Assembly: GCF_900104685.1 (NCBI RefSeq)
Contig: NZ_LT629755.1
Span: forward strand, 1,178,001 to 1,242,000
Direction: 5' to 3'
Source: Agromyces flavus
GTDB taxonomy: Bacteria > Actinomycetota > Actinomycetes > Actinomycetales > Microbacteriaceae
Length of the DNA: 64,000 nt
Notes under the pieces: model-generated
Database searches by the model: none
Told to the model about the DNA's origin: nothing
The model's input: only the letters and a program-made list of their open reading frames with translations
Shown here: piece by piece, positions 1 through 64,000 of the stretch
How the letters are laid out: every line of letters begins with the position of its first letter
Numbering within the stretch: position 1 is the first letter of the stretch
Translations under genes and position numbers: made by a program

Positions 1-2
1 CC

Positions 3-31
3 TTGACCGACCCCCGAACGCGGCACAGAAT
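3..31 (+). promoter_or_regulatory. Sigma-A-type promoter for the first gene
   Basis: A TTGACC -35 element (3-8) lies 17 nt before a CAGAAT -10 element (26-31). An AGGG-like ribosome site (about 52-55) precedes the ATG at 65. Seen by eye; spacing is canonical. Confidence 0.5.
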
Positions 32-64
32 GAGGGGACGATCCGACACAAGGGGTTCCGCCAC

Positions 65-580
65 ATGAGCGACACGACCGCCCGCACCTCCGATCCCGTC
101 TCCGACGTCCGCTACGGCGACACCGCGGTGTTCGGCAGCGCTCCCGAGCCCGACAGGGTCGCCGAGCCGCGACCCGAACCCGCCGGACGCAACCCGAAGC
201 CCTGGGGTCGCGACCTGCGATTCATGCTCGTCGTGATCGTCGCGATCGCGGCGCTGTTCCTTGCGTTCGCGCTCGTCGTCGCGTTCACGCCCAACGCCGC
301 GGGTGTCAGCGCGCTCGCGGTCGTCGCCGCTCCCATCGCGACGATGGTCGCCGCGTACTACGGCATCTCGCTCGCCCTTCGACAGGTCGGCGACGCGCGC
401 CGTGCGGCCGACGCAGCGGAGGCGCGTGCCCGCGCCGCCGAGACGACCGCGCGCGAGTCCGACGCCTGGGCCGCTCAGATGGAATCCGGCCTGCGCGTCG
501 CCGTCGCCAAGCTCGCCGCCGCTCGCATCGAGACGCGCGATGTCGAGCGCGCCGCCGGAACCCCCGACGACTTCTTCTGA
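65..580 (+). CDS. Hypothetical two-helix membrane protein with C-terminal coiled coil
   Basis: Not recognised as a named family; 171 residues. The first 50 residues are polar and Pro/Glu/Arg-rich. Two hydrophobic segments follow (about 52-74 and 81-104). An Ala/Arg/Glu-rich heptad-like stretch (about 108-160) looks like a cytoplasmic coiled coil. No catalytic motif or signal peptide is visible. It has its own promoter and ends at a strong bidirectional terminator, so it is probably monocistronic. The ATG at 65 follows a weak AGGG ribosome site. A scaffold or sensor role at the membrane is possible but nothing in the sequence demonstrates it. Confidence 0.7.
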   Translation: MSDTTARTSDPVSDVRYGDTAVFGSAPEPDRVAEPRPEPAGRNPKPWGRDLRFMLVVIVAIAALFLAFALVVAFTPNAAGVSALAVVAAPIATMVAAYYGISLALRQVGDARRAADAAEARARAAETTARESDAWAAQMESGLRVAVAKLAAARIETRDVERAAGTPDDFF

Positions 581-598
581 TCCGGCCGGAGCCCGGAA

Positions 599-637
599 AC
601 GGTCGAGGCGCACCCATGGCGGGTGCGCCTCGACCGT
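599..637. terminator. Bidirectional intrinsic terminator
   Basis: A perfect 17-bp inverted repeat (599-615 with 621-637) encloses a 5-nt loop. It sits between the stop of the plus-strand membrane protein and the stop of the minus-strand E2 gene, so it can serve both convergent transcripts. A second small inverted repeat (642-659) overlaps the E2 stop codon. Confidence 0.8.
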
Positions 638-647
638 GTCGCGGATC

Positions 648-2144
648 TCAGAGATCCGCGAGCAACGAGATCGGCCGCTCGATGCACCGCGCGACGTAGG
701 TGAGGAACGCGGCCGCCTCGGCGCCGTCGCAGACGCGATGATCGAACGAGATCGTCAGCTCGGTCACGGTGCGCACGGCGAGCTGCCCGTCGACCACCCA
801 GGGTCGTTCGACGAGCCGCCCGATGCCGAGCATGGCGGCTTCCGGGTGGTTGATGATCGCCGCGGAGCCGTCGACGCCCAGCGTGCCGTAGTTGTTCAGC
901 GTGAAGGTGCCCTTCGTCAGCGCGTCCGGCGGGAACGCGCCGGTGGTCGCCTGCTCGGTGCGTGCCTGCACGGCGTCGCGCAACTCGCGCAGCGACATCC
1001 GCTCGGCGCCGTGGACGACCGGCACGAGCAGCCCGCGAGGGGTCTGCGCCGCGAGGCCGAGGTTGATCGCCGAGTGCAGCACCAGCTCGTTGCGGTCGGC
1101 GTCGAAGCTCGCATTCAGCGACGGATGGCGCTTCAGCCCAGCGACCACGAAGCGCGCCACGAGCGCCGTCATGCCGAAGCGCTCGCCCGTGGCGTCTTGG
1201 AGCTGACGCCGGGCGGTCAGCAGCTCGGTCGCGTCCACGTCCATCCAGACCGTCGCCTCGGGGATCTCGCGGCGCGACCGGGTGAAGTGCGCTGCGGCGG
1301 CCCGAGCCGTCCGATCGAGCGGAACGCGATGGTCGCCGGCCCCGGTCGGAACCGGCGTCGGGCTCGGCGTGGGTGCGACGGATGGTGCCGCCCCGGCGTG
1401 GGCGGCCGTGACGCCGGTGTGCGTGCCGGCGCGGGCCGCCTCGAGCTCCTGGATGAAGGCCTCGACATCGCCGCGCGTCACGAGGCCGTCAGGACCCGAG
1501 CCGAGCAGCTCGGTCGCGTCGAAGCCGTGCTCCCGCGCGAGTCGACGGACGATCGGCGACACCACGGGGGAGTGGCGGTCGTGGTCGAGGGCCGCGCGCG
1601 GGTCGTCGGCGTCGGAGCCCGGTTCGCTCGTCGAGTCGGCGGGCACCGCGGCCGGCGCCGGTGACGGCGTCGATTCGTCGGACGACGGACCGGTCGGGCG
1701 CCGGCTGCCGAATCGCGACGGCGCCGACGCCGAGCGCGCGGTCGCCGCGCTCGGGCGCGTGCCGTACCCGATCAGCACCGCGCCGGACTCCTCTGTCGCC
1801 GCCTCGGTGGGCACGGCCACGCCGGGCTCGGCCGGGACGGGCTGCTGGGCCGCGGCGCCGTCCGCCGTCTCCTCGACCGCGGTGTCCGACTCGGCGCCGG
1901 CACCGACCGGCGTCAGCCGCATCAGCACGGCGCCGGCGTGCAGCACCTGGCCGACCTCGCCGCCGAGGGACTCGACGACGCCCGCGAACGGCGTCGGCAG
2001 CTGCACCACGGACTTCGCGGACTCGAGCTCGACGACCGGCTGGTCGACGCTCACCTCGTCGCCGGGCTGCACGAGCCACGCGACGACCTCGGCCTCGGTC
2101 AGGCCCTCGCCGAGGTCGGGCAGGATGAACTCGCGCGCGCTCAT
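648..2144 (-). CDS. bkdC: E2 component of branched-chain 2-oxoacid dehydrogenase complex (dihydrolipoamide acyltransferase)
   Basis: E2 core of a 2-oxoacid dehydrogenase complex: it moves the acyl group from the E1-bound intermediate to CoA through a swinging lipoyl arm, in the cytoplasm. It has 498 residues. A single N-terminal lipoyl domain carries the motif ESAKS, with the likely lipoylated Lys44. A long Ala/Pro/Thr linker leads to a peripheral-subunit-binding domain (about 192-230). The C-terminal catalytic domain ends with DHRVCDG near residue 467, the HxxxD active site. The ATG at 2144 overlaps the E1-beta stop by 4 nt, which indicates translational coupling. Pyruvate specificity (pdhC) cannot be excluded, but the E1 sequences and Lrp neighbour favour branched-chain substrates. 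No E3 gene is in the window. Confidence 0.9.
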   Translation of the reverse strand: MSAREFILPDLGEGLTEAEVVAWLVQPGDEVSVDQPVVELESAKSVVQLPTPFAGVVESLGGEVGQVLHAGAVLMRLTPVGAGAESDTAVEETADGAAAQQPVPAEPGVAVPTEAATEESGAVLIGYGTRPSAATARSASAPSRFGSRRPTGPSSDESTPSPAPAAVPADSTSEPGSDADDPRAALDHDRHSPVVSPIVRRLAREHGFDATELLGSGPDGLVTRGDVEAFIQELEAARAGTHTGVTAAHAGAAPSVAPTPSPTPVPTGAGDHRVPLDRTARAAAAHFTRSRREIPEATVWMDVDATELLTARRQLQDATGERFGMTALVARFVVAGLKRHPSLNASFDADRNELVLHSAINLGLAAQTPRGLLVPVVHGAERMSLRELRDAVQARTEQATTGAFPPDALTKGTFTLNNYGTLGVDGSAAIINHPEAAMLGIGRLVERPWVVDGQLAVRTVTELTISFDHRVCDGAEAAAFLTYVARCIERPISLLADL

Positions 2145-3169
2145 GCCAGGTCCCATTCCCACGAGGCGAGCGCGTCCAGGACGCGATCGGGTGTCGGCAG
2201 GTGGTGCTCCTCGAGCTTCGGCGACGGGAACGGGATGTCCCACCCCGTGATGCGCAGGATCGGCGCGGCGAGGTGGAAGAAGTTGCGCTCGGTCAGTCGG
2301 GCAGCGACCTCGGCGCCGTAGCCGCCGAACTGCGCCGCCTCGTGGATGACCGCCGCGCGCGAGGTCTTCCGCACCGACACGCCGACCGTCTCGTCGTCGA
2401 ACGGCGACAGGCTCCGCAGGTCGACGACCTCGATCGAGAGCCCCTCGGCCTCGGCGGCGGCCGCCGCGTCGAGCGCGGTCCGAACGGTGGGGCCGTACCC
2501 GATGAGCGTCACGTCGGTTCCCTCGCGCACGACCTCGGCTCGGTCCATGGGCGCGGTGCGGACGGGCAGCTCGAGGTTCGCCTTCGACCAGTAGCGGCTC
2601 TTCGGCTCCATGAACACGACCGGGTCGTCGCTCTCGATGGCCTCGCGCAGCATCGAGTACGCGTCGGCGGGGTTCGACGGCATCACCACGGTGAGGCCGG
2701 GGGTCGCGGTCCAGTACGCCTCGGAGGAGTCGGAGTGGTGCTCGACGCCGCCGATCGCACCGGCGCATGGGATGCGGATGACCATGGGCAGCGCGACGCG
2801 GCCCTTCGTCCGGTTCCGCATCTTCGCCACGTGCGACACGATCTGCTCGAAGGCGGGATAGCTGAACGCGTCGAACTGCATCTCGACGACGGGACGCAGG
2901 CCGTACATGGCCATGCCGACCGCGGTGCCGATGATGCCCGACTCCGCGAGGGGCGAGTCCCACACGCGTTCGTCGCCGAAGCGTGCCTGCAGGCCGTCGG
3001 TCACGCGGAACACGCCGCCGAGCGGGCCGACGTCCTCGCCGTACAGCACGACGCGGTCGTCGGCCTCCATCGCGTCGCGCAGCGCGGCGTTGAGCGCGCC
3101 CGCCATGGTCAGGGGCTGAGGGGCGGATGCCGCGGCATCCGCCGCACGTTCGGTCGCCGTCGCGCTCAT
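2141..3169 (-). CDS. bkdB: E1 beta subunit of branched-chain 2-oxoacid dehydrogenase
   Basis: Beta subunit of the thiamine-diphosphate-dependent E1 decarboxylase, partner of the adjacent E1-alpha; 342 residues. The N-terminal transketolase-type pyrimidine-binding domain contains the GEDVG motif (about 44-48) and an AESGIIG segment. The C-terminal domain contains the VVDLRSLSPFD signature. The ending TGWDIPFPSPKLEEHH is typical of branched-chain E1-beta proteins rather than pyruvate dehydrogenase. ATGA overlaps at both ends (with E1-alpha upstream and E2 downstream) show one operon with coupled translation. Its start is fixed by the 4-nt overlap at 3166-3169. Confidence 0.9.
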   Translation of the reverse strand: MSATATERAADAAASAPQPLTMAGALNAALRDAMEADDRVVLYGEDVGPLGGVFRVTDGLQARFGDERVWDSPLAESGIIGTAVGMAMYGLRPVVEMQFDAFSYPAFEQIVSHVAKMRNRTKGRVALPMVIRIPCAGAIGGVEHHSDSSEAYWTATPGLTVVMPSNPADAYSMLREAIESDDPVVFMEPKSRYWSKANLELPVRTAPMDRAEVVREGTDVTLIGYGPTVRTALDAAAAAEAEGLSIEVVDLRSLSPFDDETVGVSVRKTSRAAVIHEAAQFGGYGAEVAARLTERNFFHLAAPILRITGWDIPFPSPKLEEHHLPTPDRVLDALASWEWDLA

Positions 3170-4296
3170 CGGGCGGTCACCTCCGCGCCGATGCCGCGCG
3201 CGGCGAGTTCTGCCTCGAGCGCGGCGCGCTGCTCGGCGAGCGACGCGCGCGGGTTCGCGTAGACGTGATCGAACAGCTCCAGCGGATCCAGCTCGGGCTC
3301 CTCGCTCATCGCCTCGCGTGTGCGGGCGGCGAGGTCCTCGGCGGCCTCGCCGATCTCCTTGCGAAGCGCATCGGTGAGCGCGCCCTCGGAGACGAGGTAC
3401 TTCTCGAGTCGCTCGATCGGGTCGCGGCGCTTCCAGTGCTCGACGTCGCGCTGCTGCCGGTACCGGGTGGGGTCGTCGGAGTTGGTGTGCGACTCGATGC
3501 GGTACGTCAGTCCCTCGATGAGGGTGGGGCCGCCGCCGGAACGGGCGCGTTCGACCGCCGCCTCGGCGACGGCGTACATGGCCGCGATGTCGTTGCCGTC
3601 GACGTGATAGCCGGGCATGCCGTAGCCCACGGCCTTGTCCGCGAGCGTCGCGGCGCGGGTCTGCCGTGCGAGCGGCGTGCTGATCGCGAACTGGTTGTTC
3701 TGCACGAGGAACACGGTCGGGGCCTGCCAGACGGCCGCGAAGTTGAACGCCTCGTGCGCGTCGCCTTCGCTCGTGGCCCCGTCGCCCAGGAACGTCAGTG
3801 CGACGATCGGATCGCGGCGCAGACGCGCGGCGTGGGCGAGGCCGACGGCGTGGAGCGCCTGCGTCGCGAGCGGCGTCGCCATCGACGCGGTGCGGTGCTC
3901 GTGCTGGTCCCAGCCGTTGTGCCAGTCACCTCGGAAGGACTTCAGGATCTCGCCGGGCGCGAGTCCGCGGGTCAGCAGTGCGATGCTGTCGCGATAGGTC
4001 GGGAAGAACCAGTCATCGGCGGTGATGGCCGAGATCACGCCGATCTCGCAGGCCTCCTGGCCGTACGCCGACGGGTACGTCGCGAGTCGCCCCTGCTTGG
4101 TGAGCGCGGTCACCTGCACGTCGAACCGCCGGGCGATCACCATGCGCCGGTAGAGCTCCAGCAACGTCTCGACGGCCGGAAGCGCGAAGCCGCCGGTCTC
4201 GCGGCCGTGGAGGGCGTGCCCCGCATTGTCGAGCAGTCGCAACGGCTTCTCGGAGGGCAGGACGCGGGTGTCGTGATGCTCGACGTTGAGGCTCAT
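3166..4296 (-). CDS. bkdA: E1 alpha subunit of branched-chain 2-oxoacid dehydrogenase
   Basis: Alpha subunit of E1, which binds thiamine diphosphate and decarboxylates the 2-oxoacid; 376 residues. The TPP/Mg signature runs from GDGATSEGD (about 167) to QNN (about 195), the classic GDG-x(n)-NN motif. The SHTNSDDP phosphorylation-loop region also fits branched-chain E1-alpha. I chose the ATG at 4296 (MSLNVEHH) because conserved sequence begins there; a longer reading would add about 22 arginine-rich residues. There is no Shine-Dalgarno sequence before this ATG. Instead a three-codon ORF (ATG GCC GTA TGA, 4304-4293) ends overlapping it. First gene of the bkdA-bkdB-bkdC operon, 108 nt downstream of the lrp gene. 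Confidence 0.9.
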   Translation of the reverse strand: MSLNVEHHDTRVLPSEKPLRLLDNAGHALHGRETGGFALPAVETLLELYRRMVIARRFDVQVTALTKQGRLATYPSAYGQEACEIGVISAITADDWFFPTYRDSIALLTRGLAPGEILKSFRGDWHNGWDQHEHRTASMATPLATQALHAVGLAHAARLRRDPIVALTFLGDGATSEGDAHEAFNFAAVWQAPTVFLVQNNQFAISTPLARQTRAATLADKAVGYGMPGYHVDGNDIAAMYAVAEAAVERARSGGGPTLIEGLTYRIESHTNSDDPTRYRQQRDVEHWKRRDPIERLEKYLVSEGALTDALRKEIGEAAEDLAARTREAMSEEPELDPLELFDHVYANPRASLAEQRAALEAELAARGIGAEVTAR

Positions 4297-4318
4297 ACGG
4301 CCATGGTGCGACAGTCTG
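4293..4318 (-). promoter_or_regulatory. Candidate promoter and three-codon leader ORF before bkdA
   Basis: On the minus strand a CAGACT -10-like element (4318-4313) is followed after 8 nt by ATG GCC GTA TGA (4304-4293). The TGA overlaps the bkdA ATG (4296-4294). The mini-ORF is at leaderless distance from the -10, so bkdA could be translated by termination-reinitiation. Inference only. Confidence 0.35.
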
Positions 4319-4404
4319 AGCCCCCTCGCTCGGGGTACGCGAGAACCGTGAACGAACGGCACGGCGACGGCCGAACAGGTGCCGATCGTCCGCCGAGCGT
4401 CGGC

Positions 4405-4899
4405 TCAGGCGCGCCAGATGTCCAGCGACTGCGCGGGCGGTCGACCGTCGATCTCGGCGAGGATCAGGTGCGACCGTGTGGAGACGACGCCGGGCATGTC
4501 GTGGATGTCTCGGAGGATGGCCTGGCTCAGCTGCTCGTGGTCGGGCGCGCTCACCGTGAGGATGATGTCGATGTCGCCGGACACGGCCTGCACCTTCTCG
4601 ACGAACGGGAGGGTCGCGAGCTTCGCCGCGATCTCCTCCCACGACACGTCGCCGATGCGGACGACGACGAGCGCGGAGATGTTCAGCCCGATCGCCTTGC
4701 GGTCGATCTGCGCGCCGAATCCCGTGATGACGCCGCGCTGCTGCAGCGCGAGCACGCGGTTGTGCGCGGCGGTGCGCGAGATGTGCACCCGCTCGGCCAG
4801 CGTGCGGACCGAGAGCCGACCGTCGCGGCTGAGCTCGGCGACGATGCGTCGATCGATCGCGTCGAGCGGTTCTCCGCGGTTCGGTGCGTGCTGGGTCAT
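4405..4899 (-). CDS. Lrp/AsnC-family transcriptional regulator
   Basis: Amino-acid-responsive DNA-binding regulator, 164 residues. An N-terminal winged helix-turn-helix follows the IDRRIVAELSRDGRLSVRTL stretch typical of the family. A C-terminal RAM/AsnC ligand-binding domain follows, with the VSGDIDIILTV core. It lies immediately upstream of, and on the same strand as, the bkd operon; Lrp-type proteins commonly control branched-chain 2-oxoacid dehydrogenase genes (for example BkdR), so bkdABC is the likely target. The ATG at 4899 has a GGACGAGG ribosome site. A TACGCT -10-like element lies on the minus strand at 4928-4923. Confidence 0.88.
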   Translation of the reverse strand: MTQHAPNRGEPLDAIDRRIVAELSRDGRLSVRTLAERVHISRTAAHNRVLALQQRGVITGFGAQIDRKAIGLNISALVVVRIGDVSWEEIAAKLATLPFVEKVQAVSGDIDIILTVSAPDHEQLSQAILRDIHDMPGVVSTRSHLILAEIDGRPPAQSLDIWRA

Positions 4900-5025
4900 C
4901 CTCGTCCTTGCAGGTCACTCTCAGCGTAGCGGCTGCCCTGCCGCCCGCGCGGGAGAGGGGCCGCCTCGGGACGTCGGGCCGGCCTCGTCGGCACGGGAGG
5001 GCATGTCGGGCAGCGCGACCGGACG

Positions 5026-5031
5026 TAGACT
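5026..5031 (+). promoter_or_regulatory. -10 element, leaderless spacing
   Basis: TAGACT ends 6 nt before the ATG at 5038 and no Shine-Dalgarno sequence is present, so the mRNA probably starts at or next to the start codon. Confidence 0.5.
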
Positions 5032-5037
5032 CGTCCG

Positions 5038-6216
5038 ATGCGTCGCCCCACCCCCTCGCTGGTCGCCGTGGCCCTCGTCGCAGCGACGACGCTGGTGGCG
5101 TGCGCGGGGCCGACGGCCGCACCGGCTCCCACTCCCGCGGCATCCGCGTCGGCGTCGCCGTCGCCGGCGCCGACACCCGCGACGGCCGCCGAGTGGGCCG
5201 CGGAGCGCGTGTCATCGATGACGGATGAGGAGAAGGCGGCCTCCCTGCTCATGCTGCACGCGCCGGGCACCGAGGCCGGCCCGATGCTCGCACTGCTCGA
5301 GGAGGGTATCGCCGGCGTCATCCTCATGGGCGACAACATCGCCGCCGACCAGGCCGCGACGGCCGCGCTCGCGGGCGCCCTGCAGACCGACCCCGAGGCG
5401 GCGACGCTCGTCGGCATCGACCAGGAGGGCGGGATCGTGAGCCGGATCGACTGGGATCCAGCGCCGTCGCCCATGGAACTCCGCGGACTTCCGGCGGCGG
5501 CCGTGCAGGACGCCTTCGCCGCACGGGCCGGCGCACTCGCGGCATCCGGTGCCAACGTGAACTTCGGCATCGTCGCCGACGTCACGGCCGACCCCGCATC
5601 GTTCATCTTCGAGCGCGTGCTCGGCACTGACGCCACGGCGTCGGCCGAGCGCGTGGCGGCCGCCGTCACCGGCGAACGCGGCGCGGTCGCGAGCACGCTC
5701 AAGCACTTCCCGGGCCACGGGGCGGCCCCCGGCGACTCCCACACGTCGGTGCCGAGTGCGCCGCTCACACTCGAGCAGTGGCGGGCCGATGCGGCGCGGC
5801 CGTTCGCCGCCGGCATCGACGCCGGCACCGAGCTGGTCATGACCGGCCACCTGGCCTACCCCTCAGTGGATGCCGCGCCCGCGTCGCTCTCGCCCGAGTG
5901 GCACCGCATCCTGCGGGAGGAGCTCGGGTTCGACGGCGTCGTCGTCACCGACGACATGCTCATGCTCCAGCACAACGAGCTGCCCGAGTTCGCGGACCCG
6001 AACGAGAACGCGGTCAGGGCGATCGCGGCGGGCGGGGACCTGCTCCTCTACGTGCTGCCGGCCGACCCGTCGGAGTTCGGCATCAGCGTGGACGGGCTGG
6101 CGGGCGCGATCGCCGGTGCGGTCGCGTCCGGAAGGATCCCGGAGGATCGACTCGATGACGCCGCCACGCGGGTCCTCGAGCTCCGTCGCGAGATCGCGCT
6201 CGCGAGTCGGGAATAG
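5038..6216 (+). CDS. Glycoside hydrolase family 3 lipoprotein, NagZ-like beta-N-acetylhexosaminidase
   Basis: Predicted to remove N-acetylglucosamine from peptidoglycan fragments on the outer face of the membrane; 392 residues. It begins with a lipoprotein signal peptide ending in LVAC (lipobox Cys near residue 22), then an Ala/Pro/Ser linker. The GH3 barrel carries KHFPGHG (about 221-227), the NagZ motif whose His assists catalysis, and TDDM near residue 304, where the Asp is the expected nucleophile. No second GH3 domain is present, as in NagZ. It is transcribed alone, away from the lrp-bkd block. Substrate is inferred from the family. Confidence 0.88.
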   Translation: MRRPTPSLVAVALVAATTLVACAGPTAAPAPTPAASASASPSPAPTPATAAEWAAERVSSMTDEEKAASLLMLHAPGTEAGPMLALLEEGIAGVILMGDNIAADQAATAALAGALQTDPEAATLVGIDQEGGIVSRIDWDPAPSPMELRGLPAAAVQDAFAARAGALAASGANVNFGIVADVTADPASFIFERVLGTDATASAERVAAAVTGERGAVASTLKHFPGHGAAPGDSHTSVPSAPLTLEQWRADAARPFAAGIDAGTELVMTGHLAYPSVDAAPASLSPEWHRILREELGFDGVVVTDDMLMLQHNELPEFADPNENAVRAIAAGGDLLLYVLPADPSEFGISVDGLAGAIAGAVASGRIPEDRLDDAATRVLELRREIALASRE

Positions 6217-6288
6217 AACCGCTCGCTCCATGCGTTTGCATTGACTGTGGCCACTCGGCCGCCAACGCAGACACACGGGAGACACCGC

Positions 6289-6855
6289 ATGACGACGACC
6301 GCGACGACGATCGAGATCCCCGGCTACCGCGCCGGCACCTGGAAGATCGACCCCACGCACAGCGAGGTGGGCTTCAGCATCCGCCACCTGATGATCAGCA
6401 AGGTGAAGGGCAAGTTCGAGCGCTTCGACGCCACCTTCGTGACCGCCGAGGACCCGCTGGAGTCCAGCGTGACCGCGTCGGCCGAGGTCGCCTCGATCAC
6501 CACGAACGAGCCCAACCGCGATGCGCACCTTCGCACGGGCGACTTCTTCGCGGCGGACCAGTTCCCGACGATCGACTTCGTCTCGACCGGCGTTCGCGTC
6601 GAGAACGGCGAGTTCAAGGTTGACGGCGACCTGACCATGCGCGGCGTCACCAAGCCCGTCACGTTCGACTTCGACTTCGGCGGCTTCGGCGGCGACCCCT
6701 ACGGCAACTACAAGGGCGGCGCCACGGCCAAGGCCGTCGTGAACCGCGAGGACTTCGGCCTCACCTACAACGCGGCCCTCGAGACCGGCGGCGTGCTCCT
6801 CGGCGAGCAGGTCACGATCACCCTCGAGCTGCAGGCGGCGCTCGTCCAGGCGTGA
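6289..6855 (+). CDS. YceI family protein
   Basis: Lipocalin-like YceI-domain protein of 188 residues. It has the family opening GTWKIDPTHSEVGFSIRHLM and the downstream segments VKGKFERFD and LTMRGVTKPVTFD. YceI proteins bind amphiphilic molecules such as polyisoprenoids; the ligand here is unknown. This copy has no signal peptide, so it is probably cytoplasmic, as in many actinobacterial homologues. The ATG at 6289 is chosen over an in-frame TTG at 6241 because it has a GGGAGA ribosome site. It ends just before a strong terminator. Confidence 0.88.
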   Translation: MTTTATTIEIPGYRAGTWKIDPTHSEVGFSIRHLMISKVKGKFERFDATFVTAEDPLESSVTASAEVASITTNEPNRDAHLRTGDFFAADQFPTIDFVSTGVRVENGEFKVDGDLTMRGVTKPVTFDFDFGGFGGDPYGNYKGGATAKAVVNREDFGLTYNAALETGGVLLGEQVTITLELQAALVQA

Positions 6856-6872
6856 CCTCGGCGTGAGACGTC

Positions 6873-6910
6873 CCGACGGGCGGTCCGGCTTCGGCCGGGC
6901 CGCCCGTCGG
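6873..6910. terminator. Bidirectional terminator with TTCG tetraloop
   Basis: A 17-bp stem (6873-6889 with 6894-6910, one G-T wobble) is closed by a TTCG loop flanked by C and G, the very stable cUUCGg tetraloop in RNA. It lies between the convergent YceI gene and the AlkZ-like gene. Confidence 0.85.
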
Positions 6911-6942
6911 CATTGATGCGAGCGGATGGGGCGCCCGCCCGG

Positions 6943-8052
6943 TCAGGCCCGGTGCACGCGCTCGTCGATCCCCGTGAGCGCGACACCTGCGAACCGCGCC
7001 CACGCGCGGAGGGGGCGGTCGAAGCGCGCCGACGCACCCGACGGCATGGACCGGAACCATCGCAGTTCGGCCCGCGGCCTGGCAGCGGTGCCCGCGCGCG
7101 CCCACGTGCCGACGACCCGTCCGTCGAGCACCAGCAGCGGCTGGAACACGCCGTTTCGGCCGGGGACGACGAGGTCGGCGAATTCGGGCTCGCACACGGC
7201 CGACCGGTCGGCGTAGCCGAGGAAGTACTCGTCGAACCCCGCGAGCGCGAGCGCACCGTGCGGCCGCGTGGCTGCCTCATCCGTCGCCCCGGCGCCGATG
7301 AACCGGTCGCCACCACCCGGGAACGGCTCGATCCGATCGCCGGCTGTCGAGTGCGCTGTGCGCGCGTCGGCGAGCGTGAGGCCGGTCCACCAGGCGAAGT
7401 CGGCGACGGTCGCCGGGCCGTGTCCGCCGATGTAGGCGGCGAACAGCTCGCCGAGCACGTCGTCGCGCTCGGTCGGCGAATCGGCCGGCGCCGGCGCCCA
7501 CTCGTCGAGCAGGGCGAAGTGCTGGACACGCCCGTCGACCGGGCCGCCGCACAGCACGGCATCCTGCGCGAGCCACCAGATGAGGTGGTACAGGCGCTGG
7601 CCCGGCGTCTCGAGGCCCGCCGCCGCCCACATCGCGCCGAGCTGCTCTCGCGTCGCAGTCGACCCGCCGGCGAGCTCGCGTTCGACGGTCGTGCGCGCGG
7701 TGCGGTACTCGGCCGGGCCGAGCTCGAGTTGCCGGTGGCGGAGCTTCGCCTGGGCGAGCACGCGCGGACCGGTGATCGAGAGCAGCGGTCGCAGCATCCG
7801 CGTCGGGAGCAGGTGGAGCGTGCCGCGCATCGGCCAGGAGCGCACGATGCGTCGCGACTCGATCGCGGCGTCGACCGCCTGGACCGTGGGATGCGACATC
7901 CGGCTGCCGATCGCCCATTTCGAGGCCGCCAGGTCTTGCGCCTGCATCGCACCGAGGCGCTCGACGACGGTGACGGCGTCGTCGGCGCGATCGCGGAAGC
8001 CGTGCGCGGCGAGCCGTGCCGCGCGCAGCGCGGGGGAGGACGCCGTCGCCAT
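6943..8052 (-). CDS. Winged-helix DNA-binding protein, HTH_42/AlkZ-like DNA glycosylase family
   Basis: Winged-helix protein of 369 residues in the family that includes the DNA glycosylase AlkZ. The N-terminal region holds the QAQD motif (VERLGAMQAQDLAASKWAI), which in AlkZ-type enzymes sits at the active site. The RGTLHLLP segment and the C-terminal GFDEYFLGY block also fit the family. A base-excision or crosslink-repair role is inferred; characterised members are few. The ATG at 8052 is chosen because a -10-like CAGACT lies 6 nt upstream; a longer reading would add an Arg-rich tail. Upstream sequence resembles the mycobacterial RecA-NDp/PafBC damage promoter. The gene is divergent from the ABC-F gene. 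Confidence 0.75.
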   Translation of the reverse strand: MATASSPALRAARLAAHGFRDRADDAVTVVERLGAMQAQDLAASKWAIGSRMSHPTVQAVDAAIESRRIVRSWPMRGTLHLLPTRMLRPLLSITGPRVLAQAKLRHRQLELGPAEYRTARTTVERELAGGSTATREQLGAMWAAAGLETPGQRLYHLIWWLAQDAVLCGGPVDGRVQHFALLDEWAPAPADSPTERDDVLGELFAAYIGGHGPATVADFAWWTGLTLADARTAHSTAGDRIEPFPGGGDRFIGAGATDEAATRPHGALALAGFDEYFLGYADRSAVCEPEFADLVVPGRNGVFQPLLVLDGRVVGTWARAGTAARPRAELRWFRSMPSGASARFDRPLRAWARFAGVALTGIDERVHRA

Positions 8053-8058
8053 CACGCC

Positions 8059-8081
8059 AGTCTGCCGTGCGCCGCCGACAC
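8059..8081 (-). promoter_or_regulatory. Near-match to RecA-NDp/PafBC-type damage promoter
   Basis: Reading the minus strand, TGTCGG (8079-8074) is followed after 10 nt by CAGACT (8064-8059), 6 nt before the ATG at 8052. The published mycobacterial consensus is TTGTCRGTG, 8 nt, TAnnnT. The left box and spacing fit; the -10 starts CA instead of TA. Confidence 0.4.
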
Positions 8082-8102
8082 GAGCCATCCGCCGCCCGAC
8101 GC

Positions 8103-8108
8103 TAGACT
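8103..8108 (+). promoter_or_regulatory. -10 element for the ABC-F gene
   Basis: TAGACT lies 54 nt upstream of the GTG at 8163, leaving a short leader that contains the CGGAGG ribosome site (about 8152-8157). Confidence 0.4.
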
Positions 8109-8162
8109 GGAGGGCTGTGCCGCTCGGCACGTCATCCCAACGCCGCTCGACCGGAGGTCATC

Positions 8163-9761
8163 GTGCTCGCCGTCCAGGACCTGGAGATCCGCGTGGGCGC
8201 GCGCCTGCTCATGGAGGGCGTGAACTTCCGCGTGTCCGACGGCGACAAGATCGGCCTCGTCGGCCGCAACGGCGCGGGCAAGACGACGCTGACCAAGACG
8301 CTGGCCGGCGAGACGCTCCCCACCTCGGGCCGCATCGACCGCTCGGGCGAGATCGGCTATCTGCCGCAGGATCCGCGCTCGGGCGACCCCGAGATGCTCG
8401 CGCGCACGCGCGTCCTCGACGCGCGCGGGCTCGGCTCGCTCGTGCTCGGCATGCGCGAGGCGTCCGAGCTCATGGGATCCAGTGACCCGGATGTCGCGGC
8501 GAAGGCGATGAAGCGCTACGGCAACCTCACCGATCGCTTCCAGGCGCTCGGCGGCTATGCGGCCGAGGCCGAGGCGGCGTCGATCGCGTCGAACCTCAAC
8601 CTGCCCGACCGCATCCTCGACCAGCCGCTGAAGACCCTGTCGGGCGGCCAGCGCCGACGCATCGAGCTCGCGCGCATCCTGTTCTCCGACGCCGACACGA
8701 TGATCCTCGACGAGCCGACGAACCACCTCGACGCCGACTCGGTCGTGTGGCTGCGCGAGTTCCTGAAGGCCTACAAGGGCGGCGTGATCGTCATCAGCCA
8801 CGACGTCGAGCTCGTCGGCGAGGTCGTGAACCGCGTGTTCTACCTCGACGCGAACCGGTCGATGATCGACATCTACAACATGGGCTGGAAGCACTACCTG
8901 CGCCAGCGCGCCGCCGACGAGGAGCGACGCAAGAAGGAGCGCGTCAACGCCGAGAAGAAGGCCGACGCGCTGCGACAGCAGGCCGCGAAGTTCGGCGCCA
9001 AGGCGACCAAGGCCGCGGCCGCCCACCAGATGGTCGCGCGCGCCGAGAAGTTGCTGGCGGGCCTCGAGGAGGTGCGCCAGGTCGACCGGGTCGCGAAGCT
9101 CCGCTTCCCGACCCCGGCGCCGTGCGGTCGCACGCCGCTCAGCGCTGAAGACCTGTCCAAGAGCTACGGCTCGCTCGAGATCTTCGCGGCCGTCGACCTC
9201 GCGATCGACCGCGGCTCGAAGGTCGTCATCATCGGCCTGAACGGCGCGGGCAAGACGACGCTGCTGCGCATCCTCGCGGGCGTCGACCGGCCCGACACGG
9301 GTGCCGTCGAGGCGGGGCACGGCCTGCGGGTCGGCTACTACGCGCAGGAGCACGAGACGCTGGATGTCGCGCGCACCGTGCTGCAGAACATGGTCAGCGC
9401 CTCACCGAACCTCACCGAGACAGAGGCGCGCAAGGTGCTCGGCTCGTTCCTGTTCACCGGCGACGACGTGCACAAGCCCGCCGGTGTCCTCTCCGGCGGC
9501 GAGAAGACCCGGCTCGCGCTGGCGATGATCGTCGTCTCCGGCGCGAACGTGCTGCTGCTCGACGAGCCGACGAACAACCTCGACCCGGCGTCGCGCGGCG
9601 AGATCCTCGACGCGCTCGCCCACTACGAGGGTGCGGTCGTGCTCGTCTCGCACGACCCCGGCGCGGTCGAGGCGCTGAACCCCGAGCGCGTGCTGATCAT
9701 GCCCGACGGCGTCGAGGACCACTGGAGTCGCGAGTACCAGGAGCTCATCGAGCTGGCATAA
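8163..9761 (+). CDS. ABC-F family ATP-binding protein
   Basis: Cytoplasmic duplicated-ATPase protein of 532 residues without membrane segments; ABC-F proteins act on ribosomes in translation control or antibiotic protection. Domain 1 has Walker A GRNGAGKT (about 38-45), signature LSGGQ and DEPTNHLD. A charged Lys/Arg/Glu-rich linker (about 255-300) corresponds to the P-site tRNA interaction motif. Domain 2 has GLNGAGKT, LSGGE and DEPTNNLD. The GTG start is supported by CGGAGG at proper spacing. Which ABC-F subfamily it belongs to (housekeeping or resistance) cannot be told by eye; nothing nearby suggests antibiotic resistance. Confidence 0.9.
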   Translation: MLAVQDLEIRVGARLLMEGVNFRVSDGDKIGLVGRNGAGKTTLTKTLAGETLPTSGRIDRSGEIGYLPQDPRSGDPEMLARTRVLDARGLGSLVLGMREASELMGSSDPDVAAKAMKRYGNLTDRFQALGGYAAEAEAASIASNLNLPDRILDQPLKTLSGGQRRRIELARILFSDADTMILDEPTNHLDADSVVWLREFLKAYKGGVIVISHDVELVGEVVNRVFYLDANRSMIDIYNMGWKHYLRQRAADEERRKKERVNAEKKADALRQQAAKFGAKATKAAAAHQMVARAEKLLAGLEEVRQVDRVAKLRFPTPAPCGRTPLSAEDLSKSYGSLEIFAAVDLAIDRGSKVVIIGLNGAGKTTLLRILAGVDRPDTGAVEAGHGLRVGYYAQEHETLDVARTVLQNMVSASPNLTETEARKVLGSFLFTGDDVHKPAGVLSGGEKTRLALAMIVVSGANVLLLDEPTNNLDPASRGEILDALAHYEGAVVLVSHDPGAVEALNPERVLIMPDGVEDHWSREYQELIELA

Positions 9762-9829
9762 CGTCATCTCGACATCGCCGGTACGGCGGGTTCGTGCCAG
9801 CCGACCCGCAGATACTCCGGACTCGAACG

Positions 9830-10687
9830 TCAGCGGCGGTCGAGGATCTCGTCCTCGACGTCGGCGTCGCTGCGCGCGCGTGCAGGTCGTGCGGGTCGTG
9901 CGGGCGTGCGTTGTTCGGCCGGATGTCGCGGTGCACCGGCCCGCTCGGCGGCATCCGTCGACAGCGCCTTGCGTTCCTGGTTCGCGAACCACCCGAGCGC
10001 GATGAACGCGAGCAGCGCGAAGACGAACCACTGGAGTGCGTACGACAGGTGAGGGCCTTCGTCACGGACCGGGCGGGGGAGCGCGAGCGGCGGCTCGGCC
10101 GCGTCGTCGCCCGACTGGACCAGGATGCCGTATGCGCCGGTGTACGACGGTTCGCCCACGCGCTCGGCCAGCTCGTCGAGGTCGATCGTCGCCATCTCGG
10201 ACCCGGAGGACGTGCGGCCCGCGATTCGCGCCTCGCCCGCCTTGAGTCGTGCGGTGACCGACACCTCGCCCTCGGGTGCGGACGGCACCTCGGAGGGCCG
10301 GCCGTCGGAGTCCTGCGCGATCCATCCGCGATCGACCATGAAGACCGTGCCATCCGTCAGCCGCAGGGGCGTGATGACCTCGAAGCCCGTGCTGCCCTCG
10401 AACGGGCGATTGCGGACGACGACCTCCTCGGCGTGCAGGTACTCGCCGGTCAGGGCGACGACCTGCCAGCGCTGGTCGATGTCGAACGCCGCGGGGTCGG
10501 GCAGCGCCTCGGCGACGGGCACGGGTTCGGCATCGTAGTTCGCGTCGATCCTGGCCACCTCGGCCAAAGCCTCGGCGCGTCGGTTGAACTGCCACGTGCC
10601 GAGCGCGGAGCAGGCGATCGCGAAGACGATCACGAGCGCGAGATAGCCGGCCCACCGCGGAGCCGCGAGGAAGCGCCAGTCGCTCAT
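9830..10687 (-). CDS. SURF1 family cytochrome oxidase assembly protein
   Basis: Membrane protein that assists maturation of haem-copper oxidases; 285 residues. A transmembrane helix near residues 15-33 and a second near 215-235 flank an extracytoplasmic domain, the usual SURF1 topology. Family motifs include GTWQFNRR, the VDRGW segment and LSYALQWF before the second helix. The tail after residue 240 is charged and Pro/Ala/Arg-rich. Its ATG overlaps the stop of the preceding small gene by 4 nt, so it is the last gene of the DUF3099-zinc ribbon-SURF1 operon. Confidence 0.9.
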   Translation of the reverse strand: MSDWRFLAAPRWAGYLALVIVFAIACSALGTWQFNRRAEALAEVARIDANYDAEPVPVAEALPDPAAFDIDQRWQVVALTGEYLHAEEVVVRNRPFEGSTGFEVITPLRLTDGTVFMVDRGWIAQDSDGRPSEVPSAPEGEVSVTARLKAGEARIAGRTSSGSEMATIDLDELAERVGEPSYTGAYGILVQSGDDAAEPPLALPRPVRDEGPHLSYALQWFVFALLAFIALGWFANQERKALSTDAAERAGAPRHPAEQRTPARPARPARARSDADVEDEILDRR

Positions 10688-10958
10688 GCGCCGTCACCGC
10701 CCGCCGCCGGCACGTCTCCGAGCGGCGCCGGTGCCGCGGCATCCGGAGCCGCCGCATCGAAGGCCGACACCCGCACGGGGAACGACCGTGCCGCGAGGAA
10801 CTCGCGGAGAAAGTCGACGTGCTCGTCGCACGCCAGCCAGGTCTTCACGCGGTCGCTGCCGTGGATCTTCGGGTTGCGCCAGTCGATGCGCCACGTCGCC
10901 GACTCGCGGCATCCCGCGCGTGAGCAGCCGCCCTTGGGGGCGGCGCCGAGTGAGCCGA

Positions 10959-10962
<4 letters not shown>
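10684..10962 (-). CDS. Small conserved protein with Cys-x4-Cys and CDEH metal-binding-like motifs
   Basis: 92-residue protein of unknown function. Cys13 and Cys18 and a later CDEH motif (about 45-48) could form a metal site. The core WRIDWRNPKIH and the RVKTWLACDEH segment look conserved; the last 25 residues are Ala/Pro/Asp-rich and probably disordered. It overlaps both neighbours by 4 nt in a DUF3099-this-SURF1 arrangement. That coupling suggests a role in respiratory-chain assembly or metal handling, but this is only guilt by association. Confidence 0.75.
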
Positions 10963-12222
<1,260 letters not shown>

Positions 12223-12242
12223 CCCCGCGACCGGCCGGCCGC

Positions 12243-13187
12243 TCAGCGGTCGACGCGGACCACCGAGTACTCGGTGTCGGGTGTCGGCGGTGTGCCGAAG
12301 CGCGCGTTGGGCAGGAACAGGTCGTTGCCGAACCGGGCGACCGTCGTCGGCACCTGGAAGTCCGGATCGGTGATCTGGTCCACCACCGTGCCGCTCGTCC
12401 CGTCGGGTGAGAGCTGGACGACAGCGACGGTGTTGAGCTGATTCTGCACCACGTAGAGCGTGCGGCCCACGACCAGCAGCCCGTCGCCCGCGGCGAGCAT
12501 CGCGCCGCCGAGGTCGACCGCCGTCGCCTCGCCGGTCGTCGGATCGACGCGGAAGAGCGTCGCCGTCGACGACTGGATGACCAGCAGCGCCTGGTGGTCG
12601 GGCGTCTCGGCGATTCCGTTCGCGTTGAATCCGCCCGACTGGTCCCAGTCGCCCGTGAGCGGCAGCGTCACGATCTCGGATTCGTCCGGGAGCGCGCCCG
12701 CGGGACCGAGCGGGAGGAAGTACAACTCGGCCGCGAAGCTGTTGGTGAACCACGCACCGTCATTCGTGAGCACGACATCGTTGATGAAGGCGGGGCCTGT
12801 CGTGAGTTGATAGGTCTGCAGCACGTCACCGGTCGCGGCGTCGACCACCCGCGCTTCGCCGGTGGGGCCGCCCGCGATGAACAACCGACCGCGCTGGTCG
12901 ACCTTCAGTCCCACTGACGGCGTACCGGGCCCCTGGAGCGTCGTGATCTCCTCACCCGTTCGCACGTCGAAGACGAAGATGTCGCCGTCGGCCAGCGAGC
13001 CGACGTATCCCGTGCCACCCGGCGCGATCGCGATGCCCTCGGGCTGGAAGCCGTTCGGAAGCGGGATCACCTCGGGTTCGCCGGGCGGAGCCTGCGGAAC
13101 GGCCAGGGCCACATGCGTGCCCGAGACGGCGAGGAGTGCGCCCAACGCGGCGGCGGCGAATGCGCGTGCGATGATGCGACCGGACAT
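12243..13187 (-). CDS. Secreted beta-propeller protein (SMP-30/NHL-like)
   Basis: 314 residues starting with a signal peptide (hydrophobic stretch about 9-27, Ala-Val-Ala cleavage region). The mature protein has repeated blocks of the type GIAIAPGGTGYVGSLADGDIF and GLKVDQRGRLFIAGG, characteristic of a six-bladed propeller related to SMP-30/NHL proteins. No enzyme motif is assured. Such proteins are sometimes labelled superoxide dismutase in databases without support. The start at 13187 is favoured over a GTG at 13193: a TAGCAT -10 element lies 6 nt upstream, giving a leaderless mRNA. Confidence 0.78.
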   Translation of the reverse strand: MSGRIIARAFAAAALGALLAVSGTHVALAVPQAPPGEPEVIPLPNGFQPEGIAIAPGGTGYVGSLADGDIFVFDVRTGEEITTLQGPGTPSVGLKVDQRGRLFIAGGPTGEARVVDAATGDVLQTYQLTTGPAFINDVVLTNDGAWFTNSFAAELYFLPLGPAGALPDESEIVTLPLTGDWDQSGGFNANGIAETPDHQALLVIQSSTATLFRVDPTTGEATAVDLGGAMLAAGDGLLVVGRTLYVVQNQLNTVAVVQLSPDGTSGTVVDQITDPDFQVPTTVARFGNDLFLPNARFGTPPTPDTEYSVVRVDR

Positions 13188-13220
13188 GGCCACATGCTAC
13201 GACCGGCTCGGAGATGCCGT

Positions 13221-13240
13221 GGAGCTTCGGAGCAAGCTCC
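13221..13240 (-). terminator. Possible terminator hairpin after serB
   Basis: A 7-bp inverted repeat (13221-13227 with 13234-13240) with a 6-nt loop lies between the serB stop and the next minus-strand gene. Short stem, so tentative. Confidence 0.35.
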
Positions 13241-13267
13241 CAGCGGTGCACCCGGCACGCGCTGGAG

Positions 13268-13930
13268 TCAGCCCCGCAGGCCGGCGAGCGCGAGCACGCC
13301 GCTCAGGTCGACGCGGTCGATCGCGACATCCGCCCGCGCCCGCACCACGGGCTTCGCACAGAACGCCACGCCGAGGGCGGCCCGATCGAGCATCCGCAGG
13401 TCGTTGGCACCGTCGCCCACCGCGATCGTTCGCGAGAGCGGCGTGCCGGACGATTCGGCCCATTCCTCGAGCGCGCGCCGCTTGGCCTCGGCATCGACGA
13501 CATCGCCGAGCACATGGCCGGTGAGCCGCCCGCCGTCGACCTCGAGCCGGTTCGCCCGGCAGAAGTCGAGGCCGAGTCGTTCGGCCAGCGGGTCGAGGAG
13601 CTCGTGGAACCCGCCGGACACGACGCCGACGCGGCCACCGGCGGCGTGCACGCCGTCGATGAGGTCCCGCACGCCGGGGGTCGGCGTGAGCCGGCCGCGC
13701 GCGGCGTCGACCTCGCCGACCGGCAGCCCCGCGAGGGTCGCGACGCGTTCGCGCAGGCTCGCCGCGAAGTCGAGCTCGCCGCGCATGGCGCGTTCGGTGA
13801 CCGCGGCGACGTGCTCGAGGCTCCCGGCCGCCTCGGCGAGCAGCTCGATCGCCTCCTCGCGGATGAGGGTCGAGTCGGCGTCGAGCACGACGAGCAGGCC
13901 GCCTCGGCGGCCGGACGGCGCGGCCGTCAC
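13268..13930 (-). CDS. serB: Phosphoserine phosphatase
   Basis: HAD-superfamily enzyme that hydrolyses phosphoserine in the last step of serine synthesis; 220 residues, cytoplasmic. It carries DADST (nucleophile Asp17, general acid Asp19), the SGG motif in VVSGGF, and GDGANDL for Mg binding. The N-terminal ACT domains of longer actinobacterial SerB proteins are absent, so this is the short form. The GTG start at 13930 overlaps the glgC stop as GTGA, so it is translationally coupled to glgC. That pairing has no obvious metabolic logic and may be positional. Confidence 0.88.
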
Positions 13931-15177
13931 GCGGTGGCCCGCACGTGCGAGCCCTTGCCCACCACGGTGATGCCGCTGTCGGTCACGACGAAGCCCCGCG
14001 CGAGGTCCTCGGCTCGGTCGATGCCGATGTGCGCGCCCTCCTCGACGACGACCTCCTTGTCGAGGATGGCGCGTCGCACCGTTGCACCGGCCTCGATGCG
14101 GGCCCGGTCGAACAGGATCGAGTCCGACACGTTGGCGCCCGAGCCCACGATGGCCCACGGGCCGAGCACGCTGCGCTCGACGTGCGCCCCGGAGATCACC
14201 GACCCGAGCGAGACGATCGAGTCGATGACGGTGCCGAGCGAGCCGCGCGCGTCGCGCGTGAACTTCGCCGGCGGCGAGTTCACCTGCTGGCTGAAGATCG
14301 GCCACTCCTGGTTGTAGAGGTTGAAGACCGGGAGCACCGAGATGAGGTCCTGGTGCGCCTCGAAGAACGAGTCGATCGTTCCGACGTCGCGCCAGTAGTA
14401 CCGGTCGCGGTCGGTCGACCCCGGCACGTCGTTGCGCTTGAGGTCGTACACGCCGGCGTTGCCCTGCTCGACGAAGGCGGGGATGATGTCACCGCCCATG
14501 TCGTGGCTGGAATCGGTGCGCTCGCCGTCGCGCAGGACCGCGTCGATGAGCGCGTCGGCGTTGAATACGTAGTTGCCCATCGAGGCGAGCACCTCGTTGG
14601 GGGAGTCGGGCAGGCCCTCGGGGTCGCTCGGCTTCTCGAGGAAGCGGTGGATGCGGTCGGGGGACTTCGGGTCGACCTCGATGACGCCGAACTGGTTCGC
14701 GAGCGAGATCGGCTGGCGGATGGCGGCGACCGTCGCCTCGGCGCCCGAGTCGATGTGGGCCTGGATCATCTGGCTGAAGTCCATGCGGTAGACGTGGTCG
14801 GCGCCCACGACGACGATGATGTCGGGCTGCTCGTCGTAGATGAGGTTCAGGCTCTGGAGGATCGCGTCGGCCGATCCGGAGAACCACCGCTTGCCGAGTC
14901 GCTGCTGGGCCGGCACCGAGGCGATGTACGAGCCGAGCATGCCGTCGAGCCGCCACGTCTGCGAGACGTGGCGGTCGAGGCTGTGGGACTTGTACTGGGT
15001 GAGCACGACCATCTGACGGAGCCCCGAGTTCACGAGGTTCGACAGTGCGAAGTCGATGAGCCGGTACTGCCCGCCGAAGGGGACGCCGGGCTTGGCGCGG
15101 TCCTCCGTGAGGGGCATGAGGCGCTTCCCCTCGCCGCCCGCGAGGATGATTCCGAAGATCTTGCGCGTCGCCACCAT
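13927..15177 (-). CDS. glgC: Glucose-1-phosphate adenylyltransferase
   Basis: Makes ADP-glucose from glucose-1-phosphate and ATP, the committed step of glycogen (or maltose-1-phosphate) synthesis; 416 residues. The nucleotidyltransferase domain opens with [35 protein letters not shown] and the FLEKP sugar-phosphate motif follow, then a C-terminal left-handed beta-helix with hexapeptide-like repeats. The ATG at 15177 is preceded by TACGCT 6 nt upstream, so translation is likely leaderless. Divergent from glgA across 78 bp; coupled to serB downstream. Confidence 0.95.
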
Positions 15178-15255
15178 GTGCCCAGCGTAGTCAGCACCGC
15201 GTCGGCTGGGGCAGGAGGTTGACGGCGAATGACCCCGTGGGGCTAACGTTGCCGC
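15178..15255. promoter_or_regulatory. Divergent glgC-glgA promoter region
   Basis: Both genes are driven from 78 bp. For glgA, TTGACG (15219-15224) and TAACGT (15244-15249) precede the ATG at 15256 by 6 nt. For glgC, TACGCT on the minus strand ends 6 nt before its ATG at 15177. Both mRNAs therefore look leaderless. The glgA -35/-10 spacing of 19 nt is long. Confidence 0.5.
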
Positions 15256-16446
15256 ATGCGAGTCGACCTCCTCACCCGCGAGTACCCGCCGGAGATCTAC
15301 GGAGGCGCCGGCGTGCATGTCGCCGAGCTCGTGCGGGCGCTGCGCCGCGACATCGATGTGCAGGTCCGCTGCTTCGGGGGATCGCGAGACGAGGCGAGCA
15401 CGACCGCGTACGCAACGCCGGCAGAGTTCGCCTCCGCGAACGCCGCGCTGTCGACCATGGCCGTCGACCTGCTGATGGCCCAGGATGCCGCGGGCGCCGA
15501 CCTCGTGCATTCCCACACGTGGTACGCGAACTTCGCGGGCTTCACCGCGAAGCAGCTCCACGGCGTGCCGCACGTCGTGACGGCGCACAGCCTCGAGCCG
15601 CTGCGTCCGTGGAAGGCCGAGCAGCTCGGCGGCGGCTACCGCGTCTCGAGCTGGGTGGAGCGCACGGCGTTCGAGGACGCCGACGCGGTGATCGCCGTGA
15701 GCGACGGCATGCGTCGCGACATCCTGCGCTCGTACCCCGGCATCGATCCCGAGCGCGTCTCGGTCGTGTACAACGGCATCGACCTGACCGATTGGAAGCC
15801 GAACGACGACCCCGACCAGGTGCGCGCACTGGGCGTCGACCCCGACCGGCCGTCGATCGTCTTCGTCGGGCGCATCACCCGGCAGAAGGGCCTGCCGTAC
15901 CTGCTGCGGGCCGCGCGCGTCCTGCCGCCCGAGGTGCAGCTGGTGTTCTGCGCCGGTGCACCCGACACCCCCGAGATCATGGCCGAGGTGTCCGGGCTGG
16001 TCGCCGAGCTCGGCCGCACGCGCGAGGGCGTCGTGTGGATCGAGCGGCACCTGCCGCGCAACGAGCTCACCGCCCTCCTCACCGCGGCGACGTGCTTCGT
16101 GTGCCCGTCGGTCTACGAACCGCTCGGGATCGTGAACCTCGAGGCGATGGCGTGCGGCGCGGCGGTCGTCGGCACGGCCACCGGCGGCATCCCCGAGGTC
16201 GTCGACGACGGCGTCACTGGCGTGCTCGTGCCCATCGAGCAGCACGAGGATGGCACCGGGACGCCGCTGGACCCCGAGAAGTTCGTCGCCGACCTGGCCG
16301 ACGCGCTGACGCGGGTCGTGAGCGATCCCGCGCGGGCCCGAGAGATGGGCGCCGCGGGGCGCGTGCGCGCCGAGCAGCACTTCGCGTGGGACGCGATCGC
16401 GAGCGAGACGCGCGCCCTCTACGAGCGGGTGCTCGCGGGTCGCTGA
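15256..16446 (+). CDS. glgA: Glycogen synthase / maltose-1-phosphate synthase, GT4 family
   Basis: Actinobacterial GT4-type enzyme of 396 residues using ADP-glucose; homologues make alpha-1,4-glucan or maltose-1-phosphate (GlgM). The N-terminal domain has [14 protein letters not shown], the glucosyl-donor loop seen in glycogen synthases. The C-terminal GT-B domain has [10 protein letters not shown] and the [10 protein letters not shown] motif (about 289-298) whose Glu residues bind the nucleotide sugar. Its divergent partner glgC supplies ADP-glucose. Which product is made cannot be decided from sequence alone. Confidence 0.92.
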
Positions 16447-16470
16447 CCCCTCCCGGGGTGCGCGGAGGGG
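16447..16470 (+). terminator. GC-rich hairpin after glgA
   Basis: A 7-bp stem (CCCCTCC at 16447-16453 with GGAGGGG at 16464-16470) immediately follows the glgA stop. No T-run, so tentative. Confidence 0.4.
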
Positions 16471-16498
16471 TGCCATCCGTCCCACTAGCATGGAACGC

Positions 16499-17290
16499 AT
16501 GGCGTCTACGGTTCTGCAGTTCCAGCACGTGTCGGTGGTCCGCGACGGCAACGCGATCCTCGACGGCATCGACTGGAACGTCGAATCCGACGAGCGCTGG
16601 GTGGTCCTCGGCCCGAACGGCGCCGGCAAGACCACGCTGCTGCAGATCGCGGCCGCAGCCATGCACCCGACGACCGGTTCGGCCGAGGTGCTCCAGGAGT
16701 CGCTCGGCAAGGTCGACGTCTTCGAACTGCGACCCATGATCGGCTTCGCGTCGACCGCGATGGCACGTCGGATCCCGAAGAACGAGACCGTCCTCGACGC
16801 CGTGCTCACCGCGGCCTACTCCGTCACCGGCCGGTGGAACGAGGAGTACGAGGCGATCGACGATCGTCGTGCACAGCGCGTGCTCAAGGAATGGGGCCTC
16901 GAGGGCTTCGCGGGCCGCCGTTTCGGCAGCCTCTCCGACGGCGAGCAGAAGCGCGTGCAGATCGCGCGATCCGTGATGACAGACCCCGAGCTGCTGCTGC
17001 TCGACGAGCCCGCGGCGTCGCTCGACCTCGGTGCGCGCGAGGAACTCGTCGCACTCCTCGGCGGATACGCGTCCTCACCGTCCTCGCCCGCGATCGTGAT
17101 GGTCACGCACCACGTCGAGGAGATCCCCGAGGGCTTCACGCACGCGTTGCTCCTCGCCGACGGCAGGATCCGCGCGGCCGGCCCGATCGCCGAGGCGTTG
17201 ACCCCCGAGACGCTCAGCGAGACGTTCGGCATGCCGATCGAGCTCACCGAGCGCGACGGCCGCTACACGGCGCGCCGCCAGGCAGCCTGA
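16499..17290 (+). CDS. Orphan ABC transporter ATP-binding protein
   Basis: Single nucleotide-binding domain of 263 residues. Walker A is GPNGAGKT (about 37-44), the signature is LSDGEQKR rather than LSGGQ, Walker B is LLLLDEPA and the switch is THHVEE. No permease or binding-protein gene is adjacent, so its partner and substrate are unknown; the domain resembles YlmA/ModF-type stand-alone ATPases. The ATG at 16499 is chosen because TAGCAT (16486-16491) ends 7 nt upstream; the ATG at 16490 overlaps that -10 element. Confidence 0.85.
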
Positions 17291-17314
17291 GCCGCACCAG
17301 ATCCCAGCCTCTGC

Positions 17315-17399
17315 TAGACTTCTGTTTTGGCCCGACGGCCGACACGCTTCCCTGCCCAGAGGCGGGGCGAACCCATCATCCGATCAGCAAGGACTCTTC
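17315..17399 (+). promoter_or_regulatory. rpmE2 promoter and structured leader
   Basis: TGCTAGACT (17312-17320) is an extended -10 element. It leaves a leader of about 70 nt containing a short GC hairpin (CCCTGC pairing with GCGGGG around 17350-17370) and an AAGGA ribosome site. Autoregulatory leaders are known for L31 genes in Actinobacteria; whether this is one is not established here. Confidence 0.35.
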
Positions 17400-17648
17400 A
17401 TGAAGGCCGACATCCACCCCGCCTACAACGCCGTCGTCTTCCGCGACCTCGCCTCGGGCGCCACGTTCCTCACCCGCTCGACGGTGTCCAGCGACAAGAC
17501 GATCGAGCTCGACGGTGAGACCTACCCGGTCATCGACGTCGAGATCTCGTCCGAGTCGCACCCGTTCTACACGGGCAAGCAGCGCATCATGGACTCGGCG
17601 GGCCGCGTCGAGAAGTTCAACAAGCGCTTCAAGAACTTCGGCGCCTAA
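17400..17648 (+). CDS. rpmE2: 50S ribosomal protein L31, type B (zinc-free)
   Basis: Ribosomal protein L31 of 82 residues, starting MKADIHP and containing [13 protein letters not shown], the type-B signature. The Cys residues that bind zinc in type-A L31 are missing, so this is the C-minus form. Such forms usually replace the zinc form during zinc limitation, or are the only L31 in some Actinobacteria. No Zur-type operator was recognised. It is monocistronic: own extended -10 promoter and a strong terminator 9 nt after the stop. Confidence 0.95.
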
Positions 17649-17657
17649 GACGCCACC

Positions 17658-17693
17658 ACGAAGGGCGCGCGACTCCGGTCGCGCGCCCTTCGT
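17658..17693. terminator. Terminator after rpmE2
   Basis: A perfect 16-bp stem (17658-17673 with 17678-17693) has a 4-nt loop. It lies between rpmE2 and the convergent minus-strand hypothetical gene and can act in both directions. Confidence 0.85.
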
Positions 17694-17729
17694 CATGCCG
17701 CCGACGCACCGCCCGGATTCAGGCCTCGT

Positions 17730-18227
17730 TCACGCCTCGGGAGACGGCGATGCGGTGATGTAGCCGGTCGCCCAGTCGATCGCCGCGAGCTGCGCCTCGT
17801 GCGGCGTGGAGCGGCCGGCATCGAGCGCGGCGCCGATGTCGATCAGCTCGCGAGCGCCGACCGAGTCGGCGCGATCGCCCACGAGCGCTCGCGCCCGGTC
17901 GAGGAGCTCGCGCACCGAGATGCGATCGTGCAGCAGCAGCGCGCCGAGCTCGCGCAGCGCCAGCCGCGTGGTCTCGGGCGCGGCGGCATCGGGCATCTCG
18001 AGCCCGAGCTCGTCGAATGCGCGGCCCAGGGCGGCGCGGATGTCCCACGGATCCTCCGCGTCGGACATCCCGGCGAGCTCGCGGAGCGCCGCCGAGTCGG
18101 CCCCGGCGACGATGAGGTCGACGGCCGCCTCGAGCACGGGATCGACCGGGGTGTCGCCGAGGATCCACAGCGCGCTCGCGTCAACGAGCGCCTCGGTCTC
18201 CGAACGGTTCACGCGGGCTGGCTCCAT
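17730..18227 (-). CDS. Hypothetical soluble protein
   Basis: 165 residues, not recognised. It looks all-helical, rich in Ala, Leu, Asp and Glu, with no membrane segment, signal peptide or Cys. The ATG at 18227 (MEPARVNRSETEALV) is 40 nt after the stop of the exonuclease gene on the same strand, so the two may be co-transcribed. Low aromatic content and an acidic character suggest a small cytoplasmic protein; no function is proposed. Confidence 0.65.
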   Translation of the reverse strand: MEPARVNRSETEALVDASALWILGDTPVDPVLEAAVDLIVAGADSAALRELAGMSDAEDPWDIRAALGRAFDELGLEMPDAAAPETTRLALRELGALLLHDRISVRELLDRARALVGDRADSVGARELIDIGAALDAGRSTPHEAQLAAIDWATGYITASPSPEA

Positions 18228-18267
18228 GTGCCAAGGATTCCACGACGGCGCGCGATGCGCGACGGCC

Positions 18268-18966
18268 TCAGCGCAACGGCCAGGCGCCCGACGTGGTGAA
18301 CTCGGGCTCGCCGTTGCGCCGGCGCCAGTCCTGGTAGCTCTCGGCCTGCTGGCGGCTCCAGTCGACCTGGCGTGCGTGCAACTCGGCGATCGCGCACGCC
18401 GCGAGCTCTGGGAATGCCCGAGCGATCGCCTGCGCGACGCGCCCTGCCGCGATGGCATCGGCGCCCGCGTCGTGCGCGGCCAGCAGTTCGACGCCGTAGT
18501 GCTCGCACGCCGCGGTGAGCGTTCGCTTGCCCGACCGGTACCGGTCGACGGCCTTGTCGATCACGAGCGGATCGACGACCCAACCCGGACCGCGGAACGG
18601 CTCGTGCCCGTACCGCTCGGCCTCGTACCGCAGGAGCGAGAGGTCGTATGCGGCGTTGTACGCCACGATGGGCAGGCTCCGAGCCGCGACCTCCCGCAGT
18701 GTCGCGATGATCTCGCCGACCGCGCGTGCGGCCGCGATCCCCTCGAGCCGCGCCCGCTCGGTGGTGACGCCGTGGATCAGCGTCGCGGCCGTCGGGATCT
18801 CGACACCGGGATCGACGAGCCACTGCCGCTGCTCGAGCACGTCGCCCTCGGGCCCGATGACGCCGACGTGCGCGGTCACGACCCGGCACGTGTCGATGTC
18901 GATGCCGGTGGTCTCGAGATCGAAGACGGCGAGGGTGTCGGCCCAGGCGGCGGGGGAGTGCTCCAT
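18268..18966 (-). CDS. DEDDh 3'-5' exonuclease (DnaQ-like)
   Basis: 232-residue exonuclease of the epsilon/RNase T superfamily, acting on DNA or RNA 3' ends. Catalytic residues: Asp16 and Glu18 in DLETTG, the ExoII Asp in NAAYDLSLL (about 102-110), and His/Asp in AHDAGADA (about 165-172), which gives the DEDDh class. It is not fused to a polymerase or UvrC domain. The ATG at 18966 is selected because TACCGT ends 7 nt upstream. That -10 is part of a RecA-NDp/PafBC-like promoter, which points to a DNA-damage role. It faces the divergent alpha/beta hydrolase gene. Confidence 0.88.
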   Translation of the reverse strand: MEHSPAAWADTLAVFDLETTGIDIDTCRVVTAHVGVIGPEGDVLEQRQWLVDPGVEIPTAATLIHGVTTERARLEGIAAARAVGEIIATLREVAARSLPIVAYNAAYDLSLLRYEAERYGHEPFRGPGWVVDPLVIDKAVDRYRSGKRTLTAACEHYGVELLAAHDAGADAIAAGRVAQAIARAFPELAACAIAELHARQVDWSRQQAESYQDWRRRNGEPEFTTSGAWPLR

Positions 18967-18973
18967 GCCGGTC

Positions 18974-18995
18974 ACGGTATCCGCGTCCCCCGACA
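18974..18995 (-). promoter_or_regulatory. RecA-NDp/PafBC-type promoter of the exonuclease gene
   Basis: On the minus strand TGTCGG (18995-18990) is followed after exactly 10 nt by TACCGT (18979-18974), 7 nt before the ATG at 18966. This matches the core and spacing of the mycobacterial RecA-independent damage promoter TTGTCRGTG-N8-TAnnnT. Outer positions are C at the first base and GG in place of TG. Confidence 0.55.
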
Positions 18996-19014
18996 GCGCT
19001 CAGGTGGCGCGCCG

Positions 19015-19020
19015 TAGGAT
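19015..19020 (+). promoter_or_regulatory. -10 element, leaderless spacing
   Basis: TAGGAT ends 7 nt before the ATG at 19028. An in-frame ATG at 19019 overlaps it and is less likely to be used. Confidence 0.45.
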
Positions 19021-19027
19021 GACTGCG

Positions 19028-19942
19028 ATGATCGCCTCACCGTACGCCGACGACCTCGCGCGCATCCCGGTCCGCGAACACCGCGCCCTCGTGCACGGCA
19101 GCGACACCGCCTGGTGGGAGTACGGCGACCCGGGGGCACCCACGATCGTCATGGTGCACGGGTTCCGCGGCGACCACCACGGGCTCGAGCCGATCGTCGC
19201 GAAGCTCCAGGGCTACCGACTGATCGTGCCCGACCTGCCCGGCTTCGGCGCCTCATCGACCTTCGCCGCGGGCGCGCACGACATCGACGGATATGCGGCC
19301 TGGCTCGCCGAGTTCGTCGGGGTGTGCGGGGCGTCGGATGCCGCGGCGGCCGGCGGCAGCGACGGCTTCGCCCTGCTCGGCCACTCGTTCGGTTCCATCA
19401 TCACGGCTGCGGCGGTCGCGGCGGGCCTGGCGCCGCGCGAGCTCGTGCTCGTCAACCCGATCGGCGCGCCGGCGCTCGAGGGTCCGCGGGCGATCATGAC
19501 GCGTCTCGCGGTGGGCTACTACCGGGCCGCCGCCGCGTTGCCCGAGAAGCTCGGCTTCGCGCTCCTGCGCAACCGGGTCATTGTCCGCGTCATGAGCGTG
19601 ACCATGGCCAAGACGGAAGAGCCCGCGCTCCGCCGCTTCATCCACGACCAGCACGACCGGTACTTCTCTGCGTTCGGCGACCGGGACGCCGTGCTCGAGG
19701 CATTCGAGGCATCCGTCAGCCACGACGTGCGCGAGTACGCGCCGTCGATCGCGGTGCCCGTCCTCCTGGTCGTGGCCGAGCAGGACGACGTCACCCCGCT
19801 CGCCGCACAGCGTCGCCTGCAGCCCCTCTTCGACGACGCGACGCTCGCGGTCATCCCCGGAGTGGGGCACCTGATCCACTACGAGACGCCCGCCGAGGCG
19901 GCCGGGCACATCCGGGTGTTCCTCGAGGGGGAGCGCCCGTGA
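19028..19942 (+). CDS. Alpha/beta hydrolase
   Basis: Cytoplasmic alpha/beta-fold hydrolase of 304 residues; substrate unknown. Oxyanion region HGF (MVHGFRGDH), nucleophile elbow GHSFG with Ser near 119, acid Asp in AEQDDV (about 252) and catalytic His in GVGHL (about 280). A lid-like insertion (about 155-205) lies between the core strands. Its TGA overlaps the GTG of the following glycosyltransferase (GTGA), so the two are co-translated. This suggests the hydrolase acts on a glycosylated or lipid-linked product, but that is inference. Confidence 0.85.
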   Translation: MIASPYADDLARIPVREHRALVHGSDTAWWEYGDPGAPTIVMVHGFRGDHHGLEPIVAKLQGYRLIVPDLPGFGASSTFAAGAHDIDGYAAWLAEFVGVCGASDAAAAGGSDGFALLGHSFGSIITAAAVAAGLAPRELVLVNPIGAPALEGPRAIMTRLAVGYYRAAAALPEKLGFALLRNRVIVRVMSVTMAKTEEPALRRFIHDQHDRYFSAFGDRDAVLEAFEASVSHDVREYAPSIAVPVLLVVAEQDDVTPLAAQRRLQPLFDDATLAVIPGVGHLIHYETPAEAAGHIRVFLEGERP

Positions 19943-21033
19943 GGCTCGTGTTCGACTGCCGCTACGTGCGCATCGACCACCACGACGGCATCAGCCGGTT
20001 CACCGCAGCCCTCGTGGGCGAGATCGGCCGGCGCCATCCGGTCACGATGCTCATCAGCGACCACCGGCAGCTCGCGAAGCTGCCGGCGCTGCCGTGGGAG
20101 CTGGTCAGCAGCCCCACGAGCCCGCGCGAACCCTGGGTCGCGCGACAGGTGCGCAAGCTGAAGCCCGATGTCGTGTTCTCGCCCATGCAGACCATGGGGT
20201 CGTGGGGGCGGAACTACGGGCTCGTGCTCACGCTGCACGACCTCATCTACTACGAGAACCGCACGCCGCCGCGCGACCTGCCCGCGTTCGTCCGCGGGTT
20301 GTGGCGGCTCTACCACCTCGCGTGGTGGCCGCAGCGGATCCTCCTGAACCGGGCCGACGCGGTCGTGACCGTGTCCGAGACGAGCGCCGGCCTGATCCGG
20401 AAGCACCACCTGACGAAGCGCCCGCTCTCCGTCGTGCACAACGCGGCCGATGCCCTCGGCACGCCCGATCTGCCGCGGCGCCGGCCGGCGGGCAAGCGGC
20501 TCGTGTACATGGGCTCGTTCATGTCGTACAAGGGCGTCGACACGCTCGTGCGCGCCGTCGCGACGCTGCCCGATCATGAGTTGCACCTCATGAGTCGCAT
20601 CTCCGACGAGGAGCGCGGCCGGCTGACGCGCCTCGCTCCCGAGGCGCGACTCGTGTTCCACGACGGCGCGACCGATGCCGAGTACGCCGACGTGCTCGCG
20701 AGCGCCACCGCACTCGTGACCGCCTCGAAGGCCGAGGGGTTCGGCATCCCGCTCGTCGAGGCGATGCGTCTGGGAACGCCGGTCGTGGTGACCGACATCC
20801 CGATCTTCCGCGAGATCGGCGGTGACGCGGCCGTGTACTTCCCCGCCGACGACGCGCCGGCGGCGGCGCGAGCGATCGCCTCGCTCGACGAACCCGGCGA
20901 GTGGGAACGGCGCTCCGAGGCATCCGCCGAGCTCGCCGCTCGGTTCACCTGGAGCGAGTCGGCCGAGAAGCTGCTCGCCCTGCTGCTCGAGGTGGGCGGA
21001 GCGAGCGGCCGCGCGGCCCACGCCCGCCGCTGA
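19939..21033 (+). CDS. Glycosyltransferase, GT4 (group 1) family
   Basis: 364-residue GT-B glycosyltransferase. The C-terminal domain carries VYMGSFMSYKGVDTLV and the GT4 motif EGFGIPLVEAMRLGTPVV; the paired Glu residues contact the nucleotide-sugar donor. The N-terminal domain has LHDLIYYENRTPP. Donor and acceptor are unknown. No membrane helix is evident. The GTG start at 19939 is fixed by the 4-nt overlap with the hydrolase. The gene abuts the convergent phosphatase gene with no spacer. Confidence 0.88.
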   Translation: MRLVFDCRYVRIDHHDGISRFTAALVGEIGRRHPVTMLISDHRQLAKLPALPWELVSSPTSPREPWVARQVRKLKPDVVFSPMQTMGSWGRNYGLVLTLHDLIYYENRTPPRDLPAFVRGLWRLYHLAWWPQRILLNRADAVVTVSETSAGLIRKHHLTKRPLSVVHNAADALGTPDLPRRRPAGKRLVYMGSFMSYKGVDTLVRAVATLPDHELHLMSRISDEERGRLTRLAPEARLVFHDGATDAEYADVLASATALVTASKAEGFGIPLVEAMRLGTPVVVTDIPIFREIGGDAAVYFPADDAPAAARAIASLDEPGEWERRSEASAELAARFTWSESAEKLLALLLEVGGASGRAAHARR

Positions 21034-21693
21034 TCAGGCGGGCGCCTCCCCGGCGAGGTCGGCGACGCCGATCGCGTCGACGTCGGAGCACACCACCTGC
21101 AGTCGCGTGCCGGTCACGAGCAGCTCGTGCACCGAGCCGTTCGCGACGGCACCGCTCGGCAGTGATCGCCGCTCCCAGAGGTGCAGCAGCACCGATTGGA
21201 TGACGCCCCCGTGGGTGACCGCGACGACCGCACCGCCCGGATGGCGCGCCGCGAGCCGCAGCAATGACGGCACCGCGCGCGACACGACCGAGACGCGGGA
21301 CTCGAGTCCGGCGATCGGCACCGCCCGCGCCTCGAGTGCACGGCGCTCGGAGGATGTGAGGCCCTCGAGGGTGCCGTGGCGCCGTTCGGCGAGGTCGTGC
21401 TCGAGATCCGGCGCCGGCAGGCCGAGACCGTCCGCGATGATCTCCGCCGTCTCCCGGGCGCGTGCCAGGGGGCTCGTCACGACGGCATCCCACCCGAGCG
21501 GGCCGAGACGCGATGCGGTCGCGCGCGCCTGCCGGCGCCCGGTCTCGTTCATCGGGATGTCGGTCGATCCCTGAATGCGTCCCTGGCGGTTCCAGTCGGT
21601 CTCGCCGTGACGGACGAGCGCGATCGTGGCGGCCGTCGACGCGTCGACGACCGGCCCCGCGGCATCCGGATGCCGCCAGAGGCGGACGATCAT
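21034..21693 (-). CDS. Histidine phosphatase family protein
   Basis: 219-residue phosphoglycerate-mutase-like phosphatase. The phosphohistidine motif RHGETDWN (about 27-34) and the later THGG motif (about 158-161) are present, as are SPLARARETAE and a central Glu. Substrate unknown: a sugar phosphate, cobalamin or nucleotide phosphatase are all possible. The ATG at 21693 overlaps the sirtuin stop (ATGA), so it is the second gene of a sirtuin-phosphatase operon. Confidence 0.85.
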   Translation of the reverse strand: MIVRLWRHPDAAGPVVDASTAATIALVRHGETDWNRQGRIQGSTDIPMNETGRRQARATASRLGPLGWDAVVTSPLARARETAEIIADGLGLPAPDLEHDLAERRHGTLEGLTSSERRALEARAVPIAGLESRVSVVSRAVPSLLRLAARHPGGAVVAVTHGGVIQSVLLHLWERRSLPSGAVANGSVHELLVTGTRLQVVCSDVDAIGVADLAGEAPA

Positions 21694-22535
21694 GCGACGA
21701 GCGCCTCCGCCATCGCGGTGAGCGTCTCGGTCGCGCCCGCGTCGAGCTTCACGGTCGCGCGACTGTCGCCCTTGGTGATGCCGCGATTGATGACGATGAT
21801 CGGCACGCGCCGGCGGCGGGCGATCTCGAGCAGTCGCACGCCCGAGTTGACCACGAGCGACGAACCGGCGACCAGCAGCACGTCGGCGCCGTGCACGAGC
21901 GACGCGGCCTGGCGGAAGACCGGGGTCGGCACGAACTCGCCGAAGAACACGACGTCGGGCTTGAGCAGGCCGCCGCACACCGTGCACGCGGGGATCACGA
22001 TGGCGTCGGGGTCGTCGACGTCGACGTCGCCGTCGGGGTTCGGCCGGATCGCGACCTCGAGGTCGATGTGGGGGTTGAGCTGCTCGAGCCGGTCGGCGAC
22101 GGCCTGACGCGCGAACACCTGCCCGCACGAGAGGCACAGCACGCGATCGGACGCACCGTGCAGCTCGACCACGTGGGTGCTGCCCGCGCGTCGGTGGAGG
22201 CCGTCGACGTTCTGGGTCACGACGCCCGACACGACGCCGCCCTGCTCGAGCGCCGCGAGGGCGAAGTGACCGGCGTTCGGCTCGGCCGTACCGAAGTGGC
22301 GCCACCCGAGGTGGCTGCCGGCCCAGTAGCGCTTGCGGGCGCTCTCGGACGAGAGGAACGTCTGGAACGTCATCGGCGTGCGCACCGGCGCGCCCTCGCC
22401 GCGGTAGTCGGGGATTCCCGAGTCGGTGCTCACACCCGCGCCGGTGAGCACGGCGACGCGAGACCCCCGCATGAGCCGGATCGCCTCGTCGAGCAGCATG
22501 TCGGACGGAGCCGGCGCCTCGATCCCAGTGACCAC
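21690..22535 (-). CDS. NAD-dependent protein deacylase, Sir2 family
   Basis: Sirtuin of 281 residues that removes acyl groups from lysine using NAD. Motifs: GAGVSTDSGIPDYRG (NAD binding), TQNVDGLH (active site) and the catalytic His in ELHG. Zinc cysteines are CLSC and CTVC, and GSSLVVNSG binds NAD. The start is the GTG at 22535, with AAGGGAG 6 nt upstream; an upstream GTG overlaps that ribosome site. TAGAAT on the minus strand (22566-22561) is a plausible -10. A 20-residue Asp-rich insertion (about 172-190) lies between the zinc Cys pairs. Confidence 0.92.
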   Translation of the reverse strand: MVTGIEAPAPSDMLLDEAIRLMRGSRVAVLTGAGVSTDSGIPDYRGEGAPVRTPMTFQTFLSSESARKRYWAGSHLGWRHFGTAEPNAGHFALAALEQGGVVSGVVTQNVDGLHRRAGSTHVVELHGASDRVLCLSCGQVFARQAVADRLEQLNPHIDLEVAIRPNPDGDVDVDDPDAIVIPACTVCGGLLKPDVVFFGEFVPTPVFRQAASLVHGADVLLVAGSSLVVNSGVRLLEIARRRRVPIIVINRGITKGDSRATVKLDAGATETLTAMAEALVA

Positions 22536-22613
22536 GGGCACTCCCTTCGACGGTGCTGTGATTCTAAACGCCCGGCTTTTCGAGAATGTTTCCAGAACCG
22601 GCAGGCTGGAGGC

Positions 22614-23438
22614 ATGCGAATCGAACACGTCCGCGACGCGACATCCGACGCCGTCGCTGACTACGCCCGGTTGACGGATGTCGCCCTGCGCAGCATCACC
22701 GAGCCGGAGCGCGGCATCTTCATCGCCGAATCGGCGAAGGTCATCCGCCGTGCGATCGACGCCGGCTGCACGCCGCGCTCGGTGCTGATGGAGGCGAAGT
22801 GGCTGCCCGGGCTCGAGGCCGCGCTCGCCCCGTTCGACATCCCCGTGCACCTCGCCGACCCCGCCCAGCTCGAGACGATCACCGGGTACCGCGTGCACCG
22901 CGGCGCGCTCGCCGCGTTCGAGCGACCCGTGGTGTCCGACCCGGCCGACCTGCTCGCGACCGCGCGGCGCGTCGTGATCCTCGAGGACATCGTCGACCAC
23001 ACCAACGTCGGCGCGATCTTCCGCTCGGTCGCCGCCCTCGGCGCCGACGCCGTGCTCGTCACCCCGCGCTGCGCCGACCCGCTCTACCGCCGGAGCGTAC
23101 GCGTGAGCATGGGCACGGTGTTCCAGGTGCAGTGGACGCGCCTTCCCGAATGGGCCGAGGCGCGCGCCCTGCTCACCGCCCACGGCTTCCGGGTGGCCGC
23201 GCTCGCCCTCGCCGACGACGCGGTCACGCTGCGCGAACTCGCCGCCGAGCCGCCCGAGCGGCTCGCACTCGTGCTCGGCGCCGAGGGCGACGGGCTCTCG
23301 CGACAGGCGCTCGCCGCGGCCGACACGGTCGTCACGATCCCGATGGCGCACGGCGTCGACTCGCTCAATGTCGCGGCCGCTGCTGCCGTGGCGTTGTACG
23401 CACTTGCAGAGGTGGGCTCGATATCCTGCAACGGATGA
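22614..23438 (+). CDS. TrmH/SpoU-family RNA 2'-O-methyltransferase
   Basis: SPOUT-fold SAM-dependent ribose methyltransferase of 274 residues acting on rRNA or tRNA. SpoU motifs are NVGAIFRS (about 132-139), LGAEGDGLS and VDSLNVAAAAAVALY, which form the knotted SAM site. A short N-terminal RNA-binding region precedes it. The ATG at 22614 has a GGAGG ribosome site. Its stop overlaps the ATG of the carboxypeptidase gene by 4 nt. The exact target nucleotide cannot be read from sequence; rRNA G-to-Gm enzymes such as RlmB are the nearest annotation. Confidence 0.88.
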   Translation: MRIEHVRDATSDAVADYARLTDVALRSITEPERGIFIAESAKVIRRAIDAGCTPRSVLMEAKWLPGLEAALAPFDIPVHLADPAQLETITGYRVHRGALAAFERPVVSDPADLLATARRVVILEDIVDHTNVGAIFRSVAALGADAVLVTPRCADPLYRRSVRVSMGTVFQVQWTRLPEWAEARALLTAHGFRVAALALADDAVTLRELAAEPPERLALVLGAEGDGLSRQALAAADTVVTIPMAHGVDSLNVAAAAAVALYALAEVGSISCNG

Positions 23439-24733
23439 CTCGTACCCTCGATCCGGCACCGCCTCCGGCGGCCGCACCCGCGGCCGCGCCCAGCCCGCGT
23501 CCCTCCGCGCGGGTGTACCGACGTCGCCGGATCGTCGTGTTCGGCACGCTCGGGATGCTCCTCGCGGGCCTCGTCGGCGGGGGAGCCTACGCGATGACCA
23601 CGCTCAACGCGCCGATCCCGGCGGCCGCGCCATCCGTCATCGACCCGGCGCCGATCGTCGCCCCGCCGCAGGTGGTCGATCAGCCCGACTTCGGGGCGTG
23701 GGCGGTCGGCGCGGTCGGCTTCGACGGAGCGCTTGCGGCCGGGAACGACTCGACCGCGATGCCCATCGCGAGCATCGCCAAGGTCGTCACCGCACTGGTG
23801 CTGCTCGAGAAGCAGCCGATCCCGGCGGGCGAGAGCGGTCCCGACATCCGGTACACCGATGCCGACGTGGCGATCTACTGGGACATGATCGCCCAGAACG
23901 GTTCGGTCGCGCCGGTCGCCGCCGGAGCGACGCTAAGCCTCAAGGAGAGCCTCGAGGCCATGCTCCTGCCGTCCGGCAACAACTACGCGATCTCGCTCGC
24001 GATCTGGGGCTTCGGGTCGGTCGACGCCTACGTGGAGCGGGCGAACGCGTGGGCGGCCGAACAGGGACTCACGTCGCTCCGCATCGCCGACCCGAGCGGC
24101 CTCTCGCTCGAGAACACCGCGACCGCGGCCGACCTCGTGCGACTCGGCGAGCTCGCGCTGCAGGATGCCACGCTCGCCGAGATCGTCGCGACGCAGCAGG
24201 TGGACATCCCCGAGCTCGGCACGCTCAAGAACTCCAACAGGCTGCTCGGCACGCACGGTGTCGACGGCATCAAGACCGGCACGACGGACGACGCGGCCAA
24301 CCTGCTGTTCTCCACCGACGTCGCGGTCGGCTCGTCATCGATCACCGTCGTGGGCGTGCTGCTCGGCGGCGCGAACCATCCCGCCGTGCGCCAGGCGATC
24401 GCCGAGATGATCGACACGATCGCGCCGGGCTTCCACGAGGTCGTGGCGATCGAGGCCGGCACCGAGGTCGCGACGTACGCGACACCGTGGGGCGACACGG
24501 CCTCCGCGCGCACGGCCGAGGGCGCGACCGTCGTGGTCTGGTCCGACACCCCGGTCGACGTGGCGGTCACCGCCCAGCCGATCACGCTCGCCGCCGACGG
24601 CGCGGACGTCGGCACCGCCGTCGTCACGGCCGGGACGCAGCGGATCGAGGTGCCCATCGTGCTCGACGGCACGGTCGACGACCCGGGCGCCTGGTGGCGC
24701 CTCACGAACCCCGGCGGACTCGACGCGGACTAG
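23435..24733 (+). CDS. D-alanyl-D-alanine carboxypeptidase (PBP5/DacA-like)
   Basis: Peptidase S11-type penicillin-binding protein that trims D-alanine from peptidoglycan stem peptides outside the membrane; 432 residues. A Pro/Ala-rich N-terminus and one transmembrane segment (about 35-58) anchor it. Catalytic motifs: SIAK (about 113-116), SGN (about 179-181) and KTG (about 280-282), in the right order and spacing. A C-terminal beta-rich domain of about 130 residues follows. It is coupled to the upstream methyltransferase by an ATGA overlap and ends against a convergent gene with no gap. Confidence 0.9.
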   Translation: MTRTLDPAPPPAAAPAAAPSPRPSARVYRRRRIVVFGTLGMLLAGLVGGGAYAMTTLNAPIPAAAPSVIDPAPIVAPPQVVDQPDFGAWAVGAVGFDGALAAGNDSTAMPIASIAKVVTALVLLEKQPIPAGESGPDIRYTDADVAIYWDMIAQNGSVAPVAAGATLSLKESLEAMLLPSGNNYAISLAIWGFGSVDAYVERANAWAAEQGLTSLRIADPSGLSLENTATAADLVRLGELALQDATLAEIVATQQVDIPELGTLKNSNRLLGTHGVDGIKTGTTDDAANLLFSTDVAVGSSSITVVGVLLGGANHPAVRQAIAEMIDTIAPGFHEVVAIEAGTEVATYATPWGDTASARTAEGATVVVWSDTPVDVAVTAQPITLAADGADVGTAVVTAGTQRIEVPIVLDGTVDDPGAWWRLTNPGGLDAD

Positions 24734-25552
24734 CTAGTCGCCCTCCGCGATCCGCTCGATCGGCTCGTCGGCGCCCGCCGCGTACGGACCCGCAGCGGGC
24801 CGCTTCGCGGTGACGAAGTCGCCCGACGACTGGTGCCGGATCCGACGGACCACCCACGGCACGAGGTACTCGCGCGCCCAGGAGAGGTCCTCGGTGCGGG
24901 CCGCCCGCCACGAGCGCAGGGGAAGCGGCTCGGGCTTCATGGGCTCGAGGTCGTTCTCGACGTTCAACGCGCGCAGCACCATCCGCGCCACCTCGTGGTG
25001 CCCGAGCGAGTTGAGGTGCAGCCGGTCGCGGTCCCACATGCGCTGGTCCTGGATCTCGGCGAGCGCCCACTGGTCGGCGACGATGCAGTCGTGCTTCTGC
25101 GCGATCGCGCGGAGGTTCTCGTTGTAGATCGCGACCTTGCCGCGGATGCCGCGGAACACGGGGGAGAAGCCCACGTCGACGCCCGTGAACAGCACGATGG
25201 TCGCACGGTCCCGCGAGAGCCGCTCGATCGCGTACTCGAACCGCGCCGAGATCTCGTCGGGGTCGGTCCGCGGGCGGATCACGTCGTTGCCGCCGGCGGA
25301 GATGGTGATGAGGTCGGGACGCAGCTCGAGGGCGGACTCGACCTGCTCGTCGATGATCTGCTGGATCAGCCGACCCCGGATCGCGAGGTTGGCGTAGGCG
25401 AAGTCCTCCGTGCCCTGCGAGAGCACCTCGGCGACCCGGTCGGCCCAACCGCGGTGGCCGCCGGGCGCGCTGGGCTCGGGATCGCCGATGCCCTCGGTGA
25501 ACGAGTCGCCGATCGCGACATATCGCGACCACGGATGCTGCTGGGTGACCAT
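24734..25552 (-). CDS. SGNH/GDSL family hydrolase
   Basis: 272-residue esterase/lipase of the SGNH superfamily without a signal peptide, so presumably cytoplasmic. GDSFTEG (nucleophile Ser17), a Gly in the second block, SAGGND (Asn block) and DRLHLNSLGH (His block) give the S-G-N-H set. Substrate unknown. The ATG at 25552 is preceded 6 nt upstream by CAGAAT on the minus strand (25564-25559), again a leaderless arrangement. It is divergent from the DEVH helicase across 64 bp. Confidence 0.85.
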   Translation of the reverse strand: MVTQQHPWSRYVAIGDSFTEGIGDPEPSAPGGHRGWADRVAEVLSQGTEDFAYANLAIRGRLIQQIIDEQVESALELRPDLITISAGGNDVIRPRTDPDEISARFEYAIERLSRDRATIVLFTGVDVGFSPVFRGIRGKVAIYNENLRAIAQKHDCIVADQWALAEIQDQRMWDRDRLHLNSLGHHEVARMVLRALNVENDLEPMKPEPLPLRSWRAARTEDLSWAREYLVPWVVRRIRHQSSGDFVTAKRPAAGPYAAGADEPIERIAEGD

Positions 25553-25585
25553 CCCCCCATTCTGCACAGTCCGCCGAGTGGAGCG

Positions 25586-25608
25586 TTGTCGGTCCGCTCC
25601 GGTAGCCT
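25586..25608 (+). promoter_or_regulatory. RecA-NDp/PafBC-type promoter of the DEVH helicase gene
   Basis: TTGTCGGTC (25586-25594), 8 nt, then TAGCCT (25603-25608) matches the mycobacterial consensus TTGTCRGTG-N8-TAnnnT at all but the last base of the left box. The GTG start codon follows the -10 by 8 nt, so the mRNA should be leaderless. Confidence 0.65.
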
Positions 25609-25616
25609 CCCATCCA

Positions 25617-27443
25617 GTGAGCACAGCGACCCCCTCCGGCCATCACCTGCCGGGCACCTCGGCCGCCGAGCACCTCTCACCGTCGTTCCCCGCCCGCGCG
25701 CCATGGGGCACCGCGTCCAAGCTGCGCGCCTGGCAGGCCGAGGCGCTCGACCGGTACTTCGAGACCGAGCCGCGCGACTTCCTCGCCGCTGCGACGCCCG
25801 GCGCCGGCAAGACGACGTTCGCGCTGCGGCTCGCGGCCGAGCTCAGGGCGCGACGCACGATCGACCGCGTCACCGTGGTCGCGCCGACCGACCACCTCAA
25901 ACGGCAGTGGGCCGATGCAGCGGCGCGCGTCGGAATCCGGCTCGACCCCGGATTCCGCAACGCCCACGGCCGCGTGGCGCGCCACTTCCACGGCGTGGCC
26001 GTCACGTACGCGCAGGTCGCGATCCGGCCCGCGCTGCACCGCGAGCTCACGCTGTCGGGTCGCACGCTCGTGATCCTCGACGAGGTGCACCATGGCGGCG
26101 ACACGCTCTCGTGGGGCGACGCGATCCGCGAGGCCTTCGAGCCGGCGACCCGCCGTCTCTCGCTCACGGGCACGCCCTTCCGCAGCGACACCGCACCGAT
26201 CCCGTTCGTGCACTACGAGCCCGACGCGCAGGGCATCCGGGTGTCGAGCACCGACTACGACTACGGATACGGTCGCGCCCTCGCCGACGGCGTGGTGCGC
26301 CCCGTCATCTTCATGGTCTACGCGGGCAGCATGCGCTGGCGCACGAAGGCCGGCGACGAGATGGAGGCCCGCCTCGGCGAGGATGCGACGAAGGACATCC
26401 ACTCGGCCGCGTGGCGCACGGCGCTCGAGCCGACGGGGGAGTGGATCCCGTCGGTGCTGCAGGCGGCCGACCGCCGGCTCACCGAGATCCGCCAGTCGAT
26501 CCCCGATGCCGGCGGTCTCGTGATCGCGACCGATCAGTCCGTGGCGCGCGCGTACGCCGAGATCCTCGAGCGCACCTGCGGCGAGAAGGTGACCGTCGTG
26601 CTCTCCGACGAGAAGGAGGCGTCGGCGCGGATCGAGGAGTTCTCCGCGGGCACGAGCCGATGGATGGTGGCGGTCCGCATGGTGTCCGAGGGCGTCGACG
26701 TGCCGCGGCTCGCCGTGGGCGTGTATGCGACGAGTTCGTCGACACCGCTGTTCTTCGCGCAGGCGATCGGGCGCTTCGTGCGCGCCCGGCGCCGCGGCGA
26801 GACGGCGTCGGTGTTCCTGCCGAACGTCCCCGTCCTCATGGCGCTCGCGTCCGAGCTCGAGCGGCAGCGCGACCACGCGCTCGACCGCCGCTCGGGCGAC
26901 TACGACGATCCCGGCCTCGACGACGGCCTGCTCGAGGCCGCGAACCGCGACGAGAAGGGCTCCGACGAGCTCCAGGACGAGTTCACGTGGCAAGCGCTCG
27001 GTTCCGATGCGACGTTCGACCGGGTCGTCTACGACGGCACCGAATTCGGGACGTTCGCCGAGCCCGGCAGCGACGAGGAGCTCGACTTCATCGGCATCCC
27101 CGGCATCCTCGATCCCGACCAGGTCGCCGAGCTGCTTCGGCACCGCCAGGCGCGTCAGGCGCGTCGAGCGTCCGACCGGCGCAAGCACGTGGCCGCAACG
27201 GAAGGTGACGACGGCGGCGCCGGCGGCTCGACCGAGCCCGTCGCGCTCTACCGGACCCTGAAGGAGCAGCGCTCGCTGCTCAACAGCCTCGTCGGCCTCT
27301 ACGCACGGCAGACCGGTCAGGCGCATTCGCTCGTGCACGCCGAACTGCGTCGCGCGTGCGGCGGCCCCGACGTGGCGCACGCGACCGTGACCCAGTTGCA
27401 GGCGCGGATCGAGCTGCTGCGCCGCCGATTGTCCGGACGCTGA
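25617..27443 (+). CDS. DEAD/DEAH-box (DEVH) superfamily 2 helicase
   Basis: 608-residue ATP-dependent helicase of the XPB/RadD-like SF2 type. Q-like motif LRAWQAEAL (about 36-44), Walker A ATPGAGKT (about 59-66), Walker B DEVH, motif III LTGTP and motif VI QAIGRFVRARR are present. The last 150 residues are acidic and then Arg/Gln-rich, without a known domain. The GTG at 25617 follows a RecA-NDp/PafBC-like promoter at leaderless distance, which supports both the start and a DNA-damage function. Its exact substrate (forks, crosslinks, RNA-DNA hybrids) is unknown. Confidence 0.88.
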   Translation: MSTATPSGHHLPGTSAAEHLSPSFPARAPWGTASKLRAWQAEALDRYFETEPRDFLAAATPGAGKTTFALRLAAELRARRTIDRVTVVAPTDHLKRQWADAAARVGIRLDPGFRNAHGRVARHFHGVAVTYAQVAIRPALHRELTLSGRTLVILDEVHHGGDTLSWGDAIREAFEPATRRLSLTGTPFRSDTAPIPFVHYEPDAQGIRVSSTDYDYGYGRALADGVVRPVIFMVYAGSMRWRTKAGDEMEARLGEDATKDIHSAAWRTALEPTGEWIPSVLQAADRRLTEIRQSIPDAGGLVIATDQSVARAYAEILERTCGEKVTVVLSDEKEASARIEEFSAGTSRWMVAVRMVSEGVDVPRLAVGVYATSSSTPLFFAQAIGRFVRARRRGETASVFLPNVPVLMALASELERQRDHALDRRSGDYDDPGLDDGLLEAANRDEKGSDELQDEFTWQALGSDATFDRVVYDGTEFGTFAEPGSDEELDFIGIPGILDPDQVAELLRHRQARQARRASDRRKHVAATEGDDGGAGGSTEPVALYRTLKEQRSLLNSLVGLYARQTGQAHSLVHAELRRACGGPDVAHATVTQLQARIELLRRRLSGR

Positions 27444-27474
27444 GCCCGTGACGGCTCGGCGTAGCATGACGCGC

Positions 27475-28914
27475 ATGGACCGGCGGATGCGCGTGCTCGT
27501 CATCGCGATCATCGTCGCCTTCATCGCGTTCCTCGACGGGGCGGTCATCAACATCGCCCTGCCCGCGCTCGAAGCCGACCTCGGCGGCGGCCTCGCCCTG
27601 CAGCAGTGGGCGGTCGACGCCTACCTGCTCACGCTCGGCTCGCTCATCCTCCTCGCCGGCTCGCTGTCCGACTCGTTCGGGCGGCTCCGCATCCTCCGCA
27701 TCGGGCTCGTCGGCTTCGGTGCGACGTCGCTCGTGTGCGCGATCGCGATCGACGGCGGGATCTTCGTGGCGGGGCGGGCGCTTCAAGGTGCGGCGGGTGC
27801 GCTCCTCGTTCCGAGCTCGCTCGCGCTCATCATCGCGACCTTCCCCTCGGCCGAGCAGGGCCGGGCGATCGGCCGCTGGACGGCCTGGACCACGAGCGCA
27901 TTCCTCATCGGGCCGATCCTCGGCGGTGCGCTCGTCGACCTCGTCTCGTGGCGGCTCGTGTTCGCGATCAACGTGCTGCCCATCGCGGTCGCGCTCGTGA
28001 TGCTCCATCCGCTGGGCCGCGACGAGCCCCATGTCGTTCGCGCCCGGATCGACTGGCTCGGCGCCGCGCTCGGCGTCGTCGGCCTCGGCGGCACGGTCTT
28101 CGCGCTCATCGAACAGGGGCGTCTCGGCTGGGGCGACCCGCTCGTGTTCGTTCCAGCCGTCGTCGGAGGGATCTCGCTCATCGCGTTCGTCGTGTGGGAG
28201 CGACGCGCGCCCGAGCCGATGCTGCCGCTCTCGCTGTTCCGCGCGCGGAACTTCGCCGCAGGCAACCTCGCGACGTGGTTCATCTACGCCGCGTTCTCGC
28301 TGGGGCTGTTCGCCCTGCCGATCTTCCTGCAGCAGGTCGGCGGGTTCAGCGCCACCCTCGCGGGCCTCGCCACGTTGCCGCCCACCGTGATGATGGTGCT
28401 GCTCGGCTCGCGGTTCGGCGCGCTCGGCGGTCGCTACGGACCGCGGATCTTCATGACCCTGGGGCCCTTCGTGATCGCGGCGGGCTACCTGCTCACCCTG
28501 CTCATCGACCTGCCCGTGCAGTACTGGTGGCAGGTGTTCCCCGGCATGGTCATCGTCGGGCTCGGGATGGCGATGACCGTCGCGCCGCTGACGGCCGCGA
28601 TCCTCGGAGCCGTCGATCCGGCTCGCGCCGGCATCGGCTCCGCGGTCAACAACGCCGTCGCGCGCATCGCGGGGCTCGTGTCGATCGCCTCCATCGGCGT
28701 CGTGGTCGGCGACGCGCTCGACGTCGAGGGCTACCGACGGGCGGCCATCGCGACGGCCGTGCTGCTCGTCGTCGGCGGCGCGGTGTCGTGGATCGGCATC
28801 CGCAACCCCGCGCCGCCCGACGGCGGCAGAGATCAGCCGGCGTCGACCGACGCCGAACGTTCCGCGGCGGCCGGCTCCGATGCGGCGAGTGCAGGGGAGC
28901 GGCCGAGGTCCTGA
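27475..28914 (+). CDS. MFS drug exporter, DHA2 (EmrB/QacA) type
   Basis: Major-facilitator exporter of 479 residues with about 14 hydrophobic helices, the DHA2 layout. The motif after helix 2, LSDSFGRLRILRIG, fits MFS motif A. The family extrudes drugs and other toxic organics using the proton gradient; the substrate is not predictable. The ATG at 27475 is chosen because TAGCAT (27462-27467) ends 7 nt upstream. The hydrophilic C-terminal tail overlaps the convergent PLP-enzyme gene by 82 bp. Confidence 0.88.
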   Translation: MDRRMRVLVIAIIVAFIAFLDGAVINIALPALEADLGGGLALQQWAVDAYLLTLGSLILLAGSLSDSFGRLRILRIGLVGFGATSLVCAIAIDGGIFVAGRALQGAAGALLVPSSLALIIATFPSAEQGRAIGRWTAWTTSAFLIGPILGGALVDLVSWRLVFAINVLPIAVALVMLHPLGRDEPHVVRARIDWLGAALGVVGLGGTVFALIEQGRLGWGDPLVFVPAVVGGISLIAFVVWERRAPEPMLPLSLFRARNFAAGNLATWFIYAAFSLGLFALPIFLQQVGGFSATLAGLATLPPTVMMVLLGSRFGALGGRYGPRIFMTLGPFVIAAGYLLTLLIDLPVQYWWQVFPGMVIVGLGMAMTVAPLTAAILGAVDPARAGIGSAVNNAVARIAGLVSIASIGVVVGDALDVEGYRRAAIATAVLLVVGGAVSWIGIRNPAPPDGGRDQPASTDAERSAAAGSDAASAGERPRS

Positions 28915-30083
28915 GGCTCGGCCGCCGCGTCGAGCGCCGACATCAGGTCGGCGGTGAGGTCGTCGAGGTGCTCGAGCCCGATCGAGAGGCGGACGACGCC
29001 GCCGTCCGGCTTGGCGTGCGCGGCGACCGGGCGGTGCGTGAGCGAGGCCGGGTGCTGCACCAGGGAGTCGACTCCGCCGAGCGACACGGCGTGGGTGACG
29101 AGCCGGCACGCTTCGGTGAACCGGCAGGCGGCGTCGTAGCCGCCCGCGAGTTCGAGCGCGATGATCGATCCCGGCCCGGCGAGCTGGCGCCCGATCAGCC
29201 CCTGCGGGTCCTGTCCGGGCAGCCCCGGGTACCGAACTCGCGCGACGGCGGGGTGCGCCTCGAGGCGCACCGCGAGCGCGGCGGCCGTCTCCTGCTGCGC
29301 TCGCACGCGCACGGGCAGCGTGCGGATCCCGCGGTGCAGCAGGTACGCACCCATCGGGTGGAGGAGTCCGCCGGTGAGCGCGCGCACGCGTCGCAGGCGC
29401 TCCACCCACTTCGTCGGGCCGGCGACCACGCCGCCCATGGCGTCGCCGTGTCCGCCCAGGTACTTCGTCGCGCTGTGCAGCACGAGCGTCGCGCCGTGCT
29501 CGATCGGGCGCTGGAGCACGGGCGTCGCGAAGGTGTTGTCGACGAGCAGCGGCACGCGCCCCGCGGCATCCGCCACGCGCCGGAGGTCGAGCAGCTCGAG
29601 CGTGGGGTTCGCGGGCGTCTCGACGACGACGAGGCCCGTGTCGGGTCGGATGGCGCTCGTGATGCCGTCCACGTGGGTCCAGGTCACCTCGGTGCCGAGC
29701 AGCCCGCTCTCGAGGACGTGGTCGCTGCCACCGTAGAGCGGCCGGACCGCCACGACGTGCGGGGTGCCGGCGGACACGGTGGCGATGAGCGTGGCGGCGA
29801 GTGCCGCCATCCCGCTGGCGAATGCCACCGCGCCCTCGGCGCCCTCGAGGTCGGCCAGCGCCGACTCGAAACGCGCGACGCCCGGATGCCACAGGCGCTG
29901 GTACACGGCCGAGCGCCCCTCGCCGAGCGAGCCGCCGGTGGCGAGCTCCTCATACGACAGGCCGCCGTTCTCGACGTCGCCGAGCGGGTTCGTCGTGGAA
30001 AGATCGATCGAGGGGACGTGCGAGCCCTGCTCGCGCACCCCCTCCATCCCAGCGTGGACGGCACGGGTCTCGAGGTTCGACAT
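28833..30083 (-). CDS. PLP-dependent trans-sulfuration enzyme (cystathionine gamma-synthase/lyase or methionine gamma-lyase family)
   Basis: Cys/Met-metabolism PLP enzyme of 416 residues, probably a tetramer. YQRLWHPGVARFESALADLE opens the PLP domain. SATKYLGGHGD contains the Schiff-base Lys, and the phosphate-binding Ser/Gly segment FASGMAA is present. Distinguishing synthase from lyase is not safe by eye. A Lrp-family gene is divergent 120 bp away, typical of a locally controlled amino-acid enzyme. The start is ATG 30083 (30095 is the alternative). The last 27 codons overlap the convergent MFS gene. Confidence 0.88.
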   Translation of the reverse strand: MSNLETRAVHAGMEGVREQGSHVPSIDLSTTNPLGDVENGGLSYEELATGGSLGEGRSAVYQRLWHPGVARFESALADLEGAEGAVAFASGMAALAATLIATVSAGTPHVVAVRPLYGGSDHVLESGLLGTEVTWTHVDGITSAIRPDTGLVVVETPANPTLELLDLRRVADAAGRVPLLVDNTFATPVLQRPIEHGATLVLHSATKYLGGHGDAMGGVVAGPTKWVERLRRVRALTGGLLHPMGAYLLHRGIRTLPVRVRAQQETAAALAVRLEAHPAVARVRYPGLPGQDPQGLIGRQLAGPGSIIALELAGGYDAACRFTEACRLVTHAVSLGGVDSLVQHPASLTHRPVAAHAKPDGGVVRLSIGLEHLDDLTADLMSALDAAAEPQDLGRSPALAASEPAAAERSASVDAG

Positions 30084-30203
30084 CGGTGTCAGCATGCGGC
30101 AAATGAAGCAGAATCTGTCACAGGGCTCAAGTTGACCCGCAGACTCTTGCAAGATGGCTCAGGTCGGCGCAGGATCTTCGCAACGCGCGGAAGGAACGAG
30201 AAC
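30084..30203. promoter_or_regulatory. Divergent control region between PLP enzyme and lrp
   Basis: The 120-bp region contains a perfect 10-bp palindrome TCTTGCAAGA (30145-30154) and TTGACC (30132-30137) as a possible -35 for lrp. Lrp/AsnC regulators commonly bind such shared regions; the operator assignment is inference. Confidence 0.35.
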
Positions 30204-30680
30204 ATGGCGCAGAAACCCGAACTCGATCGAGTCGACCGCGCGCTGCTCGCCGCCCTCTCGAAGAACGCGCGCGCCTCGGGCGCGGCCCTCGCCGCCGAGG
30301 TCGGCGTCGCCGAGTCGACGGTCTCCCTGCGGTTGCGACGACTGCAGAGCCTCGGCACCGTGCGGGGCTATCGCGTCGACGTCGACCTCGTCTCACTCGG
30401 GGTCTCGCTGCAGGCGCTCATCGCGGTGCGGCTCGTCAAGCACGACCGCAGCGAGATCGATGCGTTCCGCAATGCGGTGCCCCACCTGCCCGGCGTGCTC
30501 GGTGTGTTCCACATGGCCGGCGCCGAGGACTACCTGCTGCACGTCGCGGCGCGCGATGCCGAGGAACTGCGCGAGTTCGTGCTCGCGCACCTCACGGGCC
30601 ATCCGGCCGTCGCGCACACCGAGACGAACCTGATCTTCGAGCACGTCGACGGCGACGGCTGGCAGCAGCTCGTCGGCTGA
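30204..30680 (+). CDS. Lrp/AsnC-family transcriptional regulator
   Basis: 158-residue regulator: winged helix-turn-helix (about 9-60; LDRVDRALLAALSKNARASG then VAESTVSLRLRRLQ) and a C-terminal RAM ligand-binding domain with GAEDYLLHVAARD. Likely senses an amino acid and controls the divergent trans-sulfuration gene and itself. The ATG at 30204 has an AAGGAACGAG ribosome site. It is distinct from the Lrp protein next to the bkd operon; the two share only family-level similarity. Confidence 0.9.
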   Translation: MAQKPELDRVDRALLAALSKNARASGAALAAEVGVAESTVSLRLRRLQSLGTVRGYRVDVDLVSLGVSLQALIAVRLVKHDRSEIDAFRNAVPHLPGVLGVFHMAGAEDYLLHVAARDAEELREFVLAHLTGHPAVAHTETNLIFEHVDGDGWQQLVG

Positions 30681-30701
30681 CCGCGGGACCCGGCCGGCTC
30701 C

Positions 30702-30799
30702 GGCGTTCGGCGTTCGGCGTTCCGAAATGCTGCCAATCCCGCGGATCCGGCCGGTGCGCGCCATCCGGTTCGCTAGCCTTTCGGAGGCCCCGCGGGGCC
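30702..30799 (+). promoter_or_regulatory. Control region upstream of the VIT transporter
   Basis: The 186-bp gap holds three tandem copies of GGCGTTC (30702-30722), a TAGCCT -10-like element (30774-30779) and, just downstream, a perfect 14-bp palindrome GGCCCCGCGGGGCC (30786-30799). The palindrome lies at the expected transcription start, where a repressor could act. No known metal-regulator site was recognised. Confidence 0.35.
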
Positions 30800-30866
30800 G
30801 GACGCGACGAGGCGGGCGCTCGGAGCGACAGCATCGCGACGGCGGCCCGCGACCCTATGGAGCACC

Positions 30867-31961
30867 ATGACCGCCGATCAGCCCACTGCCACGCCGGCCG
30901 ACCGCGCACGCTGGAAGCGGTACCTGGCCGCCGAGCGCGCTGAAGGCGCGGTGTATCGCGAACTTGCCGCGCGCCGCGAGGGCGAGGAACGCGAGATCCT
31001 GCTCGCCCTGGCGGCCGCCGAGGGGCGCCACGAGGCGCATTGGCTCGCCCTGCTCGGCGACGACGACCGCGGTATCCCGCGCGCCGACGTCCGGACCCGG
31101 CTGCTGGCTGGACTCGCGCGCGCGTTCGGCTCGATCTTCGTGCTCGCGCTCGCGCAGCGAGCGGAGGCACGATCGCCCTACGCCACCGATCCGCACGCGA
31201 CCGCGGCGATGGCCGCCGATGAACGCATACACGGCGAGGTGGTGCGCGGGCTCGCCGCCCGCGGCCGTCGGCGGCTCGCCGGGACGTTCCGCGCGGCGGT
31301 GTTCGGCGCGAACGACGGGCTGGTGTCGAACCTCGCGCTCGTGCTCGGCATCGGCGCCACCGGGGTTCCCGCGCCGGTCGTGCTCTTCACCGGCATCGCC
31401 GGCCTGCTCGCCGGGGCCCTCTCGATGGGCGCGGGCGAGTACGTCTCGGTCCGCTCGCAACGGGAGCTGCTCGAGGCGTCCGCCCCCGACCCGACCGCGC
31501 GCGAGGCACTCGGCGACCTCGACCTCGACGCCAACGAGCTCGCACTCGTCTACCGGGCGCGCGGCATGGCCGAGGACGACGCGATCGAGCAGGCGGCACT
31601 CGTGCTGGCCCGCGTGCAGGCCGCCGGGCGCACGCCCGCACCGACCGACGCGATCGGCACCGTCGAGCACGACGACGAGGCCGTCGGCACGGGCATGAGC
31701 GCGGCGATCTCGAGCTTCCTGTTCTTCGCATCCGGCGCGCTCATCCCGGTGCTTCCGTGGCTGCTCGGGATGTCGGGGCTCGCCGCCATCGTCACCGCGA
31801 CCGTGCTCGTCAGCATCGCGCTGCTGCTCACGGGCGCGACGGTGGGATTGCTCTCGGGTGCGTCGCCGCTCAAGCGGGCGTTGCGACAGCTCGCGATCGG
31901 GCTCGGCGCGGCCGCAGTCACCTACCTGCTGGGCCTCGCGTTCGGCACCACGATCGGCTGA
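30867..31961 (+). CDS. VIT1/CCC1-family transporter with N-terminal ferritin-like domain
   Basis: Predicted iron/manganese transporter of 364 residues. The first ~140 residues form a ferritin/rubrerythrin-like helical domain with conserved Glu/His (YRELAARREGEEREIL, EGRHEAHW). A VIT1/CCC1 membrane domain of about five helices follows, beginning FGANDGLVSNLALVLG, the family signature, then GALSMGAGEYVSVRSQ. Such fusions are thought to sense or sequester metal before export. The gene stands alone with a structured upstream region that may be metal- or stress-responsive. Confidence 0.9.
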   Translation: MTADQPTATPADRARWKRYLAAERAEGAVYRELAARREGEEREILLALAAAEGRHEAHWLALLGDDDRGIPRADVRTRLLAGLARAFGSIFVLALAQRAEARSPYATDPHATAAMAADERIHGEVVRGLAARGRRRLAGTFRAAVFGANDGLVSNLALVLGIGATGVPAPVVLFTGIAGLLAGALSMGAGEYVSVRSQRELLEASAPDPTAREALGDLDLDANELALVYRARGMAEDDAIEQAALVLARVQAAGRTPAPTDAIGTVEHDDEAVGTGMSAAISSFLFFASGALIPVLPWLLGMSGLAAIVTATVLVSIALLLTGATVGLLSGASPLKRALRQLAIGLGAAAVTYLLGLAFGTTIG

Positions 31962-31973
31962 GGCGGCCGCGAT

Positions 31974-32846
31974 TCAGGCGCTGCTCGGCGCGGTCACGAA
32001 GTCGATGAGCTCCTCGACCCGACCGAGAAGGGCCGGCTCCAGGTCGCCGTACCCGCGCACCTGGCCGAGGATGCGCTGCCAGGCGCGCGCGATGTCGGCC
32101 TGCTCGGCGTGCGGCCAGCCGAAGGTCGCGCACACGCCGTGCTTCCACGAGGTGCCGCGAGGGATCTCGGGCCAGGCGTCCCGGCCGATCCTGGCGGGCT
32201 TCACCGCCTGCCAGATGTCGATGTACGGGTGCCCGACCACGAGCACGTGCCCACGATGGCGACCCCGCATGACGGCGTCCGCGATCCGCTGCTCCTTCGA
32301 GCCGGGAACGAGGTGGTCGACGAGCACGCCGACACGGCGTCCGGGCCCGGGACGGAACTCGTCGAGCACCTCACCGAGCAGGTCGACGCCCTCGAGGTAC
32401 TCGACCACGACGCCTTCGACGCGCAGGTCGGCACCCCAGATCTTCTCGACGAGCTCGGCGTCGTGCCGCCCCTCGACGAAGATGCGGCTCGGGAGCGCGA
32501 CCTTCGCGGGTCCGGCCTCGGTCGCGAACGAGCCGGACGCGGTCCGGAGCCGACCCTTCGGTGCGGCCGCGGCGGGTGCGACGAGCCGCACCGGCTCGCC
32601 GTCGACGAGGAAGCCGAGGCCGAGCGGGAACATGCGCGTGCGCCCGTGGCGGTCCTCGAGCGTCACCGTCTGCTTCTCGACGCCCACCACGGCGCCGCAG
32701 TAGCCGTCGGCGGCGAGCTCGACGACGAGGTCGCGGGTCGCTGCAACCTCGGGGATGGTGCGGCGACCGGCCGCACGCCAGTCGCCGGCGAGCACGTCGT
32801 CGCTGTAGCGATCGGGTCCGAAGCGGTCAGCGGTCGAGGGAGGCAC
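31974..32846 (-). CDS. DUF3097 family protein
   Basis: 290-residue conserved actinobacterial protein of unknown function. The central segment SRIFVEGRHDAELVEKIWG followed by VGVLVDHLVPGSKE resembles the E...DxD pattern of TOPRIM-type nucleotidyl-transfer domains, though the second part reads DxH-like rather than DxD. GHPYIDIWQAVKP is another conserved block. It starts at GTG 32846 with TAGCCT on the minus strand (32858-32853) 6 nt upstream, so it is likely leaderless. Neighbours give no functional hint. Confidence 0.82.
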   Translation of the reverse strand: MPPSTADRFGPDRYSDDVLAGDWRAAGRRTIPEVAATRDLVVELAADGYCGAVVGVEKQTVTLEDRHGRTRMFPLGLGFLVDGEPVRLVAPAAAAPKGRLRTASGSFATEAGPAKVALPSRIFVEGRHDAELVEKIWGADLRVEGVVVEYLEGVDLLGEVLDEFRPGPGRRVGVLVDHLVPGSKEQRIADAVMRGRHRGHVLVVGHPYIDIWQAVKPARIGRDAWPEIPRGTSWKHGVCATFGWPHAEQADIARAWQRILGQVRGYGDLEPALLGRVEELIDFVTAPSSA

Positions 32847-32929
32847 CGCACGAGGCTAGCCGAGCGTCGGTGCTCGGCCCGGACGACACGACGGCGTCAC
32901 GAGTCGTGCCGTGGGAGACCGACGCGCAT

Positions 32930-34108
32930 TCACGGATCCTGGGTCGTCACCGGCTGAGGACGCGCGCCGCCCGCGAGGCGGAGCGTCCAGACCGCACCGA
33001 TCGCGGCGATCGCCGCAGCGAGCCCGAACGCCCAGGGGATGCCGTACGGTGCGGCCACGAAGCCGAGGAGGATCGGCCCGATCCCGAGTCCGAGGTCGAT
33101 GGCGGCACTCGCTGTTCCCGACGCGAGCCCCCGCTCCGACGGCGCCGCCGTCGCGAAGACCGCGGAGAAGAACGCGGGCGTGCTGAAGGTGACGCCGAGG
33201 GCCATGACCGCGATACCGAGCACGAACCCCCATGGATCCTGCCAGAGCGCCGCAAAGATCAGGCCGGTCGCGATCGTGCCGAGGGCGGCCGCCGCGAGCG
33301 GCAGCGACGGCAGCCGGTCGGGCAGGCGGGCGAACGCGATCCTGCAGACGACCACGATGCCCCCGTACGCGAACAGCGCCAGGCTCGGATCGGCGAGGCC
33401 CACGCGTCGGGCGTGCAGGGACGCGAAGGCGAGGAACCCGCCGACGGCGGCGAGGGACGTGAGGAAGCCGATCGACACCGGGATGGACGGCCGGTGGAGG
33501 ATCCGGAAGGGTCCGTCGTGCTCCGTCGACGACGGACGGGTCTCGCCGACGATGAGCACGAGCGCGGCCGCGAGCAGCGCGAGCCCGGAGGCGCCCAGCC
33601 AGGCCGCGGGGTAGCCGAGGTTCTCGAGCAGTGCCTCGCCGAGCAGCGGACCGAGCGCGATGCCGAGGTACAGGCCGAGCGAGTTGTACGAGAGCGCTTC
33701 GCCGATCCGCTCGGTCGGAGCGATGTCGGCGAGTGCGGCGAAGCCCGCGACGAAGAACGCGGCCTCGGCGACACCTGCGGCCAGTCGGAGTGCGATGATC
33801 GCGACGAGGTCCGTGGCGACCGCGGTCGCCGCCAGGCAGGCGGCGGCGAGCAGCGCACCGCCGACGAGGAGCGGTCGACGGCCGAACCGGTCGGCGAGCC
33901 GGCCCGCGAAGGGCCTGAGGACGAGGGCGGACACCGCGAAGACGCCGAAGGCGATGCCCGCGGCGACCTCGTCGTGCTCCAGCGGTCCGGTCACGTACAG
34001 CGGCAGCACGAAGATCGCCACGCCGGTCGCGGTGAAGTAGGCGAGGTCCCCGACCGTGAGGGCGATGAACGTGCCGGTGAACAGCGGTGCGCGTGCGGCC
34101 CCGATCAC
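32930..34108 (-). CDS. MFS transporter
   Basis: Twelve-helix major-facilitator protein of 392 residues; motif A reads GRLADRFGRRPLLVGG after helix 2. Probably a drug or metabolite exporter. GTG 34108 is chosen: AGGGG lies 8 nt upstream and a 12-helix protein of normal size results. Reading further upstream runs into the left end of the insertion sequence and adds non-conserved sequence. The IS boundary lies 99 bp upstream of the start, so the original promoter region may be partly displaced by the element. Confidence 0.85.
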   Translation of the reverse strand: MIGAARAPLFTGTFIALTVGDLAYFTATGVAIFVLPLYVTGPLEHDEVAAGIAFGVFAVSALVLRPFAGRLADRFGRRPLLVGGALLAAACLAATAVATDLVAIIALRLAAGVAEAAFFVAGFAALADIAPTERIGEALSYNSLGLYLGIALGPLLGEALLENLGYPAAWLGASGLALLAAALVLIVGETRPSSTEHDGPFRILHRPSIPVSIGFLTSLAAVGGFLAFASLHARRVGLADPSLALFAYGGIVVVCRIAFARLPDRLPSLPLAAAALGTIATGLIFAALWQDPWGFVLGIAVMALGVTFSTPAFFSAVFATAAPSERGLASGTASAAIDLGLGIGPILLGFVAAPYGIPWAFGLAAAIAAIGAVWTLRLAGGARPQPVTTQDP

Positions 34109-34201
34109 GATGCACACCCCCTCGCGATCGGTGCGCTCCGCACCGATCGTCCGGGTCGCGCTCAGCGTACCGCCGGGCGTATGCCGCGGCATCCGCCGAT
34201 G

Positions 34202-34207
34202 GCTAGC
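34202..34207. repeat. Left target-site duplication GCTAGC
   Basis: Six-base direct repeat flanking the IS481-family element; identical copy at 35309-35314. It fits the NCTAGN target consensus known for IS481. Confidence 0.8.
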
Positions 34208-35308
34208 TGTGATGTCCAAGGACGTTGCTTCGTGAATCGCGTGTGATCTGCTGACGGGCGAAAGCCTCCCGTTGTGAAGTGGAGCTGTCTAGGAACCGCT
34301 TCACGCAACAGGAGGCCTTCGTGTCCCACGCTAACGCTGCTCTCACTCCACGCGCCCGTCTGCGGCTCGCGAAGCTGGTCGTCGAAGAGCGGTGGCCACC
34401 GGCGATCGCGGCGAGGATGTTCATGGTCTCGCCCGTCACCGCCCGCAAGTGGGCGGCACGCTATCGCGCTGAAGGTTCGGCCGGAATGACGGACCGTTCC
34501 AGCCGCCCGCACTCGATGCCGACCAAGACGCCGCCGGCAACGGTCAAACAGATCGTGCAGCTGCGGTGGCGTCGTCGGCTCGGGCCGGCGCAGATCGCCG
34601 GCGCACTCGGGATGCCGGTCTCCACCGTGCACGCCGTGCTCACGAGATGTCGGATCAACAGGCTGTCTCGCATCGACCGGGTCACCGGGGAACCGATCCG
34701 CCGCTATGAGCACGAGAAGCCGGGCTCGATGATCCACGTCGACGTGACGAAGTTCGGCAACATCCCCGACGGCGGCGGCTGGCGGTTCACAGGCAAGCAA
34801 CAAGGCGACAAGAACAAGGCGGCAACTGCGGTGCGTACCGGACGGACCCAGAAGGGACACCCGAACATCGGCACCGCGTTCCTACACACGGTGATCGATG
34901 ATCACTCCCGCGTCGCCTACGTCGAGATCTGCCACAACGAGAAAGCCGACACCGCCATCGCGGTCCTGCAACGCGCAGTCGCGTGGTTCGCCGACCACGG
35001 GGTCACCGTCGAACGAGTGCTCTCAGACAACGGCCCGGCCTACCGCTCCAACGCCTGGCGTGACGCGTGCGCCGAGCTCGGCATTCAACCCAAACGGACT
35101 CGTCCCTACCGGCCGCAGACGAACGGCAAGATCGAACGATTCCACCGAACCCTCGCCGACGGATGGGCATACGCACGCTTCTACCGATCAGAGACCGAAC
35201 GCCGCGCTGCGCTCCCCGGCTGGCTGCACTTCTACAATCACCACGGGCAGCACTCCGCAATCGGAGCCGCACCCATCAGCAGACTCAACAACCTGCCTGG
35301 ACATCACA
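34208..35308 (+). mobile_element. IS481-family insertion sequence, complete
   Basis: The 1,101-bp element has TGT...ACA ends. Terminal inverted repeats are 11 bp perfect (TGTGATGTCCA at 34208; complement ending at 35308), extending imperfectly to about 20 bp. It is flanked by the identical 6-bp duplication GCTAGC. It carries one transposase gene. It sits exactly at the 3' end of dnaE2, and the dnaE2 TAG stop lies in the duplicated site, so dnaE2 remains intact. Intact ends and duplication suggest a recent insertion. Confidence 0.88.
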
Positions 35309-35313
35309 GCTAG
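34321..35313 (+). CDS. IS481-family transposase
   Basis: DDE transposase of 330 residues. An N-terminal helix-turn-helix (about 10-60; RLRLAKLVVEE, MVSPVTARKWAARYRAEG) is followed by a second HTH with GPAQIAGALGMPVSTVHAVL. The rve catalytic core has Asp in IHVDVTKFG (about 141), Asp in LSDNGPAY (about 235) and Glu in GKIERFHRTL (about 271). The GTG at 34321 has an AGGAGG ribosome site. The TAG stop (35311-35313) lies in the target-site duplication, so the element itself does not encode a stop. Function appears intact. Confidence 0.92.
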   Translation: MSHANAALTPRARLRLAKLVVEERWPPAIAARMFMVSPVTARKWAARYRAEGSAGMTDRSSRPHSMPTKTPPATVKQIVQLRWRRRLGPAQIAGALGMPVSTVHAVLTRCRINRLSRIDRVTGEPIRRYEHEKPGSMIHVDVTKFGNIPDGGGWRFTGKQQGDKNKAATAVRTGRTQKGHPNIGTAFLHTVIDDHSRVAYVEICHNEKADTAIAVLQRAVAWFADHGVTVERVLSDNGPAYRSNAWRDACAELGIQPKRTRPYRPQTNGKIERFHRTLADGWAYARFYRSETERRAALPGWLHFYNHHGQHSAIGAAPISRLNNLPGHHS

Positions 35314-35314
35314 C
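35309..35314. repeat. Right target-site duplication GCTAGC
   Basis: Second copy of the 6-bp duplication. Its CTAG supplies the TAG stop for the transposase (plus strand) and for dnaE2 (minus strand). Confidence 0.8.
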
Positions 35315-38300
35315 GGAAGTCGCGCGACCGGTTCGTCGTCGACACGGTGAGCGGCTCGAACCGGTCGGCGACCAGGTTGACCACGCCCTCGCGCGAACGC
35401 TCGAGGATGCCGCGCACGACCATCGCGGGCGCCTCGCGCGCGATGCGGCGATACCGCGTCCAGACCCCGACGCTCGCGATCACGTTGAGGGTGCCGGACT
35501 CGTCTTCCAGGTTCATGAACGTGATGCCGCTCGCGGTCGCCGGCCGCTGCCGGTGCGTGACCACGCCGCCGACCTCGATGCGCCGGCCCGACTCGGCCTC
35601 GCGCAGCAGGTCGATGCGCACGACCCCGCGGGCGTCGAGGCGCTCGCGGACGTGCCGGATCGGGTGGTCGTCGGGGGAGATGCCCGTCGCCCAGAGGTCG
35701 TACACGACCTGTTCGGCGTCGTTCAGGATCGGCAGCAGCGGTGGCTGCACGACGACGACCGCGCCCGGCAGGTAGTCGGCCCGGTCCTGTGCGGCCTCGC
35801 CGGCGAGCCACAGCGCCTGCCGGGGCTGCAGGTCGAAGCACTCGAACGCGCCCGCCGCGGCGAGCGCCTCGAGCTGCGCGGCGTCGAGGTCGGCACGCCG
35901 CGACAGGTCGGCCATGTCGCGGTACGGGCCGTGCTGCTCGCGCTCGGCCACGATGCGCTCGGCGACCTTCTCGCCGATGGAGGTGACGTCGGCGAGCCCG
36001 AGCCGCACGGCGAACGCGCCATCGCGCCGGTGCTCGCCCGAGCGGTCGGGTGCGTCGCGATCGAACTCTCCGACGGGCGGTTGCGTCACGCGGGCGCACT
36101 CCGGCATGCCAGTGGGGCGACGGATGCCGCTCGCCTCCGCCGCGGCATCCGTCGCCGGCTCATCGGAACCCGCCGCCCCGATCGGCTCGAGCCCGGCGTT
36201 CACGCCCGAACGCGCGAGATCGGGCCGGAGCAGCTCGACGCCGTGCCGCCGGGCATCGGCCGTCAGCGTGTGCGGCGAGTAGAAGCCCATGGGCTGCGCG
36301 CGCAGCAGGGCCGCCAGGAACGCCGCCGGGTAGTGCAGCTTCAGCCATGAGCTCGCGTAGACCAGGAGCCCGAAGCTGATGGCGTGGCTCTCGGCGAAGC
36401 CGAAGTTCGCGAACGCCTCGATCTTCTCGTAGATCGAGTCGGCGACGTCGGGCTCGATGCCGTTGCGAGCCATCCCGTCGTAGAGCTTCGCGCGCAGCCG
36501 TTCGATCTTCTCGACACCGCGCTTGGAGCCCATGGCGCGGCGCAGCAGGTCGGCGTCGGCCGCGTCGCAGTCGCCGACCGCGACGGCCATCTGCATGAGC
36601 TGCTCCTGGAACAGCGGCACGCCGAGCGTGCGCCGGAGCACGGGCTCGAGCTTGGGGTGCAGGTAGCTCACCTGCTCTTCGCCCGTGCGGCGGCGGATGT
36701 ACGGGTGCACCGCGCCGCCCTGCACCGGACCCGGACGGATGAGCGCGATCTCGACGACGAGGTCGTAGAAGCAGCGCGGCTTCAGCCGGGGGAGCGTGCC
36801 CATCTGCGCGCGCGACTCGACCTGGAACACGCCGATCGAGTCGGCGCGGCACAGCATGTCGTAGACCGCGGGCTCCTCCTTCGGGATGGTCGCGAGCTCC
36901 CAGTGCTCGCCCGTGTGCTCGCGCACGAGGTCGAACGTGTACTGGAGCGCGGCGAGCATGCCGAGTCCGAGCAGGTCGAACTTCACGAGGCCCATCCACG
37001 CGCAGTCGTCCTTGTCCCACTGCAGCACCGTCCGGTCCTCCATGCGGGCGTGCTCGATGGGGCACACCTCGCCGACGGGCCGGTCGGTGAGCACCATGCC
37101 GCCAGAGTGGATGCCGAGGTGCCGCGGGAAGGTCAGCAGTTGCTCGGCGAGTTCGACGACCGCGTCGGGGATGTCGTGGTCCTGCGTCTCGACGACGGCG
37201 CCCCAGCGCTCGACCTGGCGCGACCACGCATCCTGCCGCCCGGTCGAGTAGCCGAGCGCCTTCGCCATGTCGCGCACCGCGCCCTTCGGCCGGTAGCTGA
37301 TGACGTTCGCGACCTGTGCGGCGTTGTGCCGGCCGTACTTGCCGTAGACGTACTGGATGATCTCCTCGCGCCGGTCGGAGTCGAAGTCGACGTCGATGTC
37401 GGGCTCCTCGTCGCGCAATGACGACAGGAACCGCTCGAACGGCAGCTCGTAGAAGATCGAGTCGACGCCCGTGATGTCGAGCACGTAGCAGACCGCCGAG
37501 TTCGCCGCCGAGCCGCGACCCTGGCACAGGATGCCGCGACGCCGCGCCTCCTGCACGAGGTCGTGCACGATCAGGAAGTACCCCGGGAAGTCCTTCTGCT
37601 CGATCACGTCGAGCTCCTTCGCGAGGCGGTCGCGCACGTGATCTGGCAGGCCGGGGTAGCGGCGGTCGGCGCCCGCCCACACGAGCTCGCGCAGCCACGA
37701 CATGGGCGTGTGCCCGTCGGGCACCTGCTGCCTCGGCAGCTTCGGCCGGGCGCTGCGCAGCCGGAACGACAGGTCGCGCGCGAGCGTCACCGAGTGCGCG
37801 ACCGCTCCCGGGTAGCGGTCGAACCGCGCGAGCATCTCGGCGCCCGAGCGCAGGTGCAGCCCGTCGGTGGCGGGCAGCCACCCGTCGAGCTCGTCGAGGC
37901 TGCGCCGGGCGCGCACCGCGGCGAGGGCCGACGCGAGCCGGTGCTCGCCGGGCGTGGCGTAGTGCACGGCGTTCGTCGCGAGCACGGGCACGCGTGCACG
38001 GGCGGCGAGCTCGGCCAGCGCGTCGTTGCGGACCTGGTCGAGCGGGTCGCCGTGGTCGGTGAGCTCGACGACCACGTGGTCGCGTCCGAACAGGGCGACG
38101 AGCCGGTCGAGCTCGCGCCACGCGGCATCCGCCCCGCCCTCGCCGGCGAGTGCGCGTCGCACCGCGCCCTTTCGGCACCCGGTGGGGATCACCCAGTGCC
38201 CGTCGGCGCGCTCGGCGAGCTGCTCGAGGTCGTACACCGGGCGGCCCTTCTCTCCACCCGCGAGCTGCCCGGCCGTGATCGCGGCGGCGAGCCGGTGGTA

Positions 38301-38765
38301 CCCCTCTTCACCCGCGGCGAGCACGAGCAGGTGCTCGCCCTCGGGGTCGGCCGCGCCCATCTGCGGCTCGGTGAGCCCGAACGACAGCTCGGCGCCGAAC
38401 ACGGTGTCGAGCTCGGGGTACGACTCGGCGGCCTCGGCGAAGCGCACGACGCCGTAGAAGCCGTCGTGGTCGGTGATCGCGATGCCCGCGAGGCCGAGCC
38501 GGTGCGCCTCCTCGACCAGCCGCTCAGGCCCCGACGCGCCGTCGAGGAAGCTGAACGTCGAGTGCGCGTGCAGCTCGGCGTACGGCACGACGGGGCCGGC
38601 GGGCCGCTCGTCGGCGTCGTGCGAGGGGCGGTACGGATGCCGCTTGCGGCTCCATCCCGGACTGTCGCCGCCGTCGGCCAGGACCTTCGAGCCACCGGGC
38701 CGCTGCCGGTCGGACAGCCGCCGCTCGAGCTCGGACCACGGGATCTCGGGGTTGTTCCAGCCCAT
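35310..38765 (-). CDS. dnaE2: Error-prone DNA polymerase III alpha subunit
   Basis: C-family polymerase for translesion synthesis in the ImuA'-ImuB-DnaE2 mutasome; 1,151 residues. The N-terminal PHP domain has ELHAHSTFSFLDG and AITDHDGFYG. The polymerase palm carries PDIDVDF (about 455-461); the later HHH/OB-fold regions (RLGLADVTSIGEK, GVVTHRQRPATASG) are present. An unusual Asp/Arg/Pro-rich insertion of about 50 residues (36010-36180) precedes the helix-hairpin-helix region. The ATG at 38765 overlaps the imuB stop by 1 nt. Expected SOS control from the LexA box at 41105. The stop codon sits in the IS target duplication. Confidence 0.94.
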   Translation of the reverse strand: MGWNNPEIPWSELERRLSDRQRPGGSKVLADGGDSPGWSRKRHPYRPSHDADERPAGPVVPYAELHAHSTFSFLDGASGPERLVEEAHRLGLAGIAITDHDGFYGVVRFAEAAESYPELDTVFGAELSFGLTEPQMGAADPEGEHLLVLAAGEEGYHRLAAAITAGQLAGGEKGRPVYDLEQLAERADGHWVIPTGCRKGAVRRALAGEGGADAAWRELDRLVALFGRDHVVVELTDHGDPLDQVRNDALAELAARARVPVLATNAVHYATPGEHRLASALAAVRARRSLDELDGWLPATDGLHLRSGAEMLARFDRYPGAVAHSVTLARDLSFRLRSARPKLPRQQVPDGHTPMSWLRELVWAGADRRYPGLPDHVRDRLAKELDVIEQKDFPGYFLIVHDLVQEARRRGILCQGRGSAANSAVCYVLDITGVDSIFYELPFERFLSSLRDEEPDIDVDFDSDRREEIIQYVYGKYGRHNAAQVANVISYRPKGAVRDMAKALGYSTGRQDAWSRQVERWGAVVETQDHDIPDAVVELAEQLLTFPRHLGIHSGGMVLTDRPVGEVCPIEHARMEDRTVLQWDKDDCAWMGLVKFDLLGLGMLAALQYTFDLVREHTGEHWELATIPKEEPAVYDMLCRADSIGVFQVESRAQMGTLPRLKPRCFYDLVVEIALIRPGPVQGGAVHPYIRRRTGEEQVSYLHPKLEPVLRRTLGVPLFQEQLMQMAVAVGDCDAADADLLRRAMGSKRGVEKIERLRAKLYDGMARNGIEPDVADSIYEKIEAFANFGFAESHAISFGLLVYASSWLKLHYPAAFLAALLRAQPMGFYSPHTLTADARRHGVELLRPDLARSGVNAGLEPIGAAGSDEPATDAAAEASGIRRPTGMPECARVTQPPVGEFDRDAPDRSGEHRRDGAFAVRLGLADVTSIGEKVAERIVAEREQHGPYRDMADLSRRADLDAAQLEALAAAGAFECFDLQPRQALWLAGEAAQDRADYLPGAVVVVQPPLLPILNDAEQVVYDLWATGISPDDHPIRHVRERLDARGVVRIDLLREAESGRRIEVGGVVTHRQRPATASGITFMNLEDESGTLNVIASVGVWTRYRRIAREAPAMVVRGILERSREGVVNLVADRFEPLTVSTTNRSRDFR

Positions 38766-40315
38766 CAGTCGTACCTCGCCTCGGCCCACCAGCCCTCGGC
38801 ATCGCGCACCAGCAGCCACGCGCAGCCGTCGTGGTCGACGACCTGGAACCGGTGCACGCGGCGCGCACGCCCGGCATCCCACCAGCGCTCGACGACCGGC
38901 CATGGGCCGGCCCACGCGCGCACCGGCGCGGGCCGCCCGGCGCCGACCGCGAACGACGCGGGCGCCGACGAGATCGCGCCGCGTGCGTCGACCGACACGG
39001 CCGCATCGCCCGCGTCGACGAGCGCCACCGGCAATCGCTCGCGGAACACGCTCGCGGGCGCGAGTGCGGGCAGGCTCCCCGGCCATGGCGCCTCGGCCGC
39101 GGCAGGCTCGGGGGCGCGGTCGCCCCACGGCACGAGCACCTGCCGGTCGGCGAGCATGCGCCCGCCGCCGACCGCCGCGGTCACGACGCCCTCGTGCCCG
39201 AGCATGCTCTGCACGCGGGTCAGCCCGTGGTGCACGCGCTCGTCGGGGCCGCCGCCCCAGAGGCCCTGCTCGTGGTTGCCGGTCGAGTCGACGCGCTCGG
39301 GCACGACGCGCAGGCGCACGATGGGGGAGTCGAGCCCCGCGTCGGCCGTGCCGGCGCCCTGCAGCTGCCAGCGCACGCGGTCGACCACATCGGCGGGCGT
39401 GAACCACTGCGGGTGCAGCCAGCTGCGGCTCGAGTGCCCGCCACGCTCGTCGTCGAGTTCGACGCGGATGCCGGTGCACACGAGCCGCACCGCCCGCATC
39501 CGCTCGATGAACTCCTCGGCGCGCACGCGGAACGCGAACGCGAGCTGGTCGATGCGATCGAGCGGCGGCTCGAAGTGCTGCTCGACCTCGAAGTCGGGCG
39601 GGGGAGTGCGGGGCGCCACGCGCGACTGCTCGCGGCCGGCCGAGCGGTCGTGCGCGAACGCGCCCGCCGCTCCGAAGCGCCGCCGGACGTCCTCGTCGGG
39701 CAGCGCCGCGAACTCGCCGAGCGTGCGCACGCCGAGCCGGTGCAGCAGCGTCGTCGTACGTGCATCGACCACGAGCGCCACGGGCAACGGGGCGAGGAAC
39801 GCGGCCGCCTCGCCGGGTGCCACCACGTGGACGGGCACGCCGCCCCGCACGGCCGCACGCGCCGCCTGCTCGGCCGCGAACGGGCCGTCGGCGACGCCGA
39901 CCCGGGCGCCGACGACCCCGAGCCCGGCGACGGCGTCGAGCAGCGCCCGCGCCGCGGCATCCTCACCGCCGTAGTACCGGGACGGGCCGCGCGCCCGCAT
40001 CGCAAGCGTGCCGGGCCGCAGCACCTGCACGCCCGGCACGATCGCCTCGATGCCGCGCACGACCGGTTCGAACGCGCGATGGTCGAGCGCCGCGTCGTAC
40101 TCGAGCACCGTGAGCGCCGTCGAGCGGTACTGCGCCTCGCGGAGCTTCAGCCCGCGCGCCACGCCATCGCGCCGGGCCGCCGCCGAGCACGAGTGCACCA
40201 GGCCCGACTCGGTCAGCGCGACCGGCTGGGCCGCGTCGAGGCCGGCCTCGCGGCACGCGGCGAGCACCGGCCAGTCGGGACACCACAGCACGATGGTGCG
40301 CACGGCCGCGCTCAC
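38765..40315 (-). CDS. imuB: DNA polymerase Y family protein ImuB
   Basis: Y-family-like adapter of 516 residues linking DnaE2 and ImuA' to the sliding clamp; family members lack polymerase activity. The N-terminus reads TIVLWCPDWPV instead of an intact catalytic DxD block. The EQGLWGG motif (about 346-352) matches the clamp-binding QLPLWG-type motif of mycobacterial ImuB. The C-terminal region after 380 is Ala/Pro/Arg-rich with WWDAGRARRVHRFQV near the end. GTG 40315 overlaps the imuA' stop (GTGA), and the TGA overlaps dnaE2, so the operon is tightly coupled. Confidence 0.92.
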   Translation of the reverse strand: MSAAVRTIVLWCPDWPVLAACREAGLDAAQPVALTESGLVHSCSAAARRDGVARGLKLREAQYRSTALTVLEYDAALDHRAFEPVVRGIEAIVPGVQVLRPGTLAMRARGPSRYYGGEDAAARALLDAVAGLGVVGARVGVADGPFAAEQAARAAVRGGVPVHVVAPGEAAAFLAPLPVALVVDARTTTLLHRLGVRTLGEFAALPDEDVRRRFGAAGAFAHDRSAGREQSRVAPRTPPPDFEVEQHFEPPLDRIDQLAFAFRVRAEEFIERMRAVRLVCTGIRVELDDERGGHSSRSWLHPQWFTPADVVDRVRWQLQGAGTADAGLDSPIVRLRVVPERVDSTGNHEQGLWGGGPDERVHHGLTRVQSMLGHEGVVTAAVGGGRMLADRQVLVPWGDRAPEPAAAEAPWPGSLPALAPASVFRERLPVALVDAGDAAVSVDARGAISSAPASFAVGAGRPAPVRAWAGPWPVVERWWDAGRARRVHRFQVVDHDGCAWLLVRDAEGWWAEARYD

Positions 40316-41088
40316 GAGGCCCTCGCCGCGAAGTCGGGCCGGTGCACGATGCCGCCGTCGGCGGCCGTCATGTCGGCGACGGATGCCGCGTCGCGCCCGG
40401 TCGCGTCGGCCTCGCCGATCGCGGCGAACCCCAGGTCGCCCGCCGGCAGCCGGAGGCGGCGACGGCTGCCCCGGCCGACCTCGCCGCGACCCGTGACCCG
40501 GACGACGACCTCGCGCTCGGCGAGGTGCCCGTGGCCGTGTTCGAGCCCGGTCCACTCGCTCCGCTCGAGCTCGAGGCGCGCGTCGCTGCCGGGCCAGTCG
40601 CCGTCGACGAGCAGCAGCGCACCGCGCTGGCGGAGCCGCGCGGCGAACCGCGACGCCTCGGCGGGCGCGAGCCGGCCGGCCGGCCGCACGGCGACCACCG
40701 GGATGACGTCGGCGAGCGCCGCCGCGACCGTGAGCCACTGCCGGCCCGGATCGGGCACGAGCACGAGCCGCTCGAGGTCGATGCCGAACCGCGCGGCCGC
40801 CTCGACGCCGAACTCGGGGATGCCCGCCACCGCGACCCACCGCCCGCTCTGCGACGGCCCGACGAGCGCCGCCATGAGCAGCGTGACCGACCCCTCGACC
40901 TGCACGACCGCGCCCTCGCGGAGTGCGCCCCCGGGCAGCACCGAGGCGAGCGCGGGATGCGTGGGCACCGCCCGCGAATCGAGCCGGGTCGACTGCATGC
41001 CGCGGATACGCGCCTGCAGTTCCTCTACACGCTCGACCCGGCCCGCGGCCGCCGCGGAAGCCGTCGGCACGGATCGGGGAGCGGTCAT
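40312..41088 (-). CDS. imuA': ImuA' mutasome protein (RecA-like fold)
   Basis: Small RecA-like protein of 258 residues required for DnaE2-dependent mutagenesis in related actinobacteria. It has the RecA-like frame LPGGALREGAVVQVEG...LVGPSQSGRWVAVAG, but the Walker A GxxxxGKT is replaced (VEGSVTLLM), so ATP hydrolysis is doubtful. I use ATG 41088 (MTAPRS); in-frame GTGs at 41094 and 41097 are alternatives. A perfect 16-bp LexA box lies 16 nt upstream of the chosen start. First gene of the imuA'-imuB-dnaE2 operon. Confidence 0.88.
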   Translation of the reverse strand: MTAPRSVPTASAAAAGRVERVEELQARIRGMQSTRLDSRAVPTHPALASVLPGGALREGAVVQVEGSVTLLMAALVGPSQSGRWVAVAGIPEFGVEAAARFGIDLERLVLVPDPGRQWLTVAAALADVIPVVAVRPAGRLAPAEASRFAARLRQRGALLLVDGDWPGSDARLELERSEWTGLEHGHGHLAEREVVVRVTGRGEVGRGSRRRLRLPAGDLGFAAIGEADATGRDAASVADMTAADGGIVHRPDFAARAS

Positions 41089-41104
41089 CGTCACCACTCA
41101 ATGT

Positions 41105-41120
41105 TCGAACACATGTTCGA
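41105..41120 (-). promoter_or_regulatory. LexA (SOS) box
   Basis: The perfect palindrome TCGAACACATGTTCGA (TCGAAC-N4-GTTCGA), extended to 18 bp by flanking bases, matches the actinobacterial LexA consensus. It lies directly upstream of imuA' and overlaps the likely promoter, with TTGCCG on the minus strand just before it as a possible -35. Confidence 0.88.
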
Positions 41121-41316
41121 ATACGGCAAGTCGCGAATGCCGTCCGTCCACGTCCCCGATCGGGGGCGAATGCATCCCAACCGCACTGAGTGAGGTTTCT
41201 GCGCCTGAGGAGATTCGCGAGACGTACTCCAGTGCACGACCTGCCTTGGACGTGCGACAGCCTCGGGACGCGGGCGTCATCGGCGCAGGTGGCGCGGACG
41301 GAGGAGACCGGAAACG

Positions 41317-41350
41317 CGAGAAGGCCGGATCCGAAGATCCGGCCTTCTCG
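41317..41350 (-). terminator. Terminator of tRNA-Leu with TTCG loop
   Basis: A perfect 15-bp inverted repeat (41317-41331 with 41336-41350), with TTCG as the loop on the minus strand, followed by a short T-run. It lies 9 nt beyond the 3' end of the tRNA gene. Confidence 0.85.
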
Positions 41351-41358
41351 ACAACGCG

Positions 41359-41443
41359 TGCGCGAGGGGGGACTTGAACCCCCACGCCCTATCCGGGCAC
41401 TAGCACCTCAAGCTAGCGCGTCTGCCAATTCCGCCACCCGCGC
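41359..41443 (-). tRNA. tRNA-Leu (anticodon GAG)
   Basis: 85-nt class II tRNA. Acceptor stem 5' GCGCGGG (41443-41437) pairs with 3' CTCGCGC (41366-41360) with one G-U; discriminator A at 41359. The anticodon stem CTAGC/GCTAG encloses TTGAGGT, giving anticodon GAG for CUC codons. A long variable arm and a T-arm with GGTTCAAGTCC are present. CCA is not encoded. A strong terminator follows. Confidence 0.95.
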
Positions 41444-41565
41444 GTTGCCTGCCGCTGATCGCTCAGCGGCCGTAGACGACATTAGCACGGATCGCAGGGC
41501 CCGCTGACCACCACGCACCACCCCCGCACCGCCTCCGGGGCCGGCCGAACGCTACGGTGGAGCGC

Positions 41566-42921
41566 ATGGCCGAGACGACCCCGACCGACGCCCCGACGCC
41601 CGACGCGAACCCGGATGGCGCGGCCGCAGCCGTCCTCGACGAGACCGCCGTCATCGCCCGAGACCTCATCCGGTTCGACACGACGAACCACGGCGAGGGC
41701 CGTTCGAACGGCGAGCGCGAGGCCGCCGAGTACGTCGAGGCGCGGCTGCGCGCCATGGGGCTCGACCCCGTGATGCACGAGTCGGCGCCGCGGCGTGCGA
41801 GCGTCGTCGCGCGCATCCCGGGGGCGAACCCGGCCAAGCCTGCGCTCGTCCTGCACGGCCACCTCGACGTGGTCCCGGCCGATCCGCGCAACTGGAGCGT
41901 CGATCCGTTCGCGGGCGAGATCCGCGACGGGATGCTGTGGGGCCGCGGCGCGGTCGACATGAAGGACATGGACGCCATGATCCTGACGGCGGTCGGCGAC
42001 ATCCTCGCCGCCGGACGACTGCCCGAGCGCGAGCTCATCCTGGGGTTCTTCGCCGACGAGGAGGCCGGGGGACTCTACGGCGCGAGCTGGCTGGTCGACG
42101 AGCACCCCGAGCTCTTCGTCGGCGCCACCGAGGCGATCAGCGAGGTCGGCGGCTACTCGATCACCGTCGGGGGCACGCGCGCCTACCTGCTCCAGACGGG
42201 CGAGAAGTCGCTCATCTGGGTGCGCCTGGTGGCGCACGGCCGGGCCGCGCACGGCTCCCGGCTCGTGCGCGAGAACGCGGTCACGGCCCTCGCCCATGCG
42301 ATCGCGAAGATCGGCCGCCGCGAGTGGCCCCTGCGACTGACCGGCACGACGCGCGAGCTCCTCGCCGCGATCGCCGGCGCCCTCGGCGTCGATCCCGAGC
42401 AGGTCGCTCCCGACGAGCTCGCGCTGGCGACCGGATCCGCGTCGGGATTCATCACGGCGACGCTGCGTACGACCTCGAATCCGACGCTCCTGAGCGCGGG
42501 CTACAAGCACAACGTCATTCCCGACCGGGCGGAGGCGCTCGTCGACATCCGGACCCTGCCGGGCGAGGAGGACGACGTGCTCGCCGAGATCCGCGAACTC
42601 GTCGGCCCCGACATCGAGATCCAGGTCGTGCACCGCGACGTCGGCCTCGAGGCGCCGACCCGCGGCCCCCTCGTCGACGCGGTCACGTCGGCGCTGCGCG
42701 TGCACGACCCCGAGGCGCAGGTGTTCCCGTACCTGCTGAGCGGCGGCACCGACAACAAGTCGCTCTCGCGGCTGGGCATCGCGGGCTACGGGTTCGCGCC
42801 GCTGCGCCTGCCCGACGGGCTGGACTTCCCCTCGATGTTCCACGGCGTCGACGAGCGCGTGCCGCTCGACGCACTAGTCTTCGGTAGGCAGGTCCTGCGC
42901 GACCTGCTCCTCGCGTACTGA
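41566..42921 (+). CDS. M20 family metallopeptidase/deacylase
   Basis: Zinc-dependent amidohydrolase of 451 residues (ArgE/DapE/carboxypeptidase G2 group) acting in the cytoplasm. Metal ligands: His in HGHLD (about 97-101), Asp in GRGAVDMKD (about 126-134) and the Glu pair in DEEAGG (about 165-170). A dimerisation-domain segment (about 200-310) follows, then SGGTDNKSL near the C-terminus. Substrate not determinable; an N-acyl amino acid or dipeptide is likely. The ATG at 41566 is preferred over 41557 because TACGGT (41553-41558) ends 7 nt upstream. Confidence 0.88.
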   Translation: MAETTPTDAPTPDANPDGAAAAVLDETAVIARDLIRFDTTNHGEGRSNGEREAAEYVEARLRAMGLDPVMHESAPRRASVVARIPGANPAKPALVLHGHLDVVPADPRNWSVDPFAGEIRDGMLWGRGAVDMKDMDAMILTAVGDILAAGRLPERELILGFFADEEAGGLYGASWLVDEHPELFVGATEAISEVGGYSITVGGTRAYLLQTGEKSLIWVRLVAHGRAAHGSRLVRENAVTALAHAIAKIGRREWPLRLTGTTRELLAAIAGALGVDPEQVAPDELALATGSASGFITATLRTTSNPTLLSAGYKHNVIPDRAEALVDIRTLPGEEDDVLAEIRELVGPDIEIQVVHRDVGLEAPTRGPLVDAVTSALRVHDPEAQVFPYLLSGGTDNKSLSRLGIAGYGFAPLRLPDGLDFPSMFHGVDERVPLDALVFGRQVLRDLLLAY

Positions 42922-42996
42922 GCACGACTCCACCCGAACCCGACCACGACGGTCCGATGCCCTTCGCCGTGCGAGGGCGGGAAGGCGACCACGCCG

Positions 42997-43818
42997 TTGC
43001 TCGAAGCCATCATCCTCGGTTTCGTGCAGGGACTCACCGAGTTCCTGCCGATCTCATCGAGCGCGCACCTGCGCATCCTCGGTGAGTTCCTGCCGAACGC
43101 GGCCGATCCGGGTGCGGCGTTCACCGCGATCACGCAGCTCGGCACCGAGACGGCGGTCGTGGTGTTCTTCTGGCGCGACATCGTGCGCATCGTCTCGCAC
43201 TGGTTCCGGGCGATCCGGGGGAAGATCCCGCACGACGACCCCGACGCGCGCATGGGCTGGCTGATCATCATCGGCTCGATCCCGATCGTCGTGCTCGGCC
43301 TGCTGTTCCAGGACCAGATCGAGACGACCTTCCGCTCGCTGTACGTGGTCGCGACGATGCTCATCGTCTTCGGCATCGTGCTCGGCCTCGCCGACTGGGC
43401 GGGGGCCAAGCGCCGCAAGCTCGAGGACCTCACCTACCCGCACGGCCTGTACTTCGGCCTCGCGCAGTCGCTCGCCCTCATCCCGGGCGTCTCGCGATCG
43501 GGCGGCACCATCACGATGGGGCTGCTGCTCGGCTACGAGCGCGCGGCGGCCGCGCGATACGCGTTCCTGCTGGCGATCCCGGCCGTCTTCGGCTCGGGCT
43601 TCTACCAGCTCTTCATGAGCATGGGGGAGCCGGCCGTGTACGGCCCGGTCGAGACGGCCGTCGCGACCGCGGTGGCGTTCGGCGTCGCCATCCTGATCAT
43701 CGCGGTCTTCATGAAGTGGATCTCACGGCACAGCTTCCTGCCGTTCGTGATCTACCGCATCGCGCTCGGCGCGACGATCCTCATCCTGCTGGGCGTCGGC
43801 GTCCTCGAGCCGTTCTGA
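42997..43818 (+). CDS. uppP: Undecaprenyl-diphosphate phosphatase
   Basis: Membrane phosphatase that regenerates undecaprenyl phosphate, the lipid carrier for peptidoglycan and other glycans; 273 residues with about eight hydrophobic segments. The BacA/UppP signatures [13 protein letters not shown] (about 13-25) and [13 protein letters not shown] (about 158-170) supply the catalytic Glu, His, Ser and Arg. It starts at the TTG at 42997 (LLEAII reading); a GGAAGG ribosome site lies about 12 nt upstream and no in-frame ATG is nearer. Overproduction in other bacteria gives bacitracin resistance. Confidence 0.92.
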
Positions 43819-43860
43819 TCGGGCGGCCGCCGGGCCGGCCGGCCGCGGGCGAGCGGAGGC

Positions 43861-44811
43861 TCAGCCCACGTCGCGCGGACGCCACGGCCCGCCGCCGGGC
43901 TGGTCGCCGCGGCGCCGCAGGTACCGCTCGAACTCCTGGGCGATCGCCTCGCCCGACGCCTGGGGCGCGTCGACCGCGTCGCGGGCCTGCTCGAGCTGCT
44001 GGATGTAGCCGGCCATCTCCTCGTCGTCGGCGGCGAGCGCGTCGACGCTGGCCTCCCATGCCTGCGCCTCGTCCTCGAGGGAACCGCGGGGGATGCTGAG
44101 GCCCGTGAGCTCCTCGACCTTGCCGAGGAGCGCGAGCACGGCCTTCGGCGAGGGCGCGTTGTGCACGTAGTGCGGCACGGAGGCCCAGAGCGACACGGTC
44201 GGGATGCCGACGCGCTCGGCCTGGTCGGCGATGACGCTGAGGATGCCGACCGGACCCTCATAGGACGAGCGCTCGACGCCGAGCGCCGCGCGCACCTCGG
44301 GATTCTCACTCGACGCGAACACGGCGAGGGGACGCGTGTGCGGCGCGTCGGCGAGCATGGCGCCGAGCAGCACGATGCCCTCGACGTCGGCCGAGAGCGC
44401 GGCGTCGATGAGCTCGGCCGCGAAGCCCTTCCACGTGCGTGCGGGCTCGGCACCGAGCAGCACGTGCAGCGTGTCGGCACCGGGGCCGGTGACGATCTCG
44501 TCGTCGTCCTCCTGCGGGATCCCGCTCGGGCCGAGGATCGCCGCACCCGGCCAGCTCAGCCGTCGCACGCCGTCGGAGTCGACCTGGATGGTCGGACGCG
44601 TGAACTGGTAGTCGAAGTACAGCTCGGGGTCGACCGCGGCGATCTCGACCAGCCCGAGACGCTCGGCCAGCAGCCTCGCGGCCCCCGTGGCGGCCTCGCC
44701 CGCGTCGTTCCACCCCTCGAAGGCCACGATGAGGAGTCGGCCGCCCTCGAATCCGGTCGGATGCTGCACTCGGTTCGCCCCGCTTCCCGAGACCGGGATC
44801 TCCGGGCTCAT
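43861..44811 (-). CDS. PAC2 family protein
   Basis: 316-residue actinobacterial PAC2-domain protein (named after proteasome assembly chaperone 2). It has the GRLLIVAFEGWNDAGEAATGAARLL opening and VPHYVHNAPSPKAVLALL in the C-terminal half. Its molecular function in bacteria is unknown. It is divergent from the HAD-trmI genes, the same arrangement as in mycobacteria upstream of the proteasome genes. No proteasome genes are found here. ATG 44811 is used; GTG 44817 is in frame. Confidence 0.85.
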   Translation of the reverse strand: MSPEIPVSGSGANRVQHPTGFEGGRLLIVAFEGWNDAGEAATGAARLLAERLGLVEIAAVDPELYFDYQFTRPTIQVDSDGVRRLSWPGAAILGPSGIPQEDDDEIVTGPGADTLHVLLGAEPARTWKGFAAELIDAALSADVEGIVLLGAMLADAPHTRPLAVFASSENPEVRAALGVERSSYEGPVGILSVIADQAERVGIPTVSLWASVPHYVHNAPSPKAVLALLGKVEELTGLSIPRGSLEDEAQAWEASVDALAADDEEMAGYIQQLEQARDAVDAPQASGEAIAQEFERYLRRRGDQPGGGPWRPRDVG

Positions 44812-44832
44812 CTCCACAATAGGGCGTGCGGA

Positions 44833-44838
44833 TAGAAT
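44833..44838 (+). promoter_or_regulatory. -10 element, leaderless spacing
   Basis: TAGAAT ends 8 nt before the GTG at 44847; no ribosome site between. Drives the HAD-trmI pair. Confidence 0.45.
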
Positions 44839-44846
44839 CGCCCGTT

Positions 44847-45521
44847 GTGACCAAGCGCCTCCCCGCCGCCGTCCTCTGGGACATGGACGGCACCCTCGTC
44901 GACACCGAGCCGTACTGGATGCGGGCCGAGACCGAGCTCATCCGCGAGTTCGGCGGATCGTGGACCGAGGAGGACGCCCTCCAGCTCGTCGGCGCGGGCC
45001 TGTGGGATGCCGCCGCGGTCTTCCAGCGCGAGGGCGTCGACCTCCCCGCCGACGAGATCGTCGCACGGCTCACCGAGCGCGTGCGCGAGCAGCTCGCCCA
45101 GCACGGCGTGCCGTGGCAGCCGGGCGCGCAGGAGCTGCTGCGGTCGGTCCGCGAGGCCGGCATCCCGACGGCGCTCGTCACCATGTCGATCCGGTCGATG
45201 GCCGAGGACATCGTCGGCGCCATCCCGTTCACGGCCTTCGACGAGCTCGTCACGGGCGACGAGGTGGCGGCGCCCAAGCCGCATCCCGAGCCCTACCTCG
45301 CCGCGGCGGGCCGCCTCGGCGTCGACATCGCCGACTGCGTCGCGATCGAGGACTCGCCGACCGGACTCGCCGCCGCCATGAGCGCGGGTGCGGTCTCCAT
45401 CGGGGTGCCCCACATGCTCTCGCTCGACGAGGCGCCCTCGCACGTCGTCTGGCCGACCCTCGACGGACGCTCGCTCGACGACGTGGTCGCGGTCGCGGCA
45501 TCCGTCTGGGATCGCCCATGA
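44847..45521 (+). CDS. HAD family hydrolase (beta-phosphoglucomutase/phosphatase-like)
   Basis: Cytoplasmic HAD phosphatase of 224 residues. Motif I is DMDGTLVD (nucleophile Asp), motif II the Thr/Ser in VTMS, motif III Lys in APKPHP, and motif IV EDSPTG. The cap domain lies between residues ~20 and 85. Substrate unknown. The GTG at 44847 lies 8 nt after TAGAAT, so the message is leaderless. It overlaps the next gene, trmI, by ATGA and is co-translated with it. Confidence 0.88.
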   Translation: MTKRLPAAVLWDMDGTLVDTEPYWMRAETELIREFGGSWTEEDALQLVGAGLWDAAAVFQREGVDLPADEIVARLTERVREQLAQHGVPWQPGAQELLRSVREAGIPTALVTMSIRSMAEDIVGAIPFTAFDELVTGDEVAAPKPHPEPYLAAAGRLGVDIADCVAIEDSPTGLAAAMSAGAVSIGVPHMLSLDEAPSHVVWPTLDGRSLDDVVAVAASVWDRP

Positions 45522-46534
45522 GCCGCGGCGAGGCGAGCGGGCCGTTCCGGGCCGGCGACCGCGTGCAGCTCACTGGTCCCAAGGGGCGGCTGCACACGAT
45601 CACGCTCGAGCCGGGCAAGGTGTTCCACTCGCACAAGGGCCCGATCGCGCACGACGACCTGATCGGGCTGCCCGACGGCTCGGTCGTCGCCAACGCGGTC
45701 GGCGTCGAGTACCTCGCGCTGCGCCCGCTGCTCAGCGACTTCGTCATGTCGATGCCGCGCGGCGCGGCGATCGTGTACCCGAAGGACGCCGCGCAGATCC
45801 TCGCGCAGGCCGACGTCTTCCCGGGTGCGACGGTCGTCGAGGCCGGCGTCGGATCCGGTGCGCTGTCGTTGTGGCTGCTGCGAGCGATCGGCCCGCAGGG
45901 TCGCCTGCTCTCGTTCGAGCGCCGCGAGGAGTTCGCGTCGGTCGCACGAGGCAACGTCGCGACGTTCCACGGCGAGGACCCCGAGAACTGGTCCATCACG
46001 CTCGGCGACCTGGCCGAGACGCTGCCGCAGCAGGCCGCCGACGCGTCCGTCGACCGCGTGGTGCTCGACATGCTCGCGCCCTGGGAGTGCATCGACGTCG
46101 TGTCGACCGCGCTGAAGCCCGGCGGGGTGCTCCTCTGCTATGTCGCGACCGTCACGCAGCTCTCGCGCGTCGCCGAGGCGATCCGTGCGACCGGCGCGTA
46201 CACCGAGCCGCAGGCGAACGAGACCATGGTTCGCGGATGGCACGTGCAGGGGCTCGCGGTCCGGCCCGACCACCGCATGATCGCCCACACCGGTTTCCTG
46301 CTCACGGCGCGGCGGCTCGCACCCGGCACGGTGCTGCCCGAACTCAAGCGCCGGCCCTCCAAGACCGAGTTCAGCGACGAGGACGTCGAGGCGTGGACGC
46401 CCGGCGCGCTCGGCGAGCGCAACGTCAGCGACAAGGTGCTTCGCAAGCGCGCGAGGGCGGCGGATGCCGCGGCGCGCCGTTCGCGCGGCGACGACGACCC
46501 AGACCAGACCACGGAGCCCGCCGACGCCGACTAG
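45518..46534 (+). CDS. trmI: tRNA (adenine-58-N1)-methyltransferase
   Basis: SAM-dependent enzyme that methylates A58 in the T-loop of tRNAs; 338 residues, homologous to Rv2118c. The N-terminal beta-rich domain (RAGDRVQLTGPKG) precedes a Rossmann methyltransferase domain with VVEAGVGSGALSLWLLRA (SAM motif I). FERREEFA and VLDMLAPWE follow; the latter is the motif IV region. An acidic/Arg C-terminal extension (about 290-338) looks disordered. Coupled to the HAD gene; in mycobacteria mpa follows, but here the next gene is an FKBP lipoprotein. Confidence 0.92.
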   Translation: MSRGEASGPFRAGDRVQLTGPKGRLHTITLEPGKVFHSHKGPIAHDDLIGLPDGSVVANAVGVEYLALRPLLSDFVMSMPRGAAIVYPKDAAQILAQADVFPGATVVEAGVGSGALSLWLLRAIGPQGRLLSFERREEFASVARGNVATFHGEDPENWSITLGDLAETLPQQAADASVDRVVLDMLAPWECIDVVSTALKPGGVLLCYVATVTQLSRVAEAIRATGAYTEPQANETMVRGWHVQGLAVRPDHRMIAHTGFLLTARRLAPGTVLPELKRRPSKTEFSDEDVEAWTPGALGERNVSDKVLRKRARAADAAARRSRGDDDPDQTTEPADAD

Positions 46535-46537
46535 GCT
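46532..46537 (+). promoter_or_regulatory. -10 element overlapping the trmI stop codon
   Basis: TAGGCT includes the trmI TAG stop and lies 36 nt before the GTG of the FKBP lipoprotein. Plausible but unproven. Confidence 0.35.
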
Positions 46538-46573
46538 GTCTGCCGCCCGTCCCACCCGACGAAACGAGGATCC

Positions 46574-47491
46574 GTGCGCGTCCCGCTCGCACTCATGGCC
46601 ACCGCGACCGCCTTGGCGATCACGCTCTCCGGCTGCTCCGCCCCGGCGCCCGAGCCGCAGGCGACGGCCGGGGCGTCGTCCGATCTCATCGAGGTGCGCG
46701 GTGACTTCGGCGACGCCCCCAAGGTCGACTTCCCGACGCCGGTCTCGCCCGGGACGACGCAGTGCACGACGGTGATCGAGGGAGATGGCGAGAATCTCAT
46801 CGAGGGCCAGCAGGCGCTCGTCGGCCTCGCCGTCTACAACGGCACCACGGGCGACGAGATCCAGGTCGTCGGGTTCGGCGACGAGGATCCGGTTCCGGTG
46901 CTGCTGGGCAGCAACACGCTCCCCGGCCTCAGCAAGGGCCTCTCGTGCACGAGCGAGGGATCGCGGGTGGCGGTCGTCGTGCCGCCCGAGGACGGGTTCG
47001 GCGAGGAAGGCAACGCGTCCCTCGGCATCAGCGGCGACGACAGCCTCGTGGTGGTGTTCGACGTGCAGCGCGCATTCATGCCTCGCGCGAACGGCACCCC
47101 GCAGCTCACGCGCGACGGGTTCCCCGCCGTGGTCCTCGCGCCCGACGGACGTCCCGGCATCACGGTTCCCGACGAGGCGCCGTTCGAGTCGACCGAGGTC
47201 GAGCTCCTGAAGAAGGGCCACGGCGAGGAGGTCGAGTCGGGCGACCAGGTCGTGGTGCACTACACCGGCGTGAACTGGGATGAGGGCACCGTCCTCGACG
47301 GCTCCACGTGGGAGCAGGGCGGCCCGACCGCGATCATCGTCGGCGACGATGCGGCGTCCCAGGGCGGCCCGCCCTTCGCGTCGTCGCTCGAAGGCGTGAC
47401 GGTCGGCTCGCAGCTGGGCATCGCGGTCCCGGCCGACGATGCCGGCAACCCGGCCACGTTCTACGTGGTCGACGTCCTCGGGGTGGTGTGA
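46574..47491 (+). CDS. FKBP-type peptidyl-prolyl isomerase lipoprotein
   Basis: Membrane-anchored PPIase of 305 residues. The lipoprotein signal peptide ends LSGC (Cys21). Two FKBP-like domains follow: a degenerate one (about 75-165) and a C-terminal one (about 200-303) with GDQVVVHYTGVNWDEGTVLDG. The latter keeps the YTG core, but the following segment departs from typical FKBP. It probably folds exported proteins. The GTG at 46574 is preceded by GAGGATCC. Homologues occupy the same spot beside pafB in mycobacterial-type gene orders. Confidence 0.85.
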   Translation: MRVPLALMATATALAITLSGCSAPAPEPQATAGASSDLIEVRGDFGDAPKVDFPTPVSPGTTQCTTVIEGDGENLIEGQQALVGLAVYNGTTGDEIQVVGFGDEDPVPVLLGSNTLPGLSKGLSCTSEGSRVAVVVPPEDGFGEEGNASLGISGDDSLVVVFDVQRAFMPRANGTPQLTRDGFPAVVLAPDGRPGITVPDEAPFESTEVELLKKGHGEEVESGDQVVVHYTGVNWDEGTVLDGSTWEQGGPTAIIVGDDAASQGGPPFASSLEGVTVGSQLGIAVPADDAGNPATFYVVDVLGVV

Positions 47492-47539
47492 CCACGAGCG
47501 GTCGCCGTGCCGCCGCGGCGCTTCAGTATGATCGCTGAC

Positions 47540-48559
47540 GTGGCGACACCCAAGCGCTCGGGAGAGCCGAGGATCCCGGTCGAGGACCGGCTGTTCAGCC
47601 TCGTCCTGGCGCTGCTCGCCACCGAGACCGGCCTGCTGAAGTCCGAGATCCTCTCGACCGTGCGCGGATACGCCGAGCGGTACGACGCACGCGGCGGCAA
47701 CGCCAACCTCGAGCGCCAGTTCGAGCGCGACAAGGACGACATCCGCGACCTCGGCATCCCGCTCGAGACGGTGGAGTCGCCCGACCGGCCCGGCGACAAC
47801 CAGGCGCTGCGGTACCGGATCCCCAAAGGCGAGTACGATTTGCCGGTCGACGTGCGCTTCACGCCCGACGAGCTCGCGCTGCTCGGCCTCGCGGCCGAGG
47901 TGTGGCGCGAGGCGTCGCTGTCGGCCGACTCGCAGCGTGCACTCACGAAGCTCCGCTCGCTCGGCATCGAACCGCGTGAACCCGTGATCGGGTACGCGCC
48001 TCGCCTGCGGGTGCGCGATGCCGCGTTCGAGCCGATCCGCCAGGCGCTCGACAAGCGCCAGCGCGTGCGATTCCGGTATCTCAAGCCGGGGGAGCACGAG
48101 CCGCGCCTGCGCACGGTCGAGCCGTACGCGATGGTGCTGCACGAGGGGCGCTGGCACCTGCACGGCCGCGACGTCGACGTCGACGAGGGCCGCACCTTCC
48201 TGCTCTCGCGCATCGTGGGCGATGTGCAGGTGGTCGCGGGTGCGCCCTTCGCGCCTCCGCCGCCCGACATCCAGGACCGCGCGCTGGCCGACCTGCAGGC
48301 GCTGCGCCTGTCGAATGCGGCCGACCTCGCGGTGCGCGCGGGGTCCGATGCAGAGGTGCGACTGGGCAAGCGCGCGGTCGCCGCCGACGAGGATGCCGGC
48401 GTCATCCGCTTGCACTACACCGACGCGGCGATCTTCGCCGACGAACTGGCCTCGTACGGCCCCGAGGTGCGCGTGCTCGCGCCGGCGTCGCTGCGCGACG
48501 CGGTCCGCGACCGCCTCGAGGCCGTCGCGGCGGCGCACCGTGCAGGAGGAGCGGCATGA
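47540..48559 (+). CDS. pafB: PafB, WYL-domain transcriptional regulator
   Basis: 339-residue subunit of the PafBC transcription activator of the DNA-damage response in mycobacteria. An N-terminal winged helix (about 12-70; RLFSLVLALLATETGLLKSEI) precedes a WYL domain (about 160-235; RVRFRYL, GRWHLHGRDV) and a WCX-like C-terminus. The GTG at 47540 is selected because TATGAT (47527-47532) ends 7 nt upstream. Forms a pair with pafC through an ATGA overlap. Named after the Pup ligase gene pafA that normally precedes it; pafA is absent here. Confidence 0.92.
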   Translation: MATPKRSGEPRIPVEDRLFSLVLALLATETGLLKSEILSTVRGYAERYDARGGNANLERQFERDKDDIRDLGIPLETVESPDRPGDNQALRYRIPKGEYDLPVDVRFTPDELALLGLAAEVWREASLSADSQRALTKLRSLGIEPREPVIGYAPRLRVRDAAFEPIRQALDKRQRVRFRYLKPGEHEPRLRTVEPYAMVLHEGRWHLHGRDVDVDEGRTFLLSRIVGDVQVVAGAPFAPPPPDIQDRALADLQALRLSNAADLAVRAGSDAEVRLGKRAVAADEDAGVIRLHYTDAAIFADELASYGPEVRVLAPASLRDAVRDRLEAVAAAHRAGGAA

Positions 48560-49575
48560 GCGGACCGTCCTCGCGGCGGCCGGCCGGCCTGCGCGCGCCC
48601 GACAAGCTCGTGTTCCTGCTGTCGCTGGTGCCCTATCTGCTCGAGCAGCGGGTCGTCGACGTCGCCGAGGCCGCGGCGCACTTCGGCGTCGGCGAGCAGG
48701 AGATCCGCGACGCGGTCATGCTGATCGCCACGTCGGGCCTGCCCGGCGCGACGGGCACGTACCAGCCCAACGACCTCTTCGACATCGACTGGGACTCCTT
48801 CGAGGAGGACGACGTCATCGTGATCGTGCACCACGTCGCGATCGACGACGCCCCGCGGCTCTCGGCGCGCGAGGCGGCCGCCCTCATCGCGGGCCTGCAG
48901 TACCTCTCGGCGCTGCCCGAGAACGCCGGCCGGGCCTCCCTCGCGGCGCTGACCGAGAAGCTGCGCGCCGGCGCATCCTCGGCGCCGAGCCGGCTCGCGG
49001 TCGCCGAGGAGTCGGCCGACGAGTCGCTCGCGACGGTACGTCGGGCCGTGGCATCCGGTCATCGCCTCGACTTCGACTACCTCAACGCGCGGGGTGAACG
49101 CCGCCGGCGTCGGGTGGACCCGCTGCGGATCGCCTCGCTCGGCGCCGACTGGTACCTGCAGGCGTACGACCACCTGCGCGAGGACGTCCGCAACTTCCGC
49201 GTCGATCGCATGAGCGACCTCGAGGTGACCGACGAGCCCATCGGCGACCACTCCGGGCGCGCCATCCCGGAGACCCTGTTCCAAGCGTCGCCCGACGACC
49301 TCGAGGTCGTCGTCGACGTCGCTCCGGCGACGCTGCCGCTGCTCGGCGACTACCTCGCCGACTCGACCCAGGCCGAGGCGGGGGACCGTCTGCGCGTCAC
49401 GCTTCGCCTCTCCCACGTGCACGGCCTGAAGCGGCTGGTGGCCGGCCTGCCCGGACTCGTCACCGTGGTCGCGCCCGACGTGGCCCGGGCCGCCGTCGCG
49501 GACTGGGCCGAGGCGGGGCTCGCGGGGTATTCCGACGCGCCGGGAGACCCCGACCCGCGCGTGACCGAAGCGTGA
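48556..49575 (+). CDS. pafC: PafC, WYL-domain transcriptional regulator
   Basis: 339-residue partner of PafB. An N-terminal winged helix (about 15-70), a WYL domain near 155-225 (HRLDFDYL, ADWYLQAYDH, FRVDRM) and a WCX C-terminal domain are present. In mycobacteria the PafBC complex binds RNA polymerase at promoters with TTGTCRGTG-N8-TAnnnT after DNA damage; single-stranded DNA is the proposed ligand of the WYL domain. Candidate promoters of that type occur elsewhere in this window. ATG 48556 overlaps the pafB stop by 4 nt. Confidence 0.92.
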   Translation: MSGPSSRRPAGLRAPDKLVFLLSLVPYLLEQRVVDVAEAAAHFGVGEQEIRDAVMLIATSGLPGATGTYQPNDLFDIDWDSFEEDDVIVIVHHVAIDDAPRLSAREAAALIAGLQYLSALPENAGRASLAALTEKLRAGASSAPSRLAVAEESADESLATVRRAVASGHRLDFDYLNARGERRRRRVDPLRIASLGADWYLQAYDHLREDVRNFRVDRMSDLEVTDEPIGDHSGRAIPETLFQASPDDLEVVVDVAPATLPLLGDYLADSTQAEAGDRLRVTLRLSHVHGLKRLVAGLPGLVTVVAPDVARAAVADWAEAGLAGYSDAPGDPDPRVTEA

Positions 49576-49598
49576 GATCGGCACCGCTCGCGAGCAGG

Positions 49599-49604
49599 TA
49601 GACT
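49599..49604 (+). promoter_or_regulatory. -10 element for tatA
   Basis: TAGACT lies 34 nt before the tatA ATG, in the 63-nt gap after pafC. Plausible secondary promoter. Confidence 0.35.
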
Positions 49605-49638
49605 GGCCGCACCATCCCGCCAGAATGGACGAGCACCT

Positions 49639-49923
49639 ATGTTTGGAAACGCCTTCACCGGTTGGCACGCGCTGATCATCCTCTTGGTGATCCTGCTGCT
49701 GTTCGGTGCGCCGAAGCTTCCCGCGCTCGCGCGGAGCCTGGGCCAGTCGATGAAGATCCTCAAGAGCGAGGTCCGTTCCGAGGACGCCGAGGCGACCGAC
49801 GGCACGGCGGCGAAGACCGAGGCTCCGGCCCAGTCGACCCCGCCTGCGGCTGCCGAGCCGACGACCACGCCGGCCGCGCCCGCCGACCAGGCCAAGCGCA
49901 CGGACGCCGGCCCGAGCGCCTGA
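49639..49923 (+). CDS. tatA: Sec-independent protein translocase TatA
   Basis: 94-residue TatA pore-forming component of twin-arginine export. A single N-terminal transmembrane helix (about 9-23) is followed by FGAPKLP, the TatA hinge, and an amphipathic helix ending near residue 45. The rest is a Thr/Ala/Glu-rich hydrophilic tail. tatC is 4 nt downstream. In mycobacteria tatA follows pafC too, so this order is conserved. No tatB is next to it. Confidence 0.95.
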   Translation: MFGNAFTGWHALIILLVILLLFGAPKLPALARSLGQSMKILKSEVRSEDAEATDGTAAKTEAPAQSTPPAAAEPTTTPAAPADQAKRTDAGPSA

Positions 49924-49927
49924 CCCC

Positions 49928-50737
49928 GTGTCTGCCGTGAAGGATCGCGGCACCCGCAACCCCGAGAAGCGGATGTCGCTCGGGGAGCACCTGCTCGAAC
50001 TGCGCAAGCGGCTGTTCATCTCCGCGATCGCGATCGTCGTCGGCATGGCCGCCGGCTGGGTGCTCACCGACCTGTTCGTGTGGCAGGCCATCCAGGAGCC
50101 GGTGAACCTCGTCGTCGAGGCGCAGCAGGGCACCGACGCCGCGAGCACCGGGATCATCTTCCCGACGATCTCGAGTGCGTTCGACCTGCGCCTGCAGATC
50201 GCGTTCACGCTGGGCATCGTCATCTCCGCTCCGGTGTGGCTCTACCAGGTCTTCGCGTTCCTCGTGCCCGGGTTGAGCTCGAAGGAGCGCAAGTACACCT
50301 TCGGCTTCTTCGCGACCGCGATCCCGCTCTTCTTCGCCGGCTGCGCGGCCGGCTGGTTCGTGCTGCCGAACATCGTCAAGCTCATGACGAGCTTCGTCCC
50401 CGAGGGGGCCGAGACGCTGCTCACGGCGAAGGAGTACATCGACTTCGTCCTGAAGCTGGTGGTCGCAATCGGCATCGCGTTCGTCCTGCCGGTCTTCATC
50501 GTGCTGCTCAACTTCGCCGGCGTCATCAGCGCGAGCTCGATCATCAAGTCGTGGCGGGTCGCCATCCTCGTGATCGTCCTGTTCACCGCCTTCGCGACGC
50601 CGTCGGCCGACGTGGTCTCCATGTTCATGCTGGCGCTGCCGATGATCGGGCTGTACTTCGCGGCGTACGGCATCGCGTTCCTGCACGACCGCCGAGTGGC
50701 CAAGCGCAATGAGCTGGAGTTCGGGACGGCTGTCTAG
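49928..50737 (+). CDS. tatC: Sec-independent protein translocase TatC
   Basis: 269-residue integral membrane protein with six predicted helices, the substrate receptor of the Tat export pathway. The family N-terminal motif EHLLELRKRLFIS (about 19-31) includes the Glu that binds the twin-arginine signal; the Pro-rich loops (FLVPGLSSKERKY) also fit. The GTG at 49928 is four bases after tatA. It forms the tatAC operon and its gene order relative to pafBC and helY follows the mycobacterial arrangement. Confidence 0.95.
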   Translation: MSAVKDRGTRNPEKRMSLGEHLLELRKRLFISAIAIVVGMAAGWVLTDLFVWQAIQEPVNLVVEAQQGTDAASTGIIFPTISSAFDLRLQIAFTLGIVISAPVWLYQVFAFLVPGLSSKERKYTFGFFATAIPLFFAGCAAGWFVLPNIVKLMTSFVPEGAETLLTAKEYIDFVLKLVVAIGIAFVLPVFIVLLNFAGVISASSIIKSWRVAILVIVLFTAFATPSADVVSMFMLALPMIGLYFAAYGIAFLHDRRVAKRNELEFGTAV

Positions 50738-50740
50738 GCT
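50735..50740 (+). promoter_or_regulatory. -10 element overlapping the tatC stop
   Basis: TAGGCT ends 6 nt before the helY GTG. The GGAGGGG between them could also act as a ribosome site, so leadered and leaderless initiation are both possible. Confidence 0.35.
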
Positions 50741-50746
50741 GGAGGG

Positions 50747-53185
50747 GTGAAGAGCCTCTCACCGGCGGAGCGGTACGCCCTGTCGCGACAGCAGCAGCGG
50801 CAGCCCAGGCTGCAGGAGTTCGCCGCCGGCCTCTCGTTCGATCTCGACCCCTTCCAGCGTGCGGCGTGCGCCGCGCTCGACGACGGGCGCAGCGTGCTCG
50901 TCGCCGCGCCCACGGGCGCGGGCAAGACGGTCGTCGCCGAGTTCGCCGTGTACCTGGCCATGCAGTCCGGCGATCAGAAGGTCTTCTACACGACGCCGAT
51001 CAAGGCGCTGTCGAACCAGAAGTACCAGGAGTTCGTCGACACCTGGGGCGCGCGCAACGTCGGCCTGCTCACGGGCGACACGAACATCAACTCGGGCGCC
51101 CGCATCGTCGTCATGACGACCGAGGTGCTCCGGAACATGCTCTACGCCGACTCGCCGCTGCTCGACCGGCTCGCCTACGTGGTCATGGACGAGGTGCACT
51201 ATCTCGCCGACCGGTTCCGCGGCGCCGTGTGGGAGGAGGTGATCATCCACCTTCCCGAGGCGGTGCGTCTGGTCTCACTGAGCGCCACGGTGTCGAACGC
51301 CGAGGAGTTCGGCGACTGGCTGCAGGCGGTCCGGGGTGAGACCGACGTGATCGTCTCGGAGCAGCGACCCGTCCCGCTCGAGCAGCACGTGCTGGTGGGT
51401 GCGAAGCTCGTCGACCTGTTCGACTCGTCGGGCCAGGCGGCGACGCACCGGGTCAATCCAGAGCTGCAACGACTCGCGCGCGCGGGCGGGCGCTCCATCC
51501 AGGGCCGCTCCCAGCGCGGGCGACGCGGGAGCGATCGCGGACGGTTCCATGGACCGGGCGGCGGCCTCGGCGGCGGCCGCGCCGAGCGACCCGAGGTCGT
51601 CGAACTGCTCCGCGGCAAGCACCTGCTGCCCGCCATCGTGTTCATCTTCTCGCGGGCCGGGTGCGACCAGGCGGTCCGGCAGGTGCTCCGCAGCGGCATC
51701 CGGCTGACCGACGCCGTCGAGCGCGACGAGATCCGCGCGATCGTCGAGGAGCGGGCGCGGATGCTGCGCGACGAGGACCTCGCGGTGCTCGGCTACTGGG
51801 AGTGGCTCGAGGGGCTCCAGCGCGGCGTCGCCGCCCACCACGCCGGCATGCTGCCGACGTTCAAGGAGGTCGTCGAGGACCTGTTCCAGCGCAAGCTGCT
51901 GAAGGTCGTCTTCGCGACCGAGACGCTCGCGCTCGGCGTGAACATGCCGGCTCGCTCGGTCGTGCTCGAGAAGCTGGAGAAGTTCAACGGCGAGGCACGG
52001 GTTCCCATCACTCCGGGGGAGTACACGCAGCTCACCGGCCGCGCCGGACGCCGCGGCATCGACGTCGAAGGGCACTCGGTCATCCAGTGGGTCGACGGCC
52101 TCGATCCGGAGTCGGTCGCCTCGCTCGCCTCGCGGCGGAGCTACCCGCTGAACTCGAGCTTCAACCCCACGTACAACATGGCCGTGAACCTGGTCGACCA
52201 GTTCGGCCGTGAGCGCACGCGACAGGTGCTCGAACTGTCGTTCGCGCAGTTCCAGGCCGACCGAGCGGTGGTCGATCTGGCCCGGACCCTGCGCAAGCAG
52301 GAGGAGTCGATGGCCGGGTACGAGCAGGCGATGCGCTGCCACCTCGGCGACTTCGGCGAGTACTTCTCGATCCGCCGGCGGATCGGCGAGCTCGAGCGCC
52401 AGCAGGCGAAGGGCAATCCCACGCACGCCCAGCGCGAGCGCATGCAGCGCGAGCTCGCAGCGGAACGCAAGCGATTGCGCGCGCATCCCTGCCACGGGTG
52501 CGCCGAGCGCGAGCAGCATGCGCGGTGGGCCGAGCGGTGGTGGCGGCTGAAGCGCGACCACGACGACCTGTCCCGGCAGATCCGGACGCGCACCGGCCAG
52601 GTCGCGAAGCGATTCGACCGTGTCGCCGAGGTGTTGCAGGAGCTCGGCTACCTCGAGTCCGACGGGCGGGGCGGACTGGCCTCCACGGCGGCCGGCCGCA
52701 CGCTCAAGCGCATCTACGGCGAACGGGATCTCCTCGTCGCGGAATCATTGCGACGCGGCCTGTGGGATCGGCTCGACGTGCCGTCGATCGCCGCGATGGC
52801 GGTCGCGCTCGTCTACGAGCCGCGACGCGACGAACGCGGGATGCAGTTCCGGCTGCCGAAGGGGCCGTTCCGCGAGGCGTTCGAGCGCACGACCGACGCG
52901 TGGAGCGAGCTCGACGACGTCGAGCGCGATCACCGGCTGCCGGGCAGCGAGCAGCCATCGCCGGCCCTCGCGTCGGCGATGCACGCCTGGGCGCGCGGCG
53001 TCGGCCTGGGCGCGATCCTCGCCGACACCGAGCTCGCGGCCGGCGACTTCGTCCGGCTCGCCAAGCAGGTCATCGACCTGCTCGACCAGGTGTCGATCGT
53101 GGCGGAGGCCGAGCTCGGCGCCACCGCACGCGCCGCGATCGACGCCGTCCGCCGCGGCGTGGTGGCGTACGGGGCGGCGGCGTGA
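50747..53185 (+). CDS. helY: DEAD/DEVH-box RNA helicase HelY (Ski2/Mtr4-like)
   Basis: 812-residue SF2 helicase similar to mycobacterial HelY and eukaryotic Ski2/Mtr4. Walker A APTGAGKT (about 55-62), DEVH (about 148-151), SLSATVSNA, and QLTGRAGRRGID (motif VI) are in order. A Gly/Arg-rich insertion (about 245-285) interrupts the second RecA domain, and a DSHCT-like C-terminal domain follows. Its role is likely RNA surveillance or a helicase step in RNA turnover. GTG 50747 is 9 nt after tatC. The stop overlaps the lnt GTG. Confidence 0.92.
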   Translation: MKSLSPAERYALSRQQQRQPRLQEFAAGLSFDLDPFQRAACAALDDGRSVLVAAPTGAGKTVVAEFAVYLAMQSGDQKVFYTTPIKALSNQKYQEFVDTWGARNVGLLTGDTNINSGARIVVMTTEVLRNMLYADSPLLDRLAYVVMDEVHYLADRFRGAVWEEVIIHLPEAVRLVSLSATVSNAEEFGDWLQAVRGETDVIVSEQRPVPLEQHVLVGAKLVDLFDSSGQAATHRVNPELQRLARAGGRSIQGRSQRGRRGSDRGRFHGPGGGLGGGRAERPEVVELLRGKHLLPAIVFIFSRAGCDQAVRQVLRSGIRLTDAVERDEIRAIVEERARMLRDEDLAVLGYWEWLEGLQRGVAAHHAGMLPTFKEVVEDLFQRKLLKVVFATETLALGVNMPARSVVLEKLEKFNGEARVPITPGEYTQLTGRAGRRGIDVEGHSVIQWVDGLDPESVASLASRRSYPLNSSFNPTYNMAVNLVDQFGRERTRQVLELSFAQFQADRAVVDLARTLRKQEESMAGYEQAMRCHLGDFGEYFSIRRRIGELERQQAKGNPTHAQRERMQRELAAERKRLRAHPCHGCAEREQHARWAERWWRLKRDHDDLSRQIRTRTGQVAKRFDRVAEVLQELGYLESDGRGGLASTAAGRTLKRIYGERDLLVAESLRRGLWDRLDVPSIAAMAVALVYEPRRDERGMQFRLPKGPFREAFERTTDAWSELDDVERDHRLPGSEQPSPALASAMHAWARGVGLGAILADTELAAGDFVRLAKQVIDLLDQVSIVAEAELGATARAAIDAVRRGVVAYGAAA

Positions 53186-54816
53186 GCGCGGCTCCGCCAC
53201 GGCCCGATGACGCGGCGTCCGTGCGCGCCCGCGTCCCCTCCCGCACCCTGCTGCCGCTTCCGCTCTGGGCGGCGTTGCTCGTCTCGGCGCTCGGCGGGTT
53301 CGTCTACGACCTCGGCTTCCCGGGCGCGAGCGTCTGGCCGCTCGCGTTCGTCGGAATCGCCATGGCGCTCGTGAGCCTGATCGGCCGATCCTCCTGGGCC
53401 GCCTTCCACGTCGGCCTGGTGTTCGGTCTCGCGTTCTACCTCACGCACGTGTCGTGGACGTCGTTGTACCTCGGTCCGATCCCGTGGCTCGCGCTGTCGA
53501 TCCTCGAGTCGCTCTTCGTCGCTGGGGGCGCCGTGCTGATCGCGCTCGCATACCGCTGGATGCCGCGCGCGACCCGTTCCCGTTGGTCGCAGCTCGTGCT
53601 GCTGCCGCTCCTGGTGGCGGGGCTGTGGGTGCTGCGCGAGACCGCGTCGGGCACGCTGCCGTACACCGGCTTCCCGTGGGGCCGGGCCGCGCTGAGCCAG
53701 TCCGAGAGCCCGTTCGCCGATGTGGTGTCGTGGGTCGGCTTCTCGGGTCTGAGCTTCGTCATGGTGGCGATCGTCGCGGGCGTCATCGAGTGGGTGCGCA
53801 TCCGCGGATGGCGCGACCTGCGCACCGGCATCCCGGTCGCGGCGCTCCTCGTCGTGGCGATCGTGGTTCCGTCCTGGCAGACGAGCCCGACCGGCAAGCT
53901 GCGCGTGGCGAGCGTGCAGGGGAACGGCCCATCCGGGTACTTCGATGAACGATCCCAGGGCGACGTGCTCGCGGCGCAGCTCGATGCGACCGAGCCGATC
54001 CTCGACGAACCGGGTGTCGATGTGCTGCTGTGGCCCGAGGGCGGATCCGACATCGACCCGACACGGAGCGCCGACGCCGCTCGCGTCTTCGACGACCTGA
54101 GCGAACGGCTCGACGCCCCCGTGATCCTCAACACCGTCACGATCGACGAGGAGGCCGACGAGGAGCGGTTCTACAACACCTCGCTGCTGTGGAAGGCGGG
54201 GGAGGGCGCGGTGGACCGGTACTCGAAGCGCTACCCGGTTCCGTTCGGCGAGTACATCCCAGACCGGTGGTTCTACGAGGCGATCGTCCCCGAGCTCACC
54301 GGCCTCGTCCAGCGCGGCTACTCGCCCGGGACCGAACCGCCGGTCTTCGATCTCGACGGCACCGTGGCCGGACTCGCCATCTGCTTCGACGTGATCTACG
54401 ACGGCGTGATCTGGGAGGGTGCCCGCGACGGCGCAGAGGTCTACCTGCTGCAGACCAACAACGCGGACTTCCGCGGCACGGATGAGAACCAGCAGCAGCT
54501 CGCGATCGCGCGGCTCCGCGCGATCGAGACGGGGCGCTCGGTGGTCAACATCTCGACCGTCGGCACGAGCCAGGTCATCGACCCGTCCGGTCGCACCATC
54601 GATTCGCTTCCGGCGTACGAGGCTGGCGCCATGGTCACCGATGTCGAGCTGCGAACGGGCATCACGCCCTCGGTCGCGCTCGGCGGCGTCATCCCGACCC
54701 TCATCGGGTTCGGCGCCCTCGCCGGACTCGTCGCGGCCGGGGTTCGCGGAGGGATGCGGAACGCCCCGCGTCGGAGCGGGTCCGAGCGGGGCGTCGACGG
54801 GGGAACGGCGACCTAG
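53182..54816 (+). CDS. lnt: Apolipoprotein N-acyltransferase
   Basis: Membrane enzyme that N-acylates lipoproteins; 544 residues. About six helices lie in the first 240 residues, followed by a nitrilase-like periplasmic domain. The catalytic triad is Glu in WPEGGSD (about 286), Lys in SKRYPVPFGEYIP (about 348) and Cys in AICFDVIYD (about 402). A C-terminal helix (about 500-525) anchors the end. GTG 53182 overlaps the helY stop (GTGA). Actinobacterial N-acylation of lipoproteins is established, so the role is plausible. The last 19 codons encode the arms of a hairpin that terminates rbpA. Confidence 0.92.
   Translation: MSAAPPRPDDAASVRARVPSRTLLPLPLWAALLVSALGGFVYDLGFPGASVWPLAFVGIAMALVSLIGRSSWAAFHVGLVFGLAFYLTHVSWTSLYLGPIPWLALSILESLFVAGGAVLIALAYRWMPRATRSRWSQLVLLPLLVAGLWVLRETASGTLPYTGFPWGRAALSQSESPFADVVSWVGFSGLSFVMVAIVAGVIEWVRIRGWRDLRTGIPVAALLVVAIVVPSWQTSPTGKLRVASVQGNGPSGYFDERSQGDVLAAQLDATEPILDEPGVDVLLWPEGGSDIDPTRSADAARVFDDLSERLDAPVILNTVTIDEEADEERFYNTSLLWKAGEGAVDRYSKRYPVPFGEYIPDRWFYEAIVPELTGLVQRGYSPGTEPPVFDLDGTVAGLAICFDVIYDGVIWEGARDGAEVYLLQTNNADFRGTDENQQQLAIARLRAIETGRSVVNISTVGTSQVIDPSGRTIDSLPAYEAGAMVTDVELRTGITPSVALGGVIPTLIGFGALAGLVAAGVRGGMRNAPRRSGSERGVDGGTAT
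54761..54794 (-). terminator. Hairpin in the lnt 3' end, terminator for rbpA
   Basis: A 14-bp stem with one bulged G (54761-54775 with 54781-54794) and loop GCGGG lies 19 nt beyond the rbpA stop on the minus strand, but inside the lnt coding sequence. A dual use of coding sequence as a terminator is likely. Confidence 0.65.
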
Positions 54817-55178
54817 GCGCCGATCTTCTGCTGGCCGCGACGGGCCCGCAGGTAGTTCAGTCGCTCCTGGAGGATCTCCTCGAGCTCGGCGCGGGTGCGG
54901 CGCTCGAGCAGCATGTCCCAGTGCGTGCGAGCGACCTTCTCGCCCGAGCGATCGATCTCGACGGGCTTGGAGTCGACGAGCAGCACGGCGGAGTTGCCGC
55001 AGTGGCGGCACTCCCACGTCTCGGGGATCTCGGCCTCGGTCGAGAACACCATGGTCGTGTCGCGACCGCACGTCTCGCACTGGTATGTGTACTCGGCACG
55101 GTCGGCGAAGACGACGCCGTCCTCGCTCTGCAGGCTCTGCGCGCCGATTCGCATGCCCCGAAGGCTCCGGTCCGCCAT
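54813..55178 (-). CDS. rbpA: RNA polymerase-binding protein RbpA
   Basis: 121-residue actinobacterial transcription factor that binds the sigma subunit and stabilises the open complex. The N-terminal tail MADRSLRGMRIGAQSL is highly conserved, followed by the RbpA core domain with CETCG and CRHCG Cys pairs (about 34-38 and 56-60). A basic linker and C-terminal sigma-interaction domain (about 80-121; THWDMLLERRTRAELEEIL) follow. ATG 55178 has a GAGAGGAG ribosome site. Its TAG stop overlaps that of convergent lnt by the CTAG palindrome. Upstream sequence fits a SigR-type promoter. Confidence 0.97.
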   Translation of the reverse strand: MADRSLRGMRIGAQSLQSEDGVVFADRAEYTYQCETCGRDTTMVFSTEAEIPETWECRHCGNSAVLLVDSKPVEIDRSGEKVARTHWDMLLERRTRAELEEILQERLNYLRARRGQQKIGA

Positions 55179-55210
55179 GGCGTACTCCTCTCGATCGTTC
55201 ATCAGGTATA

Positions 55211-55237
55211 AACGATCAAGCTGGGCATCTTCTTTCC
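55211..55237 (-). promoter_or_regulatory. SigR/SigH-type promoter candidate for rbpA
   Basis: On the minus strand GGAAA (55237-55233), 19 nt, GTT (55213-55211) resembles the SigR/SigH consensus GGAAT-N18/19-GTT. In Streptomyces coelicolor rbpA is a known SigR target. The last base of the -35 differs (A for T). Confidence 0.5.
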
Positions 55238-55264
55238 GCGGCCTGATGTTTTGCCGGGGAACTC

Positions 55265-56017
55265 TCAGTTTTCCGAGATGATCCGCAGGGCCACGTCGGC
55301 TCGGTCGGTGACGAGGCCGTCGACGCCGAGGGCGAGCAGGCGCCGCATGTCCGCCTCGTCGTTGACGGTCCACACGTGGACCTCGACGCCGGCCGCGTGC
55401 GCCGCGGCGAGCAGTGCGGGGGAGAGCACCGCGATCCGCCCCAGCCGCTCGGGGATCTGCAACGCGCCGAGCCCCGCCGTCGCGCGTCGCATGAGCGCCG
55501 CATTGCGGGTGACGGAGGCCGCGCGCGCCCGGAGCACGGTCGCCTGACCGGCCGACGTGGCGGCCCGGGGGAGTGCGGCGACGAGGCGTCGACGGCGGGC
55601 GTCCGAGAACGACGTGAGCAGGACGCGGTCGGCGGCGTCCGCACGGCGGATCGCCTCGATCACGGCGGGCACCGCGGCATCCGTCTTGACGTCGATGTTC
55701 AGGCGCGCCTCGGGAAACGCGTGGAGCAGTTCGTCGAGCGTGCCGAACGCGTGGCCGCCGCCGAGGTCGACGCGTCGGAGCTCATCGACCGTGAGCCTCG
55801 AGACCTGTTCGGGCCGCGAGGCCACGCGCTTCAGGGTCGGATCGTGTGCGAGCACGGCGGCCCCGTCGGCGCTGACGTGCACGTCGGTCTCGAGGTAGGT
55901 CGCGCCCGCGCGAACCGCCCGTTCGAACGCGGCGAGCGTGTTCTCGGGCACGTCGATCGCCAGCCCGCGGTGTGCGAGCACCCGCGGCCGGGGCGGCTCG
56001 AACCAGTGCGAGGTCAC
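55265..56017 (-). CDS. Glycerophosphodiester phosphodiesterase
   Basis: GDPD-type TIM-barrel enzyme of 250 residues that releases glycerol-3-phosphate from glycerophosphodiesters. Signatures: AHRGLAIDVPENTLAAF (His/Arg, Glu metal site), LETDVHVSADG (Glu/Asp) and AHDPTL (catalytic His). No signal peptide, so cytoplasmic. The GTG at 56017 follows the SPFH stop by 13 nt; NfeD-SPFH-GDPD form a minus-strand operon of membrane-related functions. Confidence 0.9.
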   Translation of the reverse strand: MTSHWFEPPRPRVLAHRGLAIDVPENTLAAFERAVRAGATYLETDVHVSADGAAVLAHDPTLKRVASRPEQVSRLTVDELRRVDLGGGHAFGTLDELLHAFPEARLNIDVKTDAAVPAVIEAIRRADAADRVLLTSFSDARRRRLVAALPRAATSAGQATVLRARAASVTRNAALMRRATAGLGALQIPERLGRIAVLSPALLAAAHAAGVEVHVWTVNDEADMRRLLALGVDGLVTDRADVALRIISEN

Positions 56018-56030
56018 CGGCGGGTCGGGG

Positions 56031-56972
56031 TCAGGCGAGCCCGCCGGGTCGTGGGACGCCGCCCGATTCGGTTCCGCCGATGGCGTCGCCGTTCGGCGTG
56101 AAGGCGCGGCCGATGCCCTTGAGCGCCTCGGTGAGCTCGCTCGGGATGATCCAGAGCTTGTTCGACGCGCCCTCGGCGAGCTGCGGCAGCATCTGCAGGT
56201 ACTGGTATCCGAGCAGCTTGGGATCGGCGTCGCCCTTGTGGATGGCGTCGAAGACCGTGAGGATCGCCTCGGCCTCGCCCTGCGCGCGCAGCACCGCGGC
56301 CTTCGCGTCGCCCTCGGCCTTCAGGATCGCCGCCTGCCGCTCGCCCTCGGCGGTGAGGATCGCGGACTGCTTCGTTCCCTCGGCGGTGAGGATCAGCGCA
56401 CGGCGGTCGCGTTCTGCGCGCATCTGCTTCTCCATCGAGTCCTGGATGGAGAGGGGCGGGTCGATGGCCTTGAGCTCGACGCGCGACACGCGGATGCCCC
56501 ACTTGCCGGTCGCCTCGTCGAGCACCACGCGCAACTGGCCGTTGATGTTGTCGCGAGAGGTCAGGGCCTCCTCGAGGTTGAGTCCGCCGACCACGTTGCG
56601 CAGGGTCGTGGTCGTCAGCTGCTCGACGGCGCCGAGGTAGTTCGCGATCTCGTACGTCGCGGCCCGGGCATCCGTGACCTGGAAGTAGACGACCGTGTCG
56701 ATCGACACGACGAGATTGTCTTCGGTGATGACCGGCTGAGGCGGGAAGGACACGACCTGCTCGCGCATGTCGACGAGCGGCCGGAGGCGGTCGATGAACG
56801 GCACGAGGATGTTGAGACCGGGCGTGAGCGTCTTGTGGTAGCGGCCGAGGCGCTCGACCACGCCGGCGTAGGCCTGCGGGATGATCCGGATCGACCTCGC
56901 GATGACGACGATCACGAAGATCGTGATCGCCGCGACGGCGATCACGGTGATGATGGGTCCGACGTCGTTCAC
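56031..56972 (-). CDS. SPFH/Band 7 domain protein (flotillin/stomatin-like)
   Basis: 313-residue membrane scaffold. An N-terminal transmembrane segment (about 5-28) precedes the SPFH domain (about 30-190; IPQAYAGVVERLGRYHKTLTPGLN) and a coiled-coil region with repeated ILTAEG/ILKAEG-type heptads (about 215-250). The family organises membrane microdomains and protease activity. GTG 56972 overlaps the NfeD stop (GTGA); the NfeD-SPFH pairing is widely conserved. Confidence 0.9.
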   Translation of the reverse strand: MNDVGPIITVIAVAAITIFVIVVIARSIRIIPQAYAGVVERLGRYHKTLTPGLNILVPFIDRLRPLVDMREQVVSFPPQPVITEDNLVVSIDTVVYFQVTDARAATYEIANYLGAVEQLTTTTLRNVVGGLNLEEALTSRDNINGQLRVVLDEATGKWGIRVSRVELKAIDPPLSIQDSMEKQMRAERDRRALILTAEGTKQSAILTAEGERQAAILKAEGDAKAAVLRAQGEAEAILTVFDAIHKGDADPKLLGYQYLQMLPQLAEGASNKLWIIPSELTEALKGIGRAFTPNGDAIGGTESGGVPRPGGLA

Positions 56973-57442
56973 GCCTCTGAGCTCCTCTCCACCGGGACGA
57001 CGACCGCCGTCGCCCCGTCGATGCCGGTTACGAGCACGCGCTCGCCCACCGCGACATCCGCCTGCTCGGTGATCGGGGACAGCCTCGCCGTCCACACGTC
57101 GCCGTTCTGCAGCTTGACCTGTCCACCCGAGGCGGTCACCGTCCGGAGCACCGCGCCGTCGGCGCCGATGAGCGCGTCGATGTTGCTCCGTGCCGGATCG
57201 CCCCCGCGACGGAGCCGGCGCAGCAGCGGCGGCCGCAGCACGAGGATGAGCGCGACGGCGACGACGGCCGCGATGAGGAACTGCGCCCACCACGGGATGC
57301 CCAGCAGGCCCGAGAGCAGCCCGGCCACGCTGCCCAGCGCGAGCATGAGGAACGTCATCTCGAGGGTGAACACCTCGATGGTCGCGAACACCAGGATCAG
57401 TACGACCCAGGCGATCCACGCGTACTGCGTCAGCACATCCAA
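56969..57442 (-). CDS. NfeD-like membrane protein
   Basis: 157-residue short-form NfeD: three to four transmembrane helices (about 6-24, 31-49, 53-73) and a C-terminal OB-fold domain (about 90-155; GADGAVLRTVTASGGQVKLQNGDVWTARL). The NfeD OB domain is thought to pair with SPFH proteins, as here in the next gene. I chose the TTG at 57442, with AAGGAG 6 nt upstream; a GTG at 57436 is the alternative. Confidence 0.85.
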   Translation of the reverse strand: MDVLTQYAWIAWVVLILVFATIEVFTLEMTFLMLALGSVAGLLSGLLGIPWWAQFLIAAVVAVALILVLRPPLLRRLRRGGDPARSNIDALIGADGAVLRTVTASGGQVKLQNGDVWTARLSPITEQADVAVGERVLVTGIDGATAVVVPVERSSEA

Positions 57443-57567
57443 TTCGACTCCTTCGGGGCCTGTCACGAACCTATCAGCGGCAGGCCCGCCGGCGGGGGAG
57501 TTGGTAGTCTCGGTGCGGCGCGCGGGAGCGCGCCCCCGCGACATCCGCACCACATGAGGAGCCCATC

Positions 57568-58332
57568 GTGACCAACCCGCTCGCACCCGGATCGCTCGAC
57601 GGTCGCGTCGCCCTCGTCACGGGGTCCTCCCGCGGCATCGGCGCCGACACCGCCCGCTACCTCGCCGAGGCCGGGGCGGCGGTCGTGATCAACTACCGCA
57701 GCAAGGCGCCGCGTGCCGAGAAGATCGCCGGCGAGATCACCGCCGCAGGCGGCCGCGCGATCGCCGTGGGCGCCGACCTGACCGACGCCGCTTCGGTGCA
57801 GGCCATGTTCGAGCGGGCCGTCGCCGAGCTCGGGCCGATCGACGTGCTCGTGCTCAACGCGTCCGGCGGCATGGAGACCGGCATGGGCGAGGACTACGCC
57901 ATGCGCCTCAACCGCGACGCCCAGGTCAACGTCGTCGACAACGCGCTGCCGCACCTCGCGGATGGCGCCCGTATCGTCTTCGTGACCAGCCACCAGGCGC
58001 ACTTCATCCGCACCACTCCCACCATGACCGAGTACGAGCCGGTCGCACTCTCCAAGCGCGCCGGCGAGGACGCCCTGCGCGCGAAACTGACGGAGTTCGA
58101 CGCGAAGGGCGTCGAGTTCGTCGTCGTCTCGGGCGACATGATCGAGGGAACGATCACCGCCACGCTGCTCGAACGTGCGAACCCCGGCGCGATCGCCGCG
58201 CGCAAGGAGGACGCCGGTCGCCTGTACAACGTGGCGGAGTTCGCCGCCGAGGTGGCGTCGGCCGCCGTCGAGCCGATCCCCGCCGACCACACGCGCTACG
58301 TCGGCGACACGTCGGGATTCACGCCCGAGTAG
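57568..58332 (+). CDS. SDR family oxidoreductase with atypical active site
   Basis: 254-residue Rossmann-fold SDR. The cofactor motif TGSSRGIG (about 18-25) and NASGG in place of NNAG (about 95-99) are visible. The usual catalytic YxxxK is not found: TEYEPVALSKRAGE has Tyr and Lys seven positions apart, and the Ser region reads VTSHQAHF. It may be a non-canonical or inactive SDR. Substrate unknown. GTG 57568 has a GAGGA ribosome site. It ends at a strong terminator and stands alone. Confidence 0.82.
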   Translation: MTNPLAPGSLDGRVALVTGSSRGIGADTARYLAEAGAAVVINYRSKAPRAEKIAGEITAAGGRAIAVGADLTDAASVQAMFERAVAELGPIDVLVLNASGGMETGMGEDYAMRLNRDAQVNVVDNALPHLADGARIVFVTSHQAHFIRTTPTMTEYEPVALSKRAGEDALRAKLTEFDAKGVEFVVVSGDMIEGTITATLLERANPGAIAARKEDAGRLYNVAEFAAEVASAAVEPIPADHTRYVGDTSGFTPE

Positions 58333-58348
58333 TCGCAGCGAGGCGCAT

Positions 58349-58389
58349 GCGAACGGGGCCGGTCGGAATCATCCGCCGGCCCCGTTCGC
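58349..58389. terminator. Bidirectional terminator between SDR and HdeD genes
   Basis: A perfect 14-bp stem (58349-58362 with 58376-58389) with a 13-nt loop lies between the convergent genes. Confidence 0.78.
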
Positions 58390-58402
58390 GTAGGAGGACG
58401 GC

Positions 58403-59011
58403 TCAGCTCGACAGCTGCATGCCGCGTCCGAACGTGAACGCGCGAACGATCTGGACGATGCCCAGGACGATGAGTGCGATGCCGAGGACCCAGAACAGGA
58501 TCACGACACCCCACACCGGCGAGAACAGCAGCACGATGCCGGCGATGATGCTCAGGATGCCGAAGAAGATGCTCCAGCCCCTCGACGACGAGCTGCCGGA
58601 CTGGGCGAGCGCGACGGCACCCTCGATGATCCAGAGGATGCCGATGAGCACGCCGAGGAAGATGCCGATCACCACGGCGCTGTCGCTCGGGCTGCTCAGC
58701 ATCAGCACGCCGCCGATCACGAACAGCACGCCGAGGATGATGTCGAGCGCCCTGGCGCCGCCCGAGATGCCCCTCGAGAAGATGCCGAGGCCGACGTAGG
58801 CGAGCCCGGCGATCACGAAGTAGATGCCGAGCAGCACGGTGAGGAAGATGGCCGCGTTCTTCGGCCAGAACGTGATGAAGATGCCCGCGAGGAGGGCGAG
58901 CACGCCCGTCACGCCGAGCGCGACGCGGATCGTGTTGACCGCCGACTTGGTCAGCTCGGCGGAATCGAACGAGAACGCGGCGAAGGTACTGCTGGACTGC
59001 GGGGTGGACAT
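58403..59011 (-). CDS. HdeD family (DUF308) acid-resistance-like membrane protein
   Basis: 202-residue membrane protein with six hydrophobic helices in three repeated hairpins, the DUF308/HdeD layout. Glycine-rich helix segments such as GVTGVLALLAGIFITFWP and GILSIIAGIVLLFSP repeat. HdeD is linked to acid resistance in E. coli; the role in Actinobacteria is not known. ATG 59011 has a GGAAGGAG ribosome site. The 239 bp before recQ hold no other gene. Confidence 0.85.
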   Translation of the reverse strand: MSTPQSSSTFAAFSFDSAELTKSAVNTIRVALGVTGVLALLAGIFITFWPKNAAIFLTVLLGIYFVIAGLAYVGLGIFSRGISGGARALDIILGVLFVIGGVLMLSSPSDSAVVIGIFLGVLIGILWIIEGAVALAQSGSSSSRGWSIFFGILSIIAGIVLLFSPVWGVVILFWVLGIALIVLGIVQIVRAFTFGRGMQLSS

Positions 59012-59250
59012 CCGACGACTCCTTCCGGCGCGCGCTCCGCGCGCTCGCGATCAGGGTATTGCCCTCGGGGCGGAAGCGCGGGGAGCCTTTCGTCCCGCGG
59101 AGGGCGTGTCGCGTGACGTCGCCCCTCATCGCGCGCAGGCGGGGGGTCGCAGGACTCGCCGCGCGCTCCACGTCAAGCCCACGGGCGGCGACGGCCGGAT
59201 CCTCCGATCGTGCGCCAGACTGGGACGTCCGATTCGAGCAGGGGAGTCGC

Positions 59251-60879
59251 GTGACCGGACTGAGGCAGAGGATGCAGGAGATCGCGCGCGAGCGCTTCGG
59301 ATGGACCGCGCTCAAGCCCGGGCAGGCCGAGGCGATCCAGGCGGTCGTCGCGGGACGCGATGTGCTGGTCGTGATGCCGACGGGATACGGCAAGTCCGCC
59401 GTGTACCAGGTCGCCGCGCACCTGCTGGACGGTCCCACGCTCGTGATCTCGCCGCTCATCGCGCTGCAGGCCGACCAGGTGCGCCACCTCGAGCGCGCGT
59501 CCGGCGAGGGTTCGGCCGTCGCCGTGAACTCGTCGCACACCGATCGCGCCAACGAGCGCTCATGGGAGGCCGTCGCGTCGGGCGAGGCCGAGTTCGTCTT
59601 CCTCGCCCCTGAGCAGCTCGCGAAGCCCGAGGTGGTCGATGAGCTCGCAACGCTGGGCGTCTCGCTCGTGGTGGTCGACGAGGCGCACTGCGTCTCCTCG
59701 TGGGGTCACGACTTCCGTCCCGACTACCTGAGGCTCGGCGCAGCCATCGAGGCGCTCGGTCGCCCGCGCGTGGTGGCGCTCACCGCGACCGGGTCCGCGC
59801 CCGTGCGCGAGGAGATCATCGAGCGCCTCGGCCTGCGCGACCCGCGCGTGCTCGTCGGCGGTTTCGACCGGCCGAACATCCACCTCGCCGTGGTGCGTCA
59901 CGAGGATCAGGCGGCGAAGGAGCGGGCGATCATCGAGACCGCGGTCGAGGCGGCACGACCCGCGCTCGTGTACGTCGCGACGCGCGCCGACACCGAGCGT
60001 TTCGCGGAGCGGTTCGGCGAGGAGGGGCTGCGCGCCGCCTTCTACCACGGCGGGATGCCCGCCCGAGCGCGCCGGCAGGTCCACGAGGCCTTCCTCGCCG
60101 ACGAGATCGAGCTCGTGGTCGCGACGAGCGCCTTCGGGATGGGCGTCGACAAGCCGAACGTGCGCACGATCGTGCACGGCGACGTGACCGAGTCGATCGA
60201 CGCGTACTACCAGGAGGTCGGGCGAGGCGGCCGGGACGGCGAGGCGACGGCGGCGACCCTGCACTACCGGCCCGAGGATCTCGGCCTTCGCGCGTTCTTC
60301 GCGTCGGGCCGGCCGCGCGAGGATCGCGTCCGGGCGGTCGCCGCGGCCCTCTCGGCCGGCGATGCGCCGCGCTCGGGCCGTGACGTCGCCGAGGCACTCG
60401 CCCTCCCGACGCGGGCGGTCACCGCCATCCTGAACATGCTGGTCGAGGCGGATGCCGCGACCGCGGTCGAGGGCGGCGTCCTCGTGCTGGGCGAGCTGCC
60501 CGGCGACACGGCGCTGGCCCTCGTCGACGAGGTCGTCGAGCGACGCCGCCGCATCGACGAGTCGCGGCTCGCGATGATCCGCGGCTATGCCGAGACCACC
60601 CGTTGCCGGCGTGCCTACCTTCTCGAGTACTTCGGCGACGCGGTCACTGCGCCGTGCGGCAACTGCGACACCTGCGACCGCGGCTCGGCGTACGAGTCCG
60701 ACGAGGGTGGCGCCGAGGGGGAGTATCGGCTCGACCAGGCCGTCCGCCACCGCGAATGGGGCGACGGCCGGGTCATGAGCATCGAGCCCGACCGCATCAC
60801 CGTGTTCTTCGACGAGGAGGGCTACCGGGTGCTGTCGCTCGCCGCCGTGCGCGAGGGCGGACTGCTGACTGCGTCCTGA
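59251..60879 (+). CDS. RecQ-family ATP-dependent DNA helicase
   Basis: 542-residue 3'-5' helicase in recombination and fork repair. Walker A MPTGYGKSA (about 43-51), DEAHCVSSWGHDFRPDY (about 142-158), ALTATGSAP, SAFGMGVDKPNVR and the motif VI-like QEVGRGGRDG are present. A RecQ zinc-binding region follows with CRRAYLLEYFGD and CGNCDTCDRG. The usual HRDC domain is missing; a short C-terminal segment (REWGDGRVMSIEPDRITVFFDEEGY) replaces it. GTG 59251 has a GGGGAG ribosome site. The 3' end overlaps the convergent acyltransferase by 58 bp. Confidence 0.9.
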   Translation: MTGLRQRMQEIARERFGWTALKPGQAEAIQAVVAGRDVLVVMPTGYGKSAVYQVAAHLLDGPTLVISPLIALQADQVRHLERASGEGSAVAVNSSHTDRANERSWEAVASGEAEFVFLAPEQLAKPEVVDELATLGVSLVVVDEAHCVSSWGHDFRPDYLRLGAAIEALGRPRVVALTATGSAPVREEIIERLGLRDPRVLVGGFDRPNIHLAVVRHEDQAAKERAIIETAVEAARPALVYVATRADTERFAERFGEEGLRAAFYHGGMPARARRQVHEAFLADEIELVVATSAFGMGVDKPNVRTIVHGDVTESIDAYYQEVGRGGRDGEATAATLHYRPEDLGLRAFFASGRPREDRVRAVAAALSAGDAPRSGRDVAEALALPTRAVTAILNMLVEADAATAVEGGVLVLGELPGDTALALVDEVVERRRRIDESRLAMIRGYAETTRCRRAYLLEYFGDAVTAPCGNCDTCDRGSAYESDEGGAEGEYRLDQAVRHREWGDGRVMSIEPDRITVFFDEEGYRVLSLAAVREGGLLTAS

Positions 60880-61904
60880 CCGTCGGGTCGGTGCCGCTCG
60901 ATCCAGTCGTCGATGCGCTCCCATTCGCGCATGAGCCAGTCGGTGCGCGCCTCATGGTCCGCGGGGATCGACGCGCGCGGCACGTTCCAGAAGCGCATCA
61001 CGATGACCTTGTCGGTGGGCAGCTCGCGCCACACGTCGACGACCGTGCGGATGCGATCCAGCCCGGTGTGAGCGACGAAGAACACGTCGGCGTCGATCGC
61101 GGCGTCGATCGCGGCGAAGAAGCCCGCGGGTCGCGGTGCCATGACGTTCTGCAGGCGCGCGGCACGGTCGGCGGCTGCGGACAGGCCGGCCGCACGGAGC
61201 CTGTCGATGGCGCGCCGGCGGCGCCGCTCGGTGAAGTTGCCGCCCTCGGGGAAGATCACGAGGGCGTCGCGCGGCCCCATGTCGCTCGCGAGGTCGCGGA
61301 TGCGGTCGGGAAGATCGCGATCGCGCGGTCGCCGGCGCCCGGGGGCCGGCGGCGGCGCGATGAACCGGTTCGGCAGCCGATTGAGCACCACGTCGATCGC
61401 CGGATCCCACTGCAGCGTATCCTTGAGCACGATCCGCGGTGAGCGTTCGAACCAGTGGAACACCGCGTGGATGAGGACGAACGAGTCGCCCGGTCCGGCG
61501 TGGCGACTCGCGATGATCCGAGGTCGATCGTCGTCGTGGAAGCCTTCGGGGACGCGCACGTCGATGTCGAGCCGGAGCACCCAGTACGCGTTCCAGAAGA
61601 GGAACTCGAGCATCCTCGCCACCAGTCGGTAGTGCAGGTGGCGGAAGCGCGGCGTGTGGATGCGCCATCCGAATCCCGATGCGATCCACAGCGCGAACAA
61701 CGCGACGAGGGCCGCAGCATCCCACAGCAGGTAGAGGTACCCCATCCAGAGCAGCCTCGGCGTCCTCAGCCGCGGTTCGATGAAGATCGACAGCGCGATT
61801 GCGATCACGAGCCATGCCGGCAGCAGCGCGGTCGCGGCGAGTGCCGCGGCGACGACGAGCGGCGCCAGGATGAGCCGACGCACCCACACCGGCGGGACGC
61901 GCAT
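60822..61904 (-). CDS. 1-acyl-sn-glycerol-3-phosphate acyltransferase (PlsC-like)
   Basis: 360-residue membrane acyltransferase. Several hydrophobic segments lie in the first 90 residues. The PlsC motifs SRHAGPGDS (H-x4-D, about 134-142) and IFPEGGNFT (about 220-228) mark phospholipid acyl transfer. The ATG at 61904 overlaps the patatin TGA by 1 nt, so it follows the patatin gene in one operon, suggesting phospholipid remodelling by removal and re-addition of acyl chains. The C-terminal 19 codons overlap recQ on the opposite strand. Confidence 0.85.
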   Translation of the reverse strand: MRVPPVWVRRLILAPLVVAAALAATALLPAWLVIAIALSIFIEPRLRTPRLLWMGYLYLLWDAAALVALFALWIASGFGWRIHTPRFRHLHYRLVARMLEFLFWNAYWVLRLDIDVRVPEGFHDDDRPRIIASRHAGPGDSFVLIHAVFHWFERSPRIVLKDTLQWDPAIDVVLNRLPNRFIAPPPAPGRRRPRDRDLPDRIRDLASDMGPRDALVIFPEGGNFTERRRRRAIDRLRAAGLSAAADRAARLQNVMAPRPAGFFAAIDAAIDADVFFVAHTGLDRIRTVVDVWRELPTDKVIVMRFWNVPRASIPADHEARTDWLMREWERIDDWIERHRPDGQDAVSSPPSRTAASDSTR

Positions 61905-62746
61905 CAGCTCCGGATCCCGTGCGGCGCCGGTTTCGCCAGGCCTTCGTGTTCGAGGTAGGCGCAGGTCGCGTGATAGGCCCCGTCGATGCGTCGGCGGACG
62001 GCGTCCGGCGTGACGTTCCGAGCGATGCGGTTCTCGCGCTCGGTGGCCACTCCCGTCGGCAGCACGTGGAGGCGGACCCCCGCGGGCAGCGACGCGGAGT
62101 CGCGCGCGAAGCGGTGCCTCCGCGCGATCTCGAAGGCCACGCGGGCGTTGTCGAGCTGGTGTCGTGGCGCGGCGAGCGGGAACTCGATCCGACCAACCTG
62201 CAGCACGTGGATCTCGGTGGCTCCGGCTGCGGCCGCCTCGCTGATCGGGATGGAGTTCACGATCCCGCCGTCGAGGAAGTGCTCGCCGTCGATCTCGACC
62301 GCGGGGAACACGCCCGGCAGCGCAGCGGAGGCCAGCACGGCCGGGATCAGCGCGCCCTCGCTGAACCAGTGCTCGGCTGCTCGTTCGATGCTCGCGGCGC
62401 AGCAGCGGAACTCGACTTCGAGGTCGGCGAAGGTGCGTGCCGTCGGCAGGCCGGTCTTCAGCAGGCGCAGGAGGGGGCCGGTCGACATGACATGCGTCCG
62501 CCCGGGCCTGATCCCCGCCCCATTGGTCAGCGCCCTTGCCTCGCGCGACGTCCAGGCCCGCTCCAGCCGGGCGACGCTGAGATCCACGCCGGCGGCGATG
62601 ATCGCGCCGTTGATCGCGCCGATCGATGTGCCGACGATCAGATCGGGGCGGACCGCGCGCTCGAGCAGCGAGCGCAGCATTCCGACCTGCACGGCGCCCA
62701 GCACGCCGCCCCCACCGAGCACGAACGCCACCTTCGCCGAGCCCAT
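61904..62746 (-). CDS. Patatin-like phospholipase
   Basis: 280-residue patatin-fold serine hydrolase. The GGGGVLGAVQVG (oxyanion) loop, the GTSIGAING motif with catalytic Ser near 41, and DGGIVNSIP (catalytic Asp near 160) form the Ser-Asp dyad. No signal peptide. Start at ATG 62746 (MGSAKVAF), which begins the conserved core; a longer in-frame start at 62827 adds a non-conserved N-terminus. It is paired with an acyltransferase; a phospholipase-acyltransferase remodelling cycle is the most likely role. Confidence 0.9.
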   Translation of the reverse strand: MGSAKVAFVLGGGGVLGAVQVGMLRSLLERAVRPDLIVGTSIGAINGAIIAAGVDLSVARLERAWTSREARALTNGAGIRPGRTHVMSTGPLLRLLKTGLPTARTFADLEVEFRCCAASIERAAEHWFSEGALIPAVLASAALPGVFPAVEIDGEHFLDGGIVNSIPISEAAAAGATEIHVLQVGRIEFPLAAPRHQLDNARVAFEIARRHRFARDSASLPAGVRLHVLPTGVATERENRIARNVTPDAVRRRIDGAYHATCAYLEHEGLAKPAPHGIRS

Positions 62747-62856
62747 GGCGCCATTCTCCCACCGGGGTGTCCGCCCGGCGAGTGACGTTCGACCCGCCTC
62801 GCGGCGAACCGCATCGGAGGTGGACATCGCCGTGTGGAGGTGGCACGATCACCCAC

Positions 62857-63324
62857 GTGAGCAGCAGTCCCGACTCGCGCGCGCCGCAGCTCGACGACCT
62901 CGTCCGCCTGCGGCGCGTCCGCGACCGGATCGACCGCGAGTACGCACAGCCGCTGGATGTCGCGGCGCTCGCCCGCGGCGCGAACATGTCGTCCGGGCAC
63001 CTGAGCCGGCAGTTCCGACTCGCCTACGGCGAGTCGCCGTACTCCTACCTCATGACGCGTCGCATCGAACGGGCGATGGCGCTCCTGCAGCGGGGCGACC
63101 TGAGCGTGACGGACGTGTGCTTCGCGGTCGGCTGCTCGTCGCTGGGCACCTTCAGCACCCGGTTCACCGAACTCGTCGGCGTGCCGCCGAGCGTCTACCA
63201 GCGTCAGGCACGTCAGCCCACCGATGGTGTTCAGTCGGTCGTGGCCGGCGTGCCGTCCGTCCTCGCCAAGCGGGTCGCGCGTCCGGTCAGGAATCGAGAA
63301 GCGACCGCCGGGGGGCGCCGATAG
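62857..63324 (+). CDS. AraC-family regulator
   Basis: 155-residue AraC/XylS protein with two HTH motifs: PLDVAALARGANMSSGHLSRQFR, then TDVCFAVGCSSLGTFSTRFTELVG. There is no large N-terminal effector domain; only about 27 residues precede the first HTH, and a short basic tail follows. GTG 62857 begins VSSSPDSRAP. No ribosome site at normal spacing; a leaderless start is possible. It is divergent from the patatin gene and directly upstream of a VOC-protein gene, which it may control. Confidence 0.85.
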   Translation: MSSSPDSRAPQLDDLVRLRRVRDRIDREYAQPLDVAALARGANMSSGHLSRQFRLAYGESPYSYLMTRRIERAMALLQRGDLSVTDVCFAVGCSSLGTFSTRFTELVGVPPSVYQRQARQPTDGVQSVVAGVPSVLAKRVARPVRNREATAGGRR

Positions 63325-63334
63325 CGTGACGGGC

Positions 63335-63745
63335 ATGGACATCACGATTCAGTACACGTTCCTCCCGCACACCGACCCCGAGGCCTCGCTCTCCTTCTAC
63401 CGCGACGTCCTCGGGTTCGAGGTGCGCAACGACGTCGGATACGAGGGCATGCGGTGGATCACCGTCGGACCGACCGGCCAGCCCGGGACATCCGTCGTGC
63501 TGTACCCGCCCACTGCCGACCCGGGCGTCACCGAGGACGAGGGGCGCACGATCGCCGAGATGATGGCGAAGGGCACGTTCGCGAGCATCGTCCTCGCCAC
63601 GCCCGACGTCGACGGCACGTTCGAGCAGGTGCAGGCCAGCGGCGCCGAGGTCGCACAGGAGCCGATCGACCAGCCCTACGGCGTGCGCGACTGCGCATTC
63701 CGCGACCCGGCGGGCAACATGGTCAGGATCCAGGAGCCGCGCTGA
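63335..63745 (+). CDS. VOC superfamily (glyoxalase/bleomycin-resistance-like) protein
   Basis: 136-residue vicinal-oxygen-chelate fold protein. The [16 protein letters not shown] opening is characteristic, and metal-ligand-type residues occur near [14 protein letters not shown] at the end. Function unknown: glyoxalase, dioxygenase or antibiotic-binding protein are possible. It begins at ATG 63335, 11 nt after the AraC stop. TAGCGT (63322-63327) lies 7 nt before the ATG and includes that stop codon, so it could have its own promoter. Confidence 0.85.
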
Positions 63746-63789
63746 TCCCGCACGATCACGAGACGACCACGACGGAGGGTGCCGTTCCG

Positions 63790-64000
63790 GTGACGCACGA
63801 AGCAGACCGCCACGACCTCATCCGCGTGCAGGGCGCACGCGAGAACAACCTCAAGGACATCTCCCTCGAGATCCCGAAGCGCCGGCTCACGGTGTTCACC
63901 GGGGTCTCGGGTTCGGGCAAGAGCTCGCTCGTGTTCGAGACGATCGCGGCCGAGTCGCAGCGGATGATCAACGAGACGTACAGCGCGTTCGTGCAGGGGT
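63790..64000 (+). CDS. UvrA-like ABC ATPase, partial (cut by window end)
   Basis: First 70 codons of a UvrA-family protein. It reads [20 protein letters not shown], then [14 protein letters not shown] (Walker A), then [12 protein letters not shown]. Canonical UvrA has DTIYAEGQRRYVESLS here, so this looks like the UvrA-like paralogue (UvrA2/DrrC type) linked to drug or crosslink resistance rather than the housekeeping excinuclease. The GTG at 63790 has GGAGG about 12 nt upstream. The gene runs off the end of the window and its length is unknown. Confidence 0.75.

Follow-up and report, generated by a model that had tools for sequence, protein, structure and literature searches.

A probable PafBC-type promoter in front of a superfamily 2 helicase gene of Agromyces flavus and its conservation in Microbacteriaceae

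The stretch of 64,000 nucleotides of the Agromyces flavus genome analysed here (the window) carries, at 25617..27443 of the plus strand, the gene of a 608-residue superfamily 2 (SF2) helicase with a DEVH motif II (residues 155-158), preceded by the divergent gene of a GDSL lipase/acylhydrolase (24734..25552, minus strand). The lipase ATG at 25552 and the helicase GTG at 25617 bound a gap of 64 bp that holds the promoter of interest. Read on the plus strand, this consists of TTGTCGGTC (25586..25594), assigned as a PafBC-type −26 element (consensus TTGTCRGTG) from motif matching in the genome and alignment within the genus; of the 8-nt spacer CGCTCCGG (25595..25602), within which a CTC is well conserved across the genus; and of the −10 element TAGCCT (25603..25608), an instance of TANNNT in which T, A and T are invariant in the 58 genus rows profiled. 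CCCATCCA and the GTG (25617-25619) follow. From the position of the −10 element, transcription is predicted to start within 25614..25617, at or just before the GTG, which would lie at the distance expected of a leaderless mRNA.

The mycobacterial consensus of RecA-independent DNA-damage (RecA-NDp) promoters is quoted as tTGTCRgtg-8 nt-TannnT (PMC5656591), and 11 of its 12 fixed letters are found at the helicase site. The −26 element agrees with TTGTCRGTG in eight of nine letters, with an exact TGTCRG core and a C in place of the last G, and is separated by the same 8 nt from TANNNT. The site thus shares its −26 element, spacer and −10 element with the mycobacterial recA P1 promoter, which is of the RecA-NDp/PafBC type, with the difference of one letter.

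The product of the gene contains ResIII/DEAD and Helicase_C domains (PF04851, PF00270, PF00271), a Walker A motif (ATPGAGKTT) and the DEVHH sequence, as required of an SF2 helicase. Relatives are found at E 1e-100 in 127 of 150 genomes of the family, and those from the order and class show 57-65% identity. The AlphaFold model has a mean pLDDT of 70 and a low quality across much of residues 425-545, so that structural interpretation stops short of the C-terminal third. In fold comparisons, in which a family missing from the lists is not thereby excluded, the helicase core resembles that of RadD (YejH), a DNA repair helicase, and of other SF2 proteins, among which XPB/RAD25 (archaeal XPBII) shows 15-20% identity. 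The sequence score against the RadD equivalog (NF053632), however, is only 20.6 bits (cut-off, 720), and assignment to the Dnd restriction helicases (TIGR04095) was also rejected (69.6 bits; cut-off, 600). RadD is said to act on stalled or branched DNA. In a table of the repair genes of a radiation-resistant actinobacterium, SdrA (Rv2917, Krad_3772) is given as a superfamily II DNA or RNA helicase in the section on ionizing radiation resistance (PMC2587704). SdrA is likewise an SF2 helicase of Actinobacteria and, by taking into account its name in the table, the protein encoded in the window is probably a RadD/XPB-like SF2 helicase of the SdrA/Rv2917 type. Thus, of the 'uncharacterised SF2 helicase' of the preliminary description, the Pfam domains uphold the superfamily, and the type seems to be the one tabled as SdrA in PMC2587704. 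Rv2917 does not occur in the main texts of a pair of mycobacterial PafBC or mitomycin studies, and no naming of the helicase as a RecA-NDp/PafBC target was found in the open-licence literature; regulon tables in supplements might mention it.

The strong form of the motif, TTGTCRGT-N9-TANNNT, has a single exact match in the 3,692,308-base genome, namely the helicase site, and none in the reversed control. The core TGTCRG-N10-TANNNT has 30 matches versus four reversed, so that, going by this control, about four of the 30 would be due to chance. With N11 in place of N10, as a control of spacing, zero matches were obtained versus five reversed, and within the window both occurrences of the core are at spacing 10, with none at 7-9 or 11-14. 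Three sites one letter off the core (L117-L119) were kept out of the count of 30. Permitting two mismatches in the full motif gave 144 matches versus 45 reversed, which makes such loose matching little informative; it was set aside, and only part of the 144 matches was listed. An ATG or GTG is found 6-9 nt 3′ of TANNNT at 23 of the 30 core sites, where it opens frames of at least 100 codons in 20 cases and of 62-80 codons in three. Considering TANNNT alone, a start 6-9 nt further on that opens at least 61 codons is found at 17 of the 58 window sites examined; against this background leaderless placement is enriched at core sites, but is weak evidence by itself. The near-perfect RecA-NDp/PafBC-type promoter that had been proposed at 25586 is therefore borne out by the 11 of 12 letters, by the right spacing and by the uniqueness of the strong form, and the equally strong matches at random places, which had been named as an argument against it, were not encountered, the strong form being single and most core sites lying directly before a start codon. 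The excess of core sites extends beyond A. flavus. Across 60 genomes of the genus the core was counted 1985 times versus 190 reversed, and exceeded its own control in every one; the same was true of all 20 named genomes of other genera (including Streptomyces, Curtobacterium and Brevibacterium), in some cases narrowly (32 versus 22).

The 29 other core sites of the A. flavus genome (L088-L116) were taken with approximately 3 kb of downstream sequence. At 15 of them the next gene is one of repair, recombination or replication: RecQ, a PcrA-like helicase, Mfd, an AlkZ-like glycosylase, XseB, a UvrD-type helicase, RuvA, a RarA-like protein, UvrB, UvrA, a DnaQ-like exonuclease, RecA, DnaX, RecF and a TM0106 RecB-like nuclease. 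The PcrA-like and RarA-like proteins score below their NCBIfam cut-offs (865.8 versus 911.2 bits and 182.8 versus 570, respectively), and the distance from site to gene is 110 nt for RecA and 27 nt for both RecF and the TM0106 RecB-like nuclease. With the background of repair genes guessed at 2-5%, which is our own estimate, the binomial tail for 15 of 29 is 2e-18 to 1e-12. A sixteenth site opens an ORF of 62 residues, after which come an NAD kinase and a RecN-like start, the latter call being made by eye on a weak AAA match only, and oligoribonuclease follows one further core site. No evident repair gene comes next at the remaining 12, one of which lacks any ORF of 80 codons; the genes found there code for alpha/beta hydrolases, an epoxide-hydrolase-like protein, dienelactone hydrolase, transporters, a glyoxalase-like protein, a RibD-like protein and unassigned ORFs. 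These hydrolase, transporter and small-ORF genes may likewise belong to the damage response. DNA polymerase I is preceded by a site one letter off the core (L119). Judged from sequence, the 30 core sites of this member of the Microbacteriaceae make up a PafBC-type regulon. The window has one further exact core match, TGTCGG-N10-TACCGT (18974..18995, minus strand), which lies 7 nt before the start of the gene of the DnaQ-like, DNA polymerase III epsilon-type exonuclease (18268..18966, minus strand; PF00929; NF005927, 282.9 bits, cut-off 186). The window also contains the gene of an AlkZ-like DNA glycosylase (6943-8130, minus strand; PF06224, 183.3 bits), before which the window scan found no exact core site; another AlkZ-like gene of the same genome (L093) does carry one in front.

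A relative of the helicase is present in 59 of 60 genomes of the genus. Its upstream region was taken to pass when it had at least eight of nine core letters at spacing 10, followed after 6-10 nt by a start codon in frame. One locus (L069), which comes from the same genome as another (L031), was left out before this count, and one without a site (L087) before the column profile, leaving 58 rows. At spacing 10, 58 of the 59 orthologs pass, 43 of them with an exact core, while at spacings 6-9 and 11-15 at most two pass in each case; the orthologs being related, the conserved sites are not independent of each other. Column information in the 58 rows peaks at TGTC, at TAnnnT, at the start codon and at a T and a C inside the spacer, with partial conservation of some other spacer and downstream columns. 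Upstream of the core, columns 25-11 hold at most 0.28 bits and columns 10-1 hold 0.25-0.97 bits. For most of the listed orthologs of the genus, the aligned part sets in with the residue that follows the GTG, which supports this start codon. As a separate observation, the letters of the spacer CTC, which lies outside the known motif, are found in 44 (C), 52 (T) and 55 (C) of the 58 sequences. A subgroup of the genus (L009, L012, L017, L027, L028, L030 and others) also shows an inverted repeat, GGTTCGAGG...CCTCGAATCC, that flanks the −26 and −10 elements.

Within the family, sampled as one genome per genus with one genus represented twice (74 genomes, 73 genera), 40 genomes pass at spacing 10 with eight of nine letters and at most five at each of the other spacings examined (5-16), so that 34 of the 74 are without the strong site. 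With the looser requirement of seven of nine letters, 45 pass at spacing 10, and spacing 12, with 20, is the highest of the others. Among 80 named loci, which may overlap with the genus and family genome sets, 38 pass (among others, Leifsonia, 3/3; Rathayibacter, 2/2; Cryobacterium, 6/10; Microbacterium, 12/25; Curtobacterium, 0/8). Three Curtobacterium genomes contain 34-40 core sites versus 1-3 reversed, in spite of the failure of all eight helicase sites. In a control with 60 permutations of the hexamer the means were 0.02-1.3, whereas the maxima reached 38 of 59 and 33 of 80, the high values coming, we think, from TGTCGR-type permutations that overlap the consensus. Two family loci (L138 and L124) have TGTCGG and TANNNT separated by 11 rather than 10 nt before the helicase gene, a possible spacing variant. 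Outside the family, one of 26 helicase loci passes. On these sequence comparisons, the promoter is a trait of Microbacteriaceae, in about half of the genera, and not of the helicase across Actinobacteria.

The preliminary description had also placed both subunits of the activator in the window, and this is confirmed by matches to the solved PafBC structure (6sj9) and by the WYL domains. PafB (47507..48559, plus strand) gives 133.2 bits to residues 6-319 of 6sj9_A and 129.8 bits to 9fnd_X; PafC (48556..49575, plus strand) gives 141.7 bits to residues 344-663 of 6sj9_A and 89 bits to the PafC of 7p5x_AX. The two genes overlap by 4 nt, and they account for two of the four WYL domains of the genome. 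As in the mycobacterial RecA-NDp system, then, PafB and PafC are both encoded in the genome, in which the core precedes recA, uvrA, uvrB and ruvA. As at the mycobacterial locus, TatC (49928-50737) comes after pafB-pafC (47507-49575). In contrast with the mycobacterial pafABC operon, which has the Pup ligase, no match to this enzyme was found in the A. flavus genome at E 0.001. Pupylation and the proteasome are required in M. smegmatis for RecA to fall back to its level before the stress (review PMC8223512); A. flavus would have to lower RecA otherwise. A PafC-like relative (E 1e-25) is found in 144 of 150 family genomes, where weak matches in small genomes may be paralogs. The strong helicase site is present in none of three genomes without a PafC match and in 40 of 71 others, a difference that is not significant (Fisher p 0.09). 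Nothing on PafBC in Microbacteriaceae was found in the open-licence literature.

The LexA SOS operator consensus is TCGAAC-N4-GTTCGA. GAAC-N4-GTTC is absent from 25400-25800, and the best SOS-like match within this region (two mismatches, at 25747) lies inside the helicase gene. A perfect SOS box, TCGAACACATGTTCGA (41105-41120), lies elsewhere in the window, beside a minus-strand cluster coding for a Y-family polymerase domain protein (38765-41101; PF00817) and a DNA polymerase III alpha-type protein (35310-39479), which we infer to be an ImuB-DnaE2 mutasome. It seems that targets of the two damage regulons lie together in this window.

An ordinary, constitutive and leaderless SigA promoter, made of the −10 element only, with TGTCGG incidental and no part for PafBC, could be set against the reading of the site as activator-dependent, because a TANNNT with a start 6-9 nt on is common, as the window count indicates. 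Such a promoter is improbable by taking into account that TGTCRG lies at exactly the same spacing in 58 of 59 genus orthologs, at eight of nine letters, and that the core is enriched throughout the genome at spacing 10, where it precedes not only the recA, uvrA, uvrB and ruvA genes but also mfd. Furthermore, the best agreement with TTGACA 15-19 nt 5′ of TAGCCT is at most three of six letters, as expected if the activator takes over the −35 contact (mechanism in PMC11804915). Less probable still is induction by damage through LexA or through another regulator reading the same element, such as ClgR, which has been reported in mycobacteria to recognize the RecA-independent motif (cited within PMC5656591). 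The perfect box at 41105 speaks for LexA, but the lack of any close SOS box before the helicase gene, in the scan of 25400-25800, led to the rejection of LexA control, and the RecA-NDp motif is attributed to PafBC in the review PMC8223512 on the basis of genome-wide binding.

A further explanation does not conflict with the preferred one as regards the promoter, and disputes the role only: PafBC would use the site, which would be a lineage-specific extra of little weight for a housekeeping helicase. The low count outside the family and the 34 of 74 family genomes lacking the site imply that the helicase can do without it, and speak for this explanation; near-complete conservation in the 59 genus orthologs speaks against it and, on the whole, it appears rather unlikely, less so than the two alternatives that deny PafBC its part.

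The preferred reading, to which we assign a probability of about 0.88, is that a SigA promoter of the RecA-NDp/PafBC class, dependent on its activator, is present at this site and directs the synthesis of a leaderless SF2 helicase mRNA after damage. According to PMC11804915, single-stranded DNA arising from damage binds to the WYL domains of PafBC, which sits between promoter DNA and domain 4 of SigA, with PafB on the −26 motif, and lets RNA polymerase use promoters of this class. On this model, damage of the A. flavus chromosome would generate single-stranded DNA and activate PafBC; PafB would contact TGTCGG of the −26 element, and RNA polymerase with SigA would use TAGCCT. Transcription from or next to the GTG at 25617 would yield the leaderless mRNA, and the helicase, with its RadD- and XPB-like core, would then act on damaged or stalled, or branched, DNA. 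The assignment to the promoter class is well supported; PafBC binding, the point at which transcription starts and what the helicase does biochemically are predictions. That the gene belongs to the DNA-damage response is very probable, because nearly all of the close relatives examined retain the promoter signal in this position. Its earlier nomination as a candidate damage-response gene is strengthened by the unique motif, the spacing, the company of repair genes and the conservation within the genus. In the Microbacteriaceae the helicase is thus a putative member of the PafBC regulon, with PafBC dependence and induction by damage as predictions.

The occurrence of RecA-NDp promoters beyond mycobacteria, in other Actinobacteria, has already been published (review PMC8223512). 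What is new, as far as literature searches show, is the conservation, within one family, of this SF2 helicase as a predicted target. The odds are about even that the Microbacteriaceae recruited an old actinobacterial SF2 helicase into the PafBC regulon as a RadD/XPB-like partner of RecA-independent repair, that the helicase lies outside it in related genera whose PafBC-type promoters do not include this one, and that the family thus preserves a history of the gain and loss of a single regulon member. The patchy distribution of the site before the helicase gene makes the evolution of such a member traceable, and the strict spacing makes the motif usable to predict damage genes in Microbacteriaceae. 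From sequence, a PafBC-type regulon with about 30 core sites is recognizable in a bacterium without a Pup ligase match. The class of promoter is known, the target helicase nearly unstudied and the prediction sharp, so that a widespread and little-studied actinobacterial helicase gains a concrete, testable role in the survival of DNA damage.
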